Origin: Alcanivorax sp. 24
GTDB taxonomy: Bacteria > Pseudomonadota > Gammaproteobacteria > Pseudomonadales > Alcanivoracaceae
Direction of reading: 5' to 3'
Assembly: GCF_004360225.1 (NCBI RefSeq)
Contig: NZ_SNUA01000008.1
Coordinates: forward strand, 124,001-188,000
DNA length: 64,000 nt
The position numbers were made by a program, and so were the translations under genes. The notes beneath the pieces are model-generated. The model did not search any database and had not been told where the DNA came from. It was given only the letters and a program-made list of their open reading frames with translations. Below, one piece after another: positions 1 through 64,000 of this stretch; position 1 is the stretch's first letter, and every line of letters starts with the position of its first letter.

Positions 1-59
1 CCGCGCGGAGCTGGATTCCATACGGCACTGACATTCTGCATATAAAGAGGAGCACCACC

Positions 60-653
<594 letters not shown>

Positions 654-692
654 GGACGTTGCAATTGAGAGAGGCACAACGCGGGAGGAGTA

Positions 693-1376
693 ATGAGCAC
701 TGAGGTGCTGCGCTGCCAGGACCTGATTTTCGGCTGGCGCGAGACACCGGTGCTGGTGCTGGAATCGCTTTGCGTGGCCGCCGGGGAGAGGGTGTTTCTG
801 AGTGGTCCCAGCGGTTCCGGCAAGTCCTCGTTACTGGCCCTGATCGCCGGTCTGGTGCTGCCGCGACAGGGCAGCGTCGCGGTGGCCGGGCAGGACCTGG
901 CGGGCCTTTCCGCCGCCGGCCGTGATCGCTGGCGGGCCCGTCACCTGGGCATCATTTTCCAGCAGTTCAACCTGGTGCCGTACCTGAGCGGCCTGGACAA
1001 CGTGCTGCTGGCCGCGTCGCTCTCCGGTATTGGCCGTGCGCCCGGCAAGGAGCAGGCGCTGGCGCTGGCGCAGCGCCTGGAACTGTCGGAAACACTGCTG
1101 GCCCGGAAAGCCACGGAGCTATCGGTCGGGCAGCAGCAGCGGGTGGCCGCGGTGCGGGCGATGATCGCCGAACCGGCGCTGCTGATCGCCGACGAGCCCA
1201 CCTCGGCACTGGACGATCGCCGCCGGGACCACTTCATGACGCTGTTGCTGCGTGAGAGCGAACGCCAGAACAGCGCGGTATTGTTCGTCAGCCACGATCA
1301 ACGGCTGGCGGCGCATTTCGACCGCCATCTTGATTTGCCCGCCCTCAACGGAGCGACGCCATGCTCTGGCGATTGA
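693..1376 (+). CDS. ABC transporter ATP-binding protein (LolD/MacB-type)
   Basis: A 227-residue ATPase with all nucleotide-binding motifs: Walker A GPSGSGKSS (38-46), Q-loop around FQQFNL (89-94), signature LSVGQQQR (143-150), Walker B LLIADEP (163-169) and the switch histidine in SHDQRL. Length and sequence fit the LolD/MacB/FtsE-type ATPases that power FtsX-like permeases. It starts 39 bp after the ZrgA-like gene and its end overlaps the permease start by 16 bp, so it is co-translated with it. Role as motor of the putative zinc-related transporter is inferred from context. Confidence 0.88.
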   Translation: MSTEVLRCQDLIFGWRETPVLVLESLCVAAGERVFLSGPSGSGKSSLLALIAGLVLPRQGSVAVAGQDLAGLSAAGRDRWRARHLGIIFQQFNLVPYLSGLDNVLLAASLSGIGRAPGKEQALALAQRLELSETLLARKATELSVGQQQRVAAVRAMIAEPALLIADEPTSALDDRRRDHFMTLLLRESERQNSAVLFVSHDQRLAAHFDRHLDLPALNGATPCSGD

Positions 1377-2617
1377 CCCTGCGCAGCCTCTGGCATCGCC
1401 GCGCCACCCTGGTGCTGGTGGTGCTGGCGATTGCTTTGAGCACCGCCTTGCTGGCGGGCGTGGAGCGGGTCCGCCAGGAAACCCGCGACCGTTTCACCAG
1501 TACGGTTTCCGGAGTGGACCTGATCGTCGGCAAACCCAGCGGTGCTCTGAATCTGCTGCTCTATAGTGTGTTCCGCCTGGGTGAGCCGGTGGCGAACCTG
1601 GACTGGGGAAGCGTCGAGGCGATCACCAAGCGGCCGGAAGTGGCGTGGGTGGTGCCGATCTCCCTCGGCGACAATCTGCGTGGTTTTCCGGTGGTGGGGA
1701 CCACCACCGATTATTTCCGTTATTACCGTTATGGTCGCGATGAACCACTGCGTTTCAGTGACGGAGAACCGTTCGATGATGTGTTCGACGCGGTGCTGGG
1801 CGCCGGGGTGGCGGCGCGGCTGGGACTGAAAGTAGGCGACGAGGTGGTGCTGGGGCATGGCACCGGCACGGTGTCGGTGCGGCGCCATGACACCATGCCG
1901 TTCAAGGTCCGTGGCGTGCTCGCCGCCACCGGCACGCCGGTGGACCAGTCGGTGCATATCTCACTGGCGGCAATGACCGCGATCCACCTGGATTGGGTGG
2001 CGGGTACACCGCTGCCGGGCCGCCACACCAGTCCGGATCAAGCGCGTGCCCGTGATCTGCAGCCGGATTCGGTGACCTCGCTGCTGGTGGGACTGAATTC
2101 CCGGGTCGCGGTGTTCCAGATGCAGCGCTGGATCAACACCCGGGCGCCGGAACCCTTGCAGGCGGTGATCCCCGGCGTCGCCCTGGGCCAGATGTGGCGC
2201 ATGCTGGGAATGGTGGAACAGGCGTTAAGGGTGATCTCGGTGGCGGTGCTCGGTGTCGCCCTGTTGGTGATGCTCAGCGCCTTGCTCACCGCGCTCAACG
2301 AACGGCGCCGGGAGATGGCGATTCTCCGTGCCCTGGGGGCGCGGCCCTGGCAGATCGGACTGTTGATGGTGGGGGAGAGCGCTTTGCTGTCCCTGGTGGG
2401 CGTGGTGGTGGGGGTGCTGCTGTTGCAGGGGGTGGCCGCTTTGGTGATGCCGGTACTGAGCGAGCGACTGGGCATGGCGCTGAGTCTGTGGCGGCCAGCA
2501 CCACTGGAAGCGCTGTGGTTGCTGGTGGTGCTGGTCAGCGGCATGCTGGTCGGCTTGATTCCGGCCTGGCGGGCCTATCGTCACACCCTCAGTGACGGGC
2601 TCACGCCACGCTATTAG
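1361..2617 (+). CDS. ABC transporter permease, FtsX family
   Basis: A 418-residue FtsX/MacB-type permease. It has an N-terminal membrane segment (about residues 17-37), a large periplasmic MacB-like domain (about 40-270) and three C-terminal membrane segments within about 285-405, with the ERRREMAILRALGARP motif between the first two of them that couples to the ATPase. It overlaps the ATPase gene by 16 bp. The FtsX fold does not by itself imply solute passage; such pairs often work mechanically or move lipoproteins, so its precise task beside the zinc-binding ZrgA-like protein is open. Confidence 0.87.
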   Translation: MLWRLTLRSLWHRRATLVLVVLAIALSTALLAGVERVRQETRDRFTSTVSGVDLIVGKPSGALNLLLYSVFRLGEPVANLDWGSVEAITKRPEVAWVVPISLGDNLRGFPVVGTTTDYFRYYRYGRDEPLRFSDGEPFDDVFDAVLGAGVAARLGLKVGDEVVLGHGTGTVSVRRHDTMPFKVRGVLAATGTPVDQSVHISLAAMTAIHLDWVAGTPLPGRHTSPDQARARDLQPDSVTSLLVGLNSRVAVFQMQRWINTRAPEPLQAVIPGVALGQMWRMLGMVEQALRVISVAVLGVALLVMLSALLTALNERRREMAILRALGARPWQIGLLMVGESALLSLVGVVVGVLLLQGVAALVMPVLSERLGMALSLWRPAPLEALWLLVVLVSGMLVGLIPAWRAYRHTLSDGLTPRY

Positions 2618-2632
2618 AGAGGTCGAGAGAGT

Positions 2633-3157
2633 ATGCGATTCGCTTTGGTGATGGTGTTGGCGATGCTGACGCTGATGGCGCGGGCAACGCCGGTGACACT
2701 GGAATGGGACCATCTGATTCCGGAGGACTGGAATCCGGAAAAGGAGGTCAACGAACTGGCGGAGCGTATCAACCGCACCGAGGATGAGGACCCCGAGGCG
2801 ATGTCGATCATGGATGACATCCAGGCGCTGTGGAACAGCGCGCCCTTACAGGAAAGTCTGGACGACAAGGACATCCGGCTGGTCGGGTTCGGCGTGCCGT
2901 TGGAGGGCGATGCCGACCATGTGCGCGAATTTTTGCTGGTGCCGTATTTCGGTGCCTGCATTCATGCGCCACCGCCGCCGCGCAATCAGATCATCCTGGT
3001 CCGCGCCAGCGGCAAGGGCGTGCCGCTGGATGCGATCATGGGGGCGCTGCAAGTCACCGGCACCCTGAAAGTGACCCCGGAAGAGACCGAATACGGCCAG
3101 GCCGGCTACAGCATGAAAGCCAGCGACGTGAAGATTATCTCCGAGCCGCTGTATTAG
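2633..3157 (+). CDS. DUF3299 periplasmic protein
   Basis: A 174-residue protein with a signal peptide (residues 1-18, ending ARA) and the DUF3299 pattern: a WDHLIPEDW opening, a VGFGVPLEG strand, then FLLVPYFGACIHAPPPPRNQII, where the single Cys and His are candidate metal ligands. It is the last gene of the zinc-related operon, 15 bp after the permease. DUF3299 proteins regularly accompany ZrgA-type and other metal ABC systems; the molecular function is not established. Confidence 0.82.
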   Translation: MRFALVMVLAMLTLMARATPVTLEWDHLIPEDWNPEKEVNELAERINRTEDEDPEAMSIMDDIQALWNSAPLQESLDDKDIRLVGFGVPLEGDADHVREFLLVPYFGACIHAPPPPRNQIILVRASGKGVPLDAIMGALQVTGTLKVTPEETEYGQAGYSMKASDVKIISEPLY

Positions 3158-3177
3158 GCGCTGAGGCGCGCACGTTA

Positions 3178-3246
3178 TTCGCTGCCAAGGCAGCTTCCCA
3201 CAGCGGCTTCGTAGTCCTTTCTGTGGGAAGCTGCCTTGGCGGCGAA
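3178..3246. repeat. REP/REPIN-type inverted pair
   Basis: Two 26-base arms (3178-3203 and 3221-3246) are reverse complements with one mismatch. Each arm contains GTGGGAAGC next to an inner hairpin (GCTGCC/GGCAGC). It lies between convergent-free genes and resembles pseudomonad REPIN palindromes. Confidence 0.85.
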
Positions 3247-3369
3247 AACGGCGCATGAAACGCGGCTTCTCGGCAAAACAATGTCTGACGGACGTATAGG
3301 AGCAGCGCTATTCATCTAAAGAAAGGCCCGCGATATGCTGTCGTCTGATCTGGAATGATGGAGTCAGCC

Positions 3370-5541
3370 ATGCCGCAACACATGGACAACGCCGAACAGG
3401 CGGTGGACCGGGTTCTTGAACTCACCGGCGGCGAGGTGCGCCTGGGGATGCCGCTGGGCCTCGGCAAACCCAACCGTTTCGTCAATGCGTTGTACCAAAG
3501 GGTGAAGGCCGACCCCAACCTGTCCCTGGAAATTTATACCGCCCTGTCCCTGGGGCGGCCCGGTGCCGGCAGCGACCTGGAGCGCCGCTTTCTCGAGCCG
3601 TTCGCCGACCGCGTGTTCGCTGATTATGAGGAGCTGGACTATCTGCACGCGGTGCGCAAGGACGCCTTGCCGGAGAACATCCGCGTGTTCGAGTTCTTCT
3701 TCCAGCCGGGCAGCCTGTTGAACAGTACGGACGCCCAGCGGCATTACATCAGCGTCAACTACACCCACGCCGCCCGCGACATCAATGCCCGGGGCGTCAA
3801 TGTGGTGGCGCAACTGCTGGCCACGCGGGAACGTGATGGCCGGCGCCAGTACAGCTTTTCCTGCAACCCGGAAGTGACCCTGGAGCTGCTGCCCATGCTC
3901 AAGGCGCGCCGCGATGCCGGTGAAACCATCGTCGCGGTGGGGCAGGTGCATCACGATTTGCCGTTCATGGAGAACGATGCGTCCCTGGAGCGCTGGTTGC
4001 CGGAAATGGACATTCTTCTGGATGACGAACAGGCGCGGACCCGTTTGTTTTCCACCCCGAACATGCCGGTCAGCCACCAGGACCATTTCATTGGTTTGCA
4101 CGCCAGCCCCCTGGTTCGTGATGGCGGTACTTTGCAGATTGGTATCGGCGCTCTCGGCGATGCCCTGGTGCATCACACCCTGCGCCGGCAACACCACAAC
4201 GATGAATACCGTGCCCTGCTGGGGCAATTGCCGATGTCCGACAGCCAGCGACAACTGATCGAACGTGAGGGCGGGGTGGGGCCGTTTCAGCAGGGACTTT
4301 ACGGCTGCAGCGAAATGATGACCCACGGGCTGCTGACCCTGATCGATGACGGCATTATCCGCCGTGCCGTCTACGACTGGCCGGCGCTGCAACGGCGGGC
4401 GCTGGCGGACGCGGCGCTGACGCCGACCCTGGCGTTGCTGGATGATCTGCGCGCCGGTGGTGACCTGCCGGCGCGGCTCGGCGCCGACGATCTGAGCCGG
4501 CTGCGCCGCTACGGTATTGTTCAGGAGGAACTGGCGCTGCGGGACGGCGGCGATAACCTGTCGCTGCCCAACGGCGTGGTGGTACCCAATGATCTGGAGC
4601 AACGTGCCACCCGCGAGGCGCTCAAGTCGGTGCTGGGCCGCCGGCTGCTGGGCGGCATCGTCATGCACGGCGGTTTCTTCCTGGGGCCGCGGGCGTTCTA
4701 CCAGCGCCTGCGTGAACTGGACGACGAGACCCGCGCGGCCATCAACATGACGCGGGTGAATTACATCAATGATCTGTTCGGTGAGGAGGCCATTTGCCGT
4801 TTGCAGCGGCGCGATGCCCGTTTCATCAACAGCGCTTTTTCCATCACCCTGCTGGGCGCGGCGGTGGCGGATCAGTTGGACGATGGCCGCGTCCTTAGCG
4901 GTGTTGGCGGCCAATATAACTTCGTCGCCCAGGCCCATGAGCTGGCCGGCGCCCGCTCCATTCTGATGGTCCGGGCCTGGCGTGAGCGTGGTGGGGAAGC
5001 GCAATCCAATGTGGTGTTCTCCTATGCCCACAACACCATTCCCCGGCACTTGCGCGATGTCGTGGTGACCGAATACGGGGTCGCCGATTTACGCGGGCGC
5101 AGTGACGAGGAAGTGGTGATGGCGACGCTCAACATCACCGACAGCCGTTTCCAGGCGCAATTGTTGGAACAGGCCCAGGAAGCGGGCAAGTTGCGGCGGG
5201 ATTATCAGATCCCGGAAGCGCACCGACACAATACCCCGGAAGCGCTGGAGCGTCTGGCGGCCCGGGCCGGTGCCGGGGCTCTGCCGCCGTTCCCGCTGGG
5301 CAGTGATTTCACCAGTACCGAGCAGCGCGTTCTGGAAGCCCTGACCTGGCTCAAGGCCAAGGTCAGCCAGAAGGAATACCTCAAGCTGGGCCGCAAGGCG
5401 CTGTTCCAGGACCATCACGCGGAACGCCACGGCGAGGCACTGGAGCGGATGGGGCTGGCTGACCCGGACGGCTTGCGCGAGCGGCTGTATCAGCGCCTGC
5501 TGCTGACGGCGTTGGAGGCGACCAGGTCTCGCTGGAATTGA
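3370..5541 (+). CDS. Acetyl-CoA hydrolase/transferase family protein
   Basis: A long (723-residue) member of the acetyl-CoA hydrolase/transferase (CoA transferase family I) group. The glycine-rich N-terminal half gives way to a C-terminal hydrolase/transferase domain with the segments GGIVMHGGFFLGPRAFY, INMTRVNYINDLFG, SGVGGQYNFVAQAHEL and VVTEYGVADLRGRSDEEV; the GVGGQ-type loop is characteristic of CoA binding. I chose the ATG at 3370 because GGAG lies six bases before it; ATGs at 3355 and 3358 are alternatives adding five or four residues. It probably interconverts acyl-CoA and free acid. The C-terminal ~70 residues beyond the domain are charged and helical. The stop codon runs straight into a repeat element. 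Confidence 0.85.
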   Translation: MPQHMDNAEQAVDRVLELTGGEVRLGMPLGLGKPNRFVNALYQRVKADPNLSLEIYTALSLGRPGAGSDLERRFLEPFADRVFADYEELDYLHAVRKDALPENIRVFEFFFQPGSLLNSTDAQRHYISVNYTHAARDINARGVNVVAQLLATRERDGRRQYSFSCNPEVTLELLPMLKARRDAGETIVAVGQVHHDLPFMENDASLERWLPEMDILLDDEQARTRLFSTPNMPVSHQDHFIGLHASPLVRDGGTLQIGIGALGDALVHHTLRRQHHNDEYRALLGQLPMSDSQRQLIEREGGVGPFQQGLYGCSEMMTHGLLTLIDDGIIRRAVYDWPALQRRALADAALTPTLALLDDLRAGGDLPARLGADDLSRLRRYGIVQEELALRDGGDNLSLPNGVVVPNDLEQRATREALKSVLGRRLLGGIVMHGGFFLGPRAFYQRLRELDDETRAAINMTRVNYINDLFGEEAICRLQRRDARFINSAFSITLLGAAVADQLDDGRVLSGVGGQYNFVAQAHELAGARSILMVRAWRERGGEAQSNVVFSYAHNTIPRHLRDVVVTEYGVADLRGRSDEEVVMATLNITDSRFQAQLLEQAQEAGKLRRDYQIPEAHRHNTPEALERLAARAGAGALPPFPLGSDFTSTEQRVLEALTWLKAKVSQKEYLKLGRKALFQDHHAERHGEALERMGLADPDGLRERLYQRLLLTALEATRSRWN

Positions 5542-5673
5542 CGGTTGATAGTGGACCGTTGAGAGCGAAAAGAACCGCTGTGGGAAGCTTGCTTGCAAGC
5601 GAATATTGCCAAGCGCCTGAGTGAGCCCCTTCGCTTGCAAGCATGCTTCCCACGGTGGCTAAAGATCAGGCTG
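5539..5673. repeat. Heptamer-like half element plus REP pair
   Basis: A sequence reading GTTGATAGTGGACCGTTGA begins at the stop codon of the preceding gene and is closely related to the left arm of the 33-bp inverted repeat at 60.1 kb. It is followed by two REP arms (5576-5603 and 5630-5655, inner stem GCTTGC/GCAAGC). After them GGCTAAAGATCAGGCTG matches, inverted, a sequence beside the 60.1 kb element. Only one outer arm is present here, so this looks like a one-sided or decayed copy. Confidence 0.7.
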
Positions 5674-5697
5674 TTCCAGGATCTTTTCCTTTCTGCT

Positions 5698-6240
5698 TCA
5701 GCGGTTGTCGTCGTCGTTGCCGTCTTCGCTGTCCTTCTCCTTGCCCGGCCGGCCACGTCCGGACAGCACCCGCCAGAACGGGATGCGGCGGGTCACCGCC
5801 ACCATTTCATCCACGGTATCACCGATGCCGGAGAGCCGGTCCACGGTATCGCGCAGTCCCACCAACTGGTCGACGTGCTCGGAGATCTTGAACACCACCA
5901 TGTAGAACTCGAGCAGGGCGCGCAGGGCCGACGCCATGAACAGGAACCCCAGCGGCGCGCCGATGAACAAAAAGAACAGGCCGCGCCAGGTGGAGGTCAT
6001 GAACGCTTCCACCGTGAGATACAGCAGCCCCAGGGCGATGGCGGCAAGCGCCACGCCGTAGACGCCGGGAATCACCTGGATGATCATGTAGCGGTCGAAG
6101 CGAAAACTCACCAGCTCTTTCCAGTACTGCACCATCCAGAACAGAGCGCGGCGCAGCTTTTCATTGAAGGGGTCATGGGCCGGCGGGGATTGAGGCTCGC
6201 CGGTTTCGGGCGTGGTGTCGTCGTTGCGCGGATCTACCAT
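5698..6240 (-). CDS. DUF4282 membrane protein
   Basis: A 180-residue protein with a charged N terminus, a soluble FNEKLRRALFWMVQYW helix, the SFRFDRYM motif typical of DUF4282, then two membrane helices (about residues 58-80 and 87-112) and a C-terminal amphipathic helix ending in an acidic, Asp-rich tail. Its start codon overlaps the stop of the DUF2804 gene, so it is the last member of the PadR-led operon. Function unknown. Confidence 0.75.
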   Translation of the reverse strand: MVDPRNDDTTPETGEPQSPPAHDPFNEKLRRALFWMVQYWKELVSFRFDRYMIIQVIPGVYGVALAAIALGLLYLTVEAFMTSTWRGLFFLFIGAPLGFLFMASALRALLEFYMVVFKISEHVDQLVGLRDTVDRLSGIGDTVDEMVAVTRRIPFWRVLSGRGRPGKEKDSEDGNDDDNR

Positions 6241-7271
6241 TTGGCGTATTGCTCCTCGACAAAGCCGGGCTGGCCGGAAAGGGGCAGGGTGGTGCCATCG
6301 GGCAGCGTGAGCTCGCCATGGAACACCCCGAAAAGTTGATGGAAGTTGCTGGCGAACAGCGCCAGATCAAGGCGCTCGCGGTGTTCGCCGCGCGGCTCGA
6401 AACTCAGCCGGAGACGGCCGCAGCGGCTGTGCATTTCCCACCGGGCCATGAGATTGTCCCGCTGATAATCAAAGCTGACCCCGTCGAGTTTGATCAAACG
6501 GCCATCCAACCACAGGCAGTTTTCGTTGACGCTGGTTTCGTTGACGCCACAGGACACGTTCAGCCCCACCCGGTGACCGTCGATACAGGCGGAGAAACAG
6601 GCCCAGTTCCAGAACGTTTCGCGGCGCATGTAACCGGCGGAGAAATCATGATGGCCACCGACATTGCCCAGATCCGCCAGTGACCATTCACGGCCGCGCC
6701 AGCGCAACCGGCCGCGCAGCCCGACGCCGGCCACTTTGTTGGCGTAGACCCAGCCATTGATGCCGGTGCGGGTGCACAGGGACATGGGCTGGTAGCCGTC
6801 CGGCTCTTCCAGGGTGACATCCAGGTCGAGCCCGGCACCGCGCACGGTCAGGGACTTCTCCCGGTGGCCGCCGCTGGCGCGATAGCCCAGCGTGATGTCG
6901 GTGCCGCCGCGACGGAAGCGGCTTTCGCCGTTCACCGGGGAGTCCGACATGCATAAACCGCGCCCCAGCGGTGCCCGCCAGGTGTGCTCTTCCAGGGTGC
7001 CGGTGGCGGGTTCGTAAATGTAGAGAAAGGCCACGCCCAGATAAGCGGTGTCCGCCAGGGCGCAGCCGATCAGCAAATCGTCGCTGATCACGCCGAGATA
7101 CTGGAATTGCTTGTAATGGAAATGACGGGCCCGGCGCGAGGCGGGGGCGCCCATCGGCGTGCGGTAGTCGTAGGCGCGGCCGTTGACGGTGGCGACGGAA
7201 TCGGGAAACAGGCCGAGCCGGACCTGTCCACACGGGGCCACCAGTGGTTCGGGTAAGGGATCGAAATGCAT
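6234..7271 (-). CDS. DUF2804 domain protein
   Basis: A 345-residue protein recognised as DUF2804 by its repeated beta-rich pattern and the segments YRTPMGAPASRRARHFHYKQFQYLGVISDD, SLADLGNVGGHHDFSAGYMRRETFWNWACF and DGRLIKLDGVSFDYQ. The fold resembles hydrolase-like or lipocalin-type beta sheets, but no reaction is assigned. I chose the ATG at 7271, which overlaps the DUF1853 stop codon as TAATG; an ATG at 7283 would add four residues. The 3' end overlaps the DUF4282 start. Translational coupling on both sides suggests one functional unit. Confidence 0.78.
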   Translation of the reverse strand: MHFDPLPEPLVAPCGQVRLGLFPDSVATVNGRAYDYRTPMGAPASRRARHFHYKQFQYLGVISDDLLIGCALADTAYLGVAFLYIYEPATGTLEEHTWRAPLGRGLCMSDSPVNGESRFRRGGTDITLGYRASGGHREKSLTVRGAGLDLDVTLEEPDGYQPMSLCTRTGINGWVYANKVAGVGLRGRLRWRGREWSLADLGNVGGHHDFSAGYMRRETFWNWACFSACIDGHRVGLNVSCGVNETSVNENCLWLDGRLIKLDGVSFDYQRDNLMARWEMHSRCGRLRLSFEPRGEHRERLDLALFASNFHQLFGVFHGELTLPDGTTLPLSGQPGFVEEQYAKW

Positions 7272-8044
7272 TAAAAGGGCCAAGTGTCCGGCACCAGAAA
7301 ACCCGGTGCGTTGTTATCGGTGAGGATCATCACCACGGATTGTTTGCGCTGAACATAGTCGCGCAATTCGGTGGGGGCAACCGGTGCGGTGAAATTGTCC
7401 GACAACAACTCGGGAATGGCCCAAAAGGCCCGGGGCACCGGCCGGGCCGGGGTGGACCACTGCGCGGCCCGGCACCAGAAGCCGCGTTGATGTCCCCGAG
7501 CCGCTTGCGCTGGTGGCGGGCAGGGCGGCATCGGGTAGAACAAGCGCCCCCGAGTCAGCGCCTGCCGATGGTCGATCGGAGCCATGGGCGGTTCCGCCGC
7601 GCTCACATCCAGGCTGCGGGGCAGCTGGCGCTGAAACAGGTGTTCGGCTTTGCTTTGCAGAGTGTCGCGCGGATTGGGGCCGGGCCATCGGCCGTCGTGG
7701 CCGAGAAAGAACTTGAGCGCCAGTTCCCAGTGCAGGCGCCGGCCGCTGCCGTGGTCAAACAGCACCATATCCAACTCCCCCAGCGTGCGTCCCTGTCGGC
7801 GTAGCGGAACATTGCGTGCCAGCAGTTCAAGGCGCTGGCCATGGGCAAGCAGAGCGGCCACCAGGGCTTCGAACCAGTGGCCGAGACGACCTTGCAGGGG
7901 AGGGGCGCCCGCTGCGGCGGCGCGATGGGGCCAATCAGGATCCTCGGCCAGGCATTGGGCCAGCAGAACACCGGCATCCTGGTCGGCGCCCGCTGGTGTG
8001 GCGAACAGAGGCGGGGCTTCGATCAGCCATTGAAACAGGCGGAT
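7271..8044 (-). CDS. DUF1853 family protein, start codon uncertain
   Basis: The C-terminal 196 residues (from the in-frame ATG at 7861) read as DUF1853, including LDMVLFDHGSGRRLHWELALKFFLGHDG, which resembles a PD-(D/E)XK-like nuclease core, and a final VMILTDNNAPGFLVPDTWPF. The frame stays open upstream to 8089 and encodes the family's N-terminal helix (FQWLIEAPPLFATP, GRLGHWFEALV), yet contains no ATG, GTG or TTG. The start given here is an ATC at 8044 with GAGGGG nine bases before it; a CTG at 8038 is an alternative. Without the upstream part the protein would lack a conserved third. It lies between PadR and DUF2804 in an overlapping operon. Confidence 0.65.
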   Translation of the reverse strand: MRLFQWLIEAPPLFATPAGADQDAGVLLAQCLAEDPDWPHRAAAAGAPPLQGRLGHWFEALVAALLAHGQRLELLARNVPLRRQGRTLGELDMVLFDHGSGRRLHWELALKFFLGHDGRWPGPNPRDTLQSKAEHLFQRQLPRSLDVSAAEPPMAPIDHRQALTRGRLFYPMPPCPPPAQAARGHQRGFWCRAAQWSTPARPVPRAFWAIPELLSDNFTAPVAPTELRDYVQRKQSVVMILTDNNAPGFLVPDTWPF

Positions 8045-8075
8045 CGCCGGTGGCCCCTCGAACGGGATGGAGGTC

Positions 8076-8618
8076 TCAGTGTTGATGGCTCAGTGTGTCC
8101 TCCAGGACTTCCCGAACTTCCTCGGCCCAGGCCAGCCAGGCCTCCTGGTCGAGAATGCCCCGGCGCAGGGTAAGATGCTGAAAGCGGCTGTTGCCCTCGC
8201 TTTGTCGCTCCAGTTTTCTGGCCTCGGCTTCGAAGTTGGCGAGTCGCTCCTTGCGTTGCTGGACCAATTGATCCAGTTCGCCAAGCAGGGTTTCCGGATC
8301 GGCCAGGGCGGCTCCGGCGACCTTCACCATGAAGGCGTCCCGGACCCGGGCCGGCGCCGCTGGGCGGCGCAACCATCGCACCAGTTCCTGTCGCCCTTCA
8401 TCGGTAATGCGGTACAGCTTTTTATCTGGCTTTCCGTCCTGGGGCACATGGCGATAATGCACCATGTTCTGCTCGTTCAATTTTCCCAGTTCCAGATAGA
8501 TCTGCTGGTGGGTGGCGTTCCACACCAGGCCGATGCTGTTGGCGAACTCCCGCGCGAGGTCGTAGCCGCTGGCTTCTTCGTCTTGTAACAGGACAAGAAT
8601 GGCATGGCGCAATGACAC
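8076..8618 (-). CDS. PadR family transcriptional regulator
   Basis: A 180-residue PadR regulator: the winged helix spans about residues 1-85 (MSLRHAILVLLQDEEASGYDLAREF; KKLYRITDEGRQELVRWL) and the C-terminal half is a coiled coil used for dimerisation (LVQQRKERLANFEAEARKLE), as in the VirR/AphA-like branch. It leads the operon with DUF1853, DUF2804 and DUF4282. A perfect palindrome 30 bp upstream of the start is the likely autoregulatory operator. Inducer unknown. Confidence 0.9.
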   Translation of the reverse strand: MSLRHAILVLLQDEEASGYDLAREFANSIGLVWNATHQQIYLELGKLNEQNMVHYRHVPQDGKPDKKLYRITDEGRQELVRWLRRPAAPARVRDAFMVKVAGAALADPETLLGELDQLVQQRKERLANFEAEARKLERQSEGNSRFQHLTLRRGILDQEAWLAWAEEVREVLEDTLSHQH

Positions 8619-8647
8619 GGCTGGCTCCTCGTTTTTTGTTTATCGGT

Positions 8648-8670
8648 CTCTCTACTGCGATAGTAGAGAG
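8648..8670. promoter_or_regulatory. Candidate PadR operator palindrome
   Basis: Perfect 9-bp inverted repeat: CTCTCTACT at 8648-8656 and AGTAGAGAG at 8662-8670 with a 5-base spacer. Position just upstream of the padR-type gene suggests autoregulation; the link is inferred. Confidence 0.6.
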
Positions 8671-8853
8671 CGAAATTGTGCCTGCGCAATCCGTTGTATA
8701 AGCAGTTTTGTAAAAACTTAGTGAGGTTATATCCCTGCCTGATACCTAGGTAATACTTTGTTATGAAAGCGTTTTATTGATGAGTACAACGGATACATTC
8801 AGTGACGACATGTGCACAATAAGGGGGGATAAACAAGGAAACCGAGCACGAAA

Positions 8854-9531
8854 TCAGAATGTCCTCTGCATGCCACAGTAATAGTGTACGGAGTGGAGCA
8901 ACTGCTGGCGCTCCAATTTGGGGATGACCTTGCCGATAACGCCGAAGCTGGCGCGGCGAGTGGTATCGATGCCAACGGCGGCCACTTTACGCAAAATGGG
9001 GCCAAAATGAAGCAGTGCTATCGGTTTTTCGAAGTACCAGTTCAGAGCGACCTCGGTCATTTCACGCAGATAGGCGACCAGAGCGTCGCGGGCTTCGGCT
9101 TCCCTGCCTTCGTTCGCCAGGTGACGTGCCTGGCGGCCTTTTTCCGCCAGAGCCTCGTCGATGGGGAAGGCGACGTACCAGGTGCCGCCGTCCTTCGACT
9201 GGAAACGGATGTCATCCATATAGCGGGCGGCGGCCTGATTTTGCTCCAGATCCATCTTCCTGGCGCTGCGGCCCACCACCAGCCCGGTGGCCTTGGCGAT
9301 GGTGTCGCAGGCCATGCGGATCAGACGCATCTGCCCGCTACCAAGACCGGCCATCGCCGCCGGTTTGAGGAAAAAGGTCCTCAGCGCCTCCTCGACGAAG
9401 GTCTTCATGATCGCTTCCATGGTTTCAGGCTCCGCTTTCCGCGCGCCCTCGTTCATGCGGCGAATAAAGCCATCGGTGGTCCGGTGCAGGGTTTCGCTGG
9501 AGGGAAAAGCCACGTAGGTCTTTGTTGTCAT
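8854..9531 (-). CDS. Unrecognised protein with internal duplication
   Basis: A 225-residue soluble-looking protein I do not recognise. It consists of two similar halves of about 95 residues: TYVAFPSSETL...FVEEALRTFFLKPAAMAGLG...CDTIAKATGLVVGRSARKM and WYVAFPIDEAL...MTEVALNWYFEKPIALLHFG...IDTTRRASFGVIGKVIPKL. The shared pattern is a YVAFP strand, a charged helix, then an (F/Y)F.KP turn and a hydrophobic helix with no clear membrane segment. The ATG at 9531 is preceded by GGAAG; a longer frame to 9636 lacks such a signal. It stands alone between the PadR operon promoter and the divergent YbjN gene. Confidence 0.6.
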   Translation of the reverse strand: MTTKTYVAFPSSETLHRTTDGFIRRMNEGARKAEPETMEAIMKTFVEEALRTFFLKPAAMAGLGSGQMRLIRMACDTIAKATGLVVGRSARKMDLEQNQAAARYMDDIRFQSKDGGTWYVAFPIDEALAEKGRQARHLANEGREAEARDALVAYLREMTEVALNWYFEKPIALLHFGPILRKVAAVGIDTTRRASFGVIGKVIPKLERQQLLHSVHYYCGMQRTF

Positions 9532-9728
9532 CGTTTGCTTCCGGTCTTCAAGGAACAGGGACAGAATTAGGGTGAACAGGCCCTGGCATGTTAGCGCTTC
9601 CTGACCGGCGCGGGCACGACTGCGGCGTCGGCACACCAGGGCCGGATCGGTAAACGGCGGGCGGATCGGCTCTTTCTTTTGCCCGGCGAATGCCCGATGA
9701 TGCGCCTCCTGACAAATCGGAGAGACGG

Positions 9729-10199
9729 ATGATAACGGTGGTCACACCCGACGCGGAACAGGTGACGCGTTGGCTGCAGCAGGCAAATATCCAGCACTAT
9801 ATTTGTGATCAGTGCCATGGGTTGCACCTGAGTGAGTTGCAGTCCCGGGAAGGGGTGGTGGACGCGCGCTTGTTCGTCGAGGAAGACGGTCTGTTACTGA
9901 CCACGGAGCTGGAGATCCGCCCCGGTGCCTTGTTCGCGGTGCAGGCGGAACTGTCGGCTCTGAACATGCAGTATCCGTCCCTGAAACTGTTCCTGGACGT
10001 CAATGACGATTCCATGCCGAGGCTGGTGGCCTGCGACCTGCTGCTTGGCCGTCAGGGCGTGACCTTTGATCAGTTCATCTATTTCGTGCAGGCCACCGTG
10101 GACGGCACCGTACAACTGCTGGAAGAATGCCAGCAGGCGGGTTGGTTATTCTGGCCCGACGATGAGGGCGCGCCCTCGGAGCCCGGCGCGCTGCACTGA
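9729..10199 (+). CDS. YbjN domain protein
   Basis: A 156-residue acidic protein matching the YbjN family (putative bacterial sensory regulators related in fold to type III secretion chaperones): DARLFVEEDGLLLTTELEI, ALFAVQAELSALNMQYPSLKLFLDVNDD and a helix near the C terminus. The ATG at 9729 has GGAG six bases upstream; an earlier in-frame ATG at 9690 lacks one. No membrane segment. Function in this organism unknown. Confidence 0.75.
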   Translation: MITVVTPDAEQVTRWLQQANIQHYICDQCHGLHLSELQSREGVVDARLFVEEDGLLLTTELEIRPGALFAVQAELSALNMQYPSLKLFLDVNDDSMPRLVACDLLLGRQGVTFDQFIYFVQATVDGTVQLLEECQQAGWLFWPDDEGAPSEPGALH

Positions 10200-10280
10200 G
10201 CGTTTCCACCCGGAGCAATATCCCGGGACGCTTGAGGATGAGCGTCACTAGACGCTTGAGGATTCACCGAGGATCCTTCG

Positions 10281-10946
10281 CTGGAACCCACAATCAGCCC
10301 TTTTGACGCGCAGGCCGGTGAACGGCGGGCGCGGCTCATCGACAGCCTGGTGGCCCGTCATTACGCGGTCATGCCGGGTTATTTTCCCACGCCTTTGATC
10401 CGCGCCCTGCGCCGCGAGGCGTTGTTGCGTGATGCCCGTGGCGAATTTCAGGAAGCCGGTATCGGTCGGCGCGAGGATCACCAGCATGACCAGCGCGTGC
10501 GCCGTGACCGCACCTGCTGGCTGAACGGCTCGACCCTGGCCCAATGCCGCCTGCAGGAAGAACTGGAGCAGCTGCGGCTGGCGGTGAACCGGGAGCTGTT
10601 TCTCGGGCTGTTCGATCTGGAAGCGCACTTCGCCATCTACGATCCCGGCGCTTTTTATCGGCGCCACCTGGATGCCTTTCGCGGCAACTCCGGCCGCGTG
10701 TTATCGGTGGTGCTGTACCTGAATCAGAACTGGAGCAGTGACCTGGGCGGCCGCCTGCGCCTGTGGCCGGAACCGCACAGCCGCGTGGTGGATACGGAAG
10801 TGGAACCCCTCGGTGGCACGCTGGTGTGCTTCCTGAGCGAGCACATTCCTCATGAGGTGCTGGAGGCCCAGGCCCAACGAATCAGCATCGCCGGCTGGTT
10901 TCGCTGCAATAACACCACCGCCGAACGGCTCGATCCGCCACGTTGA
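10281..10946 (+). CDS. 2OG-Fe(II) oxygenase, start codon uncertain
   Basis: A prolyl 4-hydroxylase-like dioxygenase of the SM-20 type. The iron site is visible as His and Asp in FYRRHLDAF and a distal His in LSEHIPHEV; the Arg in RISIAGWFR would bind 2-oxoglutarate. The first conventional start in frame is GTG at 10350, but the frame is open from 10260 and encodes FDAQAGERRARLIDSL, which belongs to the family's N-terminal helix. I therefore place the start at CTG 10281, with GAGGA seven bases upstream. A frameshift between an out-of-frame ATG at 10238 and this region is an alternative. A 13-bp direct repeat (GACGCTTGAGGAT at 10227 and 10251) lies just upstream. Confidence 0.7.
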   Translation: MEPTISPFDAQAGERRARLIDSLVARHYAVMPGYFPTPLIRALRREALLRDARGEFQEAGIGRREDHQHDQRVRRDRTCWLNGSTLAQCRLQEELEQLRLAVNRELFLGLFDLEAHFAIYDPGAFYRRHLDAFRGNSGRVLSVVLYLNQNWSSDLGGRLRLWPEPHSRVVDTEVEPLGGTLVCFLSEHIPHEVLEAQAQRISIAGWFRCNNTTAERLDPPR

Positions 10947-10953
10947 AAAGGGA

Positions 10954-11125
10954 TCCGCTGGCACGCAACACGCCAGCACGCTTGCACGCTAAGCAGGGCG
11001 GCATCGAGGACCCTGCGTAGTGAGTTCACGAACCCACTTCTGTTGTGACTTCCCAAGCACTCAGGCCTCTCCGTCTGACTTCGGGCTGGCAAGCCTGGCG
11101 TGCTGGCGTGTCGCGTGCCAGCGGA
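10954..11125. mobile_element. MITE-like element A with 28-bp terminal inverted repeats
   Basis: Arms at 10954-10981 and 11098-11125 are reverse complements with one mismatch and are built from GCACGC/AACACGC motifs. The interior shares CTTCTGTTGTGACT and a CTGACTTCGGG-type block with the element at 43.46 kb. No coding capacity. It ends 17 bp before the Hsp20 heat-shock promoter. Confidence 0.7.
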
Positions 11126-11141
11126 AACGGTGTATCCCCCC

Positions 11142-11169
11142 CTTGAAATCTTTTCGGCCCCCCCCATTT
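11142..11169 (+). promoter_or_regulatory. Sigma-32 heat-shock promoter of hsp20
   Basis: CTTGAAA at 11142-11148 and CCCCATTT at 11162-11169, spaced by 13 bases, match the sigma-32 consensus (CTTGAAA, 13-15 bp, CCCCATNT) exactly. It lies about 130 bp upstream of the Hsp20 start, leaving a leader of roughly 120 nt. Confidence 0.85.
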
Positions 11170-11297
11170 ATCTCCCCGTGACCACAGCCGGCTGAAGTGT
11201 CACGTCCCAAACAGGCGTTCCGATGAGCGGGATGCCCGGTAAATTGTCCACCCCTTTGCCTGCGGGGAACGGGTGGTATGAATCTGGAGACGACGTG

Positions 11298-11714
11298 ATG
11301 AATACTTTGGCACCTCTTTTTCGACACAGTGTGGGTTTTGACCGTTTCGACGAGTGGCTGGACGGCCTGCGTTCCGACCAGTCCGGCGGTTATCCCCCGT
11401 ACGACATTATCCGTGACGCCGATGGCCGTTATCAGGTGGTGATGGCGGTGGCCGGCTTCCGTGAGGCCGAGCTGACCGTGACGGTGCAGGAGAATGTTCT
11501 GCGCATCACCGGCAAACCCGGCGCCGAGGAGCAGCAGGGCCGTACCTGGCTGCATCGCGGCATTGCCCGCCGTGCCTTCGAGCGCACCTTCCGATTGGCC
11601 GACCACGTGCAGGTGGACAGCGCCGCGCTGAACGATGGCCTGCTGGTGGTGCATCTGAAACGGGTGGTTCCGGAATCCGAGAAAGCCCGTCAGGTCCCGA
11701 TCAACAAGGATTGA
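11298..11714 (+). CDS. Hsp20 small heat shock protein (IbpA-like)
   Basis: A 138-residue alpha-crystallin protein starting MNTLAPLFRHSVGFDRFDEWL, the IbpA-type N terminus, then the alpha-crystallin domain (PPYDIIRDADGRYQVVMAVAGF to LLVVHLKRVVPE) with the RAFERTFRLADHV core and a C-terminal tail lacking a clear I-X-I anchor (QVPINKD). It is an ATP-independent holdase. The ATG at 11298 has GGAG eight bases before it; an in-frame ATG at 11223 falls in the leader. A perfect sigma-32 promoter drives it, and the leader can pair with the start region. Confidence 0.9.
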   Translation: MNTLAPLFRHSVGFDRFDEWLDGLRSDQSGGYPPYDIIRDADGRYQVVMAVAGFREAELTVTVQENVLRITGKPGAEEQQGRTWLHRGIARRAFERTFRLADHVQVDSAALNDGLLVVHLKRVVPESEKARQVPINKD

Positions 11715-11728
11715 TACCAATATACTCA

Positions 11729-11749
11729 GGGGCCGGTAACACCGGCTCC
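11729..11749 (+). terminator. Hairpin after hsp20
   Basis: GGGGCCGGT (11729-11737) and ACCGGCTCC (11741-11749) form a 9-bp stem with a 3-base loop 14 bp after the hsp20 stop. No T tract follows, so termination strength is doubtful. Confidence 0.4.
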
Positions 11750-11914
11750 TGACATTCCCTTCCGTTATCAGGCTCCCTCCAATATAGCCAACTTGTCTAT
11801 TCAACGCCCTGACACCGTTGTCGGCGGCGGCGCAGAATCGAAGATACAAGCCCGGAATGCACGCCCCCTGACGGGAGAACGCGTGATTCCGGCTGCGGAC
11901 AAGGAGGCGGACCC

Positions 11915-12433
11915 ATGAAACGCTTGTACTACGTTACCGGCACTCTCGACAGTGTCCAGAATATCTCCCGGGATCTGGACGTGACCGGGATCGACGAAGG
12001 CCGCATGCATGTTCTGGGCAAGGAATCCGGCCCGGTGATCCGGGCCCAGCTGCACGCCACCACCATCTGGGAAGATACCGAGATCATGCATGCTGGTTTT
12101 CTCGGCGCTCTGTTCGGCGCGCTCGGCGGTTTCATCATCGGCTCGGCGCTGGTGGCGATGGAGCCCTGGGGGCAGCAACTGGCCTTGAGCGTGGTGATCT
12201 TCAGCACCCTTTTCTGCATGTGCTTCGGCGCCTGGCTGGGCGGCATCTACGGTATTTCCAGCCGCAACCATCACCTGGAGCCCTACTGGAAAGACGTGGA
12301 GAATGGCAACTACCTGGTGATGGTGGACGCCGATACCGAAGTCCAGGCGCGCCGGGTGGAACGGATGATGGAGCAACGCCACCGCGAGGCCAGGGAAGTG
12401 GGTCACGAGGACGATTTCAGTCCGTTCAATTGA
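11915..12433 (+). CDS. Two-helix membrane protein of unknown function
   Basis: A 172-residue protein with a soluble N-terminal domain (MKRLYYVTGTLDSVQNISRDL, an alpha/beta start seen in small stress-associated membrane proteins), two glycine-rich membrane helices (about residues 60-83 and 92-113) and a C-terminal domain (NGNYLVMVDADTEVQARRVERMM) that looks like a second copy of the alpha/beta unit. AAGGAGG precedes the start. It sits between hsp20 and the 4.5S RNA gene. I do not recognise a named family with confidence. Confidence 0.65.
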   Translation: MKRLYYVTGTLDSVQNISRDLDVTGIDEGRMHVLGKESGPVIRAQLHATTIWEDTEIMHAGFLGALFGALGGFIIGSALVAMEPWGQQLALSVVIFSTLFCMCFGAWLGGIYGISSRNHHLEPYWKDVENGNYLVMVDADTEVQARRVERMMEQRHREAREVGHEDDFSPFN

Positions 12434-12497
12434 ACTTGCAATGGCATAAACGTTTGGCCACAATGCGCGCTCGCCTTCACGGGCGCGTTATGGCCGA

Positions 12498-12595
12498 CCT
12501 GCCGGTCCCCTCGCAACGATAAATCGCGCAACCCGCCAGGCCCGGAAGGGAGCAACGGACGCGGTGGACTTGTGTGCCGAGGTGCGGCTGGCGGG
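12498..12595 (+). ncRNA. ffs: Signal recognition particle 4.5S RNA
   Basis: The conserved core is present: CAGGCCCGGAAGGGAGCAAC forms the GGAA tetraloop and internal loop that bind Ffh, with TGTGTGCCGAGGTG on the 3' side. The ends pair (CCTGCCGGT at 12498-12506 with GCTGGCGGG at 12587-12595). Size of about 98 nt fits the short gammaproteobacterial form. Placement just upstream of dnaX is typical. End points are estimated from pairing. Confidence 0.92.
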
Positions 12596-12739
12596 AAGGC
12601 CTCCATCTCCCCCCTTTCTTCGCCGCGCCATCACACCATTCCGTTCCCGTGCTGTTGCAACCCGGCCAGATTCGCTAGCATACGGCATTCGCCAAGCTTA
12701 TCGCTTTTGCAAAGCCCGCATCCTTTTGGCTGGAGTACC

Positions 12740-14656
12740 ATGAGTTACCAGGTTCTTGCCCGCAAGTATCGCCCGCGCACCTTCGATGAACTGGTGGGCC
12801 AGGAACACGTTTCCCGGGCGTTGATGCACGCGCTCGATCAGGATCGCTTGCACCACGCCTACTTGTTCACCGGCACCCGGGGTGTCGGCAAGACCACCAT
12901 CGCCCGCATCCTGTCCCGCTGCCTCAATTGCGAGGAAGGCGTCAGCAGCCGTCCTTGTGGCGTTTGCCCCACTTGTCAGGAAATTGGCGAGGGTCGCTTC
13001 GTTGATCTGATCGAGGTGGATGCCGCCAGCCGCACCAAGGTGGAGGATACCCGCGAGCTGCTGGAAAACGTGCAGTACGCGCCCAGCCGTGGCCGCTACA
13101 AGGTCTATCTGATCGACGAAGTGCACATGCTCTCCGCGCACTCGTTCAACGCGCTGCTGAAGACGTTGGAGGAGCCGCCGCCCCATGTGAAGTTCCTGCT
13201 CGCCACCACCGATCCGCAGAAACTGCCGGTGACCGTCCTGTCGCGCTGCCTGCAGTTCAGCCTCAAGGCGTTACCGGCGGAACAGATCGCCCGCCACCTC
13301 AAGGACCTGCTCGAACGGGAGATGATCCGCTTCGAGGAGCCGGCGCTGCTGGCGCTGGGCAAGGCCGCGCGCGGGTCCATGCGTGACGCCCTCAGCCTCA
13401 CTGACCAGGCCATTGCTTTCGGTGGTGAGCAACTGACCACCGGCGCCGTCTCCGGCATGCTGGGGACCGTTGATCGCGCTCATGTGCGGACCTTGTTGCG
13501 GGCGTTGGCCGAGGATACGCCGGCGGCGGTGCTGAACGCGCTGGCGGCGGTGTCCGAACACGCTCCGGACGAGCTGGCATTGTTGGACGAACTGGTGTCG
13601 GCGCTGCACGAGTTGGCGGTGACTCAGGCGCTGGGTGAAAGCGATGACGCCGACATGCAGGCGCTGGCCGGGGAGTTCACCGCCGAGCAGGTGCAACTCT
13701 ATTACGACGTGGCTCTGCGCGGCCGCCGCGATGTACAGGACGCCCCGGACAGCCGCGCCGCGCTGGAAATGACGCTGCTGCGCATGGTGCTGTTCTCACC
13801 CAAGGGCGTGCTCGCGGCGGGGGAGGGCAGCGCCCCGGCAAAAAAGCCCCAGCCAGCCCCTAGCGACGCCCCCGCGGCGTCGGGCCCCGGCGCTATGAAG
13901 GCCATGCTGGACGGCGGCACCGCTGGTGCCAACGAGCAACCCGGATCGCAAGCGCGATTGGACGCCACGGTGAGCGCACCGCCGGCTCAACAGGCGGTGG
14001 CGGCGGAACCGGCGCCCGAGCCTGCTCTGGCTCCGCAACCTGAAGACCGCTACCCGCCCCGGAATGAACCGGCGCCCCCGCCTGAGACGGCCCCGCGGCC
14101 GGAGCCCGGAGCCGCGGCGCTGTCGCGGGCTCTGGAGACCGCGCCAGCGGCACTGGAACCCGAACCGGAACCCCAGTCCGAGCCCGAACCGGAACCCGGG
14201 CCGGCGGCCGCCGAGCAGCCGGTACGTCGGCAGCCGGATCCCGAACCCTTGGGGGAGCCCCGGGATGACGGCGAAATGGCTTCCTGGTGGGCGGCGTTGT
14301 TGATGCGGTTGCCGCTGGACGGGGCGGTGCGGCACCTGGCCCGCAACGCGGTGCTGGCGGAGCGCGACGAACATCAGTGGACGCTGGAACTCAGCAATGG
14401 CCACCAGGTGCTGGTCAATAATGAGCGTCTGGAGGAATTGGGCGGCGCGCTCAGTGATTACTACCATCGCCGTATCCGGGTTCAGGTGCGTTACCATGAA
14501 ACCGTGGCCGATACCCCGGAGTTGCTGGATCAGCAGCGCCGTCAGGAACGGCTGGAGGAGGCGCGGGCATCACTGCTGGCCGACGACACCGTGCAAACGC
14601 TGATGAGCCGTTTCGGCGGCCGCCTCGATGAAGACAGTATCCGCCCCCGCGACTAG
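12740..14656 (+). CDS. dnaX: DNA polymerase III subunits gamma/tau
   Basis: A 638-residue clamp-loader ATPase starting [21 protein letters not shown]. Walker A is GTRGVGKTT, four cysteines ([19 protein letters not shown]) form the zinc module, and [22 protein letters not shown] is Walker B. The ATPase and collar domains occupy about residues 1-365. A Pro/Ala/Glu-rich linker (about 370-510) leads to the tau-specific C-terminal domain (about 515-638) that binds polymerase alpha. I use the ATG at 12740 preceded by GGAG; the longer upstream frame overlaps the 4.5S RNA. A slippery A AAA AAG at codons 367-369 would yield a 374-residue gamma. It heads dnaX-ybaB-recR. Confidence 0.96.
13821..13884 (+). 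promoter_or_regulatory. Programmed -1 frameshift signal in dnaX
   Basis: All three parts of the E. coli-type signal are visible. An internal Shine-Dalgarno GGGAGGG lies at 13821-13827. The slippery heptamer A AAA AAG (13840-13846) is in the correct phase (GCA AAA AAG). A GC-rich hairpin of CGACGCC and GGCGTCG follows from about 13864. After a -1 slip the ribosome reads five codons and meets TAG at 13861. Confidence 0.8.
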
Positions 14657-14678
14657 GGCCCGAACAGGTAGCAAAACG

Positions 14679-14999
14679 ATGGATTTCGACATGAACGACC
14701 TTCTCAAGCAGGCCCAGGCCATGCAGGAGAAGATGAAAAAAATGCAGGAAGACGCCGCCAACGCCGAAGTCACCGGCGAAGCCGGCGCCGGTCTGGTCAA
14801 GGTGGTGATGAATGGCCGCCATGACGTCAAGAAAGTGGAGCTTGATCCCAGTGTCATGAGCGAGGATAAGGAATTCCTTGAGGATCTGCTGGCCGCCGCC
14901 GTCAATGACGCGGTGCGCCGGGTCGAACGCAGCCAGCAGGATGCCATGAAGAACATGGCGGGTGGCGGGCTAGGTGGTTTCCCGTTCCCGGGCATGTAA
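14679..14999 (+). CDS. YbaB/EbfC nucleoid-associated protein
   Basis: A 106-residue protein with the family's opening [21 protein letters not shown], the [27 protein letters not shown] strand region and a Gly/Met-rich C terminus ([15 protein letters not shown]). YbaB dimers bind DNA. It follows dnaX by 22 bp and precedes recR by 12 bp, the standard arrangement. Start at 14679 (MDFDMND); ATG 14691 is possible. Confidence 0.93.
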
Positions 15000-15011
15000 C
15001 GGATCGATGTG

Positions 15012-15629
15012 ATGAAGCATCCGCCCCTGGTGGAAAACCTGATCGACGCCTTTACCTGCCTGCCCGGTGTGGGCCCCCGGTCCGCGCAACGCATGACGTA
15101 CGCCTTGCTGGAGCGGGGTCGCGAGCAGGGGCGTGAACTGGCTGACGCGCTGCGCGCGGCCATGGATGGTGTCAGCCACTGCGAGCGTTGCCGCAACTAT
15201 GCCGAGCGGACCAATGCGGAGCAGACCCTGTGCGCCATTTGCCTGGACCCGCGCCGGGATCCGTCGCTGATCTGTATCGTGTCCTCGCCGGCCAATGTGC
15301 CGGCGGTGGAACAGTCCGGTGAATTTCGTGGCCATTATTTCGTGCTGATGGGTGAGTTGTCGCCGCTGGACGGTATCGGGCCGCGGGAACTGGGTCTGGA
15401 TGTGCTCGAGCAACGGCTGCGTGACGGTGAAATTCGCGAGCTGATTCTGGCCACCGGCACCACCGTGGAGGGGGAGGCGACCGCTCACTATGTCCTCGAT
15501 CTGGCCCGGGAAGCGGGCGTTAGTGTCACCCGCATCGCTCAGGGTGTTCCCATGGGCGGTGATCTGGAGTTCGTCGACGGCGCCACCCTGGCTCAGGCCC
15601 TGCGCGCCCGCCGCCCGTTCGAGGATTGA
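15012..15629 (+). CDS. recR: Recombination mediator protein RecR
   Basis: A 205-residue RecR with an N-terminal helix-hairpin-helix (FTCLPGVGPRSAQRM), a four-cysteine zinc finger (CERCRNYAERTNAEQTLCAIC) and a Toprim domain (LMGELSPLDGIGPREL; ILATGTTVEGEATAHYV). It acts with RecF/RecO to load RecA at gaps. Start codon options are GTG 15009 and ATG 15012; I use the ATG. A run of GC-rich CACGC motifs and a REP pair follow the gene. Confidence 0.95.
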   Translation: MKHPPLVENLIDAFTCLPGVGPRSAQRMTYALLERGREQGRELADALRAAMDGVSHCERCRNYAERTNAEQTLCAICLDPRRDPSLICIVSSPANVPAVEQSGEFRGHYFVLMGELSPLDGIGPRELGLDVLEQRLRDGEIRELILATGTTVEGEATAHYVLDLAREAGVSVTRIAQGVPMGGDLEFVDGATLAQALRARRPFED

Positions 15630-15696
15630 GCGAAAAAGCCGCCGGCACGCTTACACGCAGCGCGCCAGCCCTTGTGCGCGGCCTTGCCGCGCGGTA

Positions 15697-15764
15697 TTCG
15701 CTGGCAAGCCAGCTCCCACAGCGTCTTCGTAGCCGAACCTGTGGGAAGCTGGCTTGCCAGCGAA
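15697..15764. repeat. REP/REPIN-type inverted pair
   Basis: Arms 15697-15721 and 15739-15764 are inverted, inner stem GCTGGC/GCCAGC. The left arm lacks one A of the GTGGGAAGC motif. Just upstream, at 15643-15660, is a short GGCACGCTTACACGC stretch like the ends of the elements at 10.95 and 47.6 kb. Confidence 0.8.
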
Positions 15765-15844
15765 CTTAGCGAACTTATTGCACCCCCTCGATCACCATGT
15801 AACAGTCTCCTTGGCTCGGCTACACACAGAACAAGGAGAACAGC

Positions 15845-16999
15845 ATGGCCTCGATCATATTGCCCCGTGTGCTGGAGGTGGGCGCCGGCGCCATGGCGCG
15901 CCTGCCGGCGGTACTGCAGGGGCTCGGTTGCCGCAATCCGCTGATCGTCACCGACCGGATGATGGCGCGACTGGGGTATCTGGAACGTTTGCGGGGGTTG
16001 CTGGCGGAGGCGGGCATGGGCTCTGACGTGTTCGCCGATACGCTGCCGGAGCCCACCGCCGCCTCTCTGGAAGGCGGACTGGCGATGGTACGCGACGGTG
16101 ATTATGACGCCGTGGTGGCCCTGGGCGGCGGCAGCCCCATCGACAGCGCCAAGGCCATCGCCGTGCTGGGCAGGCATGGCGGCGTAATCAATGATTACCG
16201 CTTTCCGCGTCAGGTGGATGAAGCGGGGTTGCCGGTGATCGCCATTCCCACCACCGCCGGCACTGGTTCGGAAGCCACCCGTTTCACCATCATCACCGAC
16301 GAACGTACCGACGAAAAACTGCTCTGCGTCGGCGCCGCCTTCATGCCGGTGGCGGCACTGGTGGACTACGAGCTGACTGTGTCGGTGCCCCCGCGAACCA
16401 CCGCGGACACCGGTATCGATGCCATGACTCACGCCATCGAGGCCTACGTCAGCCGCAAGGCCAACGGCTACAGTGACAGCCAGGCTCTGGCGGCGTTGCG
16501 GTTGATCGGTCCTCATTTGCGTCGTGCCTACCACGATGGCGAGGACCGGGCGGCGCGGGAAGCGATGATGCTTGGCGCCACGCTGGCCGGAGTGGCCTTC
16601 TGCAACAGCTCGGTGGCGCTGGTGCACGGCATGAGCCGTCCCATCGGTGCTTTCTTCCATGTGCCCCACGGCTTGTCCAACGCCATGTTGCTGCCGGCGG
16701 TGACCGAATATTCGTTGCCGGCGGCCTCGGCCCGTTACGCGGATTGCGCCCGCGCGCTGGGGTTCGCCGGGCTGGATGATGACGATGCCCGCGCCAACGC
16801 CAAGTTGTTGGAGACCCTGGTGGCGATTAATGATGAGTTACAGGTGCCGACGCCGGCGGGCTTCGGCATCGACCGCGACCGCTTTTTCGAGGTCCGTCAC
16901 ACCATGGCGGAACAGGCCCTGGCTTCCGGCTCGCCGGGGAACAATCCCCGGGTGCCGGAGGCCGAGGAGATCGTGCGGCTTTATGAGGCGCTTTGGTGA
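15845..16999 (+). CDS. Iron-containing alcohol dehydrogenase
   Basis: A 384-residue group III alcohol dehydrogenase. The nucleotide site is VVALGGGSPIDSAKA and the TTAGTGSEAT block follows it. Metal ligands are in DTGIDAMTHAIEAYVS, MSRPIGAFFHVPHG and the later His of the family. AAGGAG precedes the ATG. The family oxidises primary alcohols or reduces aldehydes with NAD(P)+; in an alkane degrader it could serve terminal oxidation, but the substrate is not determinable here. Confidence 0.9.
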   Translation: MASIILPRVLEVGAGAMARLPAVLQGLGCRNPLIVTDRMMARLGYLERLRGLLAEAGMGSDVFADTLPEPTAASLEGGLAMVRDGDYDAVVALGGGSPIDSAKAIAVLGRHGGVINDYRFPRQVDEAGLPVIAIPTTAGTGSEATRFTIITDERTDEKLLCVGAAFMPVAALVDYELTVSVPPRTTADTGIDAMTHAIEAYVSRKANGYSDSQALAALRLIGPHLRRAYHDGEDRAAREAMMLGATLAGVAFCNSSVALVHGMSRPIGAFFHVPHGLSNAMLLPAVTEYSLPAASARYADCARALGFAGLDDDDARANAKLLETLVAINDELQVPTPAGFGIDRDRFFEVRHTMAEQALASGSPGNNPRVPEAEEIVRLYEALW

Positions 17000-17057
17000 C
17001 TGGGACGGTACATGCGCCATGGTGGGATCATTCGCTTTGAATCATGGGCTACGAAGC

Positions 17058-17275
17058 CGCTGTGGGAAGCTTGCTCGCAAGCGAATATTGTCAAGCGGCT
17101 GAGTGAACCCCATTCACTTGCGAGCAAGCTTCCCACAGCGAGGCCCTATCCGTGGGAGTCTTGCTGGCTCCGTGGCCTTTCACTTCGAAGCCGTTGTGGG
17201 AGACTGCCTTGGCAGCGAAAAGGCCCTGAGATCGAACTTGCATCGTATTCGCTGGCAAGCCAGCTTCCCACAGCG
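17058..17275. repeat. Cluster of four REP arms in two inverted pairs
   Basis: Pair one: 17058-17086 and 17112-17140 with inner stem GCTTGC/GCAAGC and a loop (ATTGTCAAGCGGCTGAG) shared with the copy at 5.6 kb. Pair two: 17192-17218 (inner stem GCC/GGC, altered GTGGGAGAC) and 17248-17275 (GCTGGC stem). They fill most of the 451-bp gap before the acyl-CoA dehydrogenase gene. Confidence 0.8.
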
Positions 17276-17450
17276 GAGGAGCTACGAAGCCGCTTTAGCA
17301 GCGAATGGCGCGTTGGCGTGCCGCCGTTGACGAATTCGTCCTCCAGATTGCGCGTTCCGGTCTTTGTCCGGCCAGGCGGGGTTTGCTACCTTGTAAACCA
17401 AGCAAGCGCTAGGTATGGCTGGTGCCAGGGCGACAATCACAGGAGGTTCC

Positions 17451-18593
17451 GTGTCCACACTCGATTATTTCAATGACACCCACCGGATGGTGCGAGAAAC
17501 CGTGAAGGCTTTTGTTGAGCGGGAGATCCGCCCGCACGTGGATGAGTGGGAGGAGGCGGGGACTTTTCCCCGTGAGTTGTACGTCAAGGCTGCTCAGGCG
17601 GGACTATTGGGGATTGGCGCGCCGGAGCGCTGGGGCGGCACCGGCGAGGATGTGTTCATGAAAGTGGCGGCCTGTGAGGAGATGGTGCGATGCACCTCCG
17701 GAGGTGTTGGCGCCAGTCTCGGCTCCCTGGACATCGGTTTGCCGCCGGTGTGGAAGTGGGGCAGCGACGCGCTGCAGGAACGGGTGGTGCCGGCGGTGCT
17801 GGCGGGGGAAAAGATTTCCGCGCTGGCGATCACCGAGCCTGGCGGCGGTTCCGATGTGGCGAACCTGCGTACCCGGGCGGTCAAGGAGGGTGATCATTAC
17901 CGGGTGAACGGCTCGAAAACCTTCATTACCAGCGGCGTGCGCGCGGATTATTACACCGTGGCGGTACGCACCGGGGATGCGGGATTTGGCGGTATCAGCC
18001 TGTTGCTGGTGGAGAAGGGCACCCCCGGTTTCACCGTCGGCAGGCAACTGAAGAAGATGGGCTGGTGGGCATCGGATACCGCCGAGCTGTTCTTCGAGGA
18101 TTGCCAGGTACCGGTGGAGAATCTCATTGGTCCGGAGAACGGCGGCTTTTACTGCATCATGAGCAATTTCCAGATGGAACGCCTGATCCTGGCCGTCACC
18201 GCCAACATGACCGCGCAGGTGGCACTGGAGGAGGCGCTGGCCTATGCCCGTGAGCGTCAGGCGTTCGGGAGGCCGCTGGCCGGCTTCCAGGTGACCCGCC
18301 ATAAACTGGCGGAAATGGCCACGATGGTGAAAGCGAGTACCGAGTTCACTTATCGGGTGGCGGCTCGTATCGCCGCCGGTGAGGATTGCGTGCTGGATGT
18401 GTCCATGGCCAAGAATCAGGCTACCCAGTGCGCGGACCGGGTCACCTGGGATGCGGTGCAGATCTTCGGTGGCAGCGGCTTCATGCGCGGCACCGTGGTG
18501 GAACGGCTGTTTCGCGACAACCGCATCCTATCCATCGGTGGTGGCACTTACGAGATCATGAACGAGATCATCGCCAAGCGGCTGGGGCTGTAG
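17451..18593 (+). CDS. Acyl-CoA dehydrogenase
   Basis: A 380-residue flavoprotein with the family order: N-terminal helices, FAD-contacting ALAITEPGGGSDVANLRTRA and FITSGVRADYYTVAVRT, the mid beta domain, and the C-terminal helical domain with the FGGSGFMRGTVVERLFRD and IGGGTYEIMNEIIAKRL signatures. It catalyses alpha,beta-dehydrogenation of an acyl-CoA. I chose GTG 17451 because AGGAGG lies just before it; ATG 17415 would add 12 unconserved residues. It stands alone between repeats. Confidence 0.9.
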   Translation: MSTLDYFNDTHRMVRETVKAFVEREIRPHVDEWEEAGTFPRELYVKAAQAGLLGIGAPERWGGTGEDVFMKVAACEEMVRCTSGGVGASLGSLDIGLPPVWKWGSDALQERVVPAVLAGEKISALAITEPGGGSDVANLRTRAVKEGDHYRVNGSKTFITSGVRADYYTVAVRTGDAGFGGISLLLVEKGTPGFTVGRQLKKMGWWASDTAELFFEDCQVPVENLIGPENGGFYCIMSNFQMERLILAVTANMTAQVALEEALAYARERQAFGRPLAGFQVTRHKLAEMATMVKASTEFTYRVAARIAAGEDCVLDVSMAKNQATQCADRVTWDAVQIFGGSGFMRGTVVERLFRDNRILSIGGGTYEIMNEIIAKRLGL

Positions 18594-18634
18594 GCAAGTC
18601 GCATACAACGAGACACCGGCATGCTGACAAACCA

Positions 18635-18717
18635 TTCGCTGCCAAAGCGGAGCGCCGCCCGGCGGCTTCCCACAGCGGCTCCGTGGCACGCCTGTGGGAA
18701 GCGAGTTTACTCGCGAA
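18635..18717. repeat. REP pair with divergent arms
   Basis: The left arm (from 18635) carries an expanded inner stem (GCGGAGCGCCGCCCGGCGGC) and the right arm (to 18717) has GCGAGT TTA CTCGC as its inner hairpin. Both keep the GTGGGAAGC hallmark. The expanded variant recurs near 26.37 kb. Confidence 0.75.
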
Positions 18718-18787
18718 TGAAGTGACGTGCCCAATCCGCGAAAATTGATCGGACGGCAGCAATTCACGAACCGTGATATCGCGGTGT

Positions 18788-19783
18788 TCAGGTACATTCC
18801 GCCCGGGTCGGATCCAGCTTGCAGCGAATCCGTTTTTGCAGTGCCAGCATATCGGCGTCGTAGAAGCCCCGCTGCTGTAACTGGGTCCGGCCTTCCTGCA
18901 TCATGAGTTCGTACTCCTGCTTGTCGCTGTCGGGAATCTGCACCCACCATTTATCGTTGACCGTGGCGGCCTCACGTTGCAGTTGTTCGATGACGCGATC
19001 CAGATTGTTGTAAAAATATTCGCGGGATTGCTGTGCGATCCGTTCCGGGAAGCGCGCCTTGTTGGCGACCAGTTGAATGGACAATTGCAGTAGCGGGTAG
19101 TCAATGATGCCGCCGTCCGGTGACAGTCCCTTGTACAGTTCCAGAACCTCATAGACCACCAGGGGCGCGGCAATCATATCCACCACGCCATTGTTGAATT
19201 TGGTGGAGAAATTGGTGATATCCGAAGAGACCGGCGTGGCGCCCGCCTGAGCCACCATGATCGCCTGGGTTTCATCGAACTCCAGCACCGCCATCTTCTT
19301 GCCGGCGGCCTTGGCCAGGGAATCGATGGCCCGGTCATTGACGAAAATATAGGCGGCCCCCGCCGGTGCCAGGCCAATGACTTCATAATCGCCGTGGCTC
19401 ATTGGCTTGGCGCTGCGTGGATCGGCCAGCACCTGCAACAGGACTTTCATGTGTTCCATGGTTGGCATGGCGCCGATGGCGTCGACGGTGCCAACGTATT
19501 TGTTGAACTTGCGGGCGCGCAGGCCGGTGATCAGGGAGGCGTCACAAACGCCGGCCTTGAGATCCTCGGCGGCGATGGCTTCATTGGTGTAAGCCACCAG
19601 CTTGGCTTTCAGCCCCCATTGCAGCGCGGCGGTCTGCCAGTCCTTCATGGCGGTCATTACCGGACCGACGTTACCGGCCAGATCGAACACGCAGATACGC
19701 CTCTCGATCGGATCGGCGGCCTGGGCCAGGGAAATGGTCAGCGTGGCGCATAAGGCCAGCACAATGCGAAGACTTCTTATCAT
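18788..19783 (-). CDS. Putative solute-binding protein, DUF6091-like (TRAP-associated)
   Basis: A 331-residue exported protein (signal peptide 1-22, ending AQA). It matches the family exemplified by the three paralogues at 33-39 kb: RRICVFDLAGNVGPVMTAMKDW, CDASLITGLRARKFNKYVGTVDAIG, GAAYIFVNDRAIDSLAKAAGKK, FNNGVVDMIAAP, ELYKGLSPDGGIIDYPL and a C-terminal IRCKLDPTRAEC with a Cys pair. The fold is that of a periplasmic binding protein; the ligand is unknown. It is separated from the TRAP cluster by 8 kb and stands alone. Confidence 0.78.
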   Translation of the reverse strand: MIRSLRIVLALCATLTISLAQAADPIERRICVFDLAGNVGPVMTAMKDWQTAALQWGLKAKLVAYTNEAIAAEDLKAGVCDASLITGLRARKFNKYVGTVDAIGAMPTMEHMKVLLQVLADPRSAKPMSHGDYEVIGLAPAGAAYIFVNDRAIDSLAKAAGKKMAVLEFDETQAIMVAQAGATPVSSDITNFSTKFNNGVVDMIAAPLVVYEVLELYKGLSPDGGIIDYPLLQLSIQLVANKARFPERIAQQSREYFYNNLDRVIEQLQREAATVNDKWWVQIPDSDKQEYELMMQEGRTQLQQRGFYDADMLALQKRIRCKLDPTRAECT

Positions 19784-19988
19784 GGTTATTGTCCTGCTTT
19801 TGAGTAAAGTTGGATCGTCCCTTGGAATCTGATAATGGCGGCCGCTGGTATCATCGCTCAATACCGGAGCGACGGCCGGCAACGGCGCCCCGGTCTTCAA
19901 AATGACGGGTGTTTCGGCAGGTGCGCAGACCGTATTATCCGTGTCCCGGCCACGCCAGCGATGTGGTGCCCGGCGTGGCCGTTTCGAC

Positions 19989-20936
<948 letters not shown>

Positions 20937-21209
20937 TTATCTGTTGTTTTCGGTATTTTTTGTCGAGCCCGTCGCGGCTGAACCACGGCATCAGCCGCTG
21001 CCGCGCTCTTTCTTGCCAATGACCGATTCCATCGGCCACCCTTTATCAGTGGAACCCGGCGGGTTCCGGACTGTTTGCCAACAGCCTGCTATGATCCTAA
21101 ACAGAGCGGAACAGGCGTTCACTAATAAAAATGTCGTAATCCGACGAGCGGCATCTCCTGTTAGAACGGTGGTGCGAGGGTCGGGAGCGGTTTCCGTCGA
21201 GGACTGAAC

Positions 21210-22208
21210 GTGAGCAAAGGACGCATATACACAATTCTGATCGCACTGGTGGCGCTGGCGGTCCTGGGCATCTGGGGATGGGCCGGCGATGGTGAGAGCG
21301 AGGTGACAGCGGCGCGCCAAACCCCGCCGCAAACCCCGACAATGCCACCGTTGCATGATTACGCCGAGCGCGGCCGGGCGCTGGCCGATTCACCGCCGCC
21401 GTCCTGGCGCGGCACCCGGCCGGATGGGGCGCTGGCCGAGGACGAGAAGGGCAACCTGATCATCAACGAGGCGCTGCGGCGCCGCTTCGACTATGTGTTG
21501 TCGGCGTTGGGTGAAGAGGATCTGGACACGCTCAAGGCGCGTCTGGCGGCGGATTTCGAGGCACGATTGTCGCCGTCGGCGGCGGCCCGGGCGTGGGCAT
21601 TGCTGCAACAGTATCTGGGCTATCGCGAGGCGCTGGCGGAATTGACGCCGCCGGCACAGGAACCGGCCGCGTTACGCCACAGCCTGGAGCAACGCCGGGC
21701 TTTGCGGGACCGGTTTTTCGATGCCGCCACCGCCGAGGCGTTTTTTGGCTTCGAGGATCGCTACGCGGACTTCGCCCTGCAGCGGCGCCGGATTCTTGAA
21801 GATGAAGAGCTGGGCGAAGCCACCAGGGCAGAGCGCCTGGAAGCATTGGAAGCCACCTTGCCACCGGAGTTGCGCGAACAGGTGCGTGCTTCACGGGAGC
21901 CGATGCGGGTGCGTGAGGAAATACAGGCGTTAAGGAATGAAGGCGCGTCGTCCCAGCGGATCGATCAACTGCGCGAACAACGACTGGGGCGGGAGGCGGC
22001 GGATCGTCTGGCGGAGCTGGATCAGCGCCGGGCACTCTGGCAGTCCCGTTACGAGGATTACCGGGAACAACGCCGAGTCATTCTGGAAAGCGGGCTGGCG
22101 CCGAGCGACCAGCAGGCGGAAATAGAGCGGTTGCGGGAGCGCTTGTTCGAGACGGGAGAGCGGCGCCGGGTGGAAGTCCTGGATCGTATTCCGGCGCCGG
22201 ATTCCTGA
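21210..22208 (+). CDS. Lipase-specific foldase (secretion chaperone)
   Basis: A 332-residue Lif/LipB-type protein: a single N-terminal membrane anchor (about residues 7-24), a Pro-rich linker, mini-domain 1 with RGTRPDGAL (a form of the family's RxxFDY(F/C)-region) and a long Arg/Glu-rich helical mini-domain 2 from about residue 90 on that wraps the lipase. GTG start with GAGGA six bases upstream. It is transcribed away from the lipase gene rather than downstream of it as in Pseudomonas, so the two genes share a divergent promoter region. Confidence 0.9.
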   Translation: MSKGRIYTILIALVALAVLGIWGWAGDGESEVTAARQTPPQTPTMPPLHDYAERGRALADSPPPSWRGTRPDGALAEDEKGNLIINEALRRRFDYVLSALGEEDLDTLKARLAADFEARLSPSAAARAWALLQQYLGYREALAELTPPAQEPAALRHSLEQRRALRDRFFDAATAEAFFGFEDRYADFALQRRRILEDEELGEATRAERLEALEATLPPELREQVRASREPMRVREEIQALRNEGASSQRIDQLREQRLGREAADRLAELDQRRALWQSRYEDYREQRRVILESGLAPSDQQAEIERLRERLFETGERRRVEVLDRIPAPDS

Positions 22209-22211
22209 AGC

Positions 22212-22244
22212 TATCCCCCAGCGGCGGGCGCCACCGGGGGGATA
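22212..22244. terminator. Hairpin between convergent foldase and gpmA genes
   Basis: TATCCCCC (22212-22219) pairs with GGGGGATA (22237-22244). It lies in a 40-bp gap between convergent stop codons but lacks a strong T tract on either side. Confidence 0.4.
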
Positions 22245-22248
22245 ACTG

Positions 22249-22995
22249 TCAGGCTTTCCCTTGGTTGGCCACCGCTTCCGCGGCCGCGGCGGCGGCTTCG
22301 GCGTCACCCAGATAGTAGTTCTTGATCGGCCTCAGATCGTCGTCCAGCTCATACACCATGGGGATGCCGGTGGGGATATTGAGTTTGACGATTTCCTCGT
22401 CGGAAATATTGCCCAGGTGCTTGACCAGGGCACGCAGGCTGTTGCCGTGGGCGCAGATCAGCACCTGCTTGCCGGCGCGGATATCCGGTTCGATCGCGCT
22501 CTGGAAATAGGGAACGAAGCGGGACACGGTGTCCTTGAGGCTCTCGGACAGCGGGATTTCGGATTCGCTGAGGTTACTATAAACGCGGAAACGGCCGGCG
22601 TAGCGCTCATCATCACGCTCCATTGGCGGCGGCGGCGTATCGTAGCTGCGACGCCAGATCAACACCTGCTCGTCACCGTACTTGGCGGCGGTTTCCGCCT
22701 TGTTCAGGCCCTGCAGGGCGCCGTAGTGGCGTTCGTTGAGGCGATAATCGCGCACTACCGGAATCCACATCTGATCCATGGTATCGAGGATCGTCCACAG
22801 GGTGCGGATAGCGCGCTTGAGCACGGATGTGTAGGCGATATCGAACTCGAAGCCCGCTTCTTTCAGCAGATCGCCGGCGGTTTTCGCTTCCACCCGCCCT
22901 TGGTCGGTGAGATCCACGTCCTTCCAGCCGGTGAAACGGTTTTCCTTGTTCCAGACGCTCTGTCCGTGGCGGACCAGTACCAGTTTCGTGCTCAT
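22249..22995 (-). CDS. gpmA: 2,3-bisphosphoglycerate-dependent phosphoglycerate mutase
   Basis: A 248-residue histidine phosphatase fold enzyme with [20 protein letters not shown] (catalytic His in RHG), the proton-donor Glu in [15 protein letters not shown] and the second His in [14 protein letters not shown]. It interconverts 3- and 2-phosphoglycerate in glycolysis and gluconeogenesis. Start at ATG 22995 after CAGGAA; a frame to 23019 adds eight residues without support. Confidence 0.95.
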
Positions 22996-23217
22996 GGTTG
23001 ATTCCTGTGCGGTTTTCAAGGCGCGCCAAGGTTAGCAGAAAGCGGATAGCGGGCACACCTCCGGGCGCTACAGGCCCGCTAGCAAGGCGCGGCGCCCGCC
23101 CTTGGCAGGCGTTTAACACGGCTAACGGGGGCCGCGGTGCCCGCCCTTCGGGGCTTTCGCGGGCGACGCCCACCAGGCCGGCAGCATCGGGGAGTGATTC
23201 AGAGGCTCCCGAGCCCG

Positions 23218-23223
23218 TATAAT
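23218..23223 (+). promoter_or_regulatory. Consensus -10 box upstream of rnd
   Basis: A perfect TATAAT sits 30 bp before the rnd start. The -35 region is weak (TGATTC around 23195), so this is probable but not certain. Confidence 0.5.
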
Positions 23224-23252
23224 GCGCCCCATTCGGACGAGCCGGGAGCGGC

Positions 23253-24317
23253 ATGAGTTATATATGGTGTGACACAGACGAACGGATCCAGGACTGGCAA
23301 CCGGCGGCGGGCCCGCTGTACCTGGATACCGAGTTCATGCGGGAGCGGACCTACTGGCCGCGACTGGCCCTGGTGCAAGCTCACGATGGCGATGCCATCC
23401 GTCTCATCGATACCACCCGGGTGACCGCCACGGCGCTGGGCCAGGTGCTGGCGGACCGGTGTCTGGTGATGCATTCCTGTTCCGAGGATCTGGAAGCGCT
23501 GCAGTATTTCACCGGCCAGTGCCCGGGGCATATCGAGGATACCCAGATCGCCGCCGCTCTGGTCGGTGAAGATATGCAAATGAGTTACCAGCGGCTGGTG
23601 GAACAGCTGCTCGGGGTGGCGCTGCCCAAGGGCGCCACGCGCACCGACTGGCTCAAACGGCCGCTCAGCGCCGAGCAGCTGAGCTACGCCGAGGATGACG
23701 TGAAATACCTGCCTGAAGTCACCGGCCGTTTGCGTGAACGTCTCCACGCCCTGGGGCGGGAAGCCTGGTGGCGGGAGGAATGTGATCGGCTGGTGGCGGA
23801 CGTGCGGCGCCGTGGACAGGGTGGTGAGCCCTGGCATGGGGTCAAGGGCGCCGGCGCCTTGCAGGGCGAGGCACTGGCCGCCCTGGCGGAGCTGGCGCGC
23901 TGGCGAGAGGAGACCGCCCGGCAGCGGGACCTGCCGCGCAGTTTCGTGCTCAAGGATCCGGTGATGCTGGAATTGAGCCGTCGCAGCCGCGTTGATCGGA
24001 GCGCGCTGCAGTCCCTGGGACTGCATCCCAAGCTGGTTCAGCGGGACGGTGAGCGGATCATCGCCTGTCTGCAACAGGGGCGCCGGCAAGCGCCGCCGGA
24101 GCCGTTGCCGGAACCGTTGGACCGGCCGCAGCGGGATCGGGTAAAGCAATTGCGTGACCGGGTGACCGTTCTGGCCGGGGATCTGGGGTTGCAGCCGGAG
24201 GTATTGGTGCGGCGCCGCTGGCTGGAAGCGCTGGTGCGCGATCCGGCATCCCTGCCCGAGCCGTTGCGAGGCTGGCGCCGGGAGCCGGTCGCCGAGCCGT
24301 TGTTGGAGATGCTATGA
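23253..24317 (+). CDS. rnd: Ribonuclease D
   Basis: A 354-residue DEDDy 3'-5' exonuclease: Exo [13 protein letters not shown], Exo II with [10 protein letters not shown], and Exo [13 protein letters not shown] supply the acidic residues and Tyr. A HRDC domain follows ([30 protein letters not shown]). It trims tRNA and other stable RNA 3' ends. The last four bases overlap the ycgL-type gene. Confidence 0.94.
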
Positions 24318-24622
24318 CACTGCAAGGCAAGTTGTTCTGCTCCATCTACCGGAGCAGCCGCCGCTCCGAGATGTATCTTTTCGTGGCCCGCGCCACTGGC
24401 CTGGATGCGGTGCCGAAGGTGTTGCTCGAGCAATGCGGCAAGCTGGTGCACGTTAGCGATATGATCCTGGACCCCAAGCGGCCGCTGGCACGGGCGGAGG
24501 TGGGCAAGGTCATGGACGAGGTGCGTGACAAGGGGTTCTATCTGCAAATGCCGCCACCGCCGGACGAGGATCTGTTCCTGGCCGCCGGCCATCCCGACAA
24601 CCCGCGAGGGAAGCGGCCATGA
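24314..24622 (+). CDS. YcgL domain protein
   Basis: A 102-residue protein with the family signature [16 protein letters not shown] and the C-terminal [15 protein letters not shown]. YcgL proteins are small alpha/beta proteins of unknown function, commonly found between rnd and ycgN as here, with ATGA overlaps at both ends. Confidence 0.92.
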
Positions 24623-25077
24623 CGTCGAGCCGGCCGCCGCTGCGCGAGCGCTTCTGGACCCTGCCACTGGGGCAGCTCAATAGCCGGGAGTGGGAGGCGC
24701 TGTGTGATGGCTGTGGGCGCTGCTGTCTGGTCAAACTGGAGGACGAGGACAGCGGCGAGGTGGTGTTCACGGATCTCAGTTGCCGTTACCTCGATACCCG
24801 CCGCTGTCGTTGCCAGGTCTACGCCCAGCGGCGGCGCAAGGTGCCGGGTTGCCTTCAGGTGACCGAAGAGATGGCCGGTTCCGACTGGCTGCCGGCCAGC
24901 TGCGCCTATCGATTGCGAGCCGAGGATAAACCGCTGCCTGAGTGGCATCCATTGCTGTCCGGGGAACCGGGCTCGGTGCGGGCCGCCGGTATCAGTGTTG
25001 CCGGTCGCGTGGTGCCTGAGAACCGGGTGCCGGAGCGGGACTGGGAAGACCATGTCATCCATTGGGTGGAAAACTGA
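24619..25077 (+). CDS. YcgN family cysteine-cluster protein
   Basis: A 152-residue UPF0260/YcgN protein. The cysteine cluster begins [17 protein letters not shown] and continues with [26 protein letters not shown], a pattern expected to bind zinc or an iron-sulfur cluster. Last gene of the overlapping rnd-ycgL-ycgN operon. Function unknown. Confidence 0.92.
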
Positions 25078-25154
25078 TCCGGTCCAGCCGATAGAGAGGT
25101 TGGTCCAGGATGTATAGAATGGCTTGAGAGCGTGAAGGGCTCCAGGGAGTAATT

Positions 25155-25517
25155 GTGACGACGAACGCCTATATGATGGGATGGCTGGCTTACGTATTGG
25201 GAAGTCTGGGAGTGCTGGTGGTGCTGTGGTATCTGACCAGACCTCTGATGTCCTGGCTGAAAACCCTGCTGCGGGGGTTGGCGACCGCCGTGCTGCTGAC
25301 ACCGTGGCCGGTGGCGGCCAATCAGGAAGAATGGGCGCCGGCCTGGGTGGTCAGTCTGTTCGACGGCCTGTTCGCCGGCAACGACAGCGGGCCCTGGCGG
25401 GCGGTGGCGCCGTTGGTGGCGGTACTGCTGGTGGCGTTTATCGTTGCCTTGCTGGAGTCCTGGCGCCAGCGCCGTAAAGCGGTGGCCGGGGCCGATGAGG
25501 ATTATGACGACGACTGA
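25155..25517 (+). CDS. Small inner-membrane protein
   Basis: A 120-residue protein with two or three membrane helices (about residues 7-26, 35-52 and 82-101) and a strongly acidic C-terminal tail (GADEDYDDD). The GTG start is preceded by AGGGAG. It overlaps the HIT gene start by 14 bp, implying coupled translation. I do not recognise the family. Confidence 0.7.
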   Translation: MTTNAYMMGWLAYVLGSLGVLVVLWYLTRPLMSWLKTLLRGLATAVLLTPWPVAANQEEWAPAWVVSLFDGLFAGNDSGPWRAVAPLVAVLLVAFIVALLESWRQRRKAVAGADEDYDDD

Positions 25518-25959
25518 CTGTGTTTTCTGCCGGATCCTGAACGGGGATGCCCCCGCCAGTGTGGTGTACCGGGACGAGCGGGCGGTGGTGCTGCTGGATT
25601 TGTTTCCGGTACGCGAAGCCCACTGTCTGGTGATTCCGGTGGCCCATCATGCGCTGCTGGAAGAGCTGGAGCCGGATCTGGCGGCCCATCTTTTTGAACT
25701 GGCGAGACGCACCATTCGCGCCCAGAAGCGGGCGGGGCTGGATGTCAAAGCCCATAACGTGGTGGTCAACGACGGCCGCGAGGCCAATCAGCATGTGCCC
25801 CATGTCCACCTTCATGTGATCCCCCGCCGCGGCGGCGACACCCTGGCCACGGCGCTGACCTGGGGGACCCGCATGATGAACGTGTTCGGGCTGTCCAAAC
25901 GCCGCCACCGCCTGGATCGGCTTGCCGGGCTGCTGGCTGAGCATTTCCCGAAGAATTGA
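25504..25959 (+). CDS. HIT family protein
   Basis: A 151-residue histidine-triad protein: CVFCRILNGDAPASVVYRDE opens the fold and HVPHVHLHVIPRR holds the H-x-H-x-H nucleotide-binding motif. Two cysteines at the N terminus (CVFC) are the partial zinc site seen in many bacterial members. It hydrolyses nucleoside phosphoramidates or related dinucleotides. Start at ATG 25504, with GAGG just upstream. Its stop codon lies two bases before a heptamer array. Confidence 0.9.
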   Translation: MTTTDCVFCRILNGDAPASVVYRDERAVVLLDLFPVREAHCLVIPVAHHALLEELEPDLAAHLFELARRTIRAQKRAGLDVKAHNVVVNDGREANQHVPHVHLHVIPRRGGDTLATALTWGTRMMNVFGLSKRRHRLDRLAGLLAEHFPKN

Positions 25960-25961
25960 AC

Positions 25962-26024
25962 GCCGGGCGCCGGGCGCCAGACGCCAGACGCCAGACGCCA
26001 GACGCCAGACGCCAGACGCCAGAC
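25962..26024. repeat. Tandem heptamer array (2x GCCGGGC, 7x GCCAGAC)
   Basis: Nine uninterrupted 7-bp units starting two bases after the HIT stop codon. Confidence 0.95.
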
Positions 26025-26061
26025 GCTAAAGTCAAAACCCTGGGCTGCGGGCATTGCGGGA

Positions 26062-26209
26062 ATAAAAAATTGCCGGGAGCAATTTTTAACGTTGCCCGGC
26101 GACGGCCCGCAGGGTGATCGCCATGGACGGCGGTCATAAAAAATTGCCGGGAGCAATTTTTAACGTTGCTGTGCGACGGCCCGCAGGGTGACCGCCATGG
26201 ACGGCGGTC
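26062..26209. repeat. Two 74-bp tandem copies with double hairpins
   Basis: Copies 26062-26135 and 26136-26209 differ at about four positions, and the first bases of a third copy follow. Each holds a stem AAAATTGC/GCAATTTT with T run and a second palindrome GACCGCC/GGCGGTC (GATCGCC in copy one). Confidence 0.88.
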
Positions 26210-26216
26210 ATAAAAA

Positions 26217-26625
26217 AGGTTCATCGCGGTTTAGCGAGAAGGGTCGCTCCGGCGGGGGCTCCCGTATTACCCGGTTACCTCGAAGACCTCCCTTCAGAGG
26301 GGGCTACAGCGCCGCTGTGGGAAGCTTGCTGGCAAGCGAATCGCCAACGGCTCAGGGCATTCACGGCCAAGCGGAGCGCGCCGCCCGGGCCGCTTCCCAC
26401 AGCGGCTTCGTGGCAGATCCGCGGGAGACCAGCTTGCTGGCGAGTTCCGGCCCTCTGGTGTTGGGATATTCGCTTGCCAGCAAGCTTCCCACAGCGGCTT
26501 CGTGGCATGATCCGTGGGAGACCGGCTTGCCGGCGAATGGCGAATAGAGCGGCTTGGTAGCCCCTTCCGTTACAGACCCGTGCCCATGATTGAAGCGCCG
26601 TGGCCCGCTAAACCGCGATGAACCT
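26217..26625. repeat. 20-bp perfect inverted repeat enclosing REP arms
   Basis: AGGTTCATCGCGGTTTAGCG at 26217-26236 recurs as its exact reverse complement at 26606-26625. It encloses four REP arms (26313-26537). This looks like an inner insertion nested in the heptamer-bounded element. Confidence 0.85.
26313..26537. repeat. Cluster of four REP arms
   Basis: Arms with inner stems GCTTGC TG GCAAGC, the expanded GCGGAGCGCGCCGCCC type, a GAGACC variant and GCTTGCC/GGCAAGC are interleaved. The segment GCGGCTTCGTGGCA between arms occurs twice. Confidence 0.75.
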
Positions 26626-26676
26626 GAAAAAGGCGTTTTAGTGCTTGCCAGGGCATTGGGTCTGGTTTTGCATTAT

Positions 26677-26802
26677 CGGCGTCCGGCGTCCGGCGTCCGG
26701 CGTCCGGCGTCCGGCGTCCGGCGTCCGGCGTCCGGCGTCCGGCGTCCGGCGTCCGGCGTCCGGCGTCCGGCGTCCGGCGTCCGGCGTCCGGCGTCCGGCG
26801 TC
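26677..26802. repeat. Tandem heptamer array, 18 copies of CGGCGTC
   Basis: Eighteen identical 7-bp units, ending one base before the TAG of the minus-strand methyltransferase gene. The array can be read through as an apparent Arg-Pro-Ala-Ser-Gly-Val ORF, which is an artefact. Confidence 0.95.
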
Positions 26803-26803
26803 C

Positions 26804-27547
26804 CTAATATTCCCTGGGCCGGCGGCAGGCGCGGACTCTTAGCGGCCAGCGAACCTTGCGTGTCTTTTCCCCCCACGCCTGCTCCAACTGCGGCAGGAAA
26901 TCCTGCAACGGGTCCTTGCCGAAGCGGCGTGCTTTCGCCAGAGCCGACCAGGTGTCCAGATAGGCGGCCAGATCACGCCAGTGCCAATGACGTTCGATGC
27001 CGAGGTTTTCCGGTACTTTGTGCTCCGGCCAGGGCAGCGTCACATTGCGATAACCACTGACCACGCTCCAGCGTGCCGCCGGCCACCAGGGCGCCAGCAC
27101 CCGGTCGTGGAAGTCGTCGATCAGATCCGGCAGCCCTTCCACCTGACACAAGCCATAGCTGATGATGGCCAGCAGCGCGTCCTCGCGCAGCACCCGTTCC
27201 GCTTCCTTGAAGAACATCGGCAATGGAAACCAGTGCAGTGCCTGGGCCACGGTGATCAGGTCGAAGCTGCCATCGGCGAAGGGCAGGGCGTCGGCACGGG
27301 CGGCCAGATAACGGCTGGCACTGGCCGGGGCGCCTTGTAGTTGGGCGAGGCTCAGGTCGGCGCCGATGACCTGTTGGAAATGGCTTTCCAGGGAGCGGCA
27401 CGCTTGGCCGGTGCCACAGCCCAGGTCCAGCGCCCATTGGTGCTCGAAACATTGATCGCCGAGCCAGCGGAATAAATTTTCCGGGTAGTCCGGCCGGTAC
27501 AGATGGTATTGCCCGCCCCGTTGAAACAGCGACGGACGGTCAGACAT
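26804..27547 (-). CDS. Class I SAM-dependent methyltransferase
   Basis: A 247-residue methyltransferase with motif I ALDLGCGTGQACRSL, motif II around ADLSLAQL, and ADALPFADGSFDLITVAQALHWF as motifs III/IV, the pattern of methyltransferase-11 proteins such as the yeast Tmt1/Crg1-like group. The substrate is unknown. The start at 27547 overlaps the PilZ stop by 8 bp; the stop is one base from the heptamer array. Confidence 0.85.
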   Translation of the reverse strand: MSDRPSLFQRGGQYHLYRPDYPENLFRWLGDQCFEHQWALDLGCGTGQACRSLESHFQQVIGADLSLAQLQGAPASASRYLAARADALPFADGSFDLITVAQALHWFPLPMFFKEAERVLREDALLAIISYGLCQVEGLPDLIDDFHDRVLAPWWPAARWSVVSGYRNVTLPWPEHKVPENLGIERHWHWRDLAAYLDTWSALAKARRFGKDPLQDFLPQLEQAWGEKTRKVRWPLRVRACRRPREY

Positions 27548-27884
27548 CGGGATCGTCGAACCGGGCCGCCCAGAGGGCACCGTCGGTTCGCTCCAGATCA
27601 AGGGCTATGCCCGCGGACCAGCGCTGATCTCCCTCGGCGCACCAGGCGATGGTGCCGAACAGATGCAGGGCCTCACCCTGGTTGGGTAGCTGCAGCCACA
27701 GTTCCACGTCGGTATCGGGCCGGATCGAATAGGGCAGTTCCACACCCAGACCGGCGCGGGATATATCCCGGCATGTCAGCGTGAGATCGTCGTCCTCCGT
27801 TGGTGGATCCTGGCGCAGACGCATGTTCAGGCCGCTCGGAGCGCGGTGGCGCGAATGACGACGTTGTTCCTTTACGTGCTTCAT
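27540..27884 (-). CDS. PilZ domain protein
   Basis: A 114-residue protein with the PilZ c-di-GMP signature: an RRHSRHRAP basic motif near the N terminus (R-x3-R type) and DISRAGLGVELP, close to the D/NxSxxG consensus. It is a stand-alone PilZ effector. The start at 27884 is preceded by GGTGAAG, which overlaps the stop region of the upstream 52-residue ORF. Confidence 0.85.
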   Translation of the reverse strand: MKHVKEQRRHSRHRAPSGLNMRLRQDPPTEDDDLTLTCRDISRAGLGVELPYSIRPDTDVELWLQLPNQGEALHLFGTIAWCAEGDQRWSAGIALDLERTDGALWAARFDDPDV

Positions 27885-27889
27885 CGGCT

Positions 27890-28048
27890 TCACCCATAGA
27901 TGAGACGGTCCACCAGGGCGGCGGCACCGGCGATGCACAGGGTTACGGCGATCAGGAAGAGCAACAAGAATAGGGCGGGACGAACGGTTTTCGGTAGCGG
28001 TTCGGTGGGCCGCTGCCGGTAGTGTTCTTCGCGGGTCTTGTCATTCAT
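27890..28048 (-). CDS. 52-residue single-pass membrane protein
   Basis: A short ORF reading MNDKTREEHYRQRPTEPLP followed by a membrane helix of about 22 residues (PALFLLLFLIAVTLCIAG) and a short tail DRLIYG. It ends five bases before the PilZ start, and codon use matches its neighbours. The PilZ ribosome-binding site lies within its stop region, suggesting an operon of this ORF, PilZ and the methyltransferase. Function unknown. Confidence 0.6.
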   Translation of the reverse strand: MNDKTREEHYRQRPTEPLPKTVRPALFLLLFLIAVTLCIAGAAALVDRLIYG

Positions 28049-28132
28049 AAGCCGGACCTGCTTTTTTCATATTGGGGGCCTGATTATCCGCTATCGGCGC
28101 GATGAAGCAAGGCCGATAGCGGAAGCGAGTGG

Positions 28133-30505
28133 TCACATGGCGATCTGGATTTTCTGGAACAACCACTGATGCAGGCTTTCCGACAGCAGCGGCAGGTAAC
28201 TCACCAGCAGCAGGGCGGTGAACATCACCGCGATGGGCAGCAGATATTTTTCGTAGCGGCGGAAGAACGAGCCGCCATGAACTCTGGCGCTCTCCACCTC
28301 ATCGTCGCCCACTACTTGTCGGGTAAGCAGATGGTTCACCGCCACCGGCGGGGTCAGATACCCCAACTCGAAGGCCACCAGGGTGATCATCCAGAAATGC
28401 AGCGGATCGATACCGTTGTTGAAGGCGACCTGGGCGACGGTGGCGTTGACCAGCACCACGGCGCCGAAGGGCTCCATGATCATGCCCAGAATCACCATGG
28501 TCACCACCAGGATACTGGTGGCGATCCAGATCGAGGAGAAGGACTCCGGCAGCATCTCCACCAGCCCCGAGCGCTCGATCAGCCCGCCGGTACCCACCGA
28601 CAGCGCCATCAGCATCAGCATGGCGCCGATATGGGTGGTGGTGTCGTTGGTGGCGAAACGGAGCGAGCCTTCCAGTTTTTCAGAGACGCCCTCCTCGGGG
28701 GCGTAGTGAGGGTCCATTGCCTCGCTCCTGGTCATGCGTGGCGCGATCAGATAGTGCACCAGCAGAAACCCGGCCAGGAACAGGTTGCGTGAAAACAGCC
28801 CCCACAGGTGATTCTCCAGCGTAAGCCGGGTCCAGCCGGTGGGCGGATCGCCGCTTTGAAGGGCCTGGTATCCCTGCCAGAGATCGTTGCAGGAGAGAAC
28901 GATCATCGGCACCAGAAACAGAGCGAACAGGTGCAGCAGGTGATGGCTCAGTTTCTCGTACAACAATACGGCCAGCAGCATCACCGGCAGAATGATAGGG
29001 GCTGAGAACTCATCCAGTTGACGGTCCAGCACGTCGCTGAACAGCACCAGTATCGCGCCGACGACAATGGCGTAGGGCAGCAGCGGCACCAGGCGCTTGA
29101 GACTGGCCGGCACGGCTTCGGAGAACGGCGCGATGCGGGCCGGAGAGGTGCGCGCGAACTGACTGTAAACGAAGAACAGCAGCAGACTGAGCATGAACAC
29201 CTTGAGGCCGGAACTGAACAACTCGGTGGTGGTGACGTTCTTATTGAGCGCGGCGATGATCACCACCAGCAGACAGGGGCGCAGCACCACGCCCATGGAA
29301 CCGGACATGGCGGTGGTGGCGAGAGCCAGTTGCTTGCGCGCGCCGGCCCGGATCATCTCGTTGTACACCGTGGCCCCGGCGGCGATCACGAAGATGCCGG
29401 ACGCGCCGGTGTAGGCGGTAGGCACGGCGGTCACCGCCAACACCACGAAGGCCATCAGTTCCGGTGACATACGCCAGGGCCGCAGCACGTCGAACACCAG
29501 ATGGGTCAGCCGGGTCTGCCTCAGCATCATGCCGATCCAGATATACAGCGCCAGATTGAGAAACATGGTGGACATTTCCATCATGATGCCCAGATACACG
29601 GCGATGCCGTGGTAGTACCCCTGGCTGATGAACTGAAAGGACGCCGACAGACACATGAAAGTGTAAAGCGGAATGGTGAGCAGGGCCTTGCCCCAGGAAC
29701 CGCCGGATTCCAGGCCCTTGGGGAATCGGACCAACTGATACAGTGACGCCGCGGTCAACACGGCGAAACCGGCGATCCAGAACTGATGCAAATAGAAGTG
29801 GCCGACCCGAACGCCGGTCTCCATCGCCGCCGCCTCTTCAATGCGATAGACCGTGGCAGAGAACAGCAACAGCGCGTTGGCGATCAGCTGAGCGGTGGTG
29901 GAGACGAGGTGATCCTTGATCGTGCGTTGCGGGCGCAGGGCAATATGGTGCCGGCCCAGCGTGGTGCGAGTGGCACAGATCATCAGCAGCAGACAAAGTA
30001 ACAGACGTTTGTAGTCGCCCAGGGAGGACACCACCCAGGCCACGCCACCTTCCACATTGCGGAACATCACCACCGAAGGGGTGACCCTTTCCTGGATGGT
30101 CCGGTAGCGGTCCCATTTGCCCCGACAGTTTTCCCGTGATCGCCGCAGTGACTGGCGGATGGCATCTTCGTTGATGCTCGGCGTGCCCAGCACTCCGGCA
30201 AGCGGATCATTGGCGGCCTCGACCTGTCGTCGTTGCAGGGTTTCCCGGGTCAGTCGGCTGATGTTCGGATCGGGGTTGCAGGTTGGCTCGGTCATGACGC
30301 CGGCGCCGCGCAGCAGGAAGTAACTTTCCCAGGTGTTTTCCCCGATCTTCAGTAGCTGCGAATGGATGATCTCTCCGGATGAGAGGAATAATGCCAGTAG
30401 CAGCACGAACAGGGTTGGTAGTGACGAAAACCATTCCGCCGGCGACCGCCGAAGCCAGTGCCCGCTGCTGCCTGTCACGGTTTTCCCCATGGCTCTTTCT
30501 TCCAT
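28133..30505 (-). CDS. TRAP-type large permease, paralogue 1
   Basis: A 790-residue polytopic protein. A first membrane helix (about 25-43) is followed by a periplasmic segment (about 55-150, with NPDPNISRLTRETLQRRQ), a set of helices resembling a fused small (DctQ-like) subunit, and a DctM-like region of about 400 residues with GASGIFVIAAGATVYNEM, AMSGSMGVVLRPC and GIDPLHFWMITLVAFELGYLTPPVAVNHLL, where PPV is the TRAP large-subunit hallmark. It is very similar throughout to the next gene upstream, so a tandem duplication is likely. It imports a solute delivered by a binding protein using an ion gradient. A shorter start at 30490 is possible. Confidence 0.82.
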   Translation of the reverse strand: MEERAMGKTVTGSSGHWLRRSPAEWFSSLPTLFVLLLALFLSSGEIIHSQLLKIGENTWESYFLLRGAGVMTEPTCNPDPNISRLTRETLQRRQVEAANDPLAGVLGTPSINEDAIRQSLRRSRENCRGKWDRYRTIQERVTPSVVMFRNVEGGVAWVVSSLGDYKRLLLCLLLMICATRTTLGRHHIALRPQRTIKDHLVSTTAQLIANALLLFSATVYRIEEAAAMETGVRVGHFYLHQFWIAGFAVLTAASLYQLVRFPKGLESGGSWGKALLTIPLYTFMCLSASFQFISQGYYHGIAVYLGIMMEMSTMFLNLALYIWIGMMLRQTRLTHLVFDVLRPWRMSPELMAFVVLAVTAVPTAYTGASGIFVIAAGATVYNEMIRAGARKQLALATTAMSGSMGVVLRPCLLVVIIAALNKNVTTTELFSSGLKVFMLSLLLFFVYSQFARTSPARIAPFSEAVPASLKRLVPLLPYAIVVGAILVLFSDVLDRQLDEFSAPIILPVMLLAVLLYEKLSHHLLHLFALFLVPMIVLSCNDLWQGYQALQSGDPPTGWTRLTLENHLWGLFSRNLFLAGFLLVHYLIAPRMTRSEAMDPHYAPEEGVSEKLEGSLRFATNDTTTHIGAMLMLMALSVGTGGLIERSGLVEMLPESFSSIWIATSILVVTMVILGMIMEPFGAVVLVNATVAQVAFNNGIDPLHFWMITLVAFELGYLTPPVAVNHLLTRQVVGDDEVESARVHGGSFFRRYEKYLLPIAVMFTALLLVSYLPLLSESLHQWLFQKIQIAM

Positions 30506-30614
30506 TGCCCCTTCTCCTTTTTTTATGGGTATGGGTTGTTGTTATTGATGTCGCGGTGTGTCCGGTTTGGCGTCGCTGTTCTCCTGTCCGTTCAGCCACT
30601 CCGGCGTTGAATAC

Positions 30615-30640
30615 AAAAGGGGCCCGCGAGAGCCCCTTTT
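30615..30640 (-). terminator. Rho-independent terminator between the two TRAP permease genes
   Basis: AAAAGGGGC (30615-30623) and GCCCCTTTT (30632-30640) form a perfect 9-bp stem. Read on the minus strand the stem ends in TTTT. It follows the stop of paralogue 2 by about 30 bp. Confidence 0.75.
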
Positions 30641-30673
30641 TCCGTGATCACGGAGTTGACTTACACCGGGTGC

Positions 30674-33019
30674 TTACATGGCCACCTGTATCTTATGGAA
30701 CAGCCACTGGTGTAGCCCTTCGGACATCAGCGGCAGATAGCTCACCGCCAGCAGGGCCGTGAGCATCACCGCTATGGGCAGCAGGAACTTCTCATAGCGG
30801 CGGAAGAAGGAGCCGCTGTGAAGTTTGGCGCTCTCCACTTCGTCGTCACCCACCACCTGTCGCGTCAACAAGTGGTTGAGGGCCACCGGCGGTGTCAGGT
30901 AACCCAGCTCGAACGCCACCAGTGTGATCATCCAGAAATGAAGCGGATCGATGCCGTTATTGAAAGCCACCTGGGCAATAGTCGCGTTCACCAGGATCAC
31001 CGCGCCATAGGGGTCCATGATCATGCCGATAACCACCATGGTCACCACCAGAATGGTCATCGCGATCCAGATCGAGGAAAACGCCTCGGGCAGCATTTCC
31101 ATCAAACCAGAGCGTTCGATGATGCCGCCGGTGCTCACCGACAGCGCCATCAATATCAGTAGAGCACCGATGTGAGTGGTGGTCTCATTGGTGGAGAAGC
31201 GCAGCGAGCCTTCCAGTTTTTCCGAGACACCTTCCTCGGGAGCGTAGTGGGGATCCGTGTCGCCATTGCCTTTCATGCGGGGCGCCACGAGGTAGTGAAC
31301 GACGATAAAGCCGCCAAGAATCACGTTCCGCCAGAACAGGCCCCAAAGATGATTCTGCAGGGTCACGGTGGTCCAGCCGGTGGGGATCTCCCCGCTCTGC
31401 AATGCCTGATAGCCATGCCAGGTGTCCATGAAGGACATCGCCAGCATGGGAATCAACGCCAGCGCGAACAGGTGCAAACAGTGGCGACTTAGCTTTTCGT
31501 AGAACAGCACGGCCAGCAGCATTACCGGCAGAATGATCGGAGCGGAGAACTCATCCAGGTGGCGGTTCAGAACATCGCTGAAGAACACCAGGACGGTGCC
31601 GACCACGATGCCGTAAGGCAGCAGAGGTATCAGTCGTTTCAGACTGTGCGGCAAAGCCTCGGAGAACGGCGCGATGCGAGCTGGTGAGGTACGTGCGAAC
31701 TGGCTGTAGATGAAGAACAGCACCAGGCTGAGAATAAAAATCTTGATGCCGGAATTGAACAGTTCGGTGGTGGTTACGCTCTTGTTCAACGCGGCGATGA
31801 TCACCACCAGAAGGCAAGGACGCAGCACCACGCCCATGGAGCCGGACATGGCGGTGGCGGCCAGCGCCAGTTGCTTGCGCGCCCCGGCACGGATCAGTTC
31901 GTTATAGATGGTGGCCCCGGCGGCAATCACGAAGATGCCGGACGCGCCGGTGTAAGCGGTGGGGATGGCCGCCACCGCCAGCACCACGAAGGCCATCAGT
32001 TCCGGCGACATCTTCCAGGGCCGCAGTACATCGAATACCAGATGAGCCAGCTTGGTCTGTTTCAGCATCATACCGATCCAGATGTACAGCGCCAGGTTCA
32101 GGAACAGCGTGGACATCTCCATCATCATGCCCAGATACACGGCGATGCCATGGTAATAACCCTGACTGAGGAACTGTGCCGAAGCGGTCAAAGCCATGAA
32201 ACTGTAGAGCGGAATAGTGAGCAGAGCCTTGCTCCAGGAACCGCCGGATTCCAGATCCTTGGGACGGCTCATCAACTGGTACAGGGAGGCGGCGGTGAGA
32301 ATGGCGAAGCCGGCGATCCAGAACTGATGTAAATAGAAATGGCCGACGCGCACGCCGGACTCCATGGCGGCGACTTCCTCCATACGATAAACGAAAGCGG
32401 AGGAAAGCAGCAGCGCATTGGCGATCAACTGTGCCGTGGTGGAAACAAGATAATCCTTGACCGTCCTTTGCGGCCGTAGGGCAATATGATGCCGTCCCAG
32501 TGTGGCGGTGGCCGCGCAAATCAATACCAGCAGACACAGCAGCAGGCGTTTGTAGTCGCCAAGCGTGGAGACGATTTTCGCCACGCCGCCCTCGACGGTG
32601 CGGAAGGCGATGACACCGGGTGTAACCCTTTCCTCTATGGTCTGGAAACGCTCCCAGCGAGTCCGGCAGTTTTCCCTGGAGCGCTCCAGAGACTGACGAA
32701 TCGCGCCCTCGTTGATCTCCGACGTGCCGAGCACGTCCGCCAGCGGATCATTAGCGCTTTCCTGTTGGCGCTTGCGGACGATTTCCCGGGTGAGCTGATC
32801 GATGTTTGGGTCCGGGTTACAGGTTGGCTGTTGCACCATGCCGGCGCCACGCAGCAGGAAATAACTCTCCCAGGTGTTTTCACCGATCTTCAATAATTGG
32901 GAGTGAATAATTTCACCGGAAGAAAGAAAAATCGTCAGCAGGAGGATGATCAGGGTCGGCAGGGAGGATACCCATTCCTTAATGGAACGGTTCGCCACGG
33001 TAAAGGTTGGTTTATCCAT
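30674..33019 (-). CDS. TRAP-type large permease, paralogue 2
   Basis: A 781-residue protein with the same architecture as paralogue 1, sharing long identical blocks such as IFLSSGEIIHSQLLKIGENT and ESYFLLRGAGM, GASGIFVIAAGATIYNEL, AMSGSMGVVLRPCLL and GIDPLHFWMITLVAFELGYL. The N-terminal 12 residues and the linker after PTCNPDPNI differ most. It is preceded upstream by a DUF6091-like solute-binding gene (33184-34197), the likely partner. A terminator separates it from paralogue 1, so the two may be expressed at different levels. Confidence 0.83.
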   Translation of the reverse strand: MDKPTFTVANRSIKEWVSSLPTLIILLLTIFLSSGEIIHSQLLKIGENTWESYFLLRGAGMVQQPTCNPDPNIDQLTREIVRKRQQESANDPLADVLGTSEINEGAIRQSLERSRENCRTRWERFQTIEERVTPGVIAFRTVEGGVAKIVSTLGDYKRLLLCLLVLICAATATLGRHHIALRPQRTVKDYLVSTTAQLIANALLLSSAFVYRMEEVAAMESGVRVGHFYLHQFWIAGFAILTAASLYQLMSRPKDLESGGSWSKALLTIPLYSFMALTASAQFLSQGYYHGIAVYLGMMMEMSTLFLNLALYIWIGMMLKQTKLAHLVFDVLRPWKMSPELMAFVVLAVAAIPTAYTGASGIFVIAAGATIYNELIRAGARKQLALAATAMSGSMGVVLRPCLLVVIIAALNKSVTTTELFNSGIKIFILSLVLFFIYSQFARTSPARIAPFSEALPHSLKRLIPLLPYGIVVGTVLVFFSDVLNRHLDEFSAPIILPVMLLAVLFYEKLSRHCLHLFALALIPMLAMSFMDTWHGYQALQSGEIPTGWTTVTLQNHLWGLFWRNVILGGFIVVHYLVAPRMKGNGDTDPHYAPEEGVSEKLEGSLRFSTNETTTHIGALLILMALSVSTGGIIERSGLMEMLPEAFSSIWIAMTILVVTMVVIGMIMDPYGAVILVNATIAQVAFNNGIDPLHFWMITLVAFELGYLTPPVALNHLLTRQVVGDDEVESAKLHSGSFFRRYEKFLLPIAVMLTALLAVSYLPLMSEGLHQWLFHKIQVAM

Positions 33020-33150
33020 TTTTCACCCGGTTTTTGTTATGCCAGCAATGAGATCGCCGCGTATGAAAACGACCTTTTCGAGCGAGCATATACTGCACCC
33101 CTTCGCGCCGGTATGGCCGAAGCGCCACAAGTGGTGGAGGGAATGGAGAA

Positions 33151-33171
33151 CGGGGCCGGATGCCGGCCCCG
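33151..33171 (-). terminator. Hairpin after the solute-binding protein gene
   Basis: CGGGGCCGG (33151-33159) and CCGGCCCCG (33163-33171) pair perfectly over a 3-base loop. Read on the minus strand it is followed by TTCTCC. It could attenuate transcription into the permease gene. Confidence 0.55.
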
Positions 33172-33183
33172 CGGTTTCAGATG

Positions 33184-34197
33184 TTACTCTTGAGGATTGG
33201 CGCATTCCGCGCGGGAAGGGTCGTACTTGCAACGCACCTTCAGAAGAAGGTTGGTCAGGTCCTTGCTGTAAATACCGTCCTGGGTCATCTCGATACGAGC
33301 CTCACGCAGCATTTCGTCATAGCCACGTTTGTCCTCCTCGGGCAGCTCGATCCACCACTTCTTGTCCACCTCGTTTTCCGCGTTGTTAATGATGGTCATC
33401 GCGCGGTCAAACTGACCGAACATGAACTTGCGGGACTGCTTGACGAAATCCTCGGAGAAGCGGTCCTTGCGCAGCACGATCTGATTGGTGAGCTGGCCGA
33501 GGGTATAGCGGATGATGCCGCCATCGGGTTGCAGTCCCTTGTACAGCTCGAGCGCGGAATAGGCCACCACCGGAGCGAAGCAGATATCCACGGAATTGTT
33601 GTTGAAACGGCCGGCGAAGTTGGTGATGTCCGACAGTACCGGGGACATACCCACCTTGGCGGCCATCTGCGCCTGGGCCGGGTCGTATTCCATCACCGAG
33701 ATGGATTTGCCGGACAGAGCGTTGACATCGTTGATGCTCTTGTCCTTGACGAACAGATAAGCCGCGCCCATGGGCATCAGGCCGCCAATGGTATAGGGGC
33801 CGGAGGTCATCTTTTCGTTGATGGACGGTGTGTCGCTGGACAGCACCTGGATCACGGTACGCAGATGCTCGTAATCGGGAATCGCGCCAATTGCTTCCAT
33901 GCTGCCGGAGTAGTGGTTGAACTGGCGTACCCGCAAACCGGTCAGTACCGCGCCATCACACTGGCCGGCCTTGAGGGACTCGGCGGCGATTTTCTCGTCG
34001 GTGTAGGGCTTGAGGTCGATGTCGGCGCCCCAACCGGCGGCGGCGGTGCGGTAGTCCTTCATCACGTTGTAGACGTCGCCACTGGCACCGATGATGTCAA
34101 AGACACACAAGGTCCGTTTCTCGGCGGCATTGGCACCGGCCGCGGCCAGGCCCAGTACGGTCGCCATCACGGCGGTTAACGCTTTCTTGTAGCGCAT
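33184..34197 (-). CDS. Putative solute-binding protein, DUF6091-like
   Basis: A 337-residue periplasmic protein with signal peptide (about 1-24, ending ANA) and the family blocks KRTLCVFDIIGASGDVYNVMKDY, CDGAVLTGLRVRQFNHYSGSMEAIG, GAAYLFVKDKSIND, NNNSVDICFAP, ELYKGLQPDGGII and VRCKYDPSRAEC. It lies directly upstream of TRAP permease paralogue 2 and is its probable binding subunit. It is the most divergent of the four paralogues in this window (for example NNNSVD in place of NNGVVD). Confidence 0.8.
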   Translation of the reverse strand: MRYKKALTAVMATVLGLAAAGANAAEKRTLCVFDIIGASGDVYNVMKDYRTAAAGWGADIDLKPYTDEKIAAESLKAGQCDGAVLTGLRVRQFNHYSGSMEAIGAIPDYEHLRTVIQVLSSDTPSINEKMTSGPYTIGGLMPMGAAYLFVKDKSINDVNALSGKSISVMEYDPAQAQMAAKVGMSPVLSDITNFAGRFNNNSVDICFAPVVAYSALELYKGLQPDGGIIRYTLGQLTNQIVLRKDRFSEDFVKQSRKFMFGQFDRAMTIINNAENEVDKKWWIELPEEDKRGYDEMLREARIEMTQDGIYSKDLTNLLLKVRCKYDPSRAECANPQE

Positions 34198-34269
34198 GAG
34201 GTCGTCTCTCCTGGTTTTTTTGATTATCGGGAGGAAGGCCTTCCAACGGGGAAAGGCCCTCCGGTCCCG

Positions 34270-35295
34270 TTACAGCAGATCGTCGATGTCAACTTTGGAG
34301 CCGGAAGAGGGCTGGTCATCCCAGAAGGTGCCCAGGCCGTTCACCGGAGTCCGTTTGCCGGTGGCTTCGGTCCACATGCGATCGGACAGGCCCTGTATCA
34401 GGACACCGGCGATGGCGTCGATCATGGCGTAGTCCGGGTCCAGGTTTTCGTCGTTGGCGGCGAAGTCGCGGATCGCTGAGCGCAGACGATCATTGTCGCC
34501 CTTGCTGTAAGCGCTCAGCGCCAGGAAAGCGCTGCCCAGACGCACGCCTTTTTCGAAGCCCATCTCGGCGGACTGTTCCAGCTTCGGCCAGGGCTGCGCG
34601 CCTTCCGGAGCCAGCTGTGGCAGCAGGTTCCAGATCGTGGCACGCAAACCTTCCGGTGCGCCCCACCAGTTCTCGTTGCTCAGGCAGGACGCGTTGCGGG
34701 CGACCTTACCGACAATATCCCGCGGCACGCCGACCACACCGTCGGCGGCGCCGTCGGCCACTAGAGCCTGAGCGCCGGCAATGTTACCCACCAGCCAGAC
34801 CAGTTGATCCAGTTTTCGATTCAGTTTGGGGCACTCGCCTTCGTCCAGCTTGCCGTATTCCACTTCCAGGCGATCGTAGGCGGTGAGCAGTCGCTCGGCG
34901 GCCAGGGCGGACCAGCGTTTTTGCTCGATGCGGGCATCCTGGGCTTCGGCGACCCGGCCTTCCTTCATGGCACGCAGGTAGCGTAGCTCGGATTCCAGCG
35001 CAAGCTGTTCGGCGCATACCGCCGAGGTCACGAAGGTCATCACACCCAAGCGTCCCGGATGGGAGCCCACGGTTTCGAAGGACATCAGGAGAGGAGTCTG
35101 GGCTTCACCCATGATGCAGCCCATGCGCACATCATCGTAGGCCAGCATATAAGGCATTAATTCCGCCTGGCCGAAGCTGACCAGAATATCCCCGGTGGTT
35201 TTATAGATCATGCCACAGCCCTGCAGTGCGAGCAGGGCGCCGCCGGCGATCAGTACACGCGCGGGTCGCAGCATTTTGGTTATTAGAGAACGCAT
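34270..35295 (-). CDS. Lipoprotein, TatT-like TRAP-associated component
   Basis: A 341-residue lipoprotein: signal peptide with lipobox LQGC (Cys about residue 26), then an all-helical body with CIMGEAQTPLLMSFETVGSHPGRLGV, CAEQLALESELRYLRAMKEGR and QDARIEQKRWSALAAERLLTAYDRL. This resembles the TatT (TRAP T-component) TPR-like lipoproteins that can bind ligands or partner with solute-binding proteins. Start chosen at 35295 with AAGGAGC upstream. Its position next to the DUF6091-like gene supports a shared system. The TatT relation is my reading of the pattern and not certain. Confidence 0.65.
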   Translation of the reverse strand: MRSLITKMLRPARVLIAGGALLALQGCGMIYKTTGDILVSFGQAELMPYMLAYDDVRMGCIMGEAQTPLLMSFETVGSHPGRLGVMTFVTSAVCAEQLALESELRYLRAMKEGRVAEAQDARIEQKRWSALAAERLLTAYDRLEVEYGKLDEGECPKLNRKLDQLVWLVGNIAGAQALVADGAADGVVGVPRDIVGKVARNASCLSNENWWGAPEGLRATIWNLLPQLAPEGAQPWPKLEQSAEMGFEKGVRLGSAFLALSAYSKGDNDRLRSAIRDFAANDENLDPDYAMIDAIAGVLIQGLSDRMWTEATGKRTPVNGLGTFWDDQPSSGSKVDIDDLL

Positions 35296-35717
35296 TCCTT
35301 TTAGCTCCTTTTTATTGTTCTCGACGTGGAAAATTGACGGTACACAACGCACGCCCGTTGACACAAGCGCCAATTACAAAAATGCATGTAAGCCATTACA
35401 TATGGACGCCAGCAAGGGGATCATGGATTTGCAAGGGACCAGGGGAAATGACCGTACGTCGGCGCTCTCCTGTCGGAACAGCCAATGAAGTTTGCCTAAA
35501 CGCTGGGCCTTCCGTGATCTTGGTAATAAAATCAGGCGGTTATCTTTTAACAATTGGATCTTTGAGTGGACACTCGTGAACCCGGATAAAAAAAGGGGAC
35601 AGAAAGACCGGCTGGTCATAATTAACCTCGAGGTAAAAACCATCGCGGTTTTTATGGTTCCCCTTTTCCGGTAGTTTAGCGGCCCAGGGTGATTCATTTT
35701 TAAACAGGGACACAGAC
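35296..35717. other. 422-bp intergenic region between divergent genes
   Basis: AT-richer than its surroundings. It holds a TTGACA (35359-35364), a 6-bp palindrome ATGTAA/TTACAT (35386-35401), an AAAAGGGGACAG motif near 35589 with an inverted AACCCC-like partner near 35656, and a hairpin TAAAAACC/GGTTTTTA (35634-35654). No convincing coding region. It probably carries the promoter for the lipoprotein gene and the leader of the ABC1 kinase gene. Confidence 0.5.
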
Positions 35718-37079
35718 GTGATGACACAGCCTTCTTCGGTTACCGGCGCTCGCGCCGATCTGTTGCGTGAGCGCTCCGGCCTGGCGCTGGCAAGGAACAC
35801 AGCGCGAGGCGCCCTGCGCATCATTGAGACCCTTGGTGTGGTCGGTCGCCAGGGGCTGGGCTGGGCACTTGGTGATCGTGACGCTCTGCCGGAACGGTTG
35901 CGTGCTACTTTTGAATCCCTGGGCGCGACGTACATCAAGCTGGGGCAGTTCATCGCCAGCTCGCCATCGCTGTTTCCGGAAGAGTACGTGGAGGCCTTCC
36001 AGAAATGTCTGGATCGGACCCCTCCGCTGTCGTTTCACTATATTCGCGGGGTGGTGGAGGAGGAGCTCGGTGGCGGTCTGGAGCAGCACTTCGAGTGGGT
36101 GGATCCGCGCCCGCTGGCCAGCGCTTCCATCGCCCAGGTGCACGCAGCGCGGCTGCACAATGGGGCCGAAGTGGTGATCAAGGTGCAGCGCCCTGGGGTG
36201 CGCAACGTACTGCTCACCGATTTCAATTTTCTCTACTTTTCCGCCCGGGTCATCGAATCCCTGGCACCGGGCCTGAGCCGCTCGGCGCTGTCCGGGGTGA
36301 TCGAGGAACTGCAGGCGGGAATGATGGAGGAATGCGATTTTCTTCAGGAAGCCCGTAATCTGGAGCAATTCAACGATTTCCTGGCGCGGACCGGTAACCG
36401 GGCCGTGGTGGCGCCGCGCCCGATCCGGTCCCATACCACCACCAGGGTGTTGACCATGGAACGGTTGCACGGCATGCCGATCACGGATCTCGGTGCTCTG
36501 CGTGAGTATACCGACGACCCCGCCGGGGTGTTGATCACTGCCTTGAACACCTGGTTTTCCAGCCTGATGTTGTGTGATTTCTTCCACGCCGATCTGCACG
36601 CCGGCAACCTGATGGTGCTGGAGGACGGCCGTGTCGGCTTCATCGACTTTGGCATGGTCGGGCGTATTCGCCGGGAGGCCTGGGAGGGCATGTCCAGTTT
36701 TCTTGAGGCGATTGGCAATGGCGACGTCCAGACCATGGCCCGGTCCATGGTGATGGTGGGCATGACCCGGGAAGAAGTGGATGTGGATGCGCTGGCGCGG
36801 GATATCACCGCTTTGCAGGAGCGCCTCACCCGGGTGGATCCGTCATCGTTGGTGCAGGCCGACCGCAATGATCGTGAGGTCAATCGTTTGCTGATGGATC
36901 TGGTGCGCATCGGCGAGGACCACGGTATCCGGTTCCCGCGGGAGTTCGCTCTGCTGCTCAAGCAGTTTCTCTATTTCGACCGCTACGTGCAGGCATTGGC
37001 GCCGGAACTGGATCTGTTCAATGATCAGCGCGTGGATATGTTTGGCGCTCTGGAGCAGATACCCACGGAAGATTCCTAG
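35718..37079 (+). CDS. ABC1/UbiB (AarF) family atypical kinase
   Basis: A 453-residue UbiB-type protein with the N-terminal KxGQ motif (LGATYIKLGQFIASSPSLFPEEYVEAFQKC), the Ala-rich loop LASASIAQVHAARL, VVIKVQRPG with the ATP-binding Lys, and the catalytic FHADLHAGNLMVLEDGRVGFIDFGM. Members act as ATPases or kinases in isoprenoid-quinone metabolism or related lipid processes. It is not linked to ubi genes here but lies between DUF6091-like genes, so a role tied to that cluster or plain proximity are both possible. No C-terminal membrane helices are evident. Confidence 0.88.
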   Translation: MMTQPSSVTGARADLLRERSGLALARNTARGALRIIETLGVVGRQGLGWALGDRDALPERLRATFESLGATYIKLGQFIASSPSLFPEEYVEAFQKCLDRTPPLSFHYIRGVVEEELGGGLEQHFEWVDPRPLASASIAQVHAARLHNGAEVVIKVQRPGVRNVLLTDFNFLYFSARVIESLAPGLSRSALSGVIEELQAGMMEECDFLQEARNLEQFNDFLARTGNRAVVAPRPIRSHTTTRVLTMERLHGMPITDLGALREYTDDPAGVLITALNTWFSSLMLCDFFHADLHAGNLMVLEDGRVGFIDFGMVGRIRREAWEGMSSFLEAIGNGDVQTMARSMVMVGMTREEVDVDALARDITALQERLTRVDPSSLVQADRNDREVNRLLMDLVRIGEDHGIRFPREFALLLKQFLYFDRYVQALAPELDLFNDQRVDMFGALEQIPTEDS

Positions 37080-37086
37080 AACCGGT

Positions 37087-38133
37087 TTACTCCACCGGAT
37101 TGGCGCACTCGGCGCGGCGTGCGTCCAGCTTGCAACGGATCCGTTGTTGCAGGTTGAGCATGTCGCCGTCGTAGTAGCCCTGCCCGCGCAACTGCAGGCG
37201 GGCATCGCGCATCATCACCTCATAGTCCTGTTTGTCCCGGTCCGGAATCGGCACCCACCAATGGTCCTGTACCTGGCGGGATTCCAGATGCACGCGATCC
37301 ATCATCTTCTGGTACCCCTCGAAGAACAGCTCCCGCGAAATCTGCGCCATATCCGCCGGGAAGCGGTCCTTGTGGCCCACCAGCTGCAGGCTGATCTGCG
37401 CCAGCGGATAGTCGATGATACCGCCGTCCGGCGTCATACCCTTGTACAGCTCCATGATCTGATAGGCGGCTAACGGCGCCGCCAGCACATCCACCACGCC
37501 GTTGTTGAACTTGTTGGGCGCGCTGACCAGATCCGATGGCACGGGTGACGCGCCCACCTGGGCGACCATCTCCGCCTGCGTCGGGTCGTAATCGAGAACC
37601 GCCACTTTCTTGCCGGCGGCCTTGGCCAGGGTATTGATGCGTTTGTCGTTGACGAAAATATAGGCGGCGCCGGCGGGAGCGATGCCGAGGATCACGTAGT
37701 CACCTTCCACCATGCGCGGTGCCGATTTCGGATTGGCCAATACCTCCAGCAGGATGCGCATGTGCTCTTCACTGGGCACGCCGCCGATGGAATCGATGGT
37801 GCCGGTGTACTTGTTGAAAAGCCGCGCGCGCATGCCGGTCATCAGTGCGGCGTCGCACTGGCGCGCCTTGAGCGCCTCCACCATCACCCGTTCATTGGTG
37901 TAGGGCTCAAGATCAATGTCCAATCCGTACTCCAGGAAACGGGCCTTCTGGTCCTGGGCCACGGAGAAAATCGGTCCGTTACGGCCGACCAGATCCCAGA
38001 TGCAGACGGTCAGATGGCGGCGCTCCTGGAACGCCTTGGTAACCGCGCCGGGGGCGGGTTCGGCCATGGCCGGGACGGCGGGGCCAAACAGCACCAGCAA
38101 GAACGCAGTGGCATATCTCCAGCCATGGATCAT
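37087..38133 (-). CDS. Putative solute-binding protein, DUF6091-like
   Basis: A 348-residue exported protein (signal peptide ending PAMA, about residues 1-24). It shares with the next gene the blocks CIWDLVGRNGPIF, CDAALMTGMRARLFNKYTGTIDSIGGVPSEEHMR, GAAYIFVNDKRINTLAKAAGKK, FNNGVVDVLAAPLAAY, ELYKGMTPDGGIIDYPLAQIS and IRCKLDARRAEC. The closest relative in the window is the gene at 38280. It runs toward the convergent ABC1 gene. No permease gene is adjacent, so it may use the TRAP permeases at 28-33 kb. Confidence 0.78.
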   Translation of the reverse strand: MIHGWRYATAFLLVLFGPAVPAMAEPAPGAVTKAFQERRHLTVCIWDLVGRNGPIFSVAQDQKARFLEYGLDIDLEPYTNERVMVEALKARQCDAALMTGMRARLFNKYTGTIDSIGGVPSEEHMRILLEVLANPKSAPRMVEGDYVILGIAPAGAAYIFVNDKRINTLAKAAGKKVAVLDYDPTQAEMVAQVGASPVPSDLVSAPNKFNNGVVDVLAAPLAAYQIMELYKGMTPDGGIIDYPLAQISLQLVGHKDRFPADMAQISRELFFEGYQKMMDRVHLESRQVQDHWWVPIPDRDKQDYEVMMRDARLQLRGQGYYDGDMLNLQQRIRCKLDARRAECANPVE

Positions 38134-38178
38134 GGTCAGTGTCTCTCCATCCGTTGCCGGGGGGCTTTGGAAAACGTC

Positions 38179-38199
38179 ATGCCGGACTCGATCCGGCAT
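38179..38199. terminator. Hairpin between tandem solute-binding genes
   Basis: ATGCCGG (38179-38185) and CCGGCAT (38193-38199) form a short stem; a second GC-rich stem lies near 38235-38253. The sequence resembles dispersed GATGCCGGA-type palindromes of proteobacteria. Weak T run. Confidence 0.4.
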
Positions 38200-38279
38200 C
38201 TCTACTTACCAAATGGTGTACTCTCCAGAAGGAGATCCCGGGTCACGCCCAGGATGACGGAGCGCTTTTCAGAGATGCC

Positions 38280-39461
38280 CTAGGAACTGGAGCATTCGCC
38301 GCGTGACGGCGTGTATTTGCAGCGAATCCGCTTTTGCAGGTCGAGCATGCGGCCGTCATAGTAACCTTGCTTGCGCAACACATTGCGGGCGTCTTGCATC
38401 ATGCTTTCATAAACGCGGCGTTCCTTATCCGGGATATGGATCCACCAGCGGTCCGGCACCCGATCCTCCTCGATCTTCACCCGCGCGCGGATGCGGTCGT
38501 AGGCCTCGAACGACGCTTCGCGCACCAGTTGGGCGATCTCGTTGGGAAATTTGTCCAGCCGGCCCACCAGCTGCATGCTGATCTGCGCCAGCGGAAAATC
38601 GACGATACCGCCGTCCGGCGTCATCCCCTTGTACAGCTCCAGAAGCTCGTAGGCGATCAGCGGGGCGGCCAGAATATCCACCACGCCGTTGTTGAATTTG
38701 TTCGGGGCGCTGACGATATCCGAGGGCACCGGCGTGGCGCCGATACCGGCGACCATCTCCGCCTGGGTCTTGTCATAGTCCAGCACCACCACTTTCTTGC
38801 CGGCGGCCTTGGCCAGGGAGCTGATCTGCTTGTCATTGACGAAGATATGGGCGGCGCCGCCGGGGTACACGCCCATGATCACGTAGTCGCCATGCACCAT
38901 TTTGTCCGCCTGGCTGGGGTGGGCGAGTACTTCCAGCAGGGTGCGCATGTGGTCATTGTCTGGCACCCCGCCGATGGAATCGATGGTGCCGGTGTAGACA
39001 TTGAAATCACGGGCACGAAAGCCGGTCATCAGGGCGGCGTCGCAGCGGCCGGCTTTCAATTCATCCACCATGATCGACTCATTGGTGAACGGGATCATCT
39101 CCAGATTGATGCCGTACTCCAGCGCCAGAGCCCGCTGCTCCATGGCGGCGTGAAAGATCGGTCCGTTGCGACCGGCGATATCCCAGATGCAGATCTTGCG
39201 CTTGAGCGCGGTGCCCGGCGGCATCTGGTCGATGCCCACCAACTTGCTGATCGCCTTGAGCCGTACCCGCACCGGCATGTCTCGTGAGTAAAAGACGCTG
39301 GCCAGTTCCGATACCAGCGAATCGCTGATGGTGACCCCGGGCAGCAGTTTTTCCATTTTCGCTTTTTGTTCCGGCGACAACCTCAGATCCTCGGCGCTGA
39401 CGTTAACGGCGCCAGAGAGCAGGACAAGGAGTGTGACGGCCCTCATCAATAAGGCGTTCAT
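38280..39461 (-). CDS. Putative solute-binding protein with N-terminal extension, DUF6091-like
   Basis: A 393-residue member of the same family. After the signal peptide (about 1-23) it carries an extra domain of about 60 residues (LSPEQKAKMEKLLPGVTISDS to LKAISKLVGIDQMPPG) not found in the other three paralogues; the binding-protein core then begins at KRKICIWDIAGRNGPIF. Core blocks include CDAALMTGFRARDFNVYTGTIDSIGGV, GAAHIFVNDKQISSLAKAAGKK and IRCKYTPSRGEC. The close pair 37087/38280 suggests a recent duplication followed by gain or loss of the extension. Confidence 0.78.
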   Translation of the reverse strand: MNALLMRAVTLLVLLSGAVNVSAEDLRLSPEQKAKMEKLLPGVTISDSLVSELASVFYSRDMPVRVRLKAISKLVGIDQMPPGTALKRKICIWDIAGRNGPIFHAAMEQRALALEYGINLEMIPFTNESIMVDELKAGRCDAALMTGFRARDFNVYTGTIDSIGGVPDNDHMRTLLEVLAHPSQADKMVHGDYVIMGVYPGGAAHIFVNDKQISSLAKAAGKKVVVLDYDKTQAEMVAGIGATPVPSDIVSAPNKFNNGVVDILAAPLIAYELLELYKGMTPDGGIVDFPLAQISMQLVGRLDKFPNEIAQLVREASFEAYDRIRARVKIEEDRVPDRWWIHIPDKERRVYESMMQDARNVLRKQGYYDGRMLDLQKRIRCKYTPSRGECSSS

Positions 39462-39614
39462 AAAGGTCCCTTTTTGTTGTTGGTGTGGGCGCTATGACAC
39501 GAGGACCGCTTTCTCGGGCCCGTGCAAAAAGTAATAGCACAGTTGTTCCGGTTGCCGGGCACCATGACGACGTTTGGCTTTGTCGCTAAGGCCAAGGGGA
39601 AATTGCATAGGGGC

Positions 39615-39870
39615 GCCGGACGCCGGACGCCGGACGCCGGACGCCGGACGCCAGACGCCAGACGCCAGACGCTAAAGTCAAAACCCGGGGCTGTGGGCGT
39701 TGCGGAAGTAAATAAGTATTTTAGTTCTTGCCAGGGTGTTGGGGCTGGTTTTGCATTATCAGCGTCCAGCGTCCAGCGTCCAGCGTCCAGCGTCCAGCGT
39801 CCAGCGTCCAGCGTCCAGCGTCCAGCGTCCAGCGTCCAGCGTCCAGCGTCCAGCGTCCAGCGTCCAGCGT
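39615..39870. mobile_element. Compact element bounded by inverted heptamer arrays
   Basis: Left array: eight 7-bp units, five GCCGGAC then three GCCAGAC (39615-39670). Right array: fifteen CAGCGTC units (39760-39864) plus a partial unit reaching the SDR stop codon at 39870. The 89-bp centre starts GCTAAAGTCAAAACC, ends CTGGTTTTGCATTAT, and matches the inner flanks of the 26 kb element on both sides, without its roughly 610-bp insert. It therefore represents the uninterrupted form. The 153 bp to its left (39462-39614) hold no feature I can support beyond the upstream region of the solute-binding gene. Confidence 0.75.
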
Positions 39871-40646
39871 TATTTCGGCTGTGCGTCCAGAGAAACGCCA
39901 TTTACGTTGCTGCTATCCGGGCCCAGCAGATACAGATAGACCGGCAACAGCTGTTCCGGGGTTTTCAACGTCATCGGGTCTTCGCCGGGGTAGGCATTGG
40001 CGCGCATGGCGGTGCGGGTGGCGCCTGGATTCACCGTGTTGACACGGATCCTGGAGGTGTTTTCCAGTTCCTCGGCGAGTACCTGGGCCAGATTTTCGGT
40101 GGCTGCCTTGGACACCGAATAGGCTCCCCAGTAGGCGCGGCCGCGCCGGCCGACACTGGATGAAGTGAACAGGATGCGGGCGTCGTCGCTGTCGCGAAGT
40201 AACGGCAACAGCGCCTGGGTCAGGTAGAAGGCGGCGTTGACGTTCACCTGCATGACCGAGTCCCAGGTGTCGGCGCTGTAGCCGTCCATGGGAGTGATGT
40301 CGCCAAGCAGCGAGGCGTTGTGGAGCACGCCGTCCAGACGACCGAACTCTTTTTCGAACAGGCTGGCCAGCTCCAGATAATCACTGGGACGGGCGACCGT
40401 CATGTTGACCGGCGCCAGGGCCGGTTCGGGGCCGCCGGCGGCTTTGATTTCGTCGTACACCGCTTCCAGCTTCGACTGGGTACGGCCCAGCAGGATCACG
40501 GTGGCGCCGTGCCGGGCCAGTCCCAGGGACACGGCCCGGCCGATGCCGTCGCCGGCGCCGGTCACCAGGATGATGCGATCCTTGAAGGCGTTATCCGGAC
40601 ATTGATACGTCACCGCCTGGCTATTCAGGGACTGCAGATCGGTCAT
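39870..40646 (-). CDS. YciK family short-chain dehydrogenase
   Basis: A 258-residue SDR with TGAGDGIGRAVSLGLA (cofactor glycine motif), the HNAS segment in GVLHNASLLGDI, catalytic Ser in ILFTSSSVGRRGRAYWGAYSVSK with Tyr and Lys (YSVSK). The sequence follows YciK, whose substrate is not known. It overlaps the upstream phosphatase gene by four bases. The stop codon shares its first base with a heptamer array. Confidence 0.9.
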   Translation of the reverse strand: MTDLQSLNSQAVTYQCPDNAFKDRIILVTGAGDGIGRAVSLGLARHGATVILLGRTQSKLEAVYDEIKAAGGPEPALAPVNMTVARPSDYLELASLFEKEFGRLDGVLHNASLLGDITPMDGYSADTWDSVMQVNVNAAFYLTQALLPLLRDSDDARILFTSSSVGRRGRAYWGAYSVSKAATENLAQVLAEELENTSRIRVNTVNPGATRTAMRANAYPGEDPMTLKTPEQLLPVYLYLLGPDSSNVNGVSLDAQPK

Positions 40647-41323
40647 GTCAGGCTCCCGCTTGTCAGGGTTTTCAGTAAGGGTAACAGGTCTTCGCCCCGC
40701 TCCAGCAGGTGGTCCGCCTGCCAGCCGCGGGGGTCGTCATCGGCGTCGATGTAACCGAACGCGGCCACCGCGGTGGCCATACCGGCGTTTTTGCCAGCCT
40801 GAATGTCGCGCAGATGATCACCGACGTAAAGGCAGGCGGCGGGGTTAACACCATCGCGCCTGGCCGCCATCAGCAAACCCTCCGGGTCCGGTTTGCGCTG
40901 CCGCACGTGATCCGGGCAGACCACCGCGCCAACCCGTGTCGCCAGACCCAGACCCTCAAGCACCGGCACCGTGAAGCGTTCCGGTTTGTTGGTGACGATA
41001 CCCCAGGGCAGGCGGTGCCGGTCGAGCCAGTCCAGGGAGTCGGCCATCCCTTCGAACAGCCGGGTGTCCACCGCCAGATGACCGGCGTAGGCGTCGAGCA
41101 ACTGATTCAGGTAATTGTCGAACGCGTCGTCTTCCGGGCCCAGGCCAAAGCCCAACTCGGTCAGCGCCCGGGCGCCGTTGGATACATTGGCGCGCACCGC
41201 CGCATAGCTCACCGCCGGGCGGTCGTGCTCCGCCAACAGGTTATTGAGCACGCTATAAAAGTCCGGCGCGGTGTCGATCAGGGTGCCGTCCAGATCGAAG
41301 TAGACGGCCTGCAGAGATGTCAT
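40643..41323 (-). CDS. mupP: HAD phosphatase, probable MurNAc-6-phosphate phosphatase MupP
   Basis: A 226-residue HAD-IA phosphatase with nucleophile motif YFDLDGTLIDT, motif II VTNKPERF, the KP motif VRQRKPDP and the metal-binding VGDHLRDIQAGKNAGM. Gph-like phosphoglycolate phosphatases look similar, but the order ubiG-mupP-yciK next to gyrA is that of Pseudomonas, where MupP dephosphorylates MurNAc-6-P in peptidoglycan recycling. Assignment therefore rests on family plus synteny. Confidence 0.82.
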   Translation of the reverse strand: MTSLQAVYFDLDGTLIDTAPDFYSVLNNLLAEHDRPAVSYAAVRANVSNGARALTELGFGLGPEDDAFDNYLNQLLDAYAGHLAVDTRLFEGMADSLDWLDRHRLPWGIVTNKPERFTVPVLEGLGLATRVGAVVCPDHVRQRKPDPEGLLMAARRDGVNPAACLYVGDHLRDIQAGKNAGMATAVAAFGYIDADDDPRGWQADHLLERGEDLLPLLKTLTSGSLT

Positions 41324-41338
41324 GGAGCCTCGCTAGTG

Positions 41339-42052
41339 TCAGACCGCTTTAACCGCGTGCATCAGGTAATTGACCGAGACGTCCCGGTTCAATTTGTACA
41401 CCTGGGTGATCGGGTTGTAGGTCATGCCAGTGGTGTCGCGCACATCCAGGCCGGCATCCCGGGACCAGCCCGCCAGTTCAGACGGGCGGATCAGTTTGGC
41501 GTATTCATGGGTGCCGCGCGGCAGCAGGCGCAGCACGTACTCGGCGCCGACAATGGCGAACAGGAATGACTTCGGATTGCGGTTGATGGTGCTGAAGAAC
41601 ACTTGGCCGCCGGGCTTGACCAGCGTGGCGCAGGCGCGGATCACGGAGGACGGGTCCGGGACGTGTTCCAGCATTTCCAGGCAGGTGACCACGTCATACT
41701 GGCCGGCCCGCTCGGCGGCGATGTCTTCCGCCGGGGTTTGCAGGTATTCCACTTCCACGCCACTCTGTTCGGCATGTAGCCGTGCCACGGCCAGCGGCGC
41801 TTCGCCCATGTCGATGCCGGTGACGGTGGCGCCCCGGCGGGCCATGCCTTCGGAGAGCAGGCCACCGCCGCAGCCGATGTCGATGACGGTTTTGCCGGGC
41901 AAATCCACTCGCTCATCGATGTAGTTCAGGCGCAGCGGGTTGATGTCGTGCAACGGCCGGAATTCGGAGTTCGGGTCCCACCAGCGCTCCGCCAGCGCGT
42001 TGAATTTGGCGACTTCGCTGTTGTCCACGTTGCGGCGGGTTACTTCGTTCAT
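41339..42052 (-). CDS. ubiG: Ubiquinone biosynthesis O-methyltransferase UbiG
   Basis: A 237-residue methyltransferase with the UbiG opening [38 protein letters not shown] and motif [17 protein letters not shown], followed by the membrane-contact region [22 protein letters not shown]. It carries out both O-methylations in ubiquinone synthesis. Start at 42052 overlaps the amidohydrolase stop as ATGA. Confidence 0.95.
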
Positions 42053-43377
42053 TGGCTTTCTCCGGCGATTTTCCGTTGCCATTGTTGAGCATTGTGCACC
42101 AGTTGGGCCTCGTTGAGGGTGAGCAGGTTCCGCTCTTTTAACAGGGCGCGGCCGGCGACCCAGACATCGGTGACCTGGTCGCGGCCGGCGGCATAGACCA
42201 ACTGTGCCACCGGGTCGTAAACCGGCTGGGTCTCCAGGCGGGCCAGATTCACCGCCACCAGATCGGCCTGTTTGCCCGCTTGCAGGGAACCGATGCGGTC
42301 ATCCAGTCCCAGGGCGCGGGCGCCGCCCAGGGTGGCCATTTCCAGAATCTCGGCGGCGGGCAGGGCGTCCGCGCGCAGGCTGACCCCCTTGGCCAGGAGC
42401 GCGGCGGCGCGCATTTCTCCGATCATGTCCAGATCGTTGTTGCTGGCGGCGCCGTCGGTGCCCAGGGCGACGTTGACGCCGGCCTGGCGCAGTTTGTAGA
42501 GCGGCGAGAAGCCGCTGGCCAGTTTCAGGTTGGACTCCGGGCAATGCACCACATGAGTGCCGGTCTCGGCCAACCACTGGATTTCCTCGTCCAGTAACTG
42601 GGTCATGTGCACGGCCAACAGGCGCGGTGTCAGCAGGCCCAGCCGGCGCAGCCGCGCCAGTGGCCGGTCACCGTTGTGCTCCACCGCCTGCTGAATTTCA
42701 CCGGCGGTTTCGTGCACGTGCATCATGATTTGCAGGTCCAGTTCCTCGGCCAGGGTCAGGGCCTTTTCCAGCGGACCGTCGGACACCGTGTAGGGCGCGT
42801 GCGGGCCGAATCCCAACGACAGCCGCGGCTCGTGGCGCCATTGGTCGACGGCGTCGGTGGCCAGTCGCAAATAGTCCTCCGGGCCGGACCCCATGGGCGT
42901 GGGGAAGTCCATCAGCGGGCAGAAAATGGCCGCCCGCAGACCGCTTTCCAGGGTGGCTTTGGCTACCGCGTCGGGAAAGAAATACATGTCGGCGAAGCAG
43001 GTGGTGCCGGCGCGGATCATCTCCCCCGCCGCCAGCCGGGTGCCCTCGTACACGAACGGGTCACTGACCCAGCGCCCCTCGGCCGGCCAGATGTGCTTTT
43101 CCAGCCAGGTCATCAGGGGCAGGTCGTCGGCCAGGCCGCGAAACAGGTTCATGGCGGCGTGGGTGTGAGCGTTGACCAGCCCCGGAATCAGCAGGTGCTG
43201 GTCCAGCCGACGCACCTCCGTGGCCCGCCATTGCTGGTCCGCCAGTGCGCTCGGCAGCAGGTCGACGATGGTGTCGCCGCGCACCACCACGGCGTGCTGT
43301 TCCAGTAGCGTGGCGTCCGGCGCCACTGGCGCCACCCAGCGGGCGTGCAGGACCAGGTCGGCCTGATTGTCGCTCAT
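42049..43377 (-). CDS. TRZ/ATZ family amidohydrolase, probable methylthioadenosine deaminase
   Basis: A 442-residue metal-dependent hydrolase. Metal ligands are in [19 protein letters not shown], a His in [21 protein letters not shown], and the Asp in [16 protein letters not shown]. The sequence is of the MtaD/SAH deaminase type; the Pseudomonas gene in the same position next to ubiG acts on 5'-methylthioadenosine. It probably deaminates methylthioadenosine in purine/methionine salvage. First gene of the operon with ubiG, mupP and yciK. Confidence 0.88.
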
Positions 43378-43457
43378 TCAAGGCTCCTTGCTTTACCGGG
43401 GCCGCCGGACGGTGGCGGCCAAACTGGCGGCGAGTATAGCCTGTCCGGGGAAACCGC

Positions 43458-43660
43458 TGCACGCTGACACGCAACACGCAACACGCAACACGCAACACGC
43501 AACACGCAACACGCAACACGCAACACGCAACACGCAACACGCTTGCTCGCTGCTGTGCCAGGGACTCGCTTCTGTTGTGACTCCCCAGATAAGCAAGCCT
43601 TTCCGGCTGACCTCGGGGCCGGCAAGCATGGCGTGCAAGCGTGTTGCGTGTCAGCGTGCA
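43458..43660. mobile_element. MITE-like element B with ten ACGCAAC heptamers
   Basis: Perfect 22-bp inverted ends (43458-43479 and 43639-43660). The left end runs into ten tandem copies of ACGCAAC (43469-43538). The interior shares CTTCTGTTGTGACT, a CTGACCTCGGG-like block and GGCAAGC.TGGCGTGC with element A at 10.95 kb. No coding capacity. It lies between mtaD-type and gyrA genes. Confidence 0.75.
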
Positions 43661-43772
43661 AGCGCACCAACCTCCCAGCCGGAATACTTATTCAGAGCTT
43701 CCCAAGCTGTGCTATCATCGTTGACTTTTCCAGGAGCGTCACCCACGCCACCGAGGATACAAAAGGAACGCC

Positions 43773-46472
43773 ATGACGGACCTCGCAAAAGAAGTCACAC
43801 CCGTCAATATCGAGGACGAACTGAGACAGTCGTACCTGGATTACGCCATGAGCGTGATCGTCGGACGTGCTTTGCCCGACGTGCGCGACGGCCTGAAACC
43901 GGTGCACCGGCGTGTGCTGTTCGCCATGCACGAGCTCAACAACCACTGGAACCGACCGTATCTGAAGTCCGCCCGGGTGGTGGGCGACGTCATCGGTAAG
44001 TATCACCCCCACGGTGACTCCGCCGTTTACGACACCATCGTACGGATGGCTCAGCCGTTCTCGCTGCGCTACATGCTGGTGGACGGGCAGGGCAACTTCG
44101 GTTCCATCGACGGCGACTCCGCCGCGGCCATGCGTTACACCGAGGTGCGCATGGCCAAGATCGCCCACGAGCTGCAGGCCGATCTGGACAAGGAAACGGT
44201 GGATTTCGTCGATAACTACGACGGCTCCGAGAAGATTCCGGAAGTGATGCCGACGCGGGTGCCGAACCTGCTGGTCAATGGCTCCTCCGGTATCGCCGTG
44301 GGCATGGCCACCAATATTCCGCCGCACAATCTGGGTGAAGTGATCGACGGTTGCCTGGCGCTGATCGATGACGACAGCCTGACTCCGGACGACCTGATGC
44401 AGTACATCCAGGGCCCGGATTTCCCCACCGCCGGCATCATCAATGGCCGCGCCGGCATCGTGCAGGCGTATCGCACCGGCCGCGGCCGCATCTACGTGCG
44501 CGCCCGCGCCACCGTGGAGGCGGCGGACAAGAGCGGCAAGGAAGCGATCATCGTCACCGAGTTGCCGTACCAGGTGAACAAGGCGCGGCTGATCGAGAAG
44601 ATCGCCGAGCTGGTCAAAGAGAAGAAAATCGAAGGTATCACCGAGCTGCGCGACGAATCCGACAAGGACGGCATGCGCATCTACATCGAACTGCGCCGTG
44701 GCGAGAACGGTGACGTGGTGCTCAACAACCTCTATCAGCAAACGCAGATGGAGTCGGTGTTCGGCATCAACATGGTGGCGCTGGATGACGGTCAACCCAA
44801 GACCCTCAATCTGCGCCAGTTGCTGGAGGCGTTCCTGCGTCACCGCCGTGAAGTGGTCACCCGCCGCACCGTCTATGAATTGCGCAAGGCACGTGAAAAG
44901 GCCCATTTGCTGGAAGGTCTGGCGGTGGCTCTGGCCAACATCGATCCGGTGATTGAACTGATCAAGGCGTCGCCAAGCGGCGCGGAAGCCCGTGAAAAAC
45001 TGCTGGCCAAGGGCTGGGAGCCCGGCGATGTGCTGACCATGCTGGAGCGCGCCGGTGGCGAGGACATTGCCCGCCCGGACGGCCTGGACGAGCAGTTCGG
45101 TCTGCGCGACGGGCTTTACTACCTGTCTCCGGAACAGGCCCAGGCGATTCTTGATCTGCGCCTGCAAAAGCTGACCGGTCTGGAACGGGAAAAGCTGGTT
45201 ACCGACTATCAGGAATTGCTGGAGCAGATTCGCGAACTGAGCCTGATCCTGGCCGACCCGGATCGTCTGCTTGAGGTGATTCGCGAGGAGTTGCAGGCGA
45301 TTCGCGACGAATACGCCGATGATCGCCGTTCCGAGATTCAGACTTCCCGCTCCGATCTGAGCATGGAAGATCTGATCGCCGAGGAAACCGTGGTGGTCAC
45401 GCTCAGCCATGGCGGTTACGCCAAGATTCAGCCCATCGATACCTATACCGCGCAACGTCGCGGCGGCCGTGGCAAGGCGGCGACGGCGGTGAAGGACGAG
45501 GATTACGTCGAGCAGCTGCTGGTGGCGGGCACCCATGACACCCTGCTGTGTTTCACCAGCATCGGCAAGGTGTACTGGCTGCGAGTATTTGAACTGCCGC
45601 AGGGCGGCCGCAATTCCCGTGGCAAGCCGATCATCAACCTGATTCCGGCACTGCAGGCGGAGGAACGGATCACCGCCATTCTGCGTCTGGACGCGGAAGT
45701 GGTGCGGCAGCAGGGCAACAGCGACGACGAGGATGAGAGTGAGACCGACGGCGCCGACATCATCGAAGACGCCGAGGGTTCGGAAGAGGTGGACACCACC
45801 CCCGGTCCGTTCATCTTCATGGCCATTTCCAACGGTGTTGTGAAGCGGACCGAGCTGGCCAAGTTCGCCCGCCCGCGCAGCAATGGTCTGATCGCGGTGA
45901 AACTGCAGGAAGGCGAGCATCTGGTGAACGTGGCCATTACCCAGGGCGCGGAGGATGTGGTGCTGGTGGCCGGCAACGGTAAAGTCGTGCGTTTCCAGGA
46001 ATCCAAGGTCCGGGTCATGGGACGTACCGCGCGGGGCGTTCGCGGCATGAAAGTCGCCGATGGCGAGGAAGTGATCGCGCTGATCGTGCCGCAGGAGGGC
46101 GGGCAACTGCTGACCGCCTCCGAACATGGTTACGGCAAGCGCACCGATCTGAGCGAGTTCCCGACCAAAGGGCGGGGCACCCAGGGTGTGATCGGCATGG
46201 TGGTCAATGAGCGTAACGGGTCTCTGGTCGGCGCCGCCCAGGTGTTCGGTGAAGAGGACATCATGCTGATTTCCAACCAGGGCACGCTGGTGCGCACCCG
46301 GGTCGACGAGGTCAGCCACCTGAGCCGCAATACCCAGGGCGTGCGTCTGATCCGTCTTGGTGAGGGCGAGGCGCTGTCCGGCCTGGCCACCATTCCCGAG
46401 CTGGAAGGCGCGGAGGAGGCCATCGACGGCCCGGAAGATGATGCGGAAGAAGAAGGAACCGGAGAAGACTGA
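43773..46472 (+). CDS. gyrA: DNA gyrase subunit A
   Basis: An 899-residue GyrA. The active-site Tyr is residue 122 in AAMRYTEVR. The quinolone-resistance region keeps Ser83 and Asp87 ([13 protein letters not shown]), the sensitive form. The C-terminal beta-pinwheel has the GyrA box QRRGGRGK, and the tail is very acidic, as usual. An acidic insert (about 650-672, [16 protein letters not shown]) separates pinwheel blades. It introduces negative supercoils with GyrB. First gene of the long gyrA-to-rpsA group. Confidence 0.98.
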
Positions 46473-46504
46473 GGTTCCGTTTCCCGCTCCCGACATGACC
46501 ATCC

Positions 46505-46530
46505 CGGCCCGGTTTGACCGGGCCGTTTTA
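46505..46530 (+). terminator. Rho-independent terminator after gyrA
   Basis: CGGCCCGGT (46505-46513) and ACCGGGCCG (46517-46525) form a 9-bp stem with TTG loop followed by TTTTA, 33 bp after the gyrA stop and 19 bp before serC. Confidence 0.85.
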
Positions 46531-46548
46531 TCGATACGGAGAGACTGA

Positions 46549-47628
46549 ATGTCCCGCGCGTTCAATTTTTGCGCTGGTCCGGCGGCGTTGCCGGAAGCAG
46601 TGTTGCGTCAAGCCCAGGAAGAGTTGCTGGATTTTCGCGGCACCGGCATGTCGGTGATGGAAATGAGTCACCGTGATCAGGTGGTGGTGGAACTGGCCCG
46701 GCGCGCGGAGCAGGATCTGCGGGATTTGCTGGGCATCTCCGATGACTACGCCGTGTTGTTCCTGCATGGCGGCGCCAGCACCCAGTTCGCCATGGTGCCG
46801 CTGAACCTGCTGGGGGACAACGGCAAAGCGGACTACGTGAACACTGGTCAGTGGTCCAGCAAGGCGATCAAGGAAGCGCGCCGTTACGGTGACATCAACG
46901 TGGCGGCCAGCAGCGAGGATCGCAACTTCAGCTACGTGCCGCCGCAAGCGGACTGGACGCTGTCCGCCGATGCCGATTACGTGCATTACTGCCCGAACGA
47001 AACCATTGGCGGCCTGGAGTTTGACTTCATTCCCGAGGTGGACAAGCCGCTGGTGGCGGACATGAGTTCCACCATCCTGTCCCGGCCCCTGGACGTGAAC
47101 CGGTTCAGCCTGATCTATGCCGGCGCGCAAAAGAATATCGGCCCGGCCGGCATCACTCTGGTGATCGTGCGCCGCGATTTGCTCGGACGCGCGGGTGCCA
47201 GTGTGCCGGCGATGCTGAACTATCAGATCCACGCCGACAACGACTCCATGTACAACACGCCGCCGACCTTTGCCTGGTATCTGGCCGGTCTGGTGTTCCA
47301 GTGGCTCAAGGACCAGGGCGGTTTGACCGCAATGGCCGCGATCAATGAGCGCAAGGCGAAGCGCCTGTACGACTTCATCGATGCCAGCGACTTCTACAGC
47401 AACCCGGTGGAGAAGGCTGATCGCAGCCGGATGAACGTGCCGTTCGTGCTGGCCGACAGCAGTCTGGACAAGGACTTCCTGGCCGAGGCGGGCGCCGCCG
47501 GTCTGCACAATCTGAAGGGACATCGCAGTGTGGGCGGCATGCGTGCCAGCATCTATAACGCAGTGCCGGAAGCCGCGGTGGAGGCGCTGGTGGCGTTCAT
47601 GGCGGATTTCGAAAAGAGACACGGATAA
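46549..47628 (+). CDS. serC: Phosphoserine aminotransferase
   Basis: A 359-residue class V aminotransferase: [17 protein letters not shown] start, [16 protein letters not shown] phosphate-binding region and the PLP lysine in [11 protein letters not shown]. It makes phosphoserine from 3-phosphohydroxypyruvate and also serves pyridoxal synthesis. It lies between gyrA and pheA, the pseudomonad order. Confidence 0.96.
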
Positions 47629-47644
47629 GCGCCGGTGCGCGAAA

Positions 47645-47810
47645 CGCTGACACGCTTGCACGCAACACGCCTGCACGCCATGTTGGATGGCGTTGGTAAA
47701 AGCGGTGAGCGTGGTGGTGCCCGGCAAGACGACAGGAAACAATAGTGGCACAGTCCCAGCCGTACGCTCCCACGCAGCGTGCCAGCGTGATGCGTGCCTG
47801 CGTGTAAGCG
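47645..47810. repeat. Inverted CACGC-rich repeat between serC and pheA
   Basis: The left end (CGCTTGCACGCAACACGCC) and right end (to 47810) are imperfect inverted copies made of 7- and 8-base CACGC units. The layout resembles elements A and B, but the conserved core of those is not obvious. Confidence 0.55.
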
Positions 47811-47819
47811 AGACAGACA

Positions 47820-48902
47820 ATGACCGATTCGTTGGACAGCCTGCGGGATCAAATCGACGCTCTGGACCAGCAGCTCCAGACGTTGCTCAATCGCCGGGCC
47901 GAACTGGCTCACGCGGTGGCGGATGTGAAGCGCCGCGAAGACAGCAACCCGGTGTTTTATCGTCCCGAGCGCGAGGCCCAGGTGCTGCAGCGTATCAAGG
48001 AGCGCAACCAGGGGCCCATCGACGGAGAAGCGATGGCCCGGCTGTTCCGTGAGGTGATGAGCATTTGCCTGGCGTTGGAACAACCCATGCGGGTGGCGTT
48101 CCTGGGGCCGGAGGGCACCTTCACCCAGCAGGCGGCGATCAAGCACTTCGGCCACGCGGTGGAAAGCGTGCCATTGGGCGCCATCGACGAAGTGTTCCGG
48201 GAAGTGGAAGCCGGGGCCGCCCATTACGGCGTGGTGCCGGTGGAGAATTCCACCGAGGGCATGGTCAGCCATACCCTGGACACTTTCATGTCCTCCAGCC
48301 TGAAAATCTGCGGTGAGGTGGAGCTGCGCATCCACCATCATTTGCTGGCCGGTCCCCATACCCGCCGTGACAAGGTGACCCGCGTCTATTCGCACCAACA
48401 GACGCTGGCTCAGTGTCGTCAGTGGCTGGATGCCCACCTGCCCACGGTGGAGCGTATCCCGGTGAGTTCCAATGCCGAGGCCGCGCGGCGGTTGCGCGAC
48501 GAATGGAACGCCCTGGCCATCGCCGGCGATATGGCGGCCGAGCTGTACAGCCTGGAGCGGGTGCAGAGCAATATCGAGGACCGCCCGGACAACACCACCC
48601 GGTTTCTGGTGATCGGCCGCCAGGACACGCCTCCGTCCGGTCGCGACAAAACCAGCATGCTGGTCACCGGCAAGAACCGTCCGGGGCTGCTCTCGGACAT
48701 GCTGCTGCCGTTCCGGGAACAGGGCGTCAACCTCACCCGTCTGGAAAGCCGCCCGTCACGCACCGCCAACTGGAGCTATGTGTTTTTCATCGACTGTGAA
48801 GGGCACAAGGAAGATCCATTGTTGAAAGACGTGCTGGCAAAGCTGGAAGGGGATGGCAACACCATTCGTATTCTGGGCTCGTACCCCAAAGCGGTACTAT
48901 GA
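47820..48902 (+). CDS. pheA: Bifunctional chorismate mutase/prephenate dehydratase
   Basis: A 360-residue P-protein: chorismate mutase domain (about 1-88, LRDQIDALDQQLQTLLNRRAELA), prephenate dehydratase domain (about 92-275, AFLGPEGTFTQQAA and ENSTEGMVSHTLDTF) and a C-terminal ACT domain (GKNRPGLLSDMLLPF, LTRLESRPSR) for phenylalanine feedback. It converts chorismate to phenylpyruvate. Confidence 0.97.
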   Translation: MTDSLDSLRDQIDALDQQLQTLLNRRAELAHAVADVKRREDSNPVFYRPEREAQVLQRIKERNQGPIDGEAMARLFREVMSICLALEQPMRVAFLGPEGTFTQQAAIKHFGHAVESVPLGAIDEVFREVEAGAAHYGVVPVENSTEGMVSHTLDTFMSSSLKICGEVELRIHHHLLAGPHTRRDKVTRVYSHQQTLAQCRQWLDAHLPTVERIPVSSNAEAARRLRDEWNALAIAGDMAAELYSLERVQSNIEDRPDNTTRFLVIGRQDTPPSGRDKTSMLVTGKNRPGLLSDMLLPFREQGVNLTRLESRPSRTANWSYVFFIDCEGHKEDPLLKDVLAKLEGDGNTIRILGSYPKAVL

Positions 48903-48999
48903 AACCGGCCGGTACGCCGGCATGCACCGCGCCCGGATGCCACGACGGGGCGGGGTTGGCGTGCCGGCGTGCCGGCGTCAAACGTGAGAGCGTTCTGTT

Positions 49000-50121
49000 A
49001 TGACCTGCGATTATATCAAACTGGCCAACGGCGGCGTGCAGCGGCTGCAACCCTATTCCCCCGGTAAACCGATCGAGGAACTGGAGCGGGAGCTGGGCAT
49101 TCGCGACATCATCAAGCTGGCCAGTAACGAGAATCCCCTGGGGCCCAGCCATCGGGCTCTGGAGGCGGCGAAACGGGCATTGGAGCAGGTTCACCTCTAT
49201 CCGGATGGCGCCGGGTTCAGCCTGAAGATGGCGCTGGCGGAGAAGCTCGGCGTCAACAGTAATCAGATCACCCTTGGCAATGGCTCCAACGATATTCTGG
49301 AACTGGTGGCCAGGGCCTATCTGCAGCCCGGCGAAGAGACCGTCTACGCTGAATATGCGTTCGCCATCTATCCGCTGGTGACCGTGGCCTGTTCCGCCAA
49401 ACCGGTGATGGTGCCGGCGCACCTCTATGGCCATGACCTGGCCGCCATGGCGGACGCCATCAACCAGAACACCCGCATCGTGTTCCTGGCCAACCCGAAT
49501 AACCCCACCGGCACCTGGTTCAATGACGTGGCGCTGGATCGTTTCCTCGAGCGGGTGCCTGAAGATGTGCTGGTGGTGTTGGACGAAGCCTATTTCGAGT
49601 ATGTGGAAGAGGCCCATTACCCCAATGGTCTGGATCGTCTGGCGCGATATCCGAACCTGATCGTCACCCGCACCTTTTCCAAGATCCACGGGCTTGCCGG
49701 GCTGCGGGTGGGCTATGCGGTATCGCATCCGGATATCGCCGACATCCTCAACCGGGTACGCCAGCCGTTCAACGTCAATATTCCCGCCCTGGCCGCCGCC
49801 GAGGCGGCGCTGGACGATACCGACCACCTGGAGAACTCCCGTTGCGAGAACACCGCCGGGCTTGGCCAGTTGGTGGAAGGGCTGAATCTGCTCGGGCTGG
49901 AGCATATTCCCTCGGTGGCCAACTTCATCACCGTGGATTGCGCCGGTGACGCCGTGCCGGTGTACGAGGCGTTGCTGCGTGAAGGCGTCATCGTGCGCCC
50001 GCTGGGCGGCTATGGCCTGCCTAATCACCTGCGCGTCACGGTGGGCACGGCGCGGGAAAACGAATGCTTTCTGCGGGCCCTGGACAAGGTCATGAAAGCG
50101 GGGGGCGCTGATGAGCCGTGA
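49000..50121 (+). CDS. hisC: Histidinol-phosphate aminotransferase
   Basis: A 373-residue class I/II aminotransferase with KLASNENPLGPS, NPNNPTGTWF, VVLDEAYFEY and the PLP lysine in TRTFSKIHGLAGLRVGYA. In this gene order (pheA-hisC-tyrA/aroA) it may also use aromatic amino acids. The end overlaps the next start by 11 bp. The 97-bp gap before it holds an inverted GCCGGC-rich repeat. Confidence 0.94.
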   Translation: MTCDYIKLANGGVQRLQPYSPGKPIEELERELGIRDIIKLASNENPLGPSHRALEAAKRALEQVHLYPDGAGFSLKMALAEKLGVNSNQITLGNGSNDILELVARAYLQPGEETVYAEYAFAIYPLVTVACSAKPVMVPAHLYGHDLAAMADAINQNTRIVFLANPNNPTGTWFNDVALDRFLERVPEDVLVVLDEAYFEYVEEAHYPNGLDRLARYPNLIVTRTFSKIHGLAGLRVGYAVSHPDIADILNRVRQPFNVNIPALAAAEAALDDTDHLENSRCENTAGLGQLVEGLNLLGLEHIPSVANFITVDCAGDAVPVYEALLREGVIVRPLGGYGLPNHLRVTVGTARENECFLRALDKVMKAGGADEP

Positions 50122-52354
50122 TGCCCCGCTGTTTCGACGGGTGGCGATCATCGGGCTTGGCCTGATCGGCGGCTCTTTCGCCGCCGCTTTGCGGGAGCGG
50201 GGACTGGCGGGCACGCTGGTGGCCGGCAGCCGTTCCGCCCGGACCCTGGAACAGGGGCTGGCCATGGGGCTGATCGACGAAGGCAGCCAGGACCTGGCAC
50301 TGGCGGTGCGCGGCGCCGATCTGGTGTTGTTGGCGACGCCGGTGGCGGCGATGGAATCTTCCCTGGCGGCGCTGGCGCCAGGACTTTCCGAGCGTGCCAT
50401 CGTCACTGACGGTGGCAGCGTCAAGGGCAGCGTCATTGCCGCCGCCCGGCGGGCCCTGGGCGATCATTTCCCCCGTTTCGTACCCGGCCACCCCATCGCG
50501 GGCAAGGAAGCCAGCGGCGTGGCCGCCGCTGATGCCGGTCTCTACCAGGATCACCGGGTGATTCTCACGCCGCTGGCGCGGACTGATCCGGCGGCCACCC
50601 GGGCGGTGCGCGAGCTGTGGACCGCGTTGGGCAGCGAAGTGCTGGAGATGACACCGGAGCACCATGACCGGGTCCTGGCGGAAACCAGCCATTTGCCCCA
50701 TCTGCTGGCGTTTTCCCTGGTCGATACCCTGGCGCGCCAGGGCGACTCCACGGAGATCTTCCGTTACGCCGCCGGGGGATTTCGCGATTTCACCCGCATC
50801 GCCAGTTCCGATCCGGTGATGTGGCACGATATCTTTCAGGAGAACCGGCAGGCGGTGCTGGATGCCCTGGCGCTGTTTCGCGAGGGTATCGATGGTTTCC
50901 GCGACGCCATCGAGGCCGGCGACTCCGACGCCCTGATGGGCATCATGACCCGTGCCAATACGGCACGGGCCCATTTTCTGGCGCTCAATGCGAGGACCTC
51001 CTATACGCAGGCGCGCCATTCGGATAACGAGAGCAGCATGAGCGATCAGCACGATCCCACCTTCGCGGTGCGGCCTGGCGGCAGCCTGCGGGGCCGCGCC
51101 CGGGTGCCCGGCGACAAATCCATTTCCCACCGCTCCATCATGCTTGGAGCTCTGGCCGACGGCGTCACCGAGGTGGAGGGCTTTCTCGAAGGGGAAGACG
51201 CGCTGGCCACCTTGCAGGCGTTCCGTGACATGGGGGTGGTGATCGAAGGCCCCCATAACGGCAAGGTCACCATCCATGGGGTTGGATTGCATGGTCTGCG
51301 GGATCCGGGCAAGCCGCTTTATATGGGCAACTCCGGCACCTCCATGCGTCTGCTCACCGGCCTGCTGGCGGGCCAGGCGTTTGACGTTACCCTCACCGGT
51401 GACGCCTCGCTGTCCAAGCGGCCGATGGAGCGGGTGGCCAGGCCACTGCGCGAAATGGGCGCTGGCATCCAGACCGGCGATGGCGGCCGTCCGCCAGTAC
51501 GGATCCGTGGCGGGCAGACACTCAAAGGCTTCCACTATGACCTGCCGATGGCGTCCGCTCAGGTCAAATCCGCGCTGTTGCTGGCGGGGCTTTACGCCCG
51601 GGGCGAGACGTCGGTGACCGAACCGGCGCCGACCCGCGATCACACCGAACGCATGCTCACCGGTTTCGGCTATCCGGTGCGCAGCGAAGGGCCGCTGCGC
51701 GCGGTCACTGGTGGCGGTGCTCTGCGTGCCTGTCATCTGGAAATCCCGGCGGACATATCTTCCGCTGCTTTCCTGCTGGTGGGCGCTTCGATCTCGGAGG
51801 GCAGTGACGTGTTGCTACCCCATGTTGGCATCAATCCGACCCGTACCGGCGTGATTGATATTCTGCGTCTGATGGGCGCCGACATCACCCTGGAGAATCA
51901 GCGTGACAGCGGCGGCGAGCCGGTGGCGGATCTGCGTGTCAGGAGCGCGCCGCTCAAGGGTATCGAGATTCCCGCCGAACTGGTGCCGTTGGCGATTGAT
52001 GAATTTCCGGCCATTTTTGTTGCCGCGGCCTGTGCCGACGGGGACACCGTGCTGCGCGGCGCCGAGGAACTGAGGGTGAAGGAATCCGACCGTATCCAGG
52101 TGATGGCTGATGGGCTGAGTGCCCTGGGCGTGGATCTGGAGGTGTTCGAGGATGGCATCCGCATCACCGGCGGTGTGCTGGGCGGGGCCGAAGTGGAATC
52201 CCATGATGATCATCGGATCGCCATGAGCTTCGCCATTGCCGGGCTGCGCGCCACGGCACCGATCACTATTCGACATTGCGCCACTGTGGCCACCAGCTTC
52301 CCCGGGTTCGCCGACCTGATGCGGTCGCTGGGGCTGGGCCTGGAGGTTCGATGA
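50111..52354 (+). CDS. aroA: Bifunctional prephenate dehydrogenase / EPSP synthase
   Basis: A 747-residue fusion. Residues 1-290 are TyrA-type: [22 protein letters not shown] (NAD-binding), [11 protein letters not shown] and [14 protein letters not shown] linker of about 20 residues leads to EPSP synthase from about residue 316: [35 protein letters not shown] and [18 protein letters not shown], including the glyphosate-loop NSGTSMR. It supplies two separated steps of aromatic synthesis. The same fusion is known in pseudomonads. It overlaps cmk by four bases. Confidence 0.95.
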
Positions 52355-53022
52355 TTCCAATTATTGCCATTGACGGACCGGTTTCCTCCGGCAAGGGCAC
52401 CGTGGCGAGGCGGGTGGCGTCCGCGCTCGGCTGGCATCTGCTTGACTCCGGGGCCCTGTATCGGGTCCTGGGGCTTTACGCGCAACGTCGGGGCGTCGCC
52501 CTGGACAACAAACTGGCATTGGTGGATCTGGCGGAGAATCTGCCGGTCCGGTTCGTGGAGCAGGGCGGGGACACTCGCGTGGTGCTCGAGGAAACCGACG
52601 TCAGCGAAGCAATCCGCCAGGAAAGCGTGGGCGAATTGGCCAGCCAGGTGGCGGTCCTGCAGCCGGTCCGCGATGCCTTGTTCGCGCGTCAGCGGGCGTT
52701 CGCCCAGCCCCCCGGGCTGGTGGCGGACGGTCGCGACATGGGCACGGTGGTGTTTCGCGACGCCCCTCTGAAGATCTATTTGACCGCCAGCGCCGAGGAG
52801 CGTGCCCGGCGGCGCTATAATCAGTTGAAGGAAAAGGGGTTTGATGCTACCCTCGCGGCCCTTGTGGAGGATATTCGTACTCGTGATGAACGGGATATGA
52901 ATCGCTCCGTGGCACCGCTGAAACCGGCGGAGGATGCCCTGGAGCTGGACTCCACGGACCTGACTGTGGATCAGGTGGTCGCGCGTATCCTCGATGAGGC
53001 GGCGGCCCGCTCACTGATCTGA
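52351..53022 (+). CDS. cmk: Cytidylate kinase
   Basis: A 223-residue CMP kinase starting [23 protein letters not shown] (P-loop), with the CMP site [14 protein letters not shown] and [22 protein letters not shown]. It phosphorylates CMP/dCMP. ATGA overlap with the upstream gene; rpsA follows after 278 bp. Confidence 0.96.
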
Positions 53023-53300
53023 GGATCAGGCACAATCGGTTTTCAGAGCCCGAACCGGCTCTTGAAACGGCTTCGGACGCGCCCTGATTGCGGTGGTGCG
53101 GCTGGAGCCGTTGCTGCATGTTGCCGTATGAAGCCCGGCGCGCACCGCCAGAGCGATTGCGGCACCTATGCAGGTAAGACATGCAGGTAAGATGCAAGTA
53201 ACGAACGCCGGCCCCTTACAGTAAACCAGCTTGGGGCGGTGATCGCTTTATCAATAACCCGCGTCTGCTGGCTGGCGCGTGTATCGTGAGACGTTTTTTC
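53023..53300 (+). promoter_or_regulatory. rpsA leader region with 13-bp direct repeats
   Basis: The 278-bp gap holds a GC-rich first part and, at 53168-53193, two tandem copies of a 13-base unit (ATGCAGGTAAGA plus C or T) followed by a partial copy. No strong Shine-Dalgarno precedes rpsA, as in other gammaproteobacteria where S1 controls its own synthesis. Confidence 0.45.
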
Positions 53301-54980
53301 ATGACTGAATCTTTTGCCGAACTTTTTGAAGAAAGCCTCAAGGACCTGGACGTTGCCCGTGGTTCCATCATCCGCGGCACCGTGGTCGCCATCGACAGCG
53401 ACTGGGTGGTGGTCAACGCCGGTCTGAAATCCGAAGGCATCATCTCCCGCGACGAGTTCATCAGCGAGAGCGGTGAACTGGAAATCGCCGAAGGCGATGA
53501 GGTGGAAGTCGCCGTTGACGCCATCGACGATGGCATGGGCTTCACCCGCCTGTCCCGTGAGAAAGCCAAGCGCGCCGAAGTCTGGGGCGAACTGGAAGTG
53601 GCTTTCGACAAAGACGAGATCGTCAAAGGTCAGATCTCCGGCAAGGTGAAAGGTGGTTTCACCGTGGATATCGGTCCGATCCGCGCGTTCCTGCCGGGCT
53701 CCCTGGTGGATATCCGCCCGGTGCGCGATGTCACCCACCTGGAAGGCAAGGACCTGGACTTCAAAGTCATCAAACTGGATCCGAAGCGCAACAACGTGGT
53801 GGTTTCCCGCCGCGCGGTCATGGAAGCGGAGCACTCCGCCGAGCGCGAAGCCCTGCTGGAATCCCTGCAGGAAGGCATGGTGGTCAAGGGTATCGTGAAG
53901 AACCTGACCGACTACGGTGCGTTCGTGGACCTGGGCGGCATCGACGGCTTGCTGCACATCACCGACATGGCCTGGAAGCGCATCAAGCATCCGAGCGAAA
54001 TCGTCGAAGTGGGCCAGGAAATCGAAGTCAAGGTACTCAAGTTCGACCGCGAGAAAATGCGTGTTTCCCTGGGCCTCAAGCAGCTGGGCGAGGATCCGTG
54101 GCACGACATCGTGCAGAAGTACCCGGAAGGTGCCCGTGTCAAGGCGCGCGTTACCAACCTGACCGATTACGGCTGCTTCGCCGAGATCGAGGAAGGTGTG
54201 GAAGGTCTGGTTCACGTTTCCGAAATGGACTGGACCAACAAGAACATCCATCCGTCCAAGGTTGTAGAGATCGGCGACGAAGTGGAAGTGATGATCCTGG
54301 ACATCGACGAAGATCGTCGTCGTATCTCCCTGGGCATCAAGCAGTGCCTGTCCAACCCGTGGGAAGCTTTCGCCACCAACTACCAGAAAGGCGACCGCAT
54401 CTCCGGCAAGATCAAGTCCATCACTGACTTCGGCATCTTCATCGGCCTGGAAGGCGGTATCGACGGTCTGGTGCACCTTTCCGACATCTCCTGGGAAGAG
54501 GCCGGCGAAGACGCGGTACGCAACTTCAACAAGGGCGACGAGCTGGAAACCGTGGTTCTGTCCATCGATGCCGAGCGCGAAAGAATTTCCCTTGGAATCA
54601 AGCAGTTGACAGACGATCCGTTTGCTCAGTATGTTGCTGCAAACGAGAAGGGCAGCATCGTTAAGGGTACGGTCAAGGACGTGGACGCCAAAGGCGCCAC
54701 CGTTGAGCTGGCTGAGAACGTGGAAGGTTACCTGCGCGCCAGCGAGATCAGCCGTGATCGCGTTAACGACGCTTCCCAGGTTCTCAATGTGGGTGACGAG
54801 GTGGAAGCCCGTATCACCAACATCGACCGCAAGAACCGTTCCATCAATGTGTCCGTGCGTGCCAAGGATCAGGTTCAGGATCGCGAGGCCATGGACAACC
54901 TGCAAGGCCAGGAAGCCAATGCTCCTAAGACCATTGGTGACCTGATCAAGCAGCAAATGGAAAACAGCAACGAGTCATAA
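53301..54980 (+). CDS. rpsA: 30S ribosomal protein S1
   Basis: A 559-residue protein with six S1 RNA-binding repeats; repeats 3-6 are most alike, each showing a [10 protein letters not shown] or [10 protein letters not shown] type strand and a GLVHVSEM motif. It binds mRNA leaders and the 30S subunit to start translation. I chose ATG 53301 ([11 protein letters not shown]), five codons inside a longer frame. The weak ribosome site fits autogenous control. Confidence 0.98.
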
Positions 54981-54992
54981 TGGCTCCTCCCG

Positions 54993-55017
54993 GGGGCCGG
55001 TCATCGAGGCCGGCCCC
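54993..55017 (+). terminator. Hairpin between rpsA and ihfB
   Basis: GGGGCCGG (54993-55000) and CCGGCCCC (55010-55017) pair over a 9-base loop. No T tract follows, so partial attenuation is more likely than full termination. Confidence 0.5.
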
Positions 55018-55049
55018 GCTGGGCAGGGAGCCCAGGGGAGTAGGTTGTA

Positions 55050-55436
55050 ATGGCATCTGCGTTAACCAAATCCAAACTCATCGCTCGGATCGCCAGAACT
55101 TACACCAGCAATGATCTCTCCACCAAGGACGTGGAACTCGCCATCAAAGCCCTGATCGACTACATGGCCGATGCCATGGTAGAAGGTGAACGCATCGAGA
55201 TTCGGGGTTTCGGCAGCTTTTCCCTCCATTTCCGCGCCCCGCGCGTGGGCCGTAATCCAAAGACCGGCGCCAGCGTGGAGTTGCAAGGCAAATACGTTCC
55301 CCATTTCAAATGTGGCAAGGACCTGCGCGAACGGGTCAATCGTGCCATGCAGGACGATGACGGGGGCGACAACAACGAGCACCGGAGCGAGCGGCGCCAC
55401 CATGCCAGCCACAGCGCCAAGGCCATCCGGGGCTGA
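55050..55436 (+). CDS. ihfB: Integration host factor subunit beta
   Basis: A DNA-bending protein with [14 protein letters not shown], the beta arm [31 protein letters not shown] and the conserved [11 protein letters not shown]. It acts as a heterodimer with IhfA. At 128 residues it is about 30 longer than usual: an acidic then His/Arg/Ser-rich tail ([19 protein letters not shown]) follows the fold. Confidence 0.95.
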
Positions 55437-55463
55437 TACCGACGACACCGGGGCCTGACCGAC

Positions 55464-55703
55464 ATGCGAACTCTCTACCGTGCTCTGCTGATTCTGGTAA
55501 TGCTGGCCATTTTCCTGGCCGCCTTTTTCTTTGTTACCGCCAATACTCAAATGGTGACTCTGGATATGTTGATCCAGGGCTGGCGCTGGCAGGTCAGCCT
55601 CGGCGTGCTTGCCGTGGGTCTGCTCGCCGTGGGCCTGTTGGCGGGACTGCTCGCCGGGCTGGGCTTTAAAGGGCTGAGCGGGCTGTTTGGAAGCCGTTCA
55701 TGA
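55464..55703 (+). CDS. lapA: LapA family membrane protein (DUF1049)
   Basis: A 79-residue protein with two membrane helices (about 5-26 and 44-68) and the short loop NTQMVTLDMLIQGWRWQVSL typical of LapA/YciS. It assists LapB in control of lipopolysaccharide assembly. The ATGA overlap with lapB indicates coupling. Confidence 0.9.
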   Translation: MRTLYRALLILVMLAIFLAAFFFVTANTQMVTLDMLIQGWRWQVSLGVLAVGLLAVGLLAGLLAGLGFKGLSGLFGSRS

Positions 55704-56878
55704 GCGAGCCCCTATGGCTGATACCGCTGTTCTTTTTCGCCATCGCCATGGGCTTCTTCCTGGGCCGGCGTGAAGGCAAGCGGCGGCAACGGCGGCGCAT
55801 GGCGTCGCTGTCCCAGGAGTACGTGGCCGGGCTCAACTTCCTCCTCAACGAGGAACCGGACAAGGCGGTGGAAGCTCTGCTCAGTAGTCTGGAAGTCAGC
55901 CCCCAGACCCTGGAAACCCACCTCAGCATGGCGCGCCTGTTTCGTAAAAGAGGCGAGTTCGACCGTGCCACCCTGATTCACTCCCACTTGCTGGAAAGCG
56001 GTGATTTGCCGCGGCCTACCCAGGAGCAGATCCAACTGGAACTGGCAGAGGACTATTTCGCCGGCGGGTTGTTCGACCGGGCCGAGGAAGTGCTGCTGGA
56101 AATGCTCGACCAGGATTGCGAACAGCGCGAGCAGGTAACGCGTCAGTTGATGAAGCTTTACGAGCAGGAACGCGACTGGCCCAACGCCATCGCCATGGGG
56201 GAGCGGCTGATCAAGGGCGACGCCAAGATCGCGCCGATTCTGGCCCAGTATTGCTGCGAGGAAGCCGAGGGGCAGGTGGCCCGCGGAGAGTTGGGCCCGG
56301 CCCGCCGCACCTTGCGTCGTGCCCTGGGCTTCGATAAAGAGTGCGTGCGCGCCAGCGTCGATCTGGGGCGTCTGGAAATGCGCGAACAGAGCTGGGAGGC
56401 GGCCATCGCCGCCTTTCGCCGGATCTGGGATCAGGACCGCGACTTCTTCGATGAGTACCTGGACGATCTGCGCCAGTGCTACGAGCAACTGGAGCAGGAA
56501 GAGGATTTCATTCGCGTCCTCGCCGACTATAGCGCCGAGGACCCCAGTACCGCGCGAGTATTGCTGCTTTCCGGCCAGCTCAAGGAACGCTACGGTGACC
56601 GCGAGGCGGCCAAGTTCATTGCCGAGTACATGCAAGCCAACCCTTCCGTTCGCGGCCTCGATCGCCTGATTGACATGAACCTGCAGGTGGCCGATCAAAG
56701 CGAAGCCCGCGAACAGCTGGAACTGCTCAAGCAGTTGACACAAAGGCTGATGAGCGACCGCACCATCTATCAATGCCGTCGTTGTGGCTTCACCACGCCA
56801 CTGCTGCAATGGCGCTGCCCGAGCTGTCGCCGCTGGGGCACCATCAAACCGCGATCCGAAGGAGACGCCAAATCGTGA
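55700..56878 (+). CDS. lapB: Lipopolysaccharide assembly protein LapB
   Basis: A 392-residue inner-membrane protein: N-terminal anchor ([20 protein letters not shown]), a series of TPR helices (about 40-340) and a C-terminal rubredoxin-like zinc module ([18 protein letters not shown]). LapB brings LpxC to FtsH and organises LPS export. The last bases overlap the pyrF start. Confidence 0.95.
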
Positions 56879-57570
56879 CCTCCAGCAGTCCCATTATCGT
56901 TGCTCTGGATTACTCCCGCGCCGAGGATGCTCTGGCCATGGCGGCGAGGCTGGATCCTGCCCGCGTGCGGGTAAAAGTGGGCAAGGAGCTGTTTACCCGG
57001 GCCGGTCCCGATGTGGTGAGAGCGTTACAGGATCAGGGCTTTGACGTGTTTCTGGACCTCAAGTATCACGATATTCCCAATACCGTGGCCGGCGCCGTGC
57101 GTGCCGCCGCCGAACTGGGGGTGTGGATGGTCAATGTGCACGCCAGCGGCGGCAAGCGCATGATGAGTGCCGCCCGGGAGGTGCTGGAAGGCGCGGCCCG
57201 CAGGCCATTGCTTACCGCGGTGACGGTTTTGACCAGCCAGACCAGTGACGACCTGCGTGAAGTGGGCGTTGCCCGTGCGGCCGAGGAGCAGGTGATGGCG
57301 CTGGCGCAACTGACCGAGGAAAGCGGCCTGGATGGCGTGGTCTGTTCGGCTCTGGAAGCACCACTACTGCGTCGTGCCCGCGGCGAGGACTTTCTGCTGG
57401 TAACGCCGGGTATTCGTCCCGAGGGCAGCGCCAGCGACGACCAGCGCCGTATCATGACCCCACGCCAGGCTCGTGAGCAGGGCGTATCCTACATGGTGAT
57501 CGGCCGCCCCATCACCCAAGCCCCGGAGCCGGCGGTGGTGGTGGATGAAATCCTACAGAGTCTGTCCTGA
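56875..57570 (+). CDS. pyrF: Orotidine 5'-phosphate decarboxylase
   Basis: A 231-residue TIM-barrel enzyme with [13 protein letters not shown], the catalytic [11 protein letters not shown] (Asp/Lys/Asp) and [30 protein letters not shown] for phosphate binding. It forms UMP. The GTG start overlaps the lapB stop as GTGA. Confidence 0.96.
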
Positions 57571-57665
57571 AACGCTGACGACAATTGTCTGAAATGGCGG
57601 ACAGCCCGCCCCGCGTGTCCCGTTTAGAGTGTCTTCTCCAACAACAAACCTTTAAGGAGAAGGGA

Positions 57666-57980
57666 ATGAAACTCTATCGTGCATTGTGTTTGGTGGCGGC
57701 GTTGCTGGGAGCGGCGGTCTGGACCCAGACTGCTCAGGCGGCGGAGGATCCGGCGATGGACAGCGCCACGGCTGCGGCGGTGGTGGAACAAACCATCAAC
57801 CTGAATCAGGCCACGTCGGCGGAGCTGCAATTGCTCAAGGGCGTCGGTCCGAAGACCGCCGAGGCGATCATTGCCTGGCGGGAACAGGAAGGGCCTTTTC
57901 AGGATGTGGAGCAGTTGCTGGCGATCAAGGGCATTGGTGAGAAAACCTTGCAGGCGATCCGCGACCGGCTGACGTTGTAA
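57666..57980 (+). CDS. ComEA-like helix-hairpin-helix protein
   Basis: A 104-residue exported protein: signal peptide (about 1-22, ending AQA), short linker, then a double helix-hairpin-helix domain INLNQATSAELQLLKGVGPKTA and VEQLLAIKGIGEKTLQAI, as in ComEA. It could bind incoming DNA in the periplasm, though many such small proteins lack a proven role. AAGGAG precedes the ATG. Confidence 0.88.
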   Translation: MKLYRALCLVAALLGAAVWTQTAQAAEDPAMDSATAAAVVEQTINLNQATSAELQLLKGVGPKTAEAIIAWREQEGPFQDVEQLLAIKGIGEKTLQAIRDRLTL

Positions 57981-57989
57981 GTGAAACCA

Positions 57990-58012
57990 GGCTCCCGGCT
58001 TGTCCGGGAGCC
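57990..58012. terminator. Hairpin after the ComEA-like gene
   Basis: GGCTCCCGG (57990-57998) and CCGGGAGCC (58004-58012) form a perfect 9-bp stem ten bases after the stop. The T run is lacking. Confidence 0.45.
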
Positions 58013-58029
58013 ATGGTAATAGCAGGTCT

Positions 58030-58099
58030 TTCGCTGCCAAGGCAGCTTCCCACAGAGGAGGACCACGGAGCCGCTGTGGGAAGCTGCCTTGGCAGCGAA
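58030..58099. repeat. Perfect REP/REPIN pair
   Basis: Arms 58030-58055 and 58074-58099 are exact 26-base reverse complements with inner stem GCTGCC/GGCAGC, the same type as at 3.2 kb. They lie between convergent genes. Confidence 0.88.
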
Positions 58100-58154
58100 T
58101 CAGCGCTGGATGTGCCTACGTATAGGGCGGGCTGGCACCAGGATACGGATGGGC

Positions 58155-58793
58155 TTACACCGGCCGCTGACTCCGCGGGAATTCGCACAGATCGGCGATG
58201 ATGCACTCACCGCACTTAGGCTTGCGAGCCACGCAGGTGTAGCGCCCGTGCAGGATCAGCCAGTGGTGACAGTCGCGTTTGAATTCCTCCGGGACCACCC
58301 GGAGCAGACGCTGCTCCACCTCGTTGACGTTTTTCCCCGGCGCGATGCGGGTGCGATTGGACACCCGGAAAATATGCGTGTCCACGGCAATGGTGGGTTC
58401 ACCGAAAGCGGTGTTGAGCACCACGTTGGCGGTTTTGCGGCCGACGCCGGGCAACGCCTCCAGGGCGGCGCGATCACGCGGTACTTCGCCGCCATGAAAG
58501 GCGAGCAACTGCTCGCACAGTTTGATGACGTTATTGGCCTTGGAATTAAACAGCCCGATGGTTTTGATGTATTCCTTCAAACCGTCCACGCCCAATGCCA
58601 GGATCGCTTCCGGCGTATTGGCCACGGGAAATAAGCGATCAGTGGCCTTGTTAACGCCAACATCGGTGGCCTGGGCGGACAGCACCACCGCCACCAGTAA
58701 CTCCAAAGGGGTGTCGTAGTTCAGTTCCGTGGTGGGGTGAGGACGTTGAGCCCGCAGACGGCGGAAAATTTCCGTGCGTTTCTCGCGATTCAT
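58155..58793 (-). CDS. nth: Endonuclease III
   Basis: A 212-residue DNA glycosylase/AP lyase: helix-hairpin-helix with catalytic Lys120 (LPGVGRKTANVV), Asp138 in VDTHIFR and the [4Fe-4S] loop CVARKPKCGECIIADLC. It removes oxidised pyrimidines. In E. coli nth directly follows the rsx (rnf) genes; here gltS and a glycine-zipper gene lie between. Confidence 0.96.
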   Translation of the reverse strand: MNREKRTEIFRRLRAQRPHPTTELNYDTPLELLVAVVLSAQATDVGVNKATDRLFPVANTPEAILALGVDGLKEYIKTIGLFNSKANNVIKLCEQLLAFHGGEVPRDRAALEALPGVGRKTANVVLNTAFGEPTIAVDTHIFRVSNRTRIAPGKNVNEVEQRLLRVVPEEFKRDCHHWLILHGRYTCVARKPKCGECIIADLCEFPRSQRPV

Positions 58794-58930
58794 GCCTGCT
58801 CCTGAATCAGATCGCCGCAGTATAGCGAATCAGCGCGCTATCGCCACGTCGGAACGAACCGGGCATTCCCGCGTCAAAATCAGATTGCCCGTACCCGCCG
58901 GTTCAGAGGGCGATGGAAAAGGGAGTGAGT

Positions 58931-60106
58931 ATGCAGTTTTCCGCCATGGAAACTCTGATGGTGGCCCTCATCGTATTGGTAGTGGGGCAGTTGCTGGTTC
59001 ATCGATTCCGGATTCTGTCCGATCTCAATATGCCGGAACCGGTGGTGGGCGGGCTGCTTGCCACGCTGTTGGTGACGGCTCTGCAGTTGTCGGGCGTATC
59101 GCTGACCTTTGACGATGCGCTGAAAGGGCCGGCCATGCTGTTTTTCTTTGGAGCCGTGGGCCTGGCCGCGGATTTTCGTTTGTTGCGCCAGGGCGGCTGG
59201 CCGATGGTGGTGTTCGCGATTCTGGTGATCATTCTGGTGTTCCTGCAGGATGTGGTCGGTGTTCTGATGGCCAAACTGCTGGGGCTGTCACCGTTTTATG
59301 GCCTGCTGGGAGGCTCGATCACCATGACCGGCGGCCATGGCACCGGCATTGCCTGGGGCGAGGTCTTCAGCAATGATTTCGGGATTGGCGGGGCCAGCGA
59401 ACTGGCCGCGGCATCCGCCACCTTTGGTCTGGTATTCGGTGCCTTGCTGGGTGGGCCCCTGGCGATGATGCTGATTCGGCGCTATCGACTGCAGGTGCCC
59501 GCCGGCCGTGAAGATGGCGAATACGATGGCGCGGAGCAGCCCCGTCCGATCGCCGCCGCCAGCGTGGTGCGTATCCTCATGTTGTTGTCCATTGGTGTGG
59601 TGGTGGGTACCGTGGCCGAACACCATGCCCAGGACTGGGTGCGTCTGCCGACCTTCGTCTGGGTGCTGTTCGTTTGTATCCTGTTGGGTAATCTGGCCCG
59701 GCGCTTATGGCCGGTGAACGACGCCACCATCGAGATGGTGGGCAATACCTCGCTGAGCGTGTTTCTTGCGATTACCTTGATGAGTCTGCAATTGCTGCAG
59801 TTGGTGGATCTGGCGCTGCCTATGCTTGCGATGCTGTTGGTTCAGGTGGCGCTGGCGGTCAGTTTCATTGTCTTTGTCACGTTCAGAGTGATGGGCCGCA
59901 ATTACGATTCCGCGGTGCTGTGTGCCGGTCATTGCGGTTTCGCCATGGGCGCCACTCCCACGGCGGTGGCGAATATTCAGGCGGTGACGCAGCACCACGG
60001 TCCTTCGCCGTTGGCCTTCATCATCATCCCGGTGGTGGGTGGTTTCATCGTCGATATCGTCAACGCCACCATTATTCAGGGGTTCGTCTCTGTGCTTGGA
60101 GGCTGA
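58931..60106 (+). CDS. gltS: Sodium/glutamate symporter GltS
   Basis: A 391-residue ESS-family carrier with two inverted halves of about five helices; each half ends in a glycine-rich re-entrant loop (SITMTGGHGTGIAWGEVF and CAGHCGFAMGATPTAVANIQ). It takes up glutamate with sodium. I chose ATG 58931 preceded by GGGAG; ATG 58913 would add six residues. The stop is followed within five bases by an inverted repeat. Confidence 0.92.
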   Translation: MQFSAMETLMVALIVLVVGQLLVHRFRILSDLNMPEPVVGGLLATLLVTALQLSGVSLTFDDALKGPAMLFFFGAVGLAADFRLLRQGGWPMVVFAILVIILVFLQDVVGVLMAKLLGLSPFYGLLGGSITMTGGHGTGIAWGEVFSNDFGIGGASELAAASATFGLVFGALLGGPLAMMLIRRYRLQVPAGREDGEYDGAEQPRPIAAASVVRILMLLSIGVVVGTVAEHHAQDWVRLPTFVWVLFVCILLGNLARRLWPVNDATIEMVGNTSLSVFLAITLMSLQLLQLVDLALPMLAMLLVQVALAVSFIVFVTFRVMGRNYDSAVLCAGHCGFAMGATPTAVANIQAVTQHHGPSPLAFIIIPVVGGFIVDIVNATIIQGFVSVLGG

Positions 60107-60110
60107 GAAG

Positions 60111-60274
60111 CAGTTGACAGTTGATAGTGGACAGTTGACAGCGAAAAGACAAAACAGCCTGATCTTTAGCCGCTGTGGGAAGCTTGCTTGCAAGCGAATG
60201 GGGTTCGTTAGGTGTTTGCAATATTCCTGTTTTTATTTTTCCGCTGTCAACTGTCCACTATCAACTGTCAACTG
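60111..60274. mobile_element. Element with perfect 33-bp heptamer-built inverted repeats
   Basis: Left arm 60111-60143 and right arm 60242-60274 are exact reverse complements. The left arm reads in 7-bp steps: CAGTTGA, CAGTTGA, TAGTGGA, CAGTTGA, CAGCGAA. The centre carries one REP arm (CGCTGTGGGAAGCTTGCTTG) and GCCTGATCTTTAGC, which is inverted relative to the copy at 5.6 kb. It starts five bases after the gltS stop. No ORF. Confidence 0.8.
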
Positions 60275-60276
60275 AA

Positions 60277-60310
60277 AAAAGGCCGCTGGAATCCTTTCCA
60301 GCGGCCTTTT
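60277..60310. terminator. Strong bidirectional terminator
   Basis: Perfect 15-bp stem (60277-60291 with 60296-60310), four-base loop, A run on one side and T run on the other. It lies between convergent gltS and the glycine-zipper gene. Confidence 0.92.
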
Positions 60311-60340
60311 CTATAGCGAGCGCTTTTCGGTTTTGCGTCT

Positions 60341-60871
60341 TTACTGGGTGATGACGTGGCCGTCTTCAATACGCAGCCGGTCACCCGGCTTGTTGTCCAT
60401 CTTGATGGTGTCTTCCTTGCCATCGAACAGGTAAGTGACCTCGTAGCCTTCCACCGAACTCTTGTCATCCATGACCGTGTTACAGCGTCGCTCGGTGCTG
60501 GTGACGGTGTTGTTCTGCTGCATTTTCTTCTGCGCCTGGTTGCCGGCGATACCGCCGACGATGGCACCGCCCGCGGTGGCCGCGTCCTTGCCGCTGCCGC
60601 CGCCGAACTGATGGCCGATCACGCCGCCGACCACGGCGCCAATAGCGCTACCGGTGATACGATGCTGATCCTTCACCGGAGCCTGACGTTGTACCGCCAC
60701 GTCCTGACAGACCTCACGGGGTTCCTGCCATTTCTTGACGATGGGTTCCACGTTCGTCACCTCGGCATAGCCGGACTGCTTTGGGGCTATTGCCTGGTAG
60801 GCGCCATATCCGATCCCGGCCACGGCAACGGTACCCACGACGGTCAAAGCGACAAGGGCTGCACTTTTCAT
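60341..60871 (-). CDS. Glycine-zipper 2TM domain protein
   Basis: A 176-residue envelope protein with an N-terminal membrane/signal segment, a glycine-zipper region ITGSAIGAVVGGVIGHQFGGG followed by GGAIVGGIAGNQAQ, as in SlyB/Rick_17kDa-type proteins, and a C-terminal beta domain (VEGYEVTYLFDGKEDTIKM). No lipobox Cys. Probably outer-membrane or envelope associated; function unknown. Confidence 0.85.
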   Translation of the reverse strand: MKSAALVALTVVGTVAVAGIGYGAYQAIAPKQSGYAEVTNVEPIVKKWQEPREVCQDVAVQRQAPVKDQHRITGSAIGAVVGGVIGHQFGGGSGKDAATAGGAIVGGIAGNQAQKKMQQNNTVTSTERRCNTVMDDKSSVEGYEVTYLFDGKEDTIKMDNKPGDRLRIEDGHVITQ

Positions 60872-61008
60872 GGGAGGTCTCCTTTTATTAAAGTTTGCCG
60901 TTGTATGGCCCTATTATCGTGAATTTTGGCGGGGTCGTTGTTTAACAGTAGTAAAATCGCGACAGGCGGCACACCAAATTTTTGGCTATTAACGTGGGTT
61001 TTCAAGCG

Positions 61009-61043
61009 AAAAAAGGGTGAAACCGGCGTGACTCGCCGGTTTC
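61009..61043 (-). terminator. Terminator after rnfE
   Basis: Perfect 10-bp stem GAAACCGGCG (61019-61028) and CGCCGGTTTC (61034-61043); read on the minus strand it is followed by ACCC and six T. Confidence 0.85.
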
Positions 61044-61045
61044 GA

Positions 61046-61759
61046 TCAACTGACTTTGCCGGTAGTGCGGACGCGACGGCTGCCGGAGGACGAGGGGGAC
61101 TCGCGACGCAGTTTGGCGGCCTTCATCCGTTTGTCGATGACGTTTTTGCCGGCGATGATCAAGCCCAGTCCCAGAAAAGCACCGGGAGGCAGGACCGCGA
61201 GCAGGAAGCCGCCGTAGTCCGGGATGATCTCCATGCGGAGTTGTTCCGCCCAGGGGCCGAGCAGTAATTGCATGTTGGCGAACAGGGTGCCGGCGCCAAC
61301 CACCTCACGCAGCGCGCCGAGAATCACCAGCACGATCAGAAAACCCAGGCCCATCATGAAACCGTCAGTCACCGCTGGCAGCAGCGCGTGTTTACTGGCG
61401 AAAGCGTCGGCGCGTCCGAGCACGGTGCAGTTGGTCACGATCAGTGGGATAAAGATCCCGAGAATCTGGTACAGCTCGAAGGTGAACGCCTGCATCAGCA
61501 TCTCGATCACCGTCACCATGGCGGCGATGATCATGACAAAGGCGGGCAACCGTACGGCGTCGGTGACGTAGTGACGGATCAGCGACACGGCGGCGTTGGA
61601 TCCCATCAGAACCACCAGGGTGGCCAGGCCCAGACCAAGGGCGTTGACCACCGAACCGGTCACCGCCAGCAGCGGGCACAGACCGAGAATCTGTACGGTG
61701 GCCGGATTGTTATTCCACAATCCATCGCGGGTGATCTTGCCGTAATCCACGTCAGCCAT
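61046..61759 (-). CDS. rsxE: Electron transport complex subunit RnfE/RsxE
   Basis: A 237-residue membrane subunit with six helices and the RnfE/NqrD signatures [20 protein letters not shown] and [14 protein letters not shown] (Cys of the buried iron-sulfur site). Start at 61759 lies just within the upstream rnfG end. Last gene of rnfCDGE here; Rnf couples NADH and ferredoxin (or SoxR reduction) to ion movement. Confidence 0.95.
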
Positions 61760-62399
61760 CACAGCTCTCCGTTGTCCGTGCCTGGGCGGGCGCCTCGAAC
61801 ACCTCATCTCGGTGCGCCTGATAGTAACGCAGGGCGCCATGCACGGCGCTGACCACCGCCCGGGGGGTGATGGTGGCACCAGTGAAACTGTCAAATTGGC
61901 CGCCGTCCTTTTTCACGGCCCATCCCGAAGCGGACGGCTGCTCCAGGGAAGCGCCGTTGAATCCCAGAATCCAATCGGATTTGCGGATTTCGATATTATC
62001 ACCCAGCCCCGGTGTTTCATTATGCGGCGGCACCACGCGCACGCCGAGTACAGTGCCGTCGCGGTCGACGCCGACGATCAAACGGATATCACCACCGTAG
62101 CCGTCCGGCGCCACCGCTTCCAGTACCGCGCCGCTGGCCTCGCCGCCAAGACGGGCGCGGTAGAGGGGATGCTCACCATGGCCCAGCAAGGGGGCGGTGA
62201 TGGTAATGCTGTCGTCCAACAACGGATTGTCGTGCCGGGCCGGTGGCATCACCTGGGCCAGCGCGTCCGCCAGTGCGGTTTGCCGGTTGCACTCCACCCG
62301 CTGCCGGGTGGCCTGGTTGGTCAGTGCCAGAGTGGCGGCGGTGCCGATGGCGAACAGACCGAGAATCACCGCGTTGCGGGTAATCGCCTGGCCAATCAT
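61752..62399 (-). CDS. rsxG: Electron transport complex subunit RnfG/RsxG
   Basis: A 215-residue protein: one N-terminal membrane helix (about 8-27) and a periplasmic FMN-binding domain with the flavin-attachment sequence [18 protein letters not shown], in which the second Thr carries covalent FMN. Overlaps rnfE by 8 bp and rnfD by 4 bp. Confidence 0.94.
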
Positions 62400-63421
62400 G
62401 AGCCGGCCCCCCGCTTGGCGCGTTGGTGGCCATAAGTGCGTGGCCGGGTGTAGTAGTCAATGAACGGGGCCGCCAGATTCAACAGCAGCACCGAGAACGC
62501 CACCGCGTCCGGATAGCCGCCATAGGTGCGGATTACCCAGACCAGTAGGCCGATCAGCGCGCCGTAGATCAGACGCCCGCGTGAGCTGGTGGCGGCACTG
62601 ACCGGATCGGTGGCGATAAAAAAGGCGCCGAGCATGGTGCCGCCGGAAAACAGATGAAACAGCGGATCGGCATAACGCAAAGGGTCGATTTGCCAGGCGA
62701 TCAGCGCCGGTACGGCGAGGCCGGCGAGAAAGGCCAGCGGAATATGCCAGCCGATCACGCGACGGAACAGCAGGTATAGCCCGCCAAGCAGAAACGCCAG
62801 ATTGACCCATTCCCAGCCGAGCCCGGCCCAGCGACCATGCAGAACAATCATACGATCCAGCGCATCGGCGTTGCCGGCGAAGGTGCGAAAGGTGTCCAGA
62901 GGGGTTGCCCCGGAGAGGCCGTCAAGCGCGCCCTGCCCGAGGAACTGGAATACGCTTTCCAGAACATCGGGGGTGCGATAGGGGGCGCCGCCGACCCAGT
63001 TGGTCATCGCCACCGGGAAGGAGATCAGCAGCAGCACATAGCCGACCATGGCCGGGTTGAATGGATTCATGCCCAGGCCGCCGTATAACTGCTTGGCGAC
63101 GATAATGGCGAACGCCACGCCGATAAACGTCAGCCACCAGGGCGCGGTGGGGGGCAATGCCAGAGCCAGCAGCACGGCGGTGACCACGGCGCTGCCATCG
63201 CGCAAGTACAAAGCGACGGGGCGGCCGCGAGCACGCAGCATGGCGGCTTCACAGAGGACCGCCACCAGTATCGCCCAGACGACGTTCAGCAAAGTGCCGA
63301 TGCCGAACAAAAGCGTCAGTATCGCCAGCCCGGGCAGGGTGGCGTAGATCACCTGGCGCATCACCGTGCCGGTGTCGGCGGGACCACGTGTGTGCGGCGA
63401 GGAGGCGTTGATCAGCGCCAT
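62396..63421 (-). CDS. rsxD: Electron transport complex subunit RnfD/RsxD
   Basis: A 341-residue NqrB/RnfD membrane subunit with [40 protein letters not shown] and the covalent-FMN motif [11 protein letters not shown]-terminal helices include [17 protein letters not shown]. It lies 31 bp after rnfC. Confidence 0.95.
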
Positions 63422-63452
63422 GTGCGTTGCGCTCCTGGTGTTCCGATAGGGT

Positions 63453-64000
63453 TCATTCTTCCGCCAGTCCGTGTTCTTCCAGGGCTTGCTTCAGGGCCCG
63501 CCGCGCCAGGTGAGCGTCGTGTTCCAGGGTGCCCAGCTCCGAGGCCAGCCGTTTCAGAGTGTTTTCGTCGGCGGTATCGCGCAGGTGTTTCAACTCGTCA
63601 CTCTTGTCCCGCAGAGCCGTTTCCGCGCGGGCTGCGTCCAGCTTGAGGGTTTTCAGATCCTTGCCGGTGTGGGCCAGCAGCGACGCCTTGGTTTCGTCCA
63701 TCAGGGCGTCCAGGGCATCGCGGGTATGATCGGCTTTGGCCTTGAGCTTCTCCACCCGGGCTTCCATCGCGGCCAGGTCCACGGCGCCGTCACGGCGGGC
63801 CCGGTCGAGGGCGGAATGGGCTTCCTTGTATTGTTTGTGCGCCATCTTGTAGGCGGTCTTCAAGGCATTCAGGCGTTTTTGCCGTTTGGCCGCGTCTTCG
63901 TCGCTGTCAGACGCCTGGCCGGCGGTGCTGGCCGGTTCGGCGGTTGTCCGCGCGGTAGCGGTAGCCGGAGGGGGCGCCGTTTTTGGTGTGGCGGGCGCCG
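63453..64000 (-). CDS. rsxC: Electron transport complex subunit RnfC/RsxC, C-terminal part
   Basis: The frame is open to the window edge. It encodes an Ala/Pro/Thr-rich linker ([19 protein letters not shown]) and a long Lys/Glu/Ala coiled coil ([20 protein letters not shown] onward, about 145 residues), the usual low-complexity tail of proteobacterial RnfC. The flavin and iron-sulfur domains lie beyond the window. Assignment rests on position before rnfD and tail type; the final 140 residues have higher coiled-coil content than the E. coli tail. Confidence 0.82.

Follow-up and report, generated by a model that had tools for sequence, protein, structure and literature searches.

Heptamer-armed palindromic elements of an Alcanivorax genome that are built like fold-back transposons

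Fold-back transposons such as Tetris and Tm1 are eukaryotic elements, found in animals and plants. The accounts cited here describe them as having long inverted arms, with outer tandem repeats of variable number and inner domains around a variable middle, and as mostly non-autonomous (PMC4079207, PMC3169594). The tandem unit is ~14 bp or ~220 bp in the two families, and a target-site duplication of 8-10 bp is described (PMC4079207, PMC3169594). In bacteria, arrays of 7-bp units have been reported from several groups. The Xanthomonas heptamer is GGGANTN, with five conserved and two variable positions, and two genomes contain 70 and 75 pairs of it in convergent, inverted arrangement; the arrays of Xanthomonas and Nostoc are intergenic, lie downstream of genes and vary greatly in length (PMC4692102). 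In Beggiatoaceae, the single favoured word TAACTGA is found at many intergenic loci (PMC4679880). The favouring of one 7-bp word by some genomes is unexplained, a matter raised for Xanthomonas, Nostoc and Beggiatoaceae alike (PMC4692102, PMC4679880). Two other classes of bacterial repeats are relevant. The CGTC-tagged palindromes of the REP, BIME and REPIN kind are extragenic, downstream of genes and often flanked by converging genes (PMC3733652), and MITEs such as Correia/NEMIS and RUP are short, non-coding inverted-repeat elements in many copies (PMC2229807).

This study was concerned with a window of 64,000 nucleotides from the marine bacterium Alcanivorax sp. 24, in which two loci share one plan of array, inner flank, centre, inner flank and inverted array (Table 1). 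A preliminary description of the window had reported both loci, and both are present where it placed them. Its size for the compact centre (about 89 bp) is close to the 90 bp of the core of element 2, but the core of element 1 is 653 bp, so that the additional insert is ~560 bp and not 610 bp. All four arrays of the two elements were listed by Tandem Repeats Finder. Against dinucleotide shuffles, element 2 folds far more stably as RNA, with z -10.2 on one strand and -12.9 on the other (reached by 0 of 200 shuffles each), and the + strand of element 1 gave z -10.2 (0 of 20 shuffles).

Table 1. Features of the two heptamer-armed elements and of the ACACGCA element, in window positions.
Feature	Position	Strand	Basis
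Element 1 left array, 9 heptamers: 2 GCCGGGC, then 7 GCCAGAC	25962..26024	+	sequence, Tandem Repeats Finder
Element 1 left inner domain GCTAAAGTCAAAACC	26025..26039	+	
Element 1, 74-bp unit x2 within A-rich core loop	26062..26217	+	
Element 1 inverted-repeat module GGTTCATCGCGG...CCGCGATGAACC	26218..26624	+	
Element 1 right inner domain CTTGCCAGGG (26644-26653)...GGTTTTGCATTATC (26664-26677)	26644..26677	+	
Element 1 right array, GGCGTCC x 18, inverted relative to left array	26678..26803	+	
Element 2 left array, 8 heptamers: 5 GCCGGAC, then 3 GCCAGAC	39615..39670	+	
Element 2 compact core, 90 bp	39671..39760	+	
Element 2 right array, AGCGTCC, 15 full units and 1 partial	39761..39870	+	
ACACGCA element, an inverted-repeat element whose 24-bp terminal repeats lie from 43460 onward and at 43635-43658; left arm expanded by (ACACGCA)n array (43467-43542)	43460..43658	.	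repeat read by eye

The two loci belong to a family. The own genome is a 4.76-Mb draft of 99 contigs, in which a 94-nt core query gave 42 matches, some pairs of which come from the two ends of a single element. By a script count, the fetched loci contain 37 elements or ends of elements, all of the same plan (GACGCNN array, inner flank, core, inner flank, inverted array). The element ends are GACGCTAAAGTCAAAACC and GGTTTTGCATTATC. A strict search retained 26 two-ended copies, with cores of 87-1306 bp, 2-17 left units and 1-18 right units, and in some further elements the left inner domain is of a second type, GACGCTTTAGAACACC. GACGCNN x4 matches this genome 430 times, overlapping matches within arrays counted, and its reversed control 0 times. 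The variable arrays proposed in the preliminary description are borne out, since right arrays range from 1 to 22.6 units across own-genome copies. Array lengths near 127 bp are not reliable in this draft assembly, and we suspect that they reflect an assembly k-mer limit. Contigs C5 and C30 start, and C26 stops, inside right arrays after 126-130 bp, and Tandem Repeats Finder gives the right array of element 1 as 127 bp (26677-26803), which may therefore really be longer. The right array of L015 was assembled at 22.6 units.

We read these elements, with a probability of roughly 0.6, as non-autonomous mobile fold-back palindromes with slippage-grown heptamer arms that favour existing palindromes at gene ends. 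Copies would arise by a transposition-like or recombination-like step, and this insertion step would favour gene ends where a GACGC/GCGTC palindrome was already present. Through 7-bp slippage, a step that we infer from one genome per species, the arms would then lengthen and shorten. The middle would grow by insertions in the A-rich loop, namely the 74-bp unit, the inverted-repeat module and REPs.

The elements can be compared with described systems. As in Tetris and Tm1, the 26 two-ended copies have inverted arms, tandem repeats of variable copy number and a variable middle. Unlike those families, the elements are bacterial, the unit is 7 bp and no target-site duplication was seen. As in MITEs, the copies are numerous, non-coding (judged by repeat content) and inverted at their termini, and their sites are empty in relatives; iterated heptamer arms are not mentioned in the MITE account cited, which lists Correia/NEMIS, ERIC and RUP with target duplications, in contrast to the heptamer-core elements (PMC2229807). 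As in the Xanthomonas arrays, there is a 7-bp period with conserved and variable positions, and the arrays are intergenic and form convergent pairs. In contrast, the word of Xanthomonas and Nostoc is a G-rich quadruplex, and the text cited neither reports a shared core or inner domains nor proposes mobility (PMC4692102). The Beggiatoaceae repeats differ in being direct copies, mostly upstream of start codons, with one indirect repeat only (PMC4679880). The CGTC tag of REP-type palindromes resembles the GCGTC of the arms, but those palindromes have a stem of 8-9 bp, a loop of 4-5 bp and an unpaired tag (PMC3733652), whereas GCGTC here is iterated in long arms and paired in the folds, so that identity with CGTC-tagged REPs was rejected. 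The preliminary description knew of no bacterial element with heptamer arrays as termini, and we likewise found no description of a bacterial element of this fold-back, heptamer-arm kind in the open-licence literature searched; the Xanthomonas arrays and the eukaryotic fold-back transposons are the precedents.

The evidence for recent spread comes from sister species. Three sisters, G006, G007 and G008 (Alloalcanivorax xenomutans JC109), are ~92% identical to and collinear with most of window 25.4-40.9 kb and are without both window elements. The site of element 2 holds a short hairpin of 27-31 bp in all three, and the site of element 1 in G006 and G007 holds a different inverted-repeat element with ACACGC words. 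The comparison was extended to the 26 two-ended elements, leaving out three without a right flank and one (L026) with sister matches of 72-74% identity. Neither G006 nor G008 has the core at any of the 22 sites compared, and core-like flanks were found at none of 46 sister loci (22 sites in G006, 22 in G008 and two loci in G007). Recent spread of the core-bearing form is thus well supported, and the proposal of one element family stands. The proposal that the long and compact loci are its occupied and unoccupied forms does not stand as worded: the compact copy has likewise been inserted, or has replaced sequence, relative to the 27-31 bp of the sisters, the long copies are composites that contain this core too, and the real unoccupied state is that of the sister sites. 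At some of these sites the sisters carry a heptamer palindrome without a core, and at most of the rest their sequence is unrelated. Inspection by eye of the 22 sites against the sisters gave no consistent target-site duplication, and several junctions substitute for sister sequence rather than add to it. Lacking a consistent duplication, the elements are described here as built like a fold-back transposon and are not filed as members of that class. The fold-back architecture would be brought into bacteria by this reading. Because the heptamer word here makes up the arms of an element that can be identified and has spread recently, and because sisters offer sites free of the core and, in some cases, core-less precursors, one can trace insertion, the growth of the arms and the constraint on bases site by site in environmental bacteria.

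The core-less palindromes indicate that the arms are older than the core at some sites. For example, the L006 site is a core-less heptamer palindrome in G006, G007 and G008, whereas nine other congeners differ (150-311 bp fetched). The L001 site is such a palindrome in G006 and G008, while G007 has a left-arm-like stretch followed by ACACGC words; G005, G009 and G010 are without the heptamer palindrome, and the search returned no ortholog for the remaining six congeners. With one 240-kb block each of G006 and G008 as the source of control intervals, the heptamer motif was found at 6 of 22 G006 sites versus 11 of 173 other intergenic intervals (p 0.006) and at 4 of 22 G008 sites versus 6 of 170 (p 0.017), and the motif on both strands had a weak excess (1 of 22 versus 0 of 173 in G006, p 0.11; 2 of 22 versus 1 of 170 in G008, p 0.035), all of these p values being optimistic because the motif was picked after some sites had been viewed. 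In the sisters, the majority of element sites are without a heptamer motif.

The arms themselves are unevenly variable. In the relative A. mobilis MT13131 (G001), 122 inner units of GACGC-seeded arrays are off consensus at 0-2.5% per position in the pentamer and at 34-42% in the last two positions. Collapsing equal neighbours (69 units) gave 0-4% and 42-44%, and a walk outward from the core that did not require GACGC (17 left arms, 50 units) gave 0-8% versus 30-40%. The contrast is less clean in the own genome (23 arms, 50 units), with 0-12% in the pentamer and 20% and 50% at the two variable positions. The near-fixed pentamer suggests that the arm may be an iterated binding or pairing site and not a freely drifting satellite. 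A neutral explanation would be hypermutation, in which the variable positions are the CpG of CCGG, changed by methylation and deamination, and the five fixed bases would then imply no function. The common variants CCA, CTG and CTA fit CCGG deamination on one or both strands. Nevertheless, deamination does not yield the variants CCT and CTT, and the observed/expected ratio of CCGG is 1.09-1.18 in five sampled sequences (four genomes and the window), so that deamination is unsupported genome-wide; it is retained as an unlikely explanation. Copying from arm to arm was also considered and rejected, since in 16 elements the two arms of an element resemble each other no more closely than they resemble arms of other elements (the observed value was reached in 281 of 500 shuffles).

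In 344 kb of the own genome, every one of the 10 perfect period-7 arrays that reach 3.5 copies is built of an ACGC word, as is the case for 4 of 5 in 40 kb of G001; the single array in 240 kb of G008 is not, and 240 kb of G006 contained none. GACGCNN x4 was found in 14 of 57 related genomes, own included, and is rich in the own genome (G000), G001, G012 and G046, the last from another genus. Within the class, 4 of 369 genomes, the own genome among them, have GACGCNN x5, with 1-3 matches in the other three. One exact pattern matched 0 viral contigs, a viral scan with a window protein gave no relative, and there was no plasmid match for element 2 or phage match for element 1 in searches from which own-genome records were possibly excluded. 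Another genus of the family (G017) gave 17 + 4 matches to the reversed GACGCNN x4 control, which hints at a different heptamer word. In A. mobilis, contig29 (L170) has three copies of the A. mobilis element head-to-tail at 1530-1950, with a 121-bp period.

Arms and core need not be one element, because the same arms enclose unrelated centres in G007, G012, G044 and G046 and some arrays have no inverted partner. These observations, together with the core-less palindromes of the sisters, favour a modular explanation in which the heptamer arrays have arisen by expansion of simple sequence at the base of terminators and REP-like hairpins behind genes, the core is a separate MITE favouring such hairpins, and there is no single heptamer-ended element. 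However, short copies (e.g. L002, the first of L022, and L024) are flanked by heptamers although their sister sites are without heptamers, which suggests that the arms travel with the core, and plain slippage fails to explain why the same few ACGC words are found at many loci. We regard the modular explanation as rather unlikely, at perhaps one chance in a few. A separate arrangement was seen in G046, where five loci (L066, L067, L176 and L177) have one-sided (GACGCCT)n arrays running into one strong terminator-like hairpin, GACGCAAAAAGGCCCGCCCGG...CCTTTTTGCGTC.

Many long cores contain one or two 74-bp units and a REP-filled inverted-repeat module, and the modules are joined by repeated A-rich stretches near ATAAAAA. 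In 344 kb of the own genome, all 3 complete inverted-repeat modules are inside cores, and the 74-bp unit is inside cores in 5 of 8 and 2 of 2 cases; REPs are inside in 14 of 25 and 2 of 6 cases. Matches resembling the 74-bp unit are also many in the sister species. The REP palindromes within the element 1 module are of the type that flanks a RAYT-like gene elsewhere in the own genome. At this locus (L151, G000:C12:1383-4703), REPs lie on both sides of the gene, and on one of these sides nine REP pairs follow at regular spacing. The Y1_Tnp gene is a 151-aa ORF containing PDHVHWV, which we take to be the HUH motif. Such a gene flanked by REPs of the long-core kind would allow the whole structure to have been spread by RAYT, as other REP clusters are. 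This is very unlikely for three reasons. First, in the 3.2-3.3 kb examined around each of 12 Y1_Tnp loci from six genomes (22 are listed), there is neither heptamer array nor core flank. Secondly, the compact cores are without such REPs. Third, REPs are found outside cores too (11 of 25 and 4 of 6 cases). Thus, a RAYT gene flanked by copies was found for the inner REPs and not for the heptamer-core elements. No transposase for the core was identified, Y1_Tnp loci being those sought.

The palindromes favoured by the proposed insertion step would lie at gene ends, and the elements themselves usually sit immediately behind stop codons. A HIT-domain gene and a methyltransferase gene converge on element 1 from either side, and element 2 lies behind an SDR gene, with its right array stopping at the SDR stop codon (minus strand). 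A simple gene finder of our own assigned both neighbours to 23 of the 26 two-ended elements (10 convergent, 10 tandem and 3 divergent). Convergent context is more frequent at elements (10 of 23) than among intervals of a G006 block (23 of 160; p 0.002). The distance from array edge to stop codon has a median, taken by hand, of 8 bp for 15 left gene ends and 2 bp for 15 right gene ends, with outliers of 207 and 358 bp. Transcribed, the elements would form long hairpins at 3' ends, which the cell probably tolerates or uses as terminators. A promoter and terminator scan of 25500-27300 gave 3 terminator-like sites versus 1.6 in shuffles and 0 promoters, which leaves a role as simple terminators unsupported.

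ACACGCA is a second word and builds another inverted-repeat family. The element of this word in Table 1 lies upstream of a gyrA-like gene, and its site is occupied by 89 bp of other sequence in G006 and G007, which have the same flanks, and by 205 bp of other, REP-like sequence in G008. ACACGCA x3 was found in 8 of 57 related genomes. A broader bacterial fold-back class might be imagined, which the GACGCNN and ACACGCA families would represent in two genera. In this class, a putative factor would read ACGC at 7-bp spacing, fixing the word while two bases drift, and would seed palindromes behind stop codons, which larger middles would then enter or replace. We consider this generalization speculative and improbable as it stands. 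Rfam at its gathering threshold identified SRP RNA alone in the window (small, RF00169; 12500-12596). Near position 126550 of G000:C1 (L108-L121 block), a period-8 array of the same ACGC word, ACGCTGGC x 6.2, adjoins a stretch like the right end of the 43.46-kb element.
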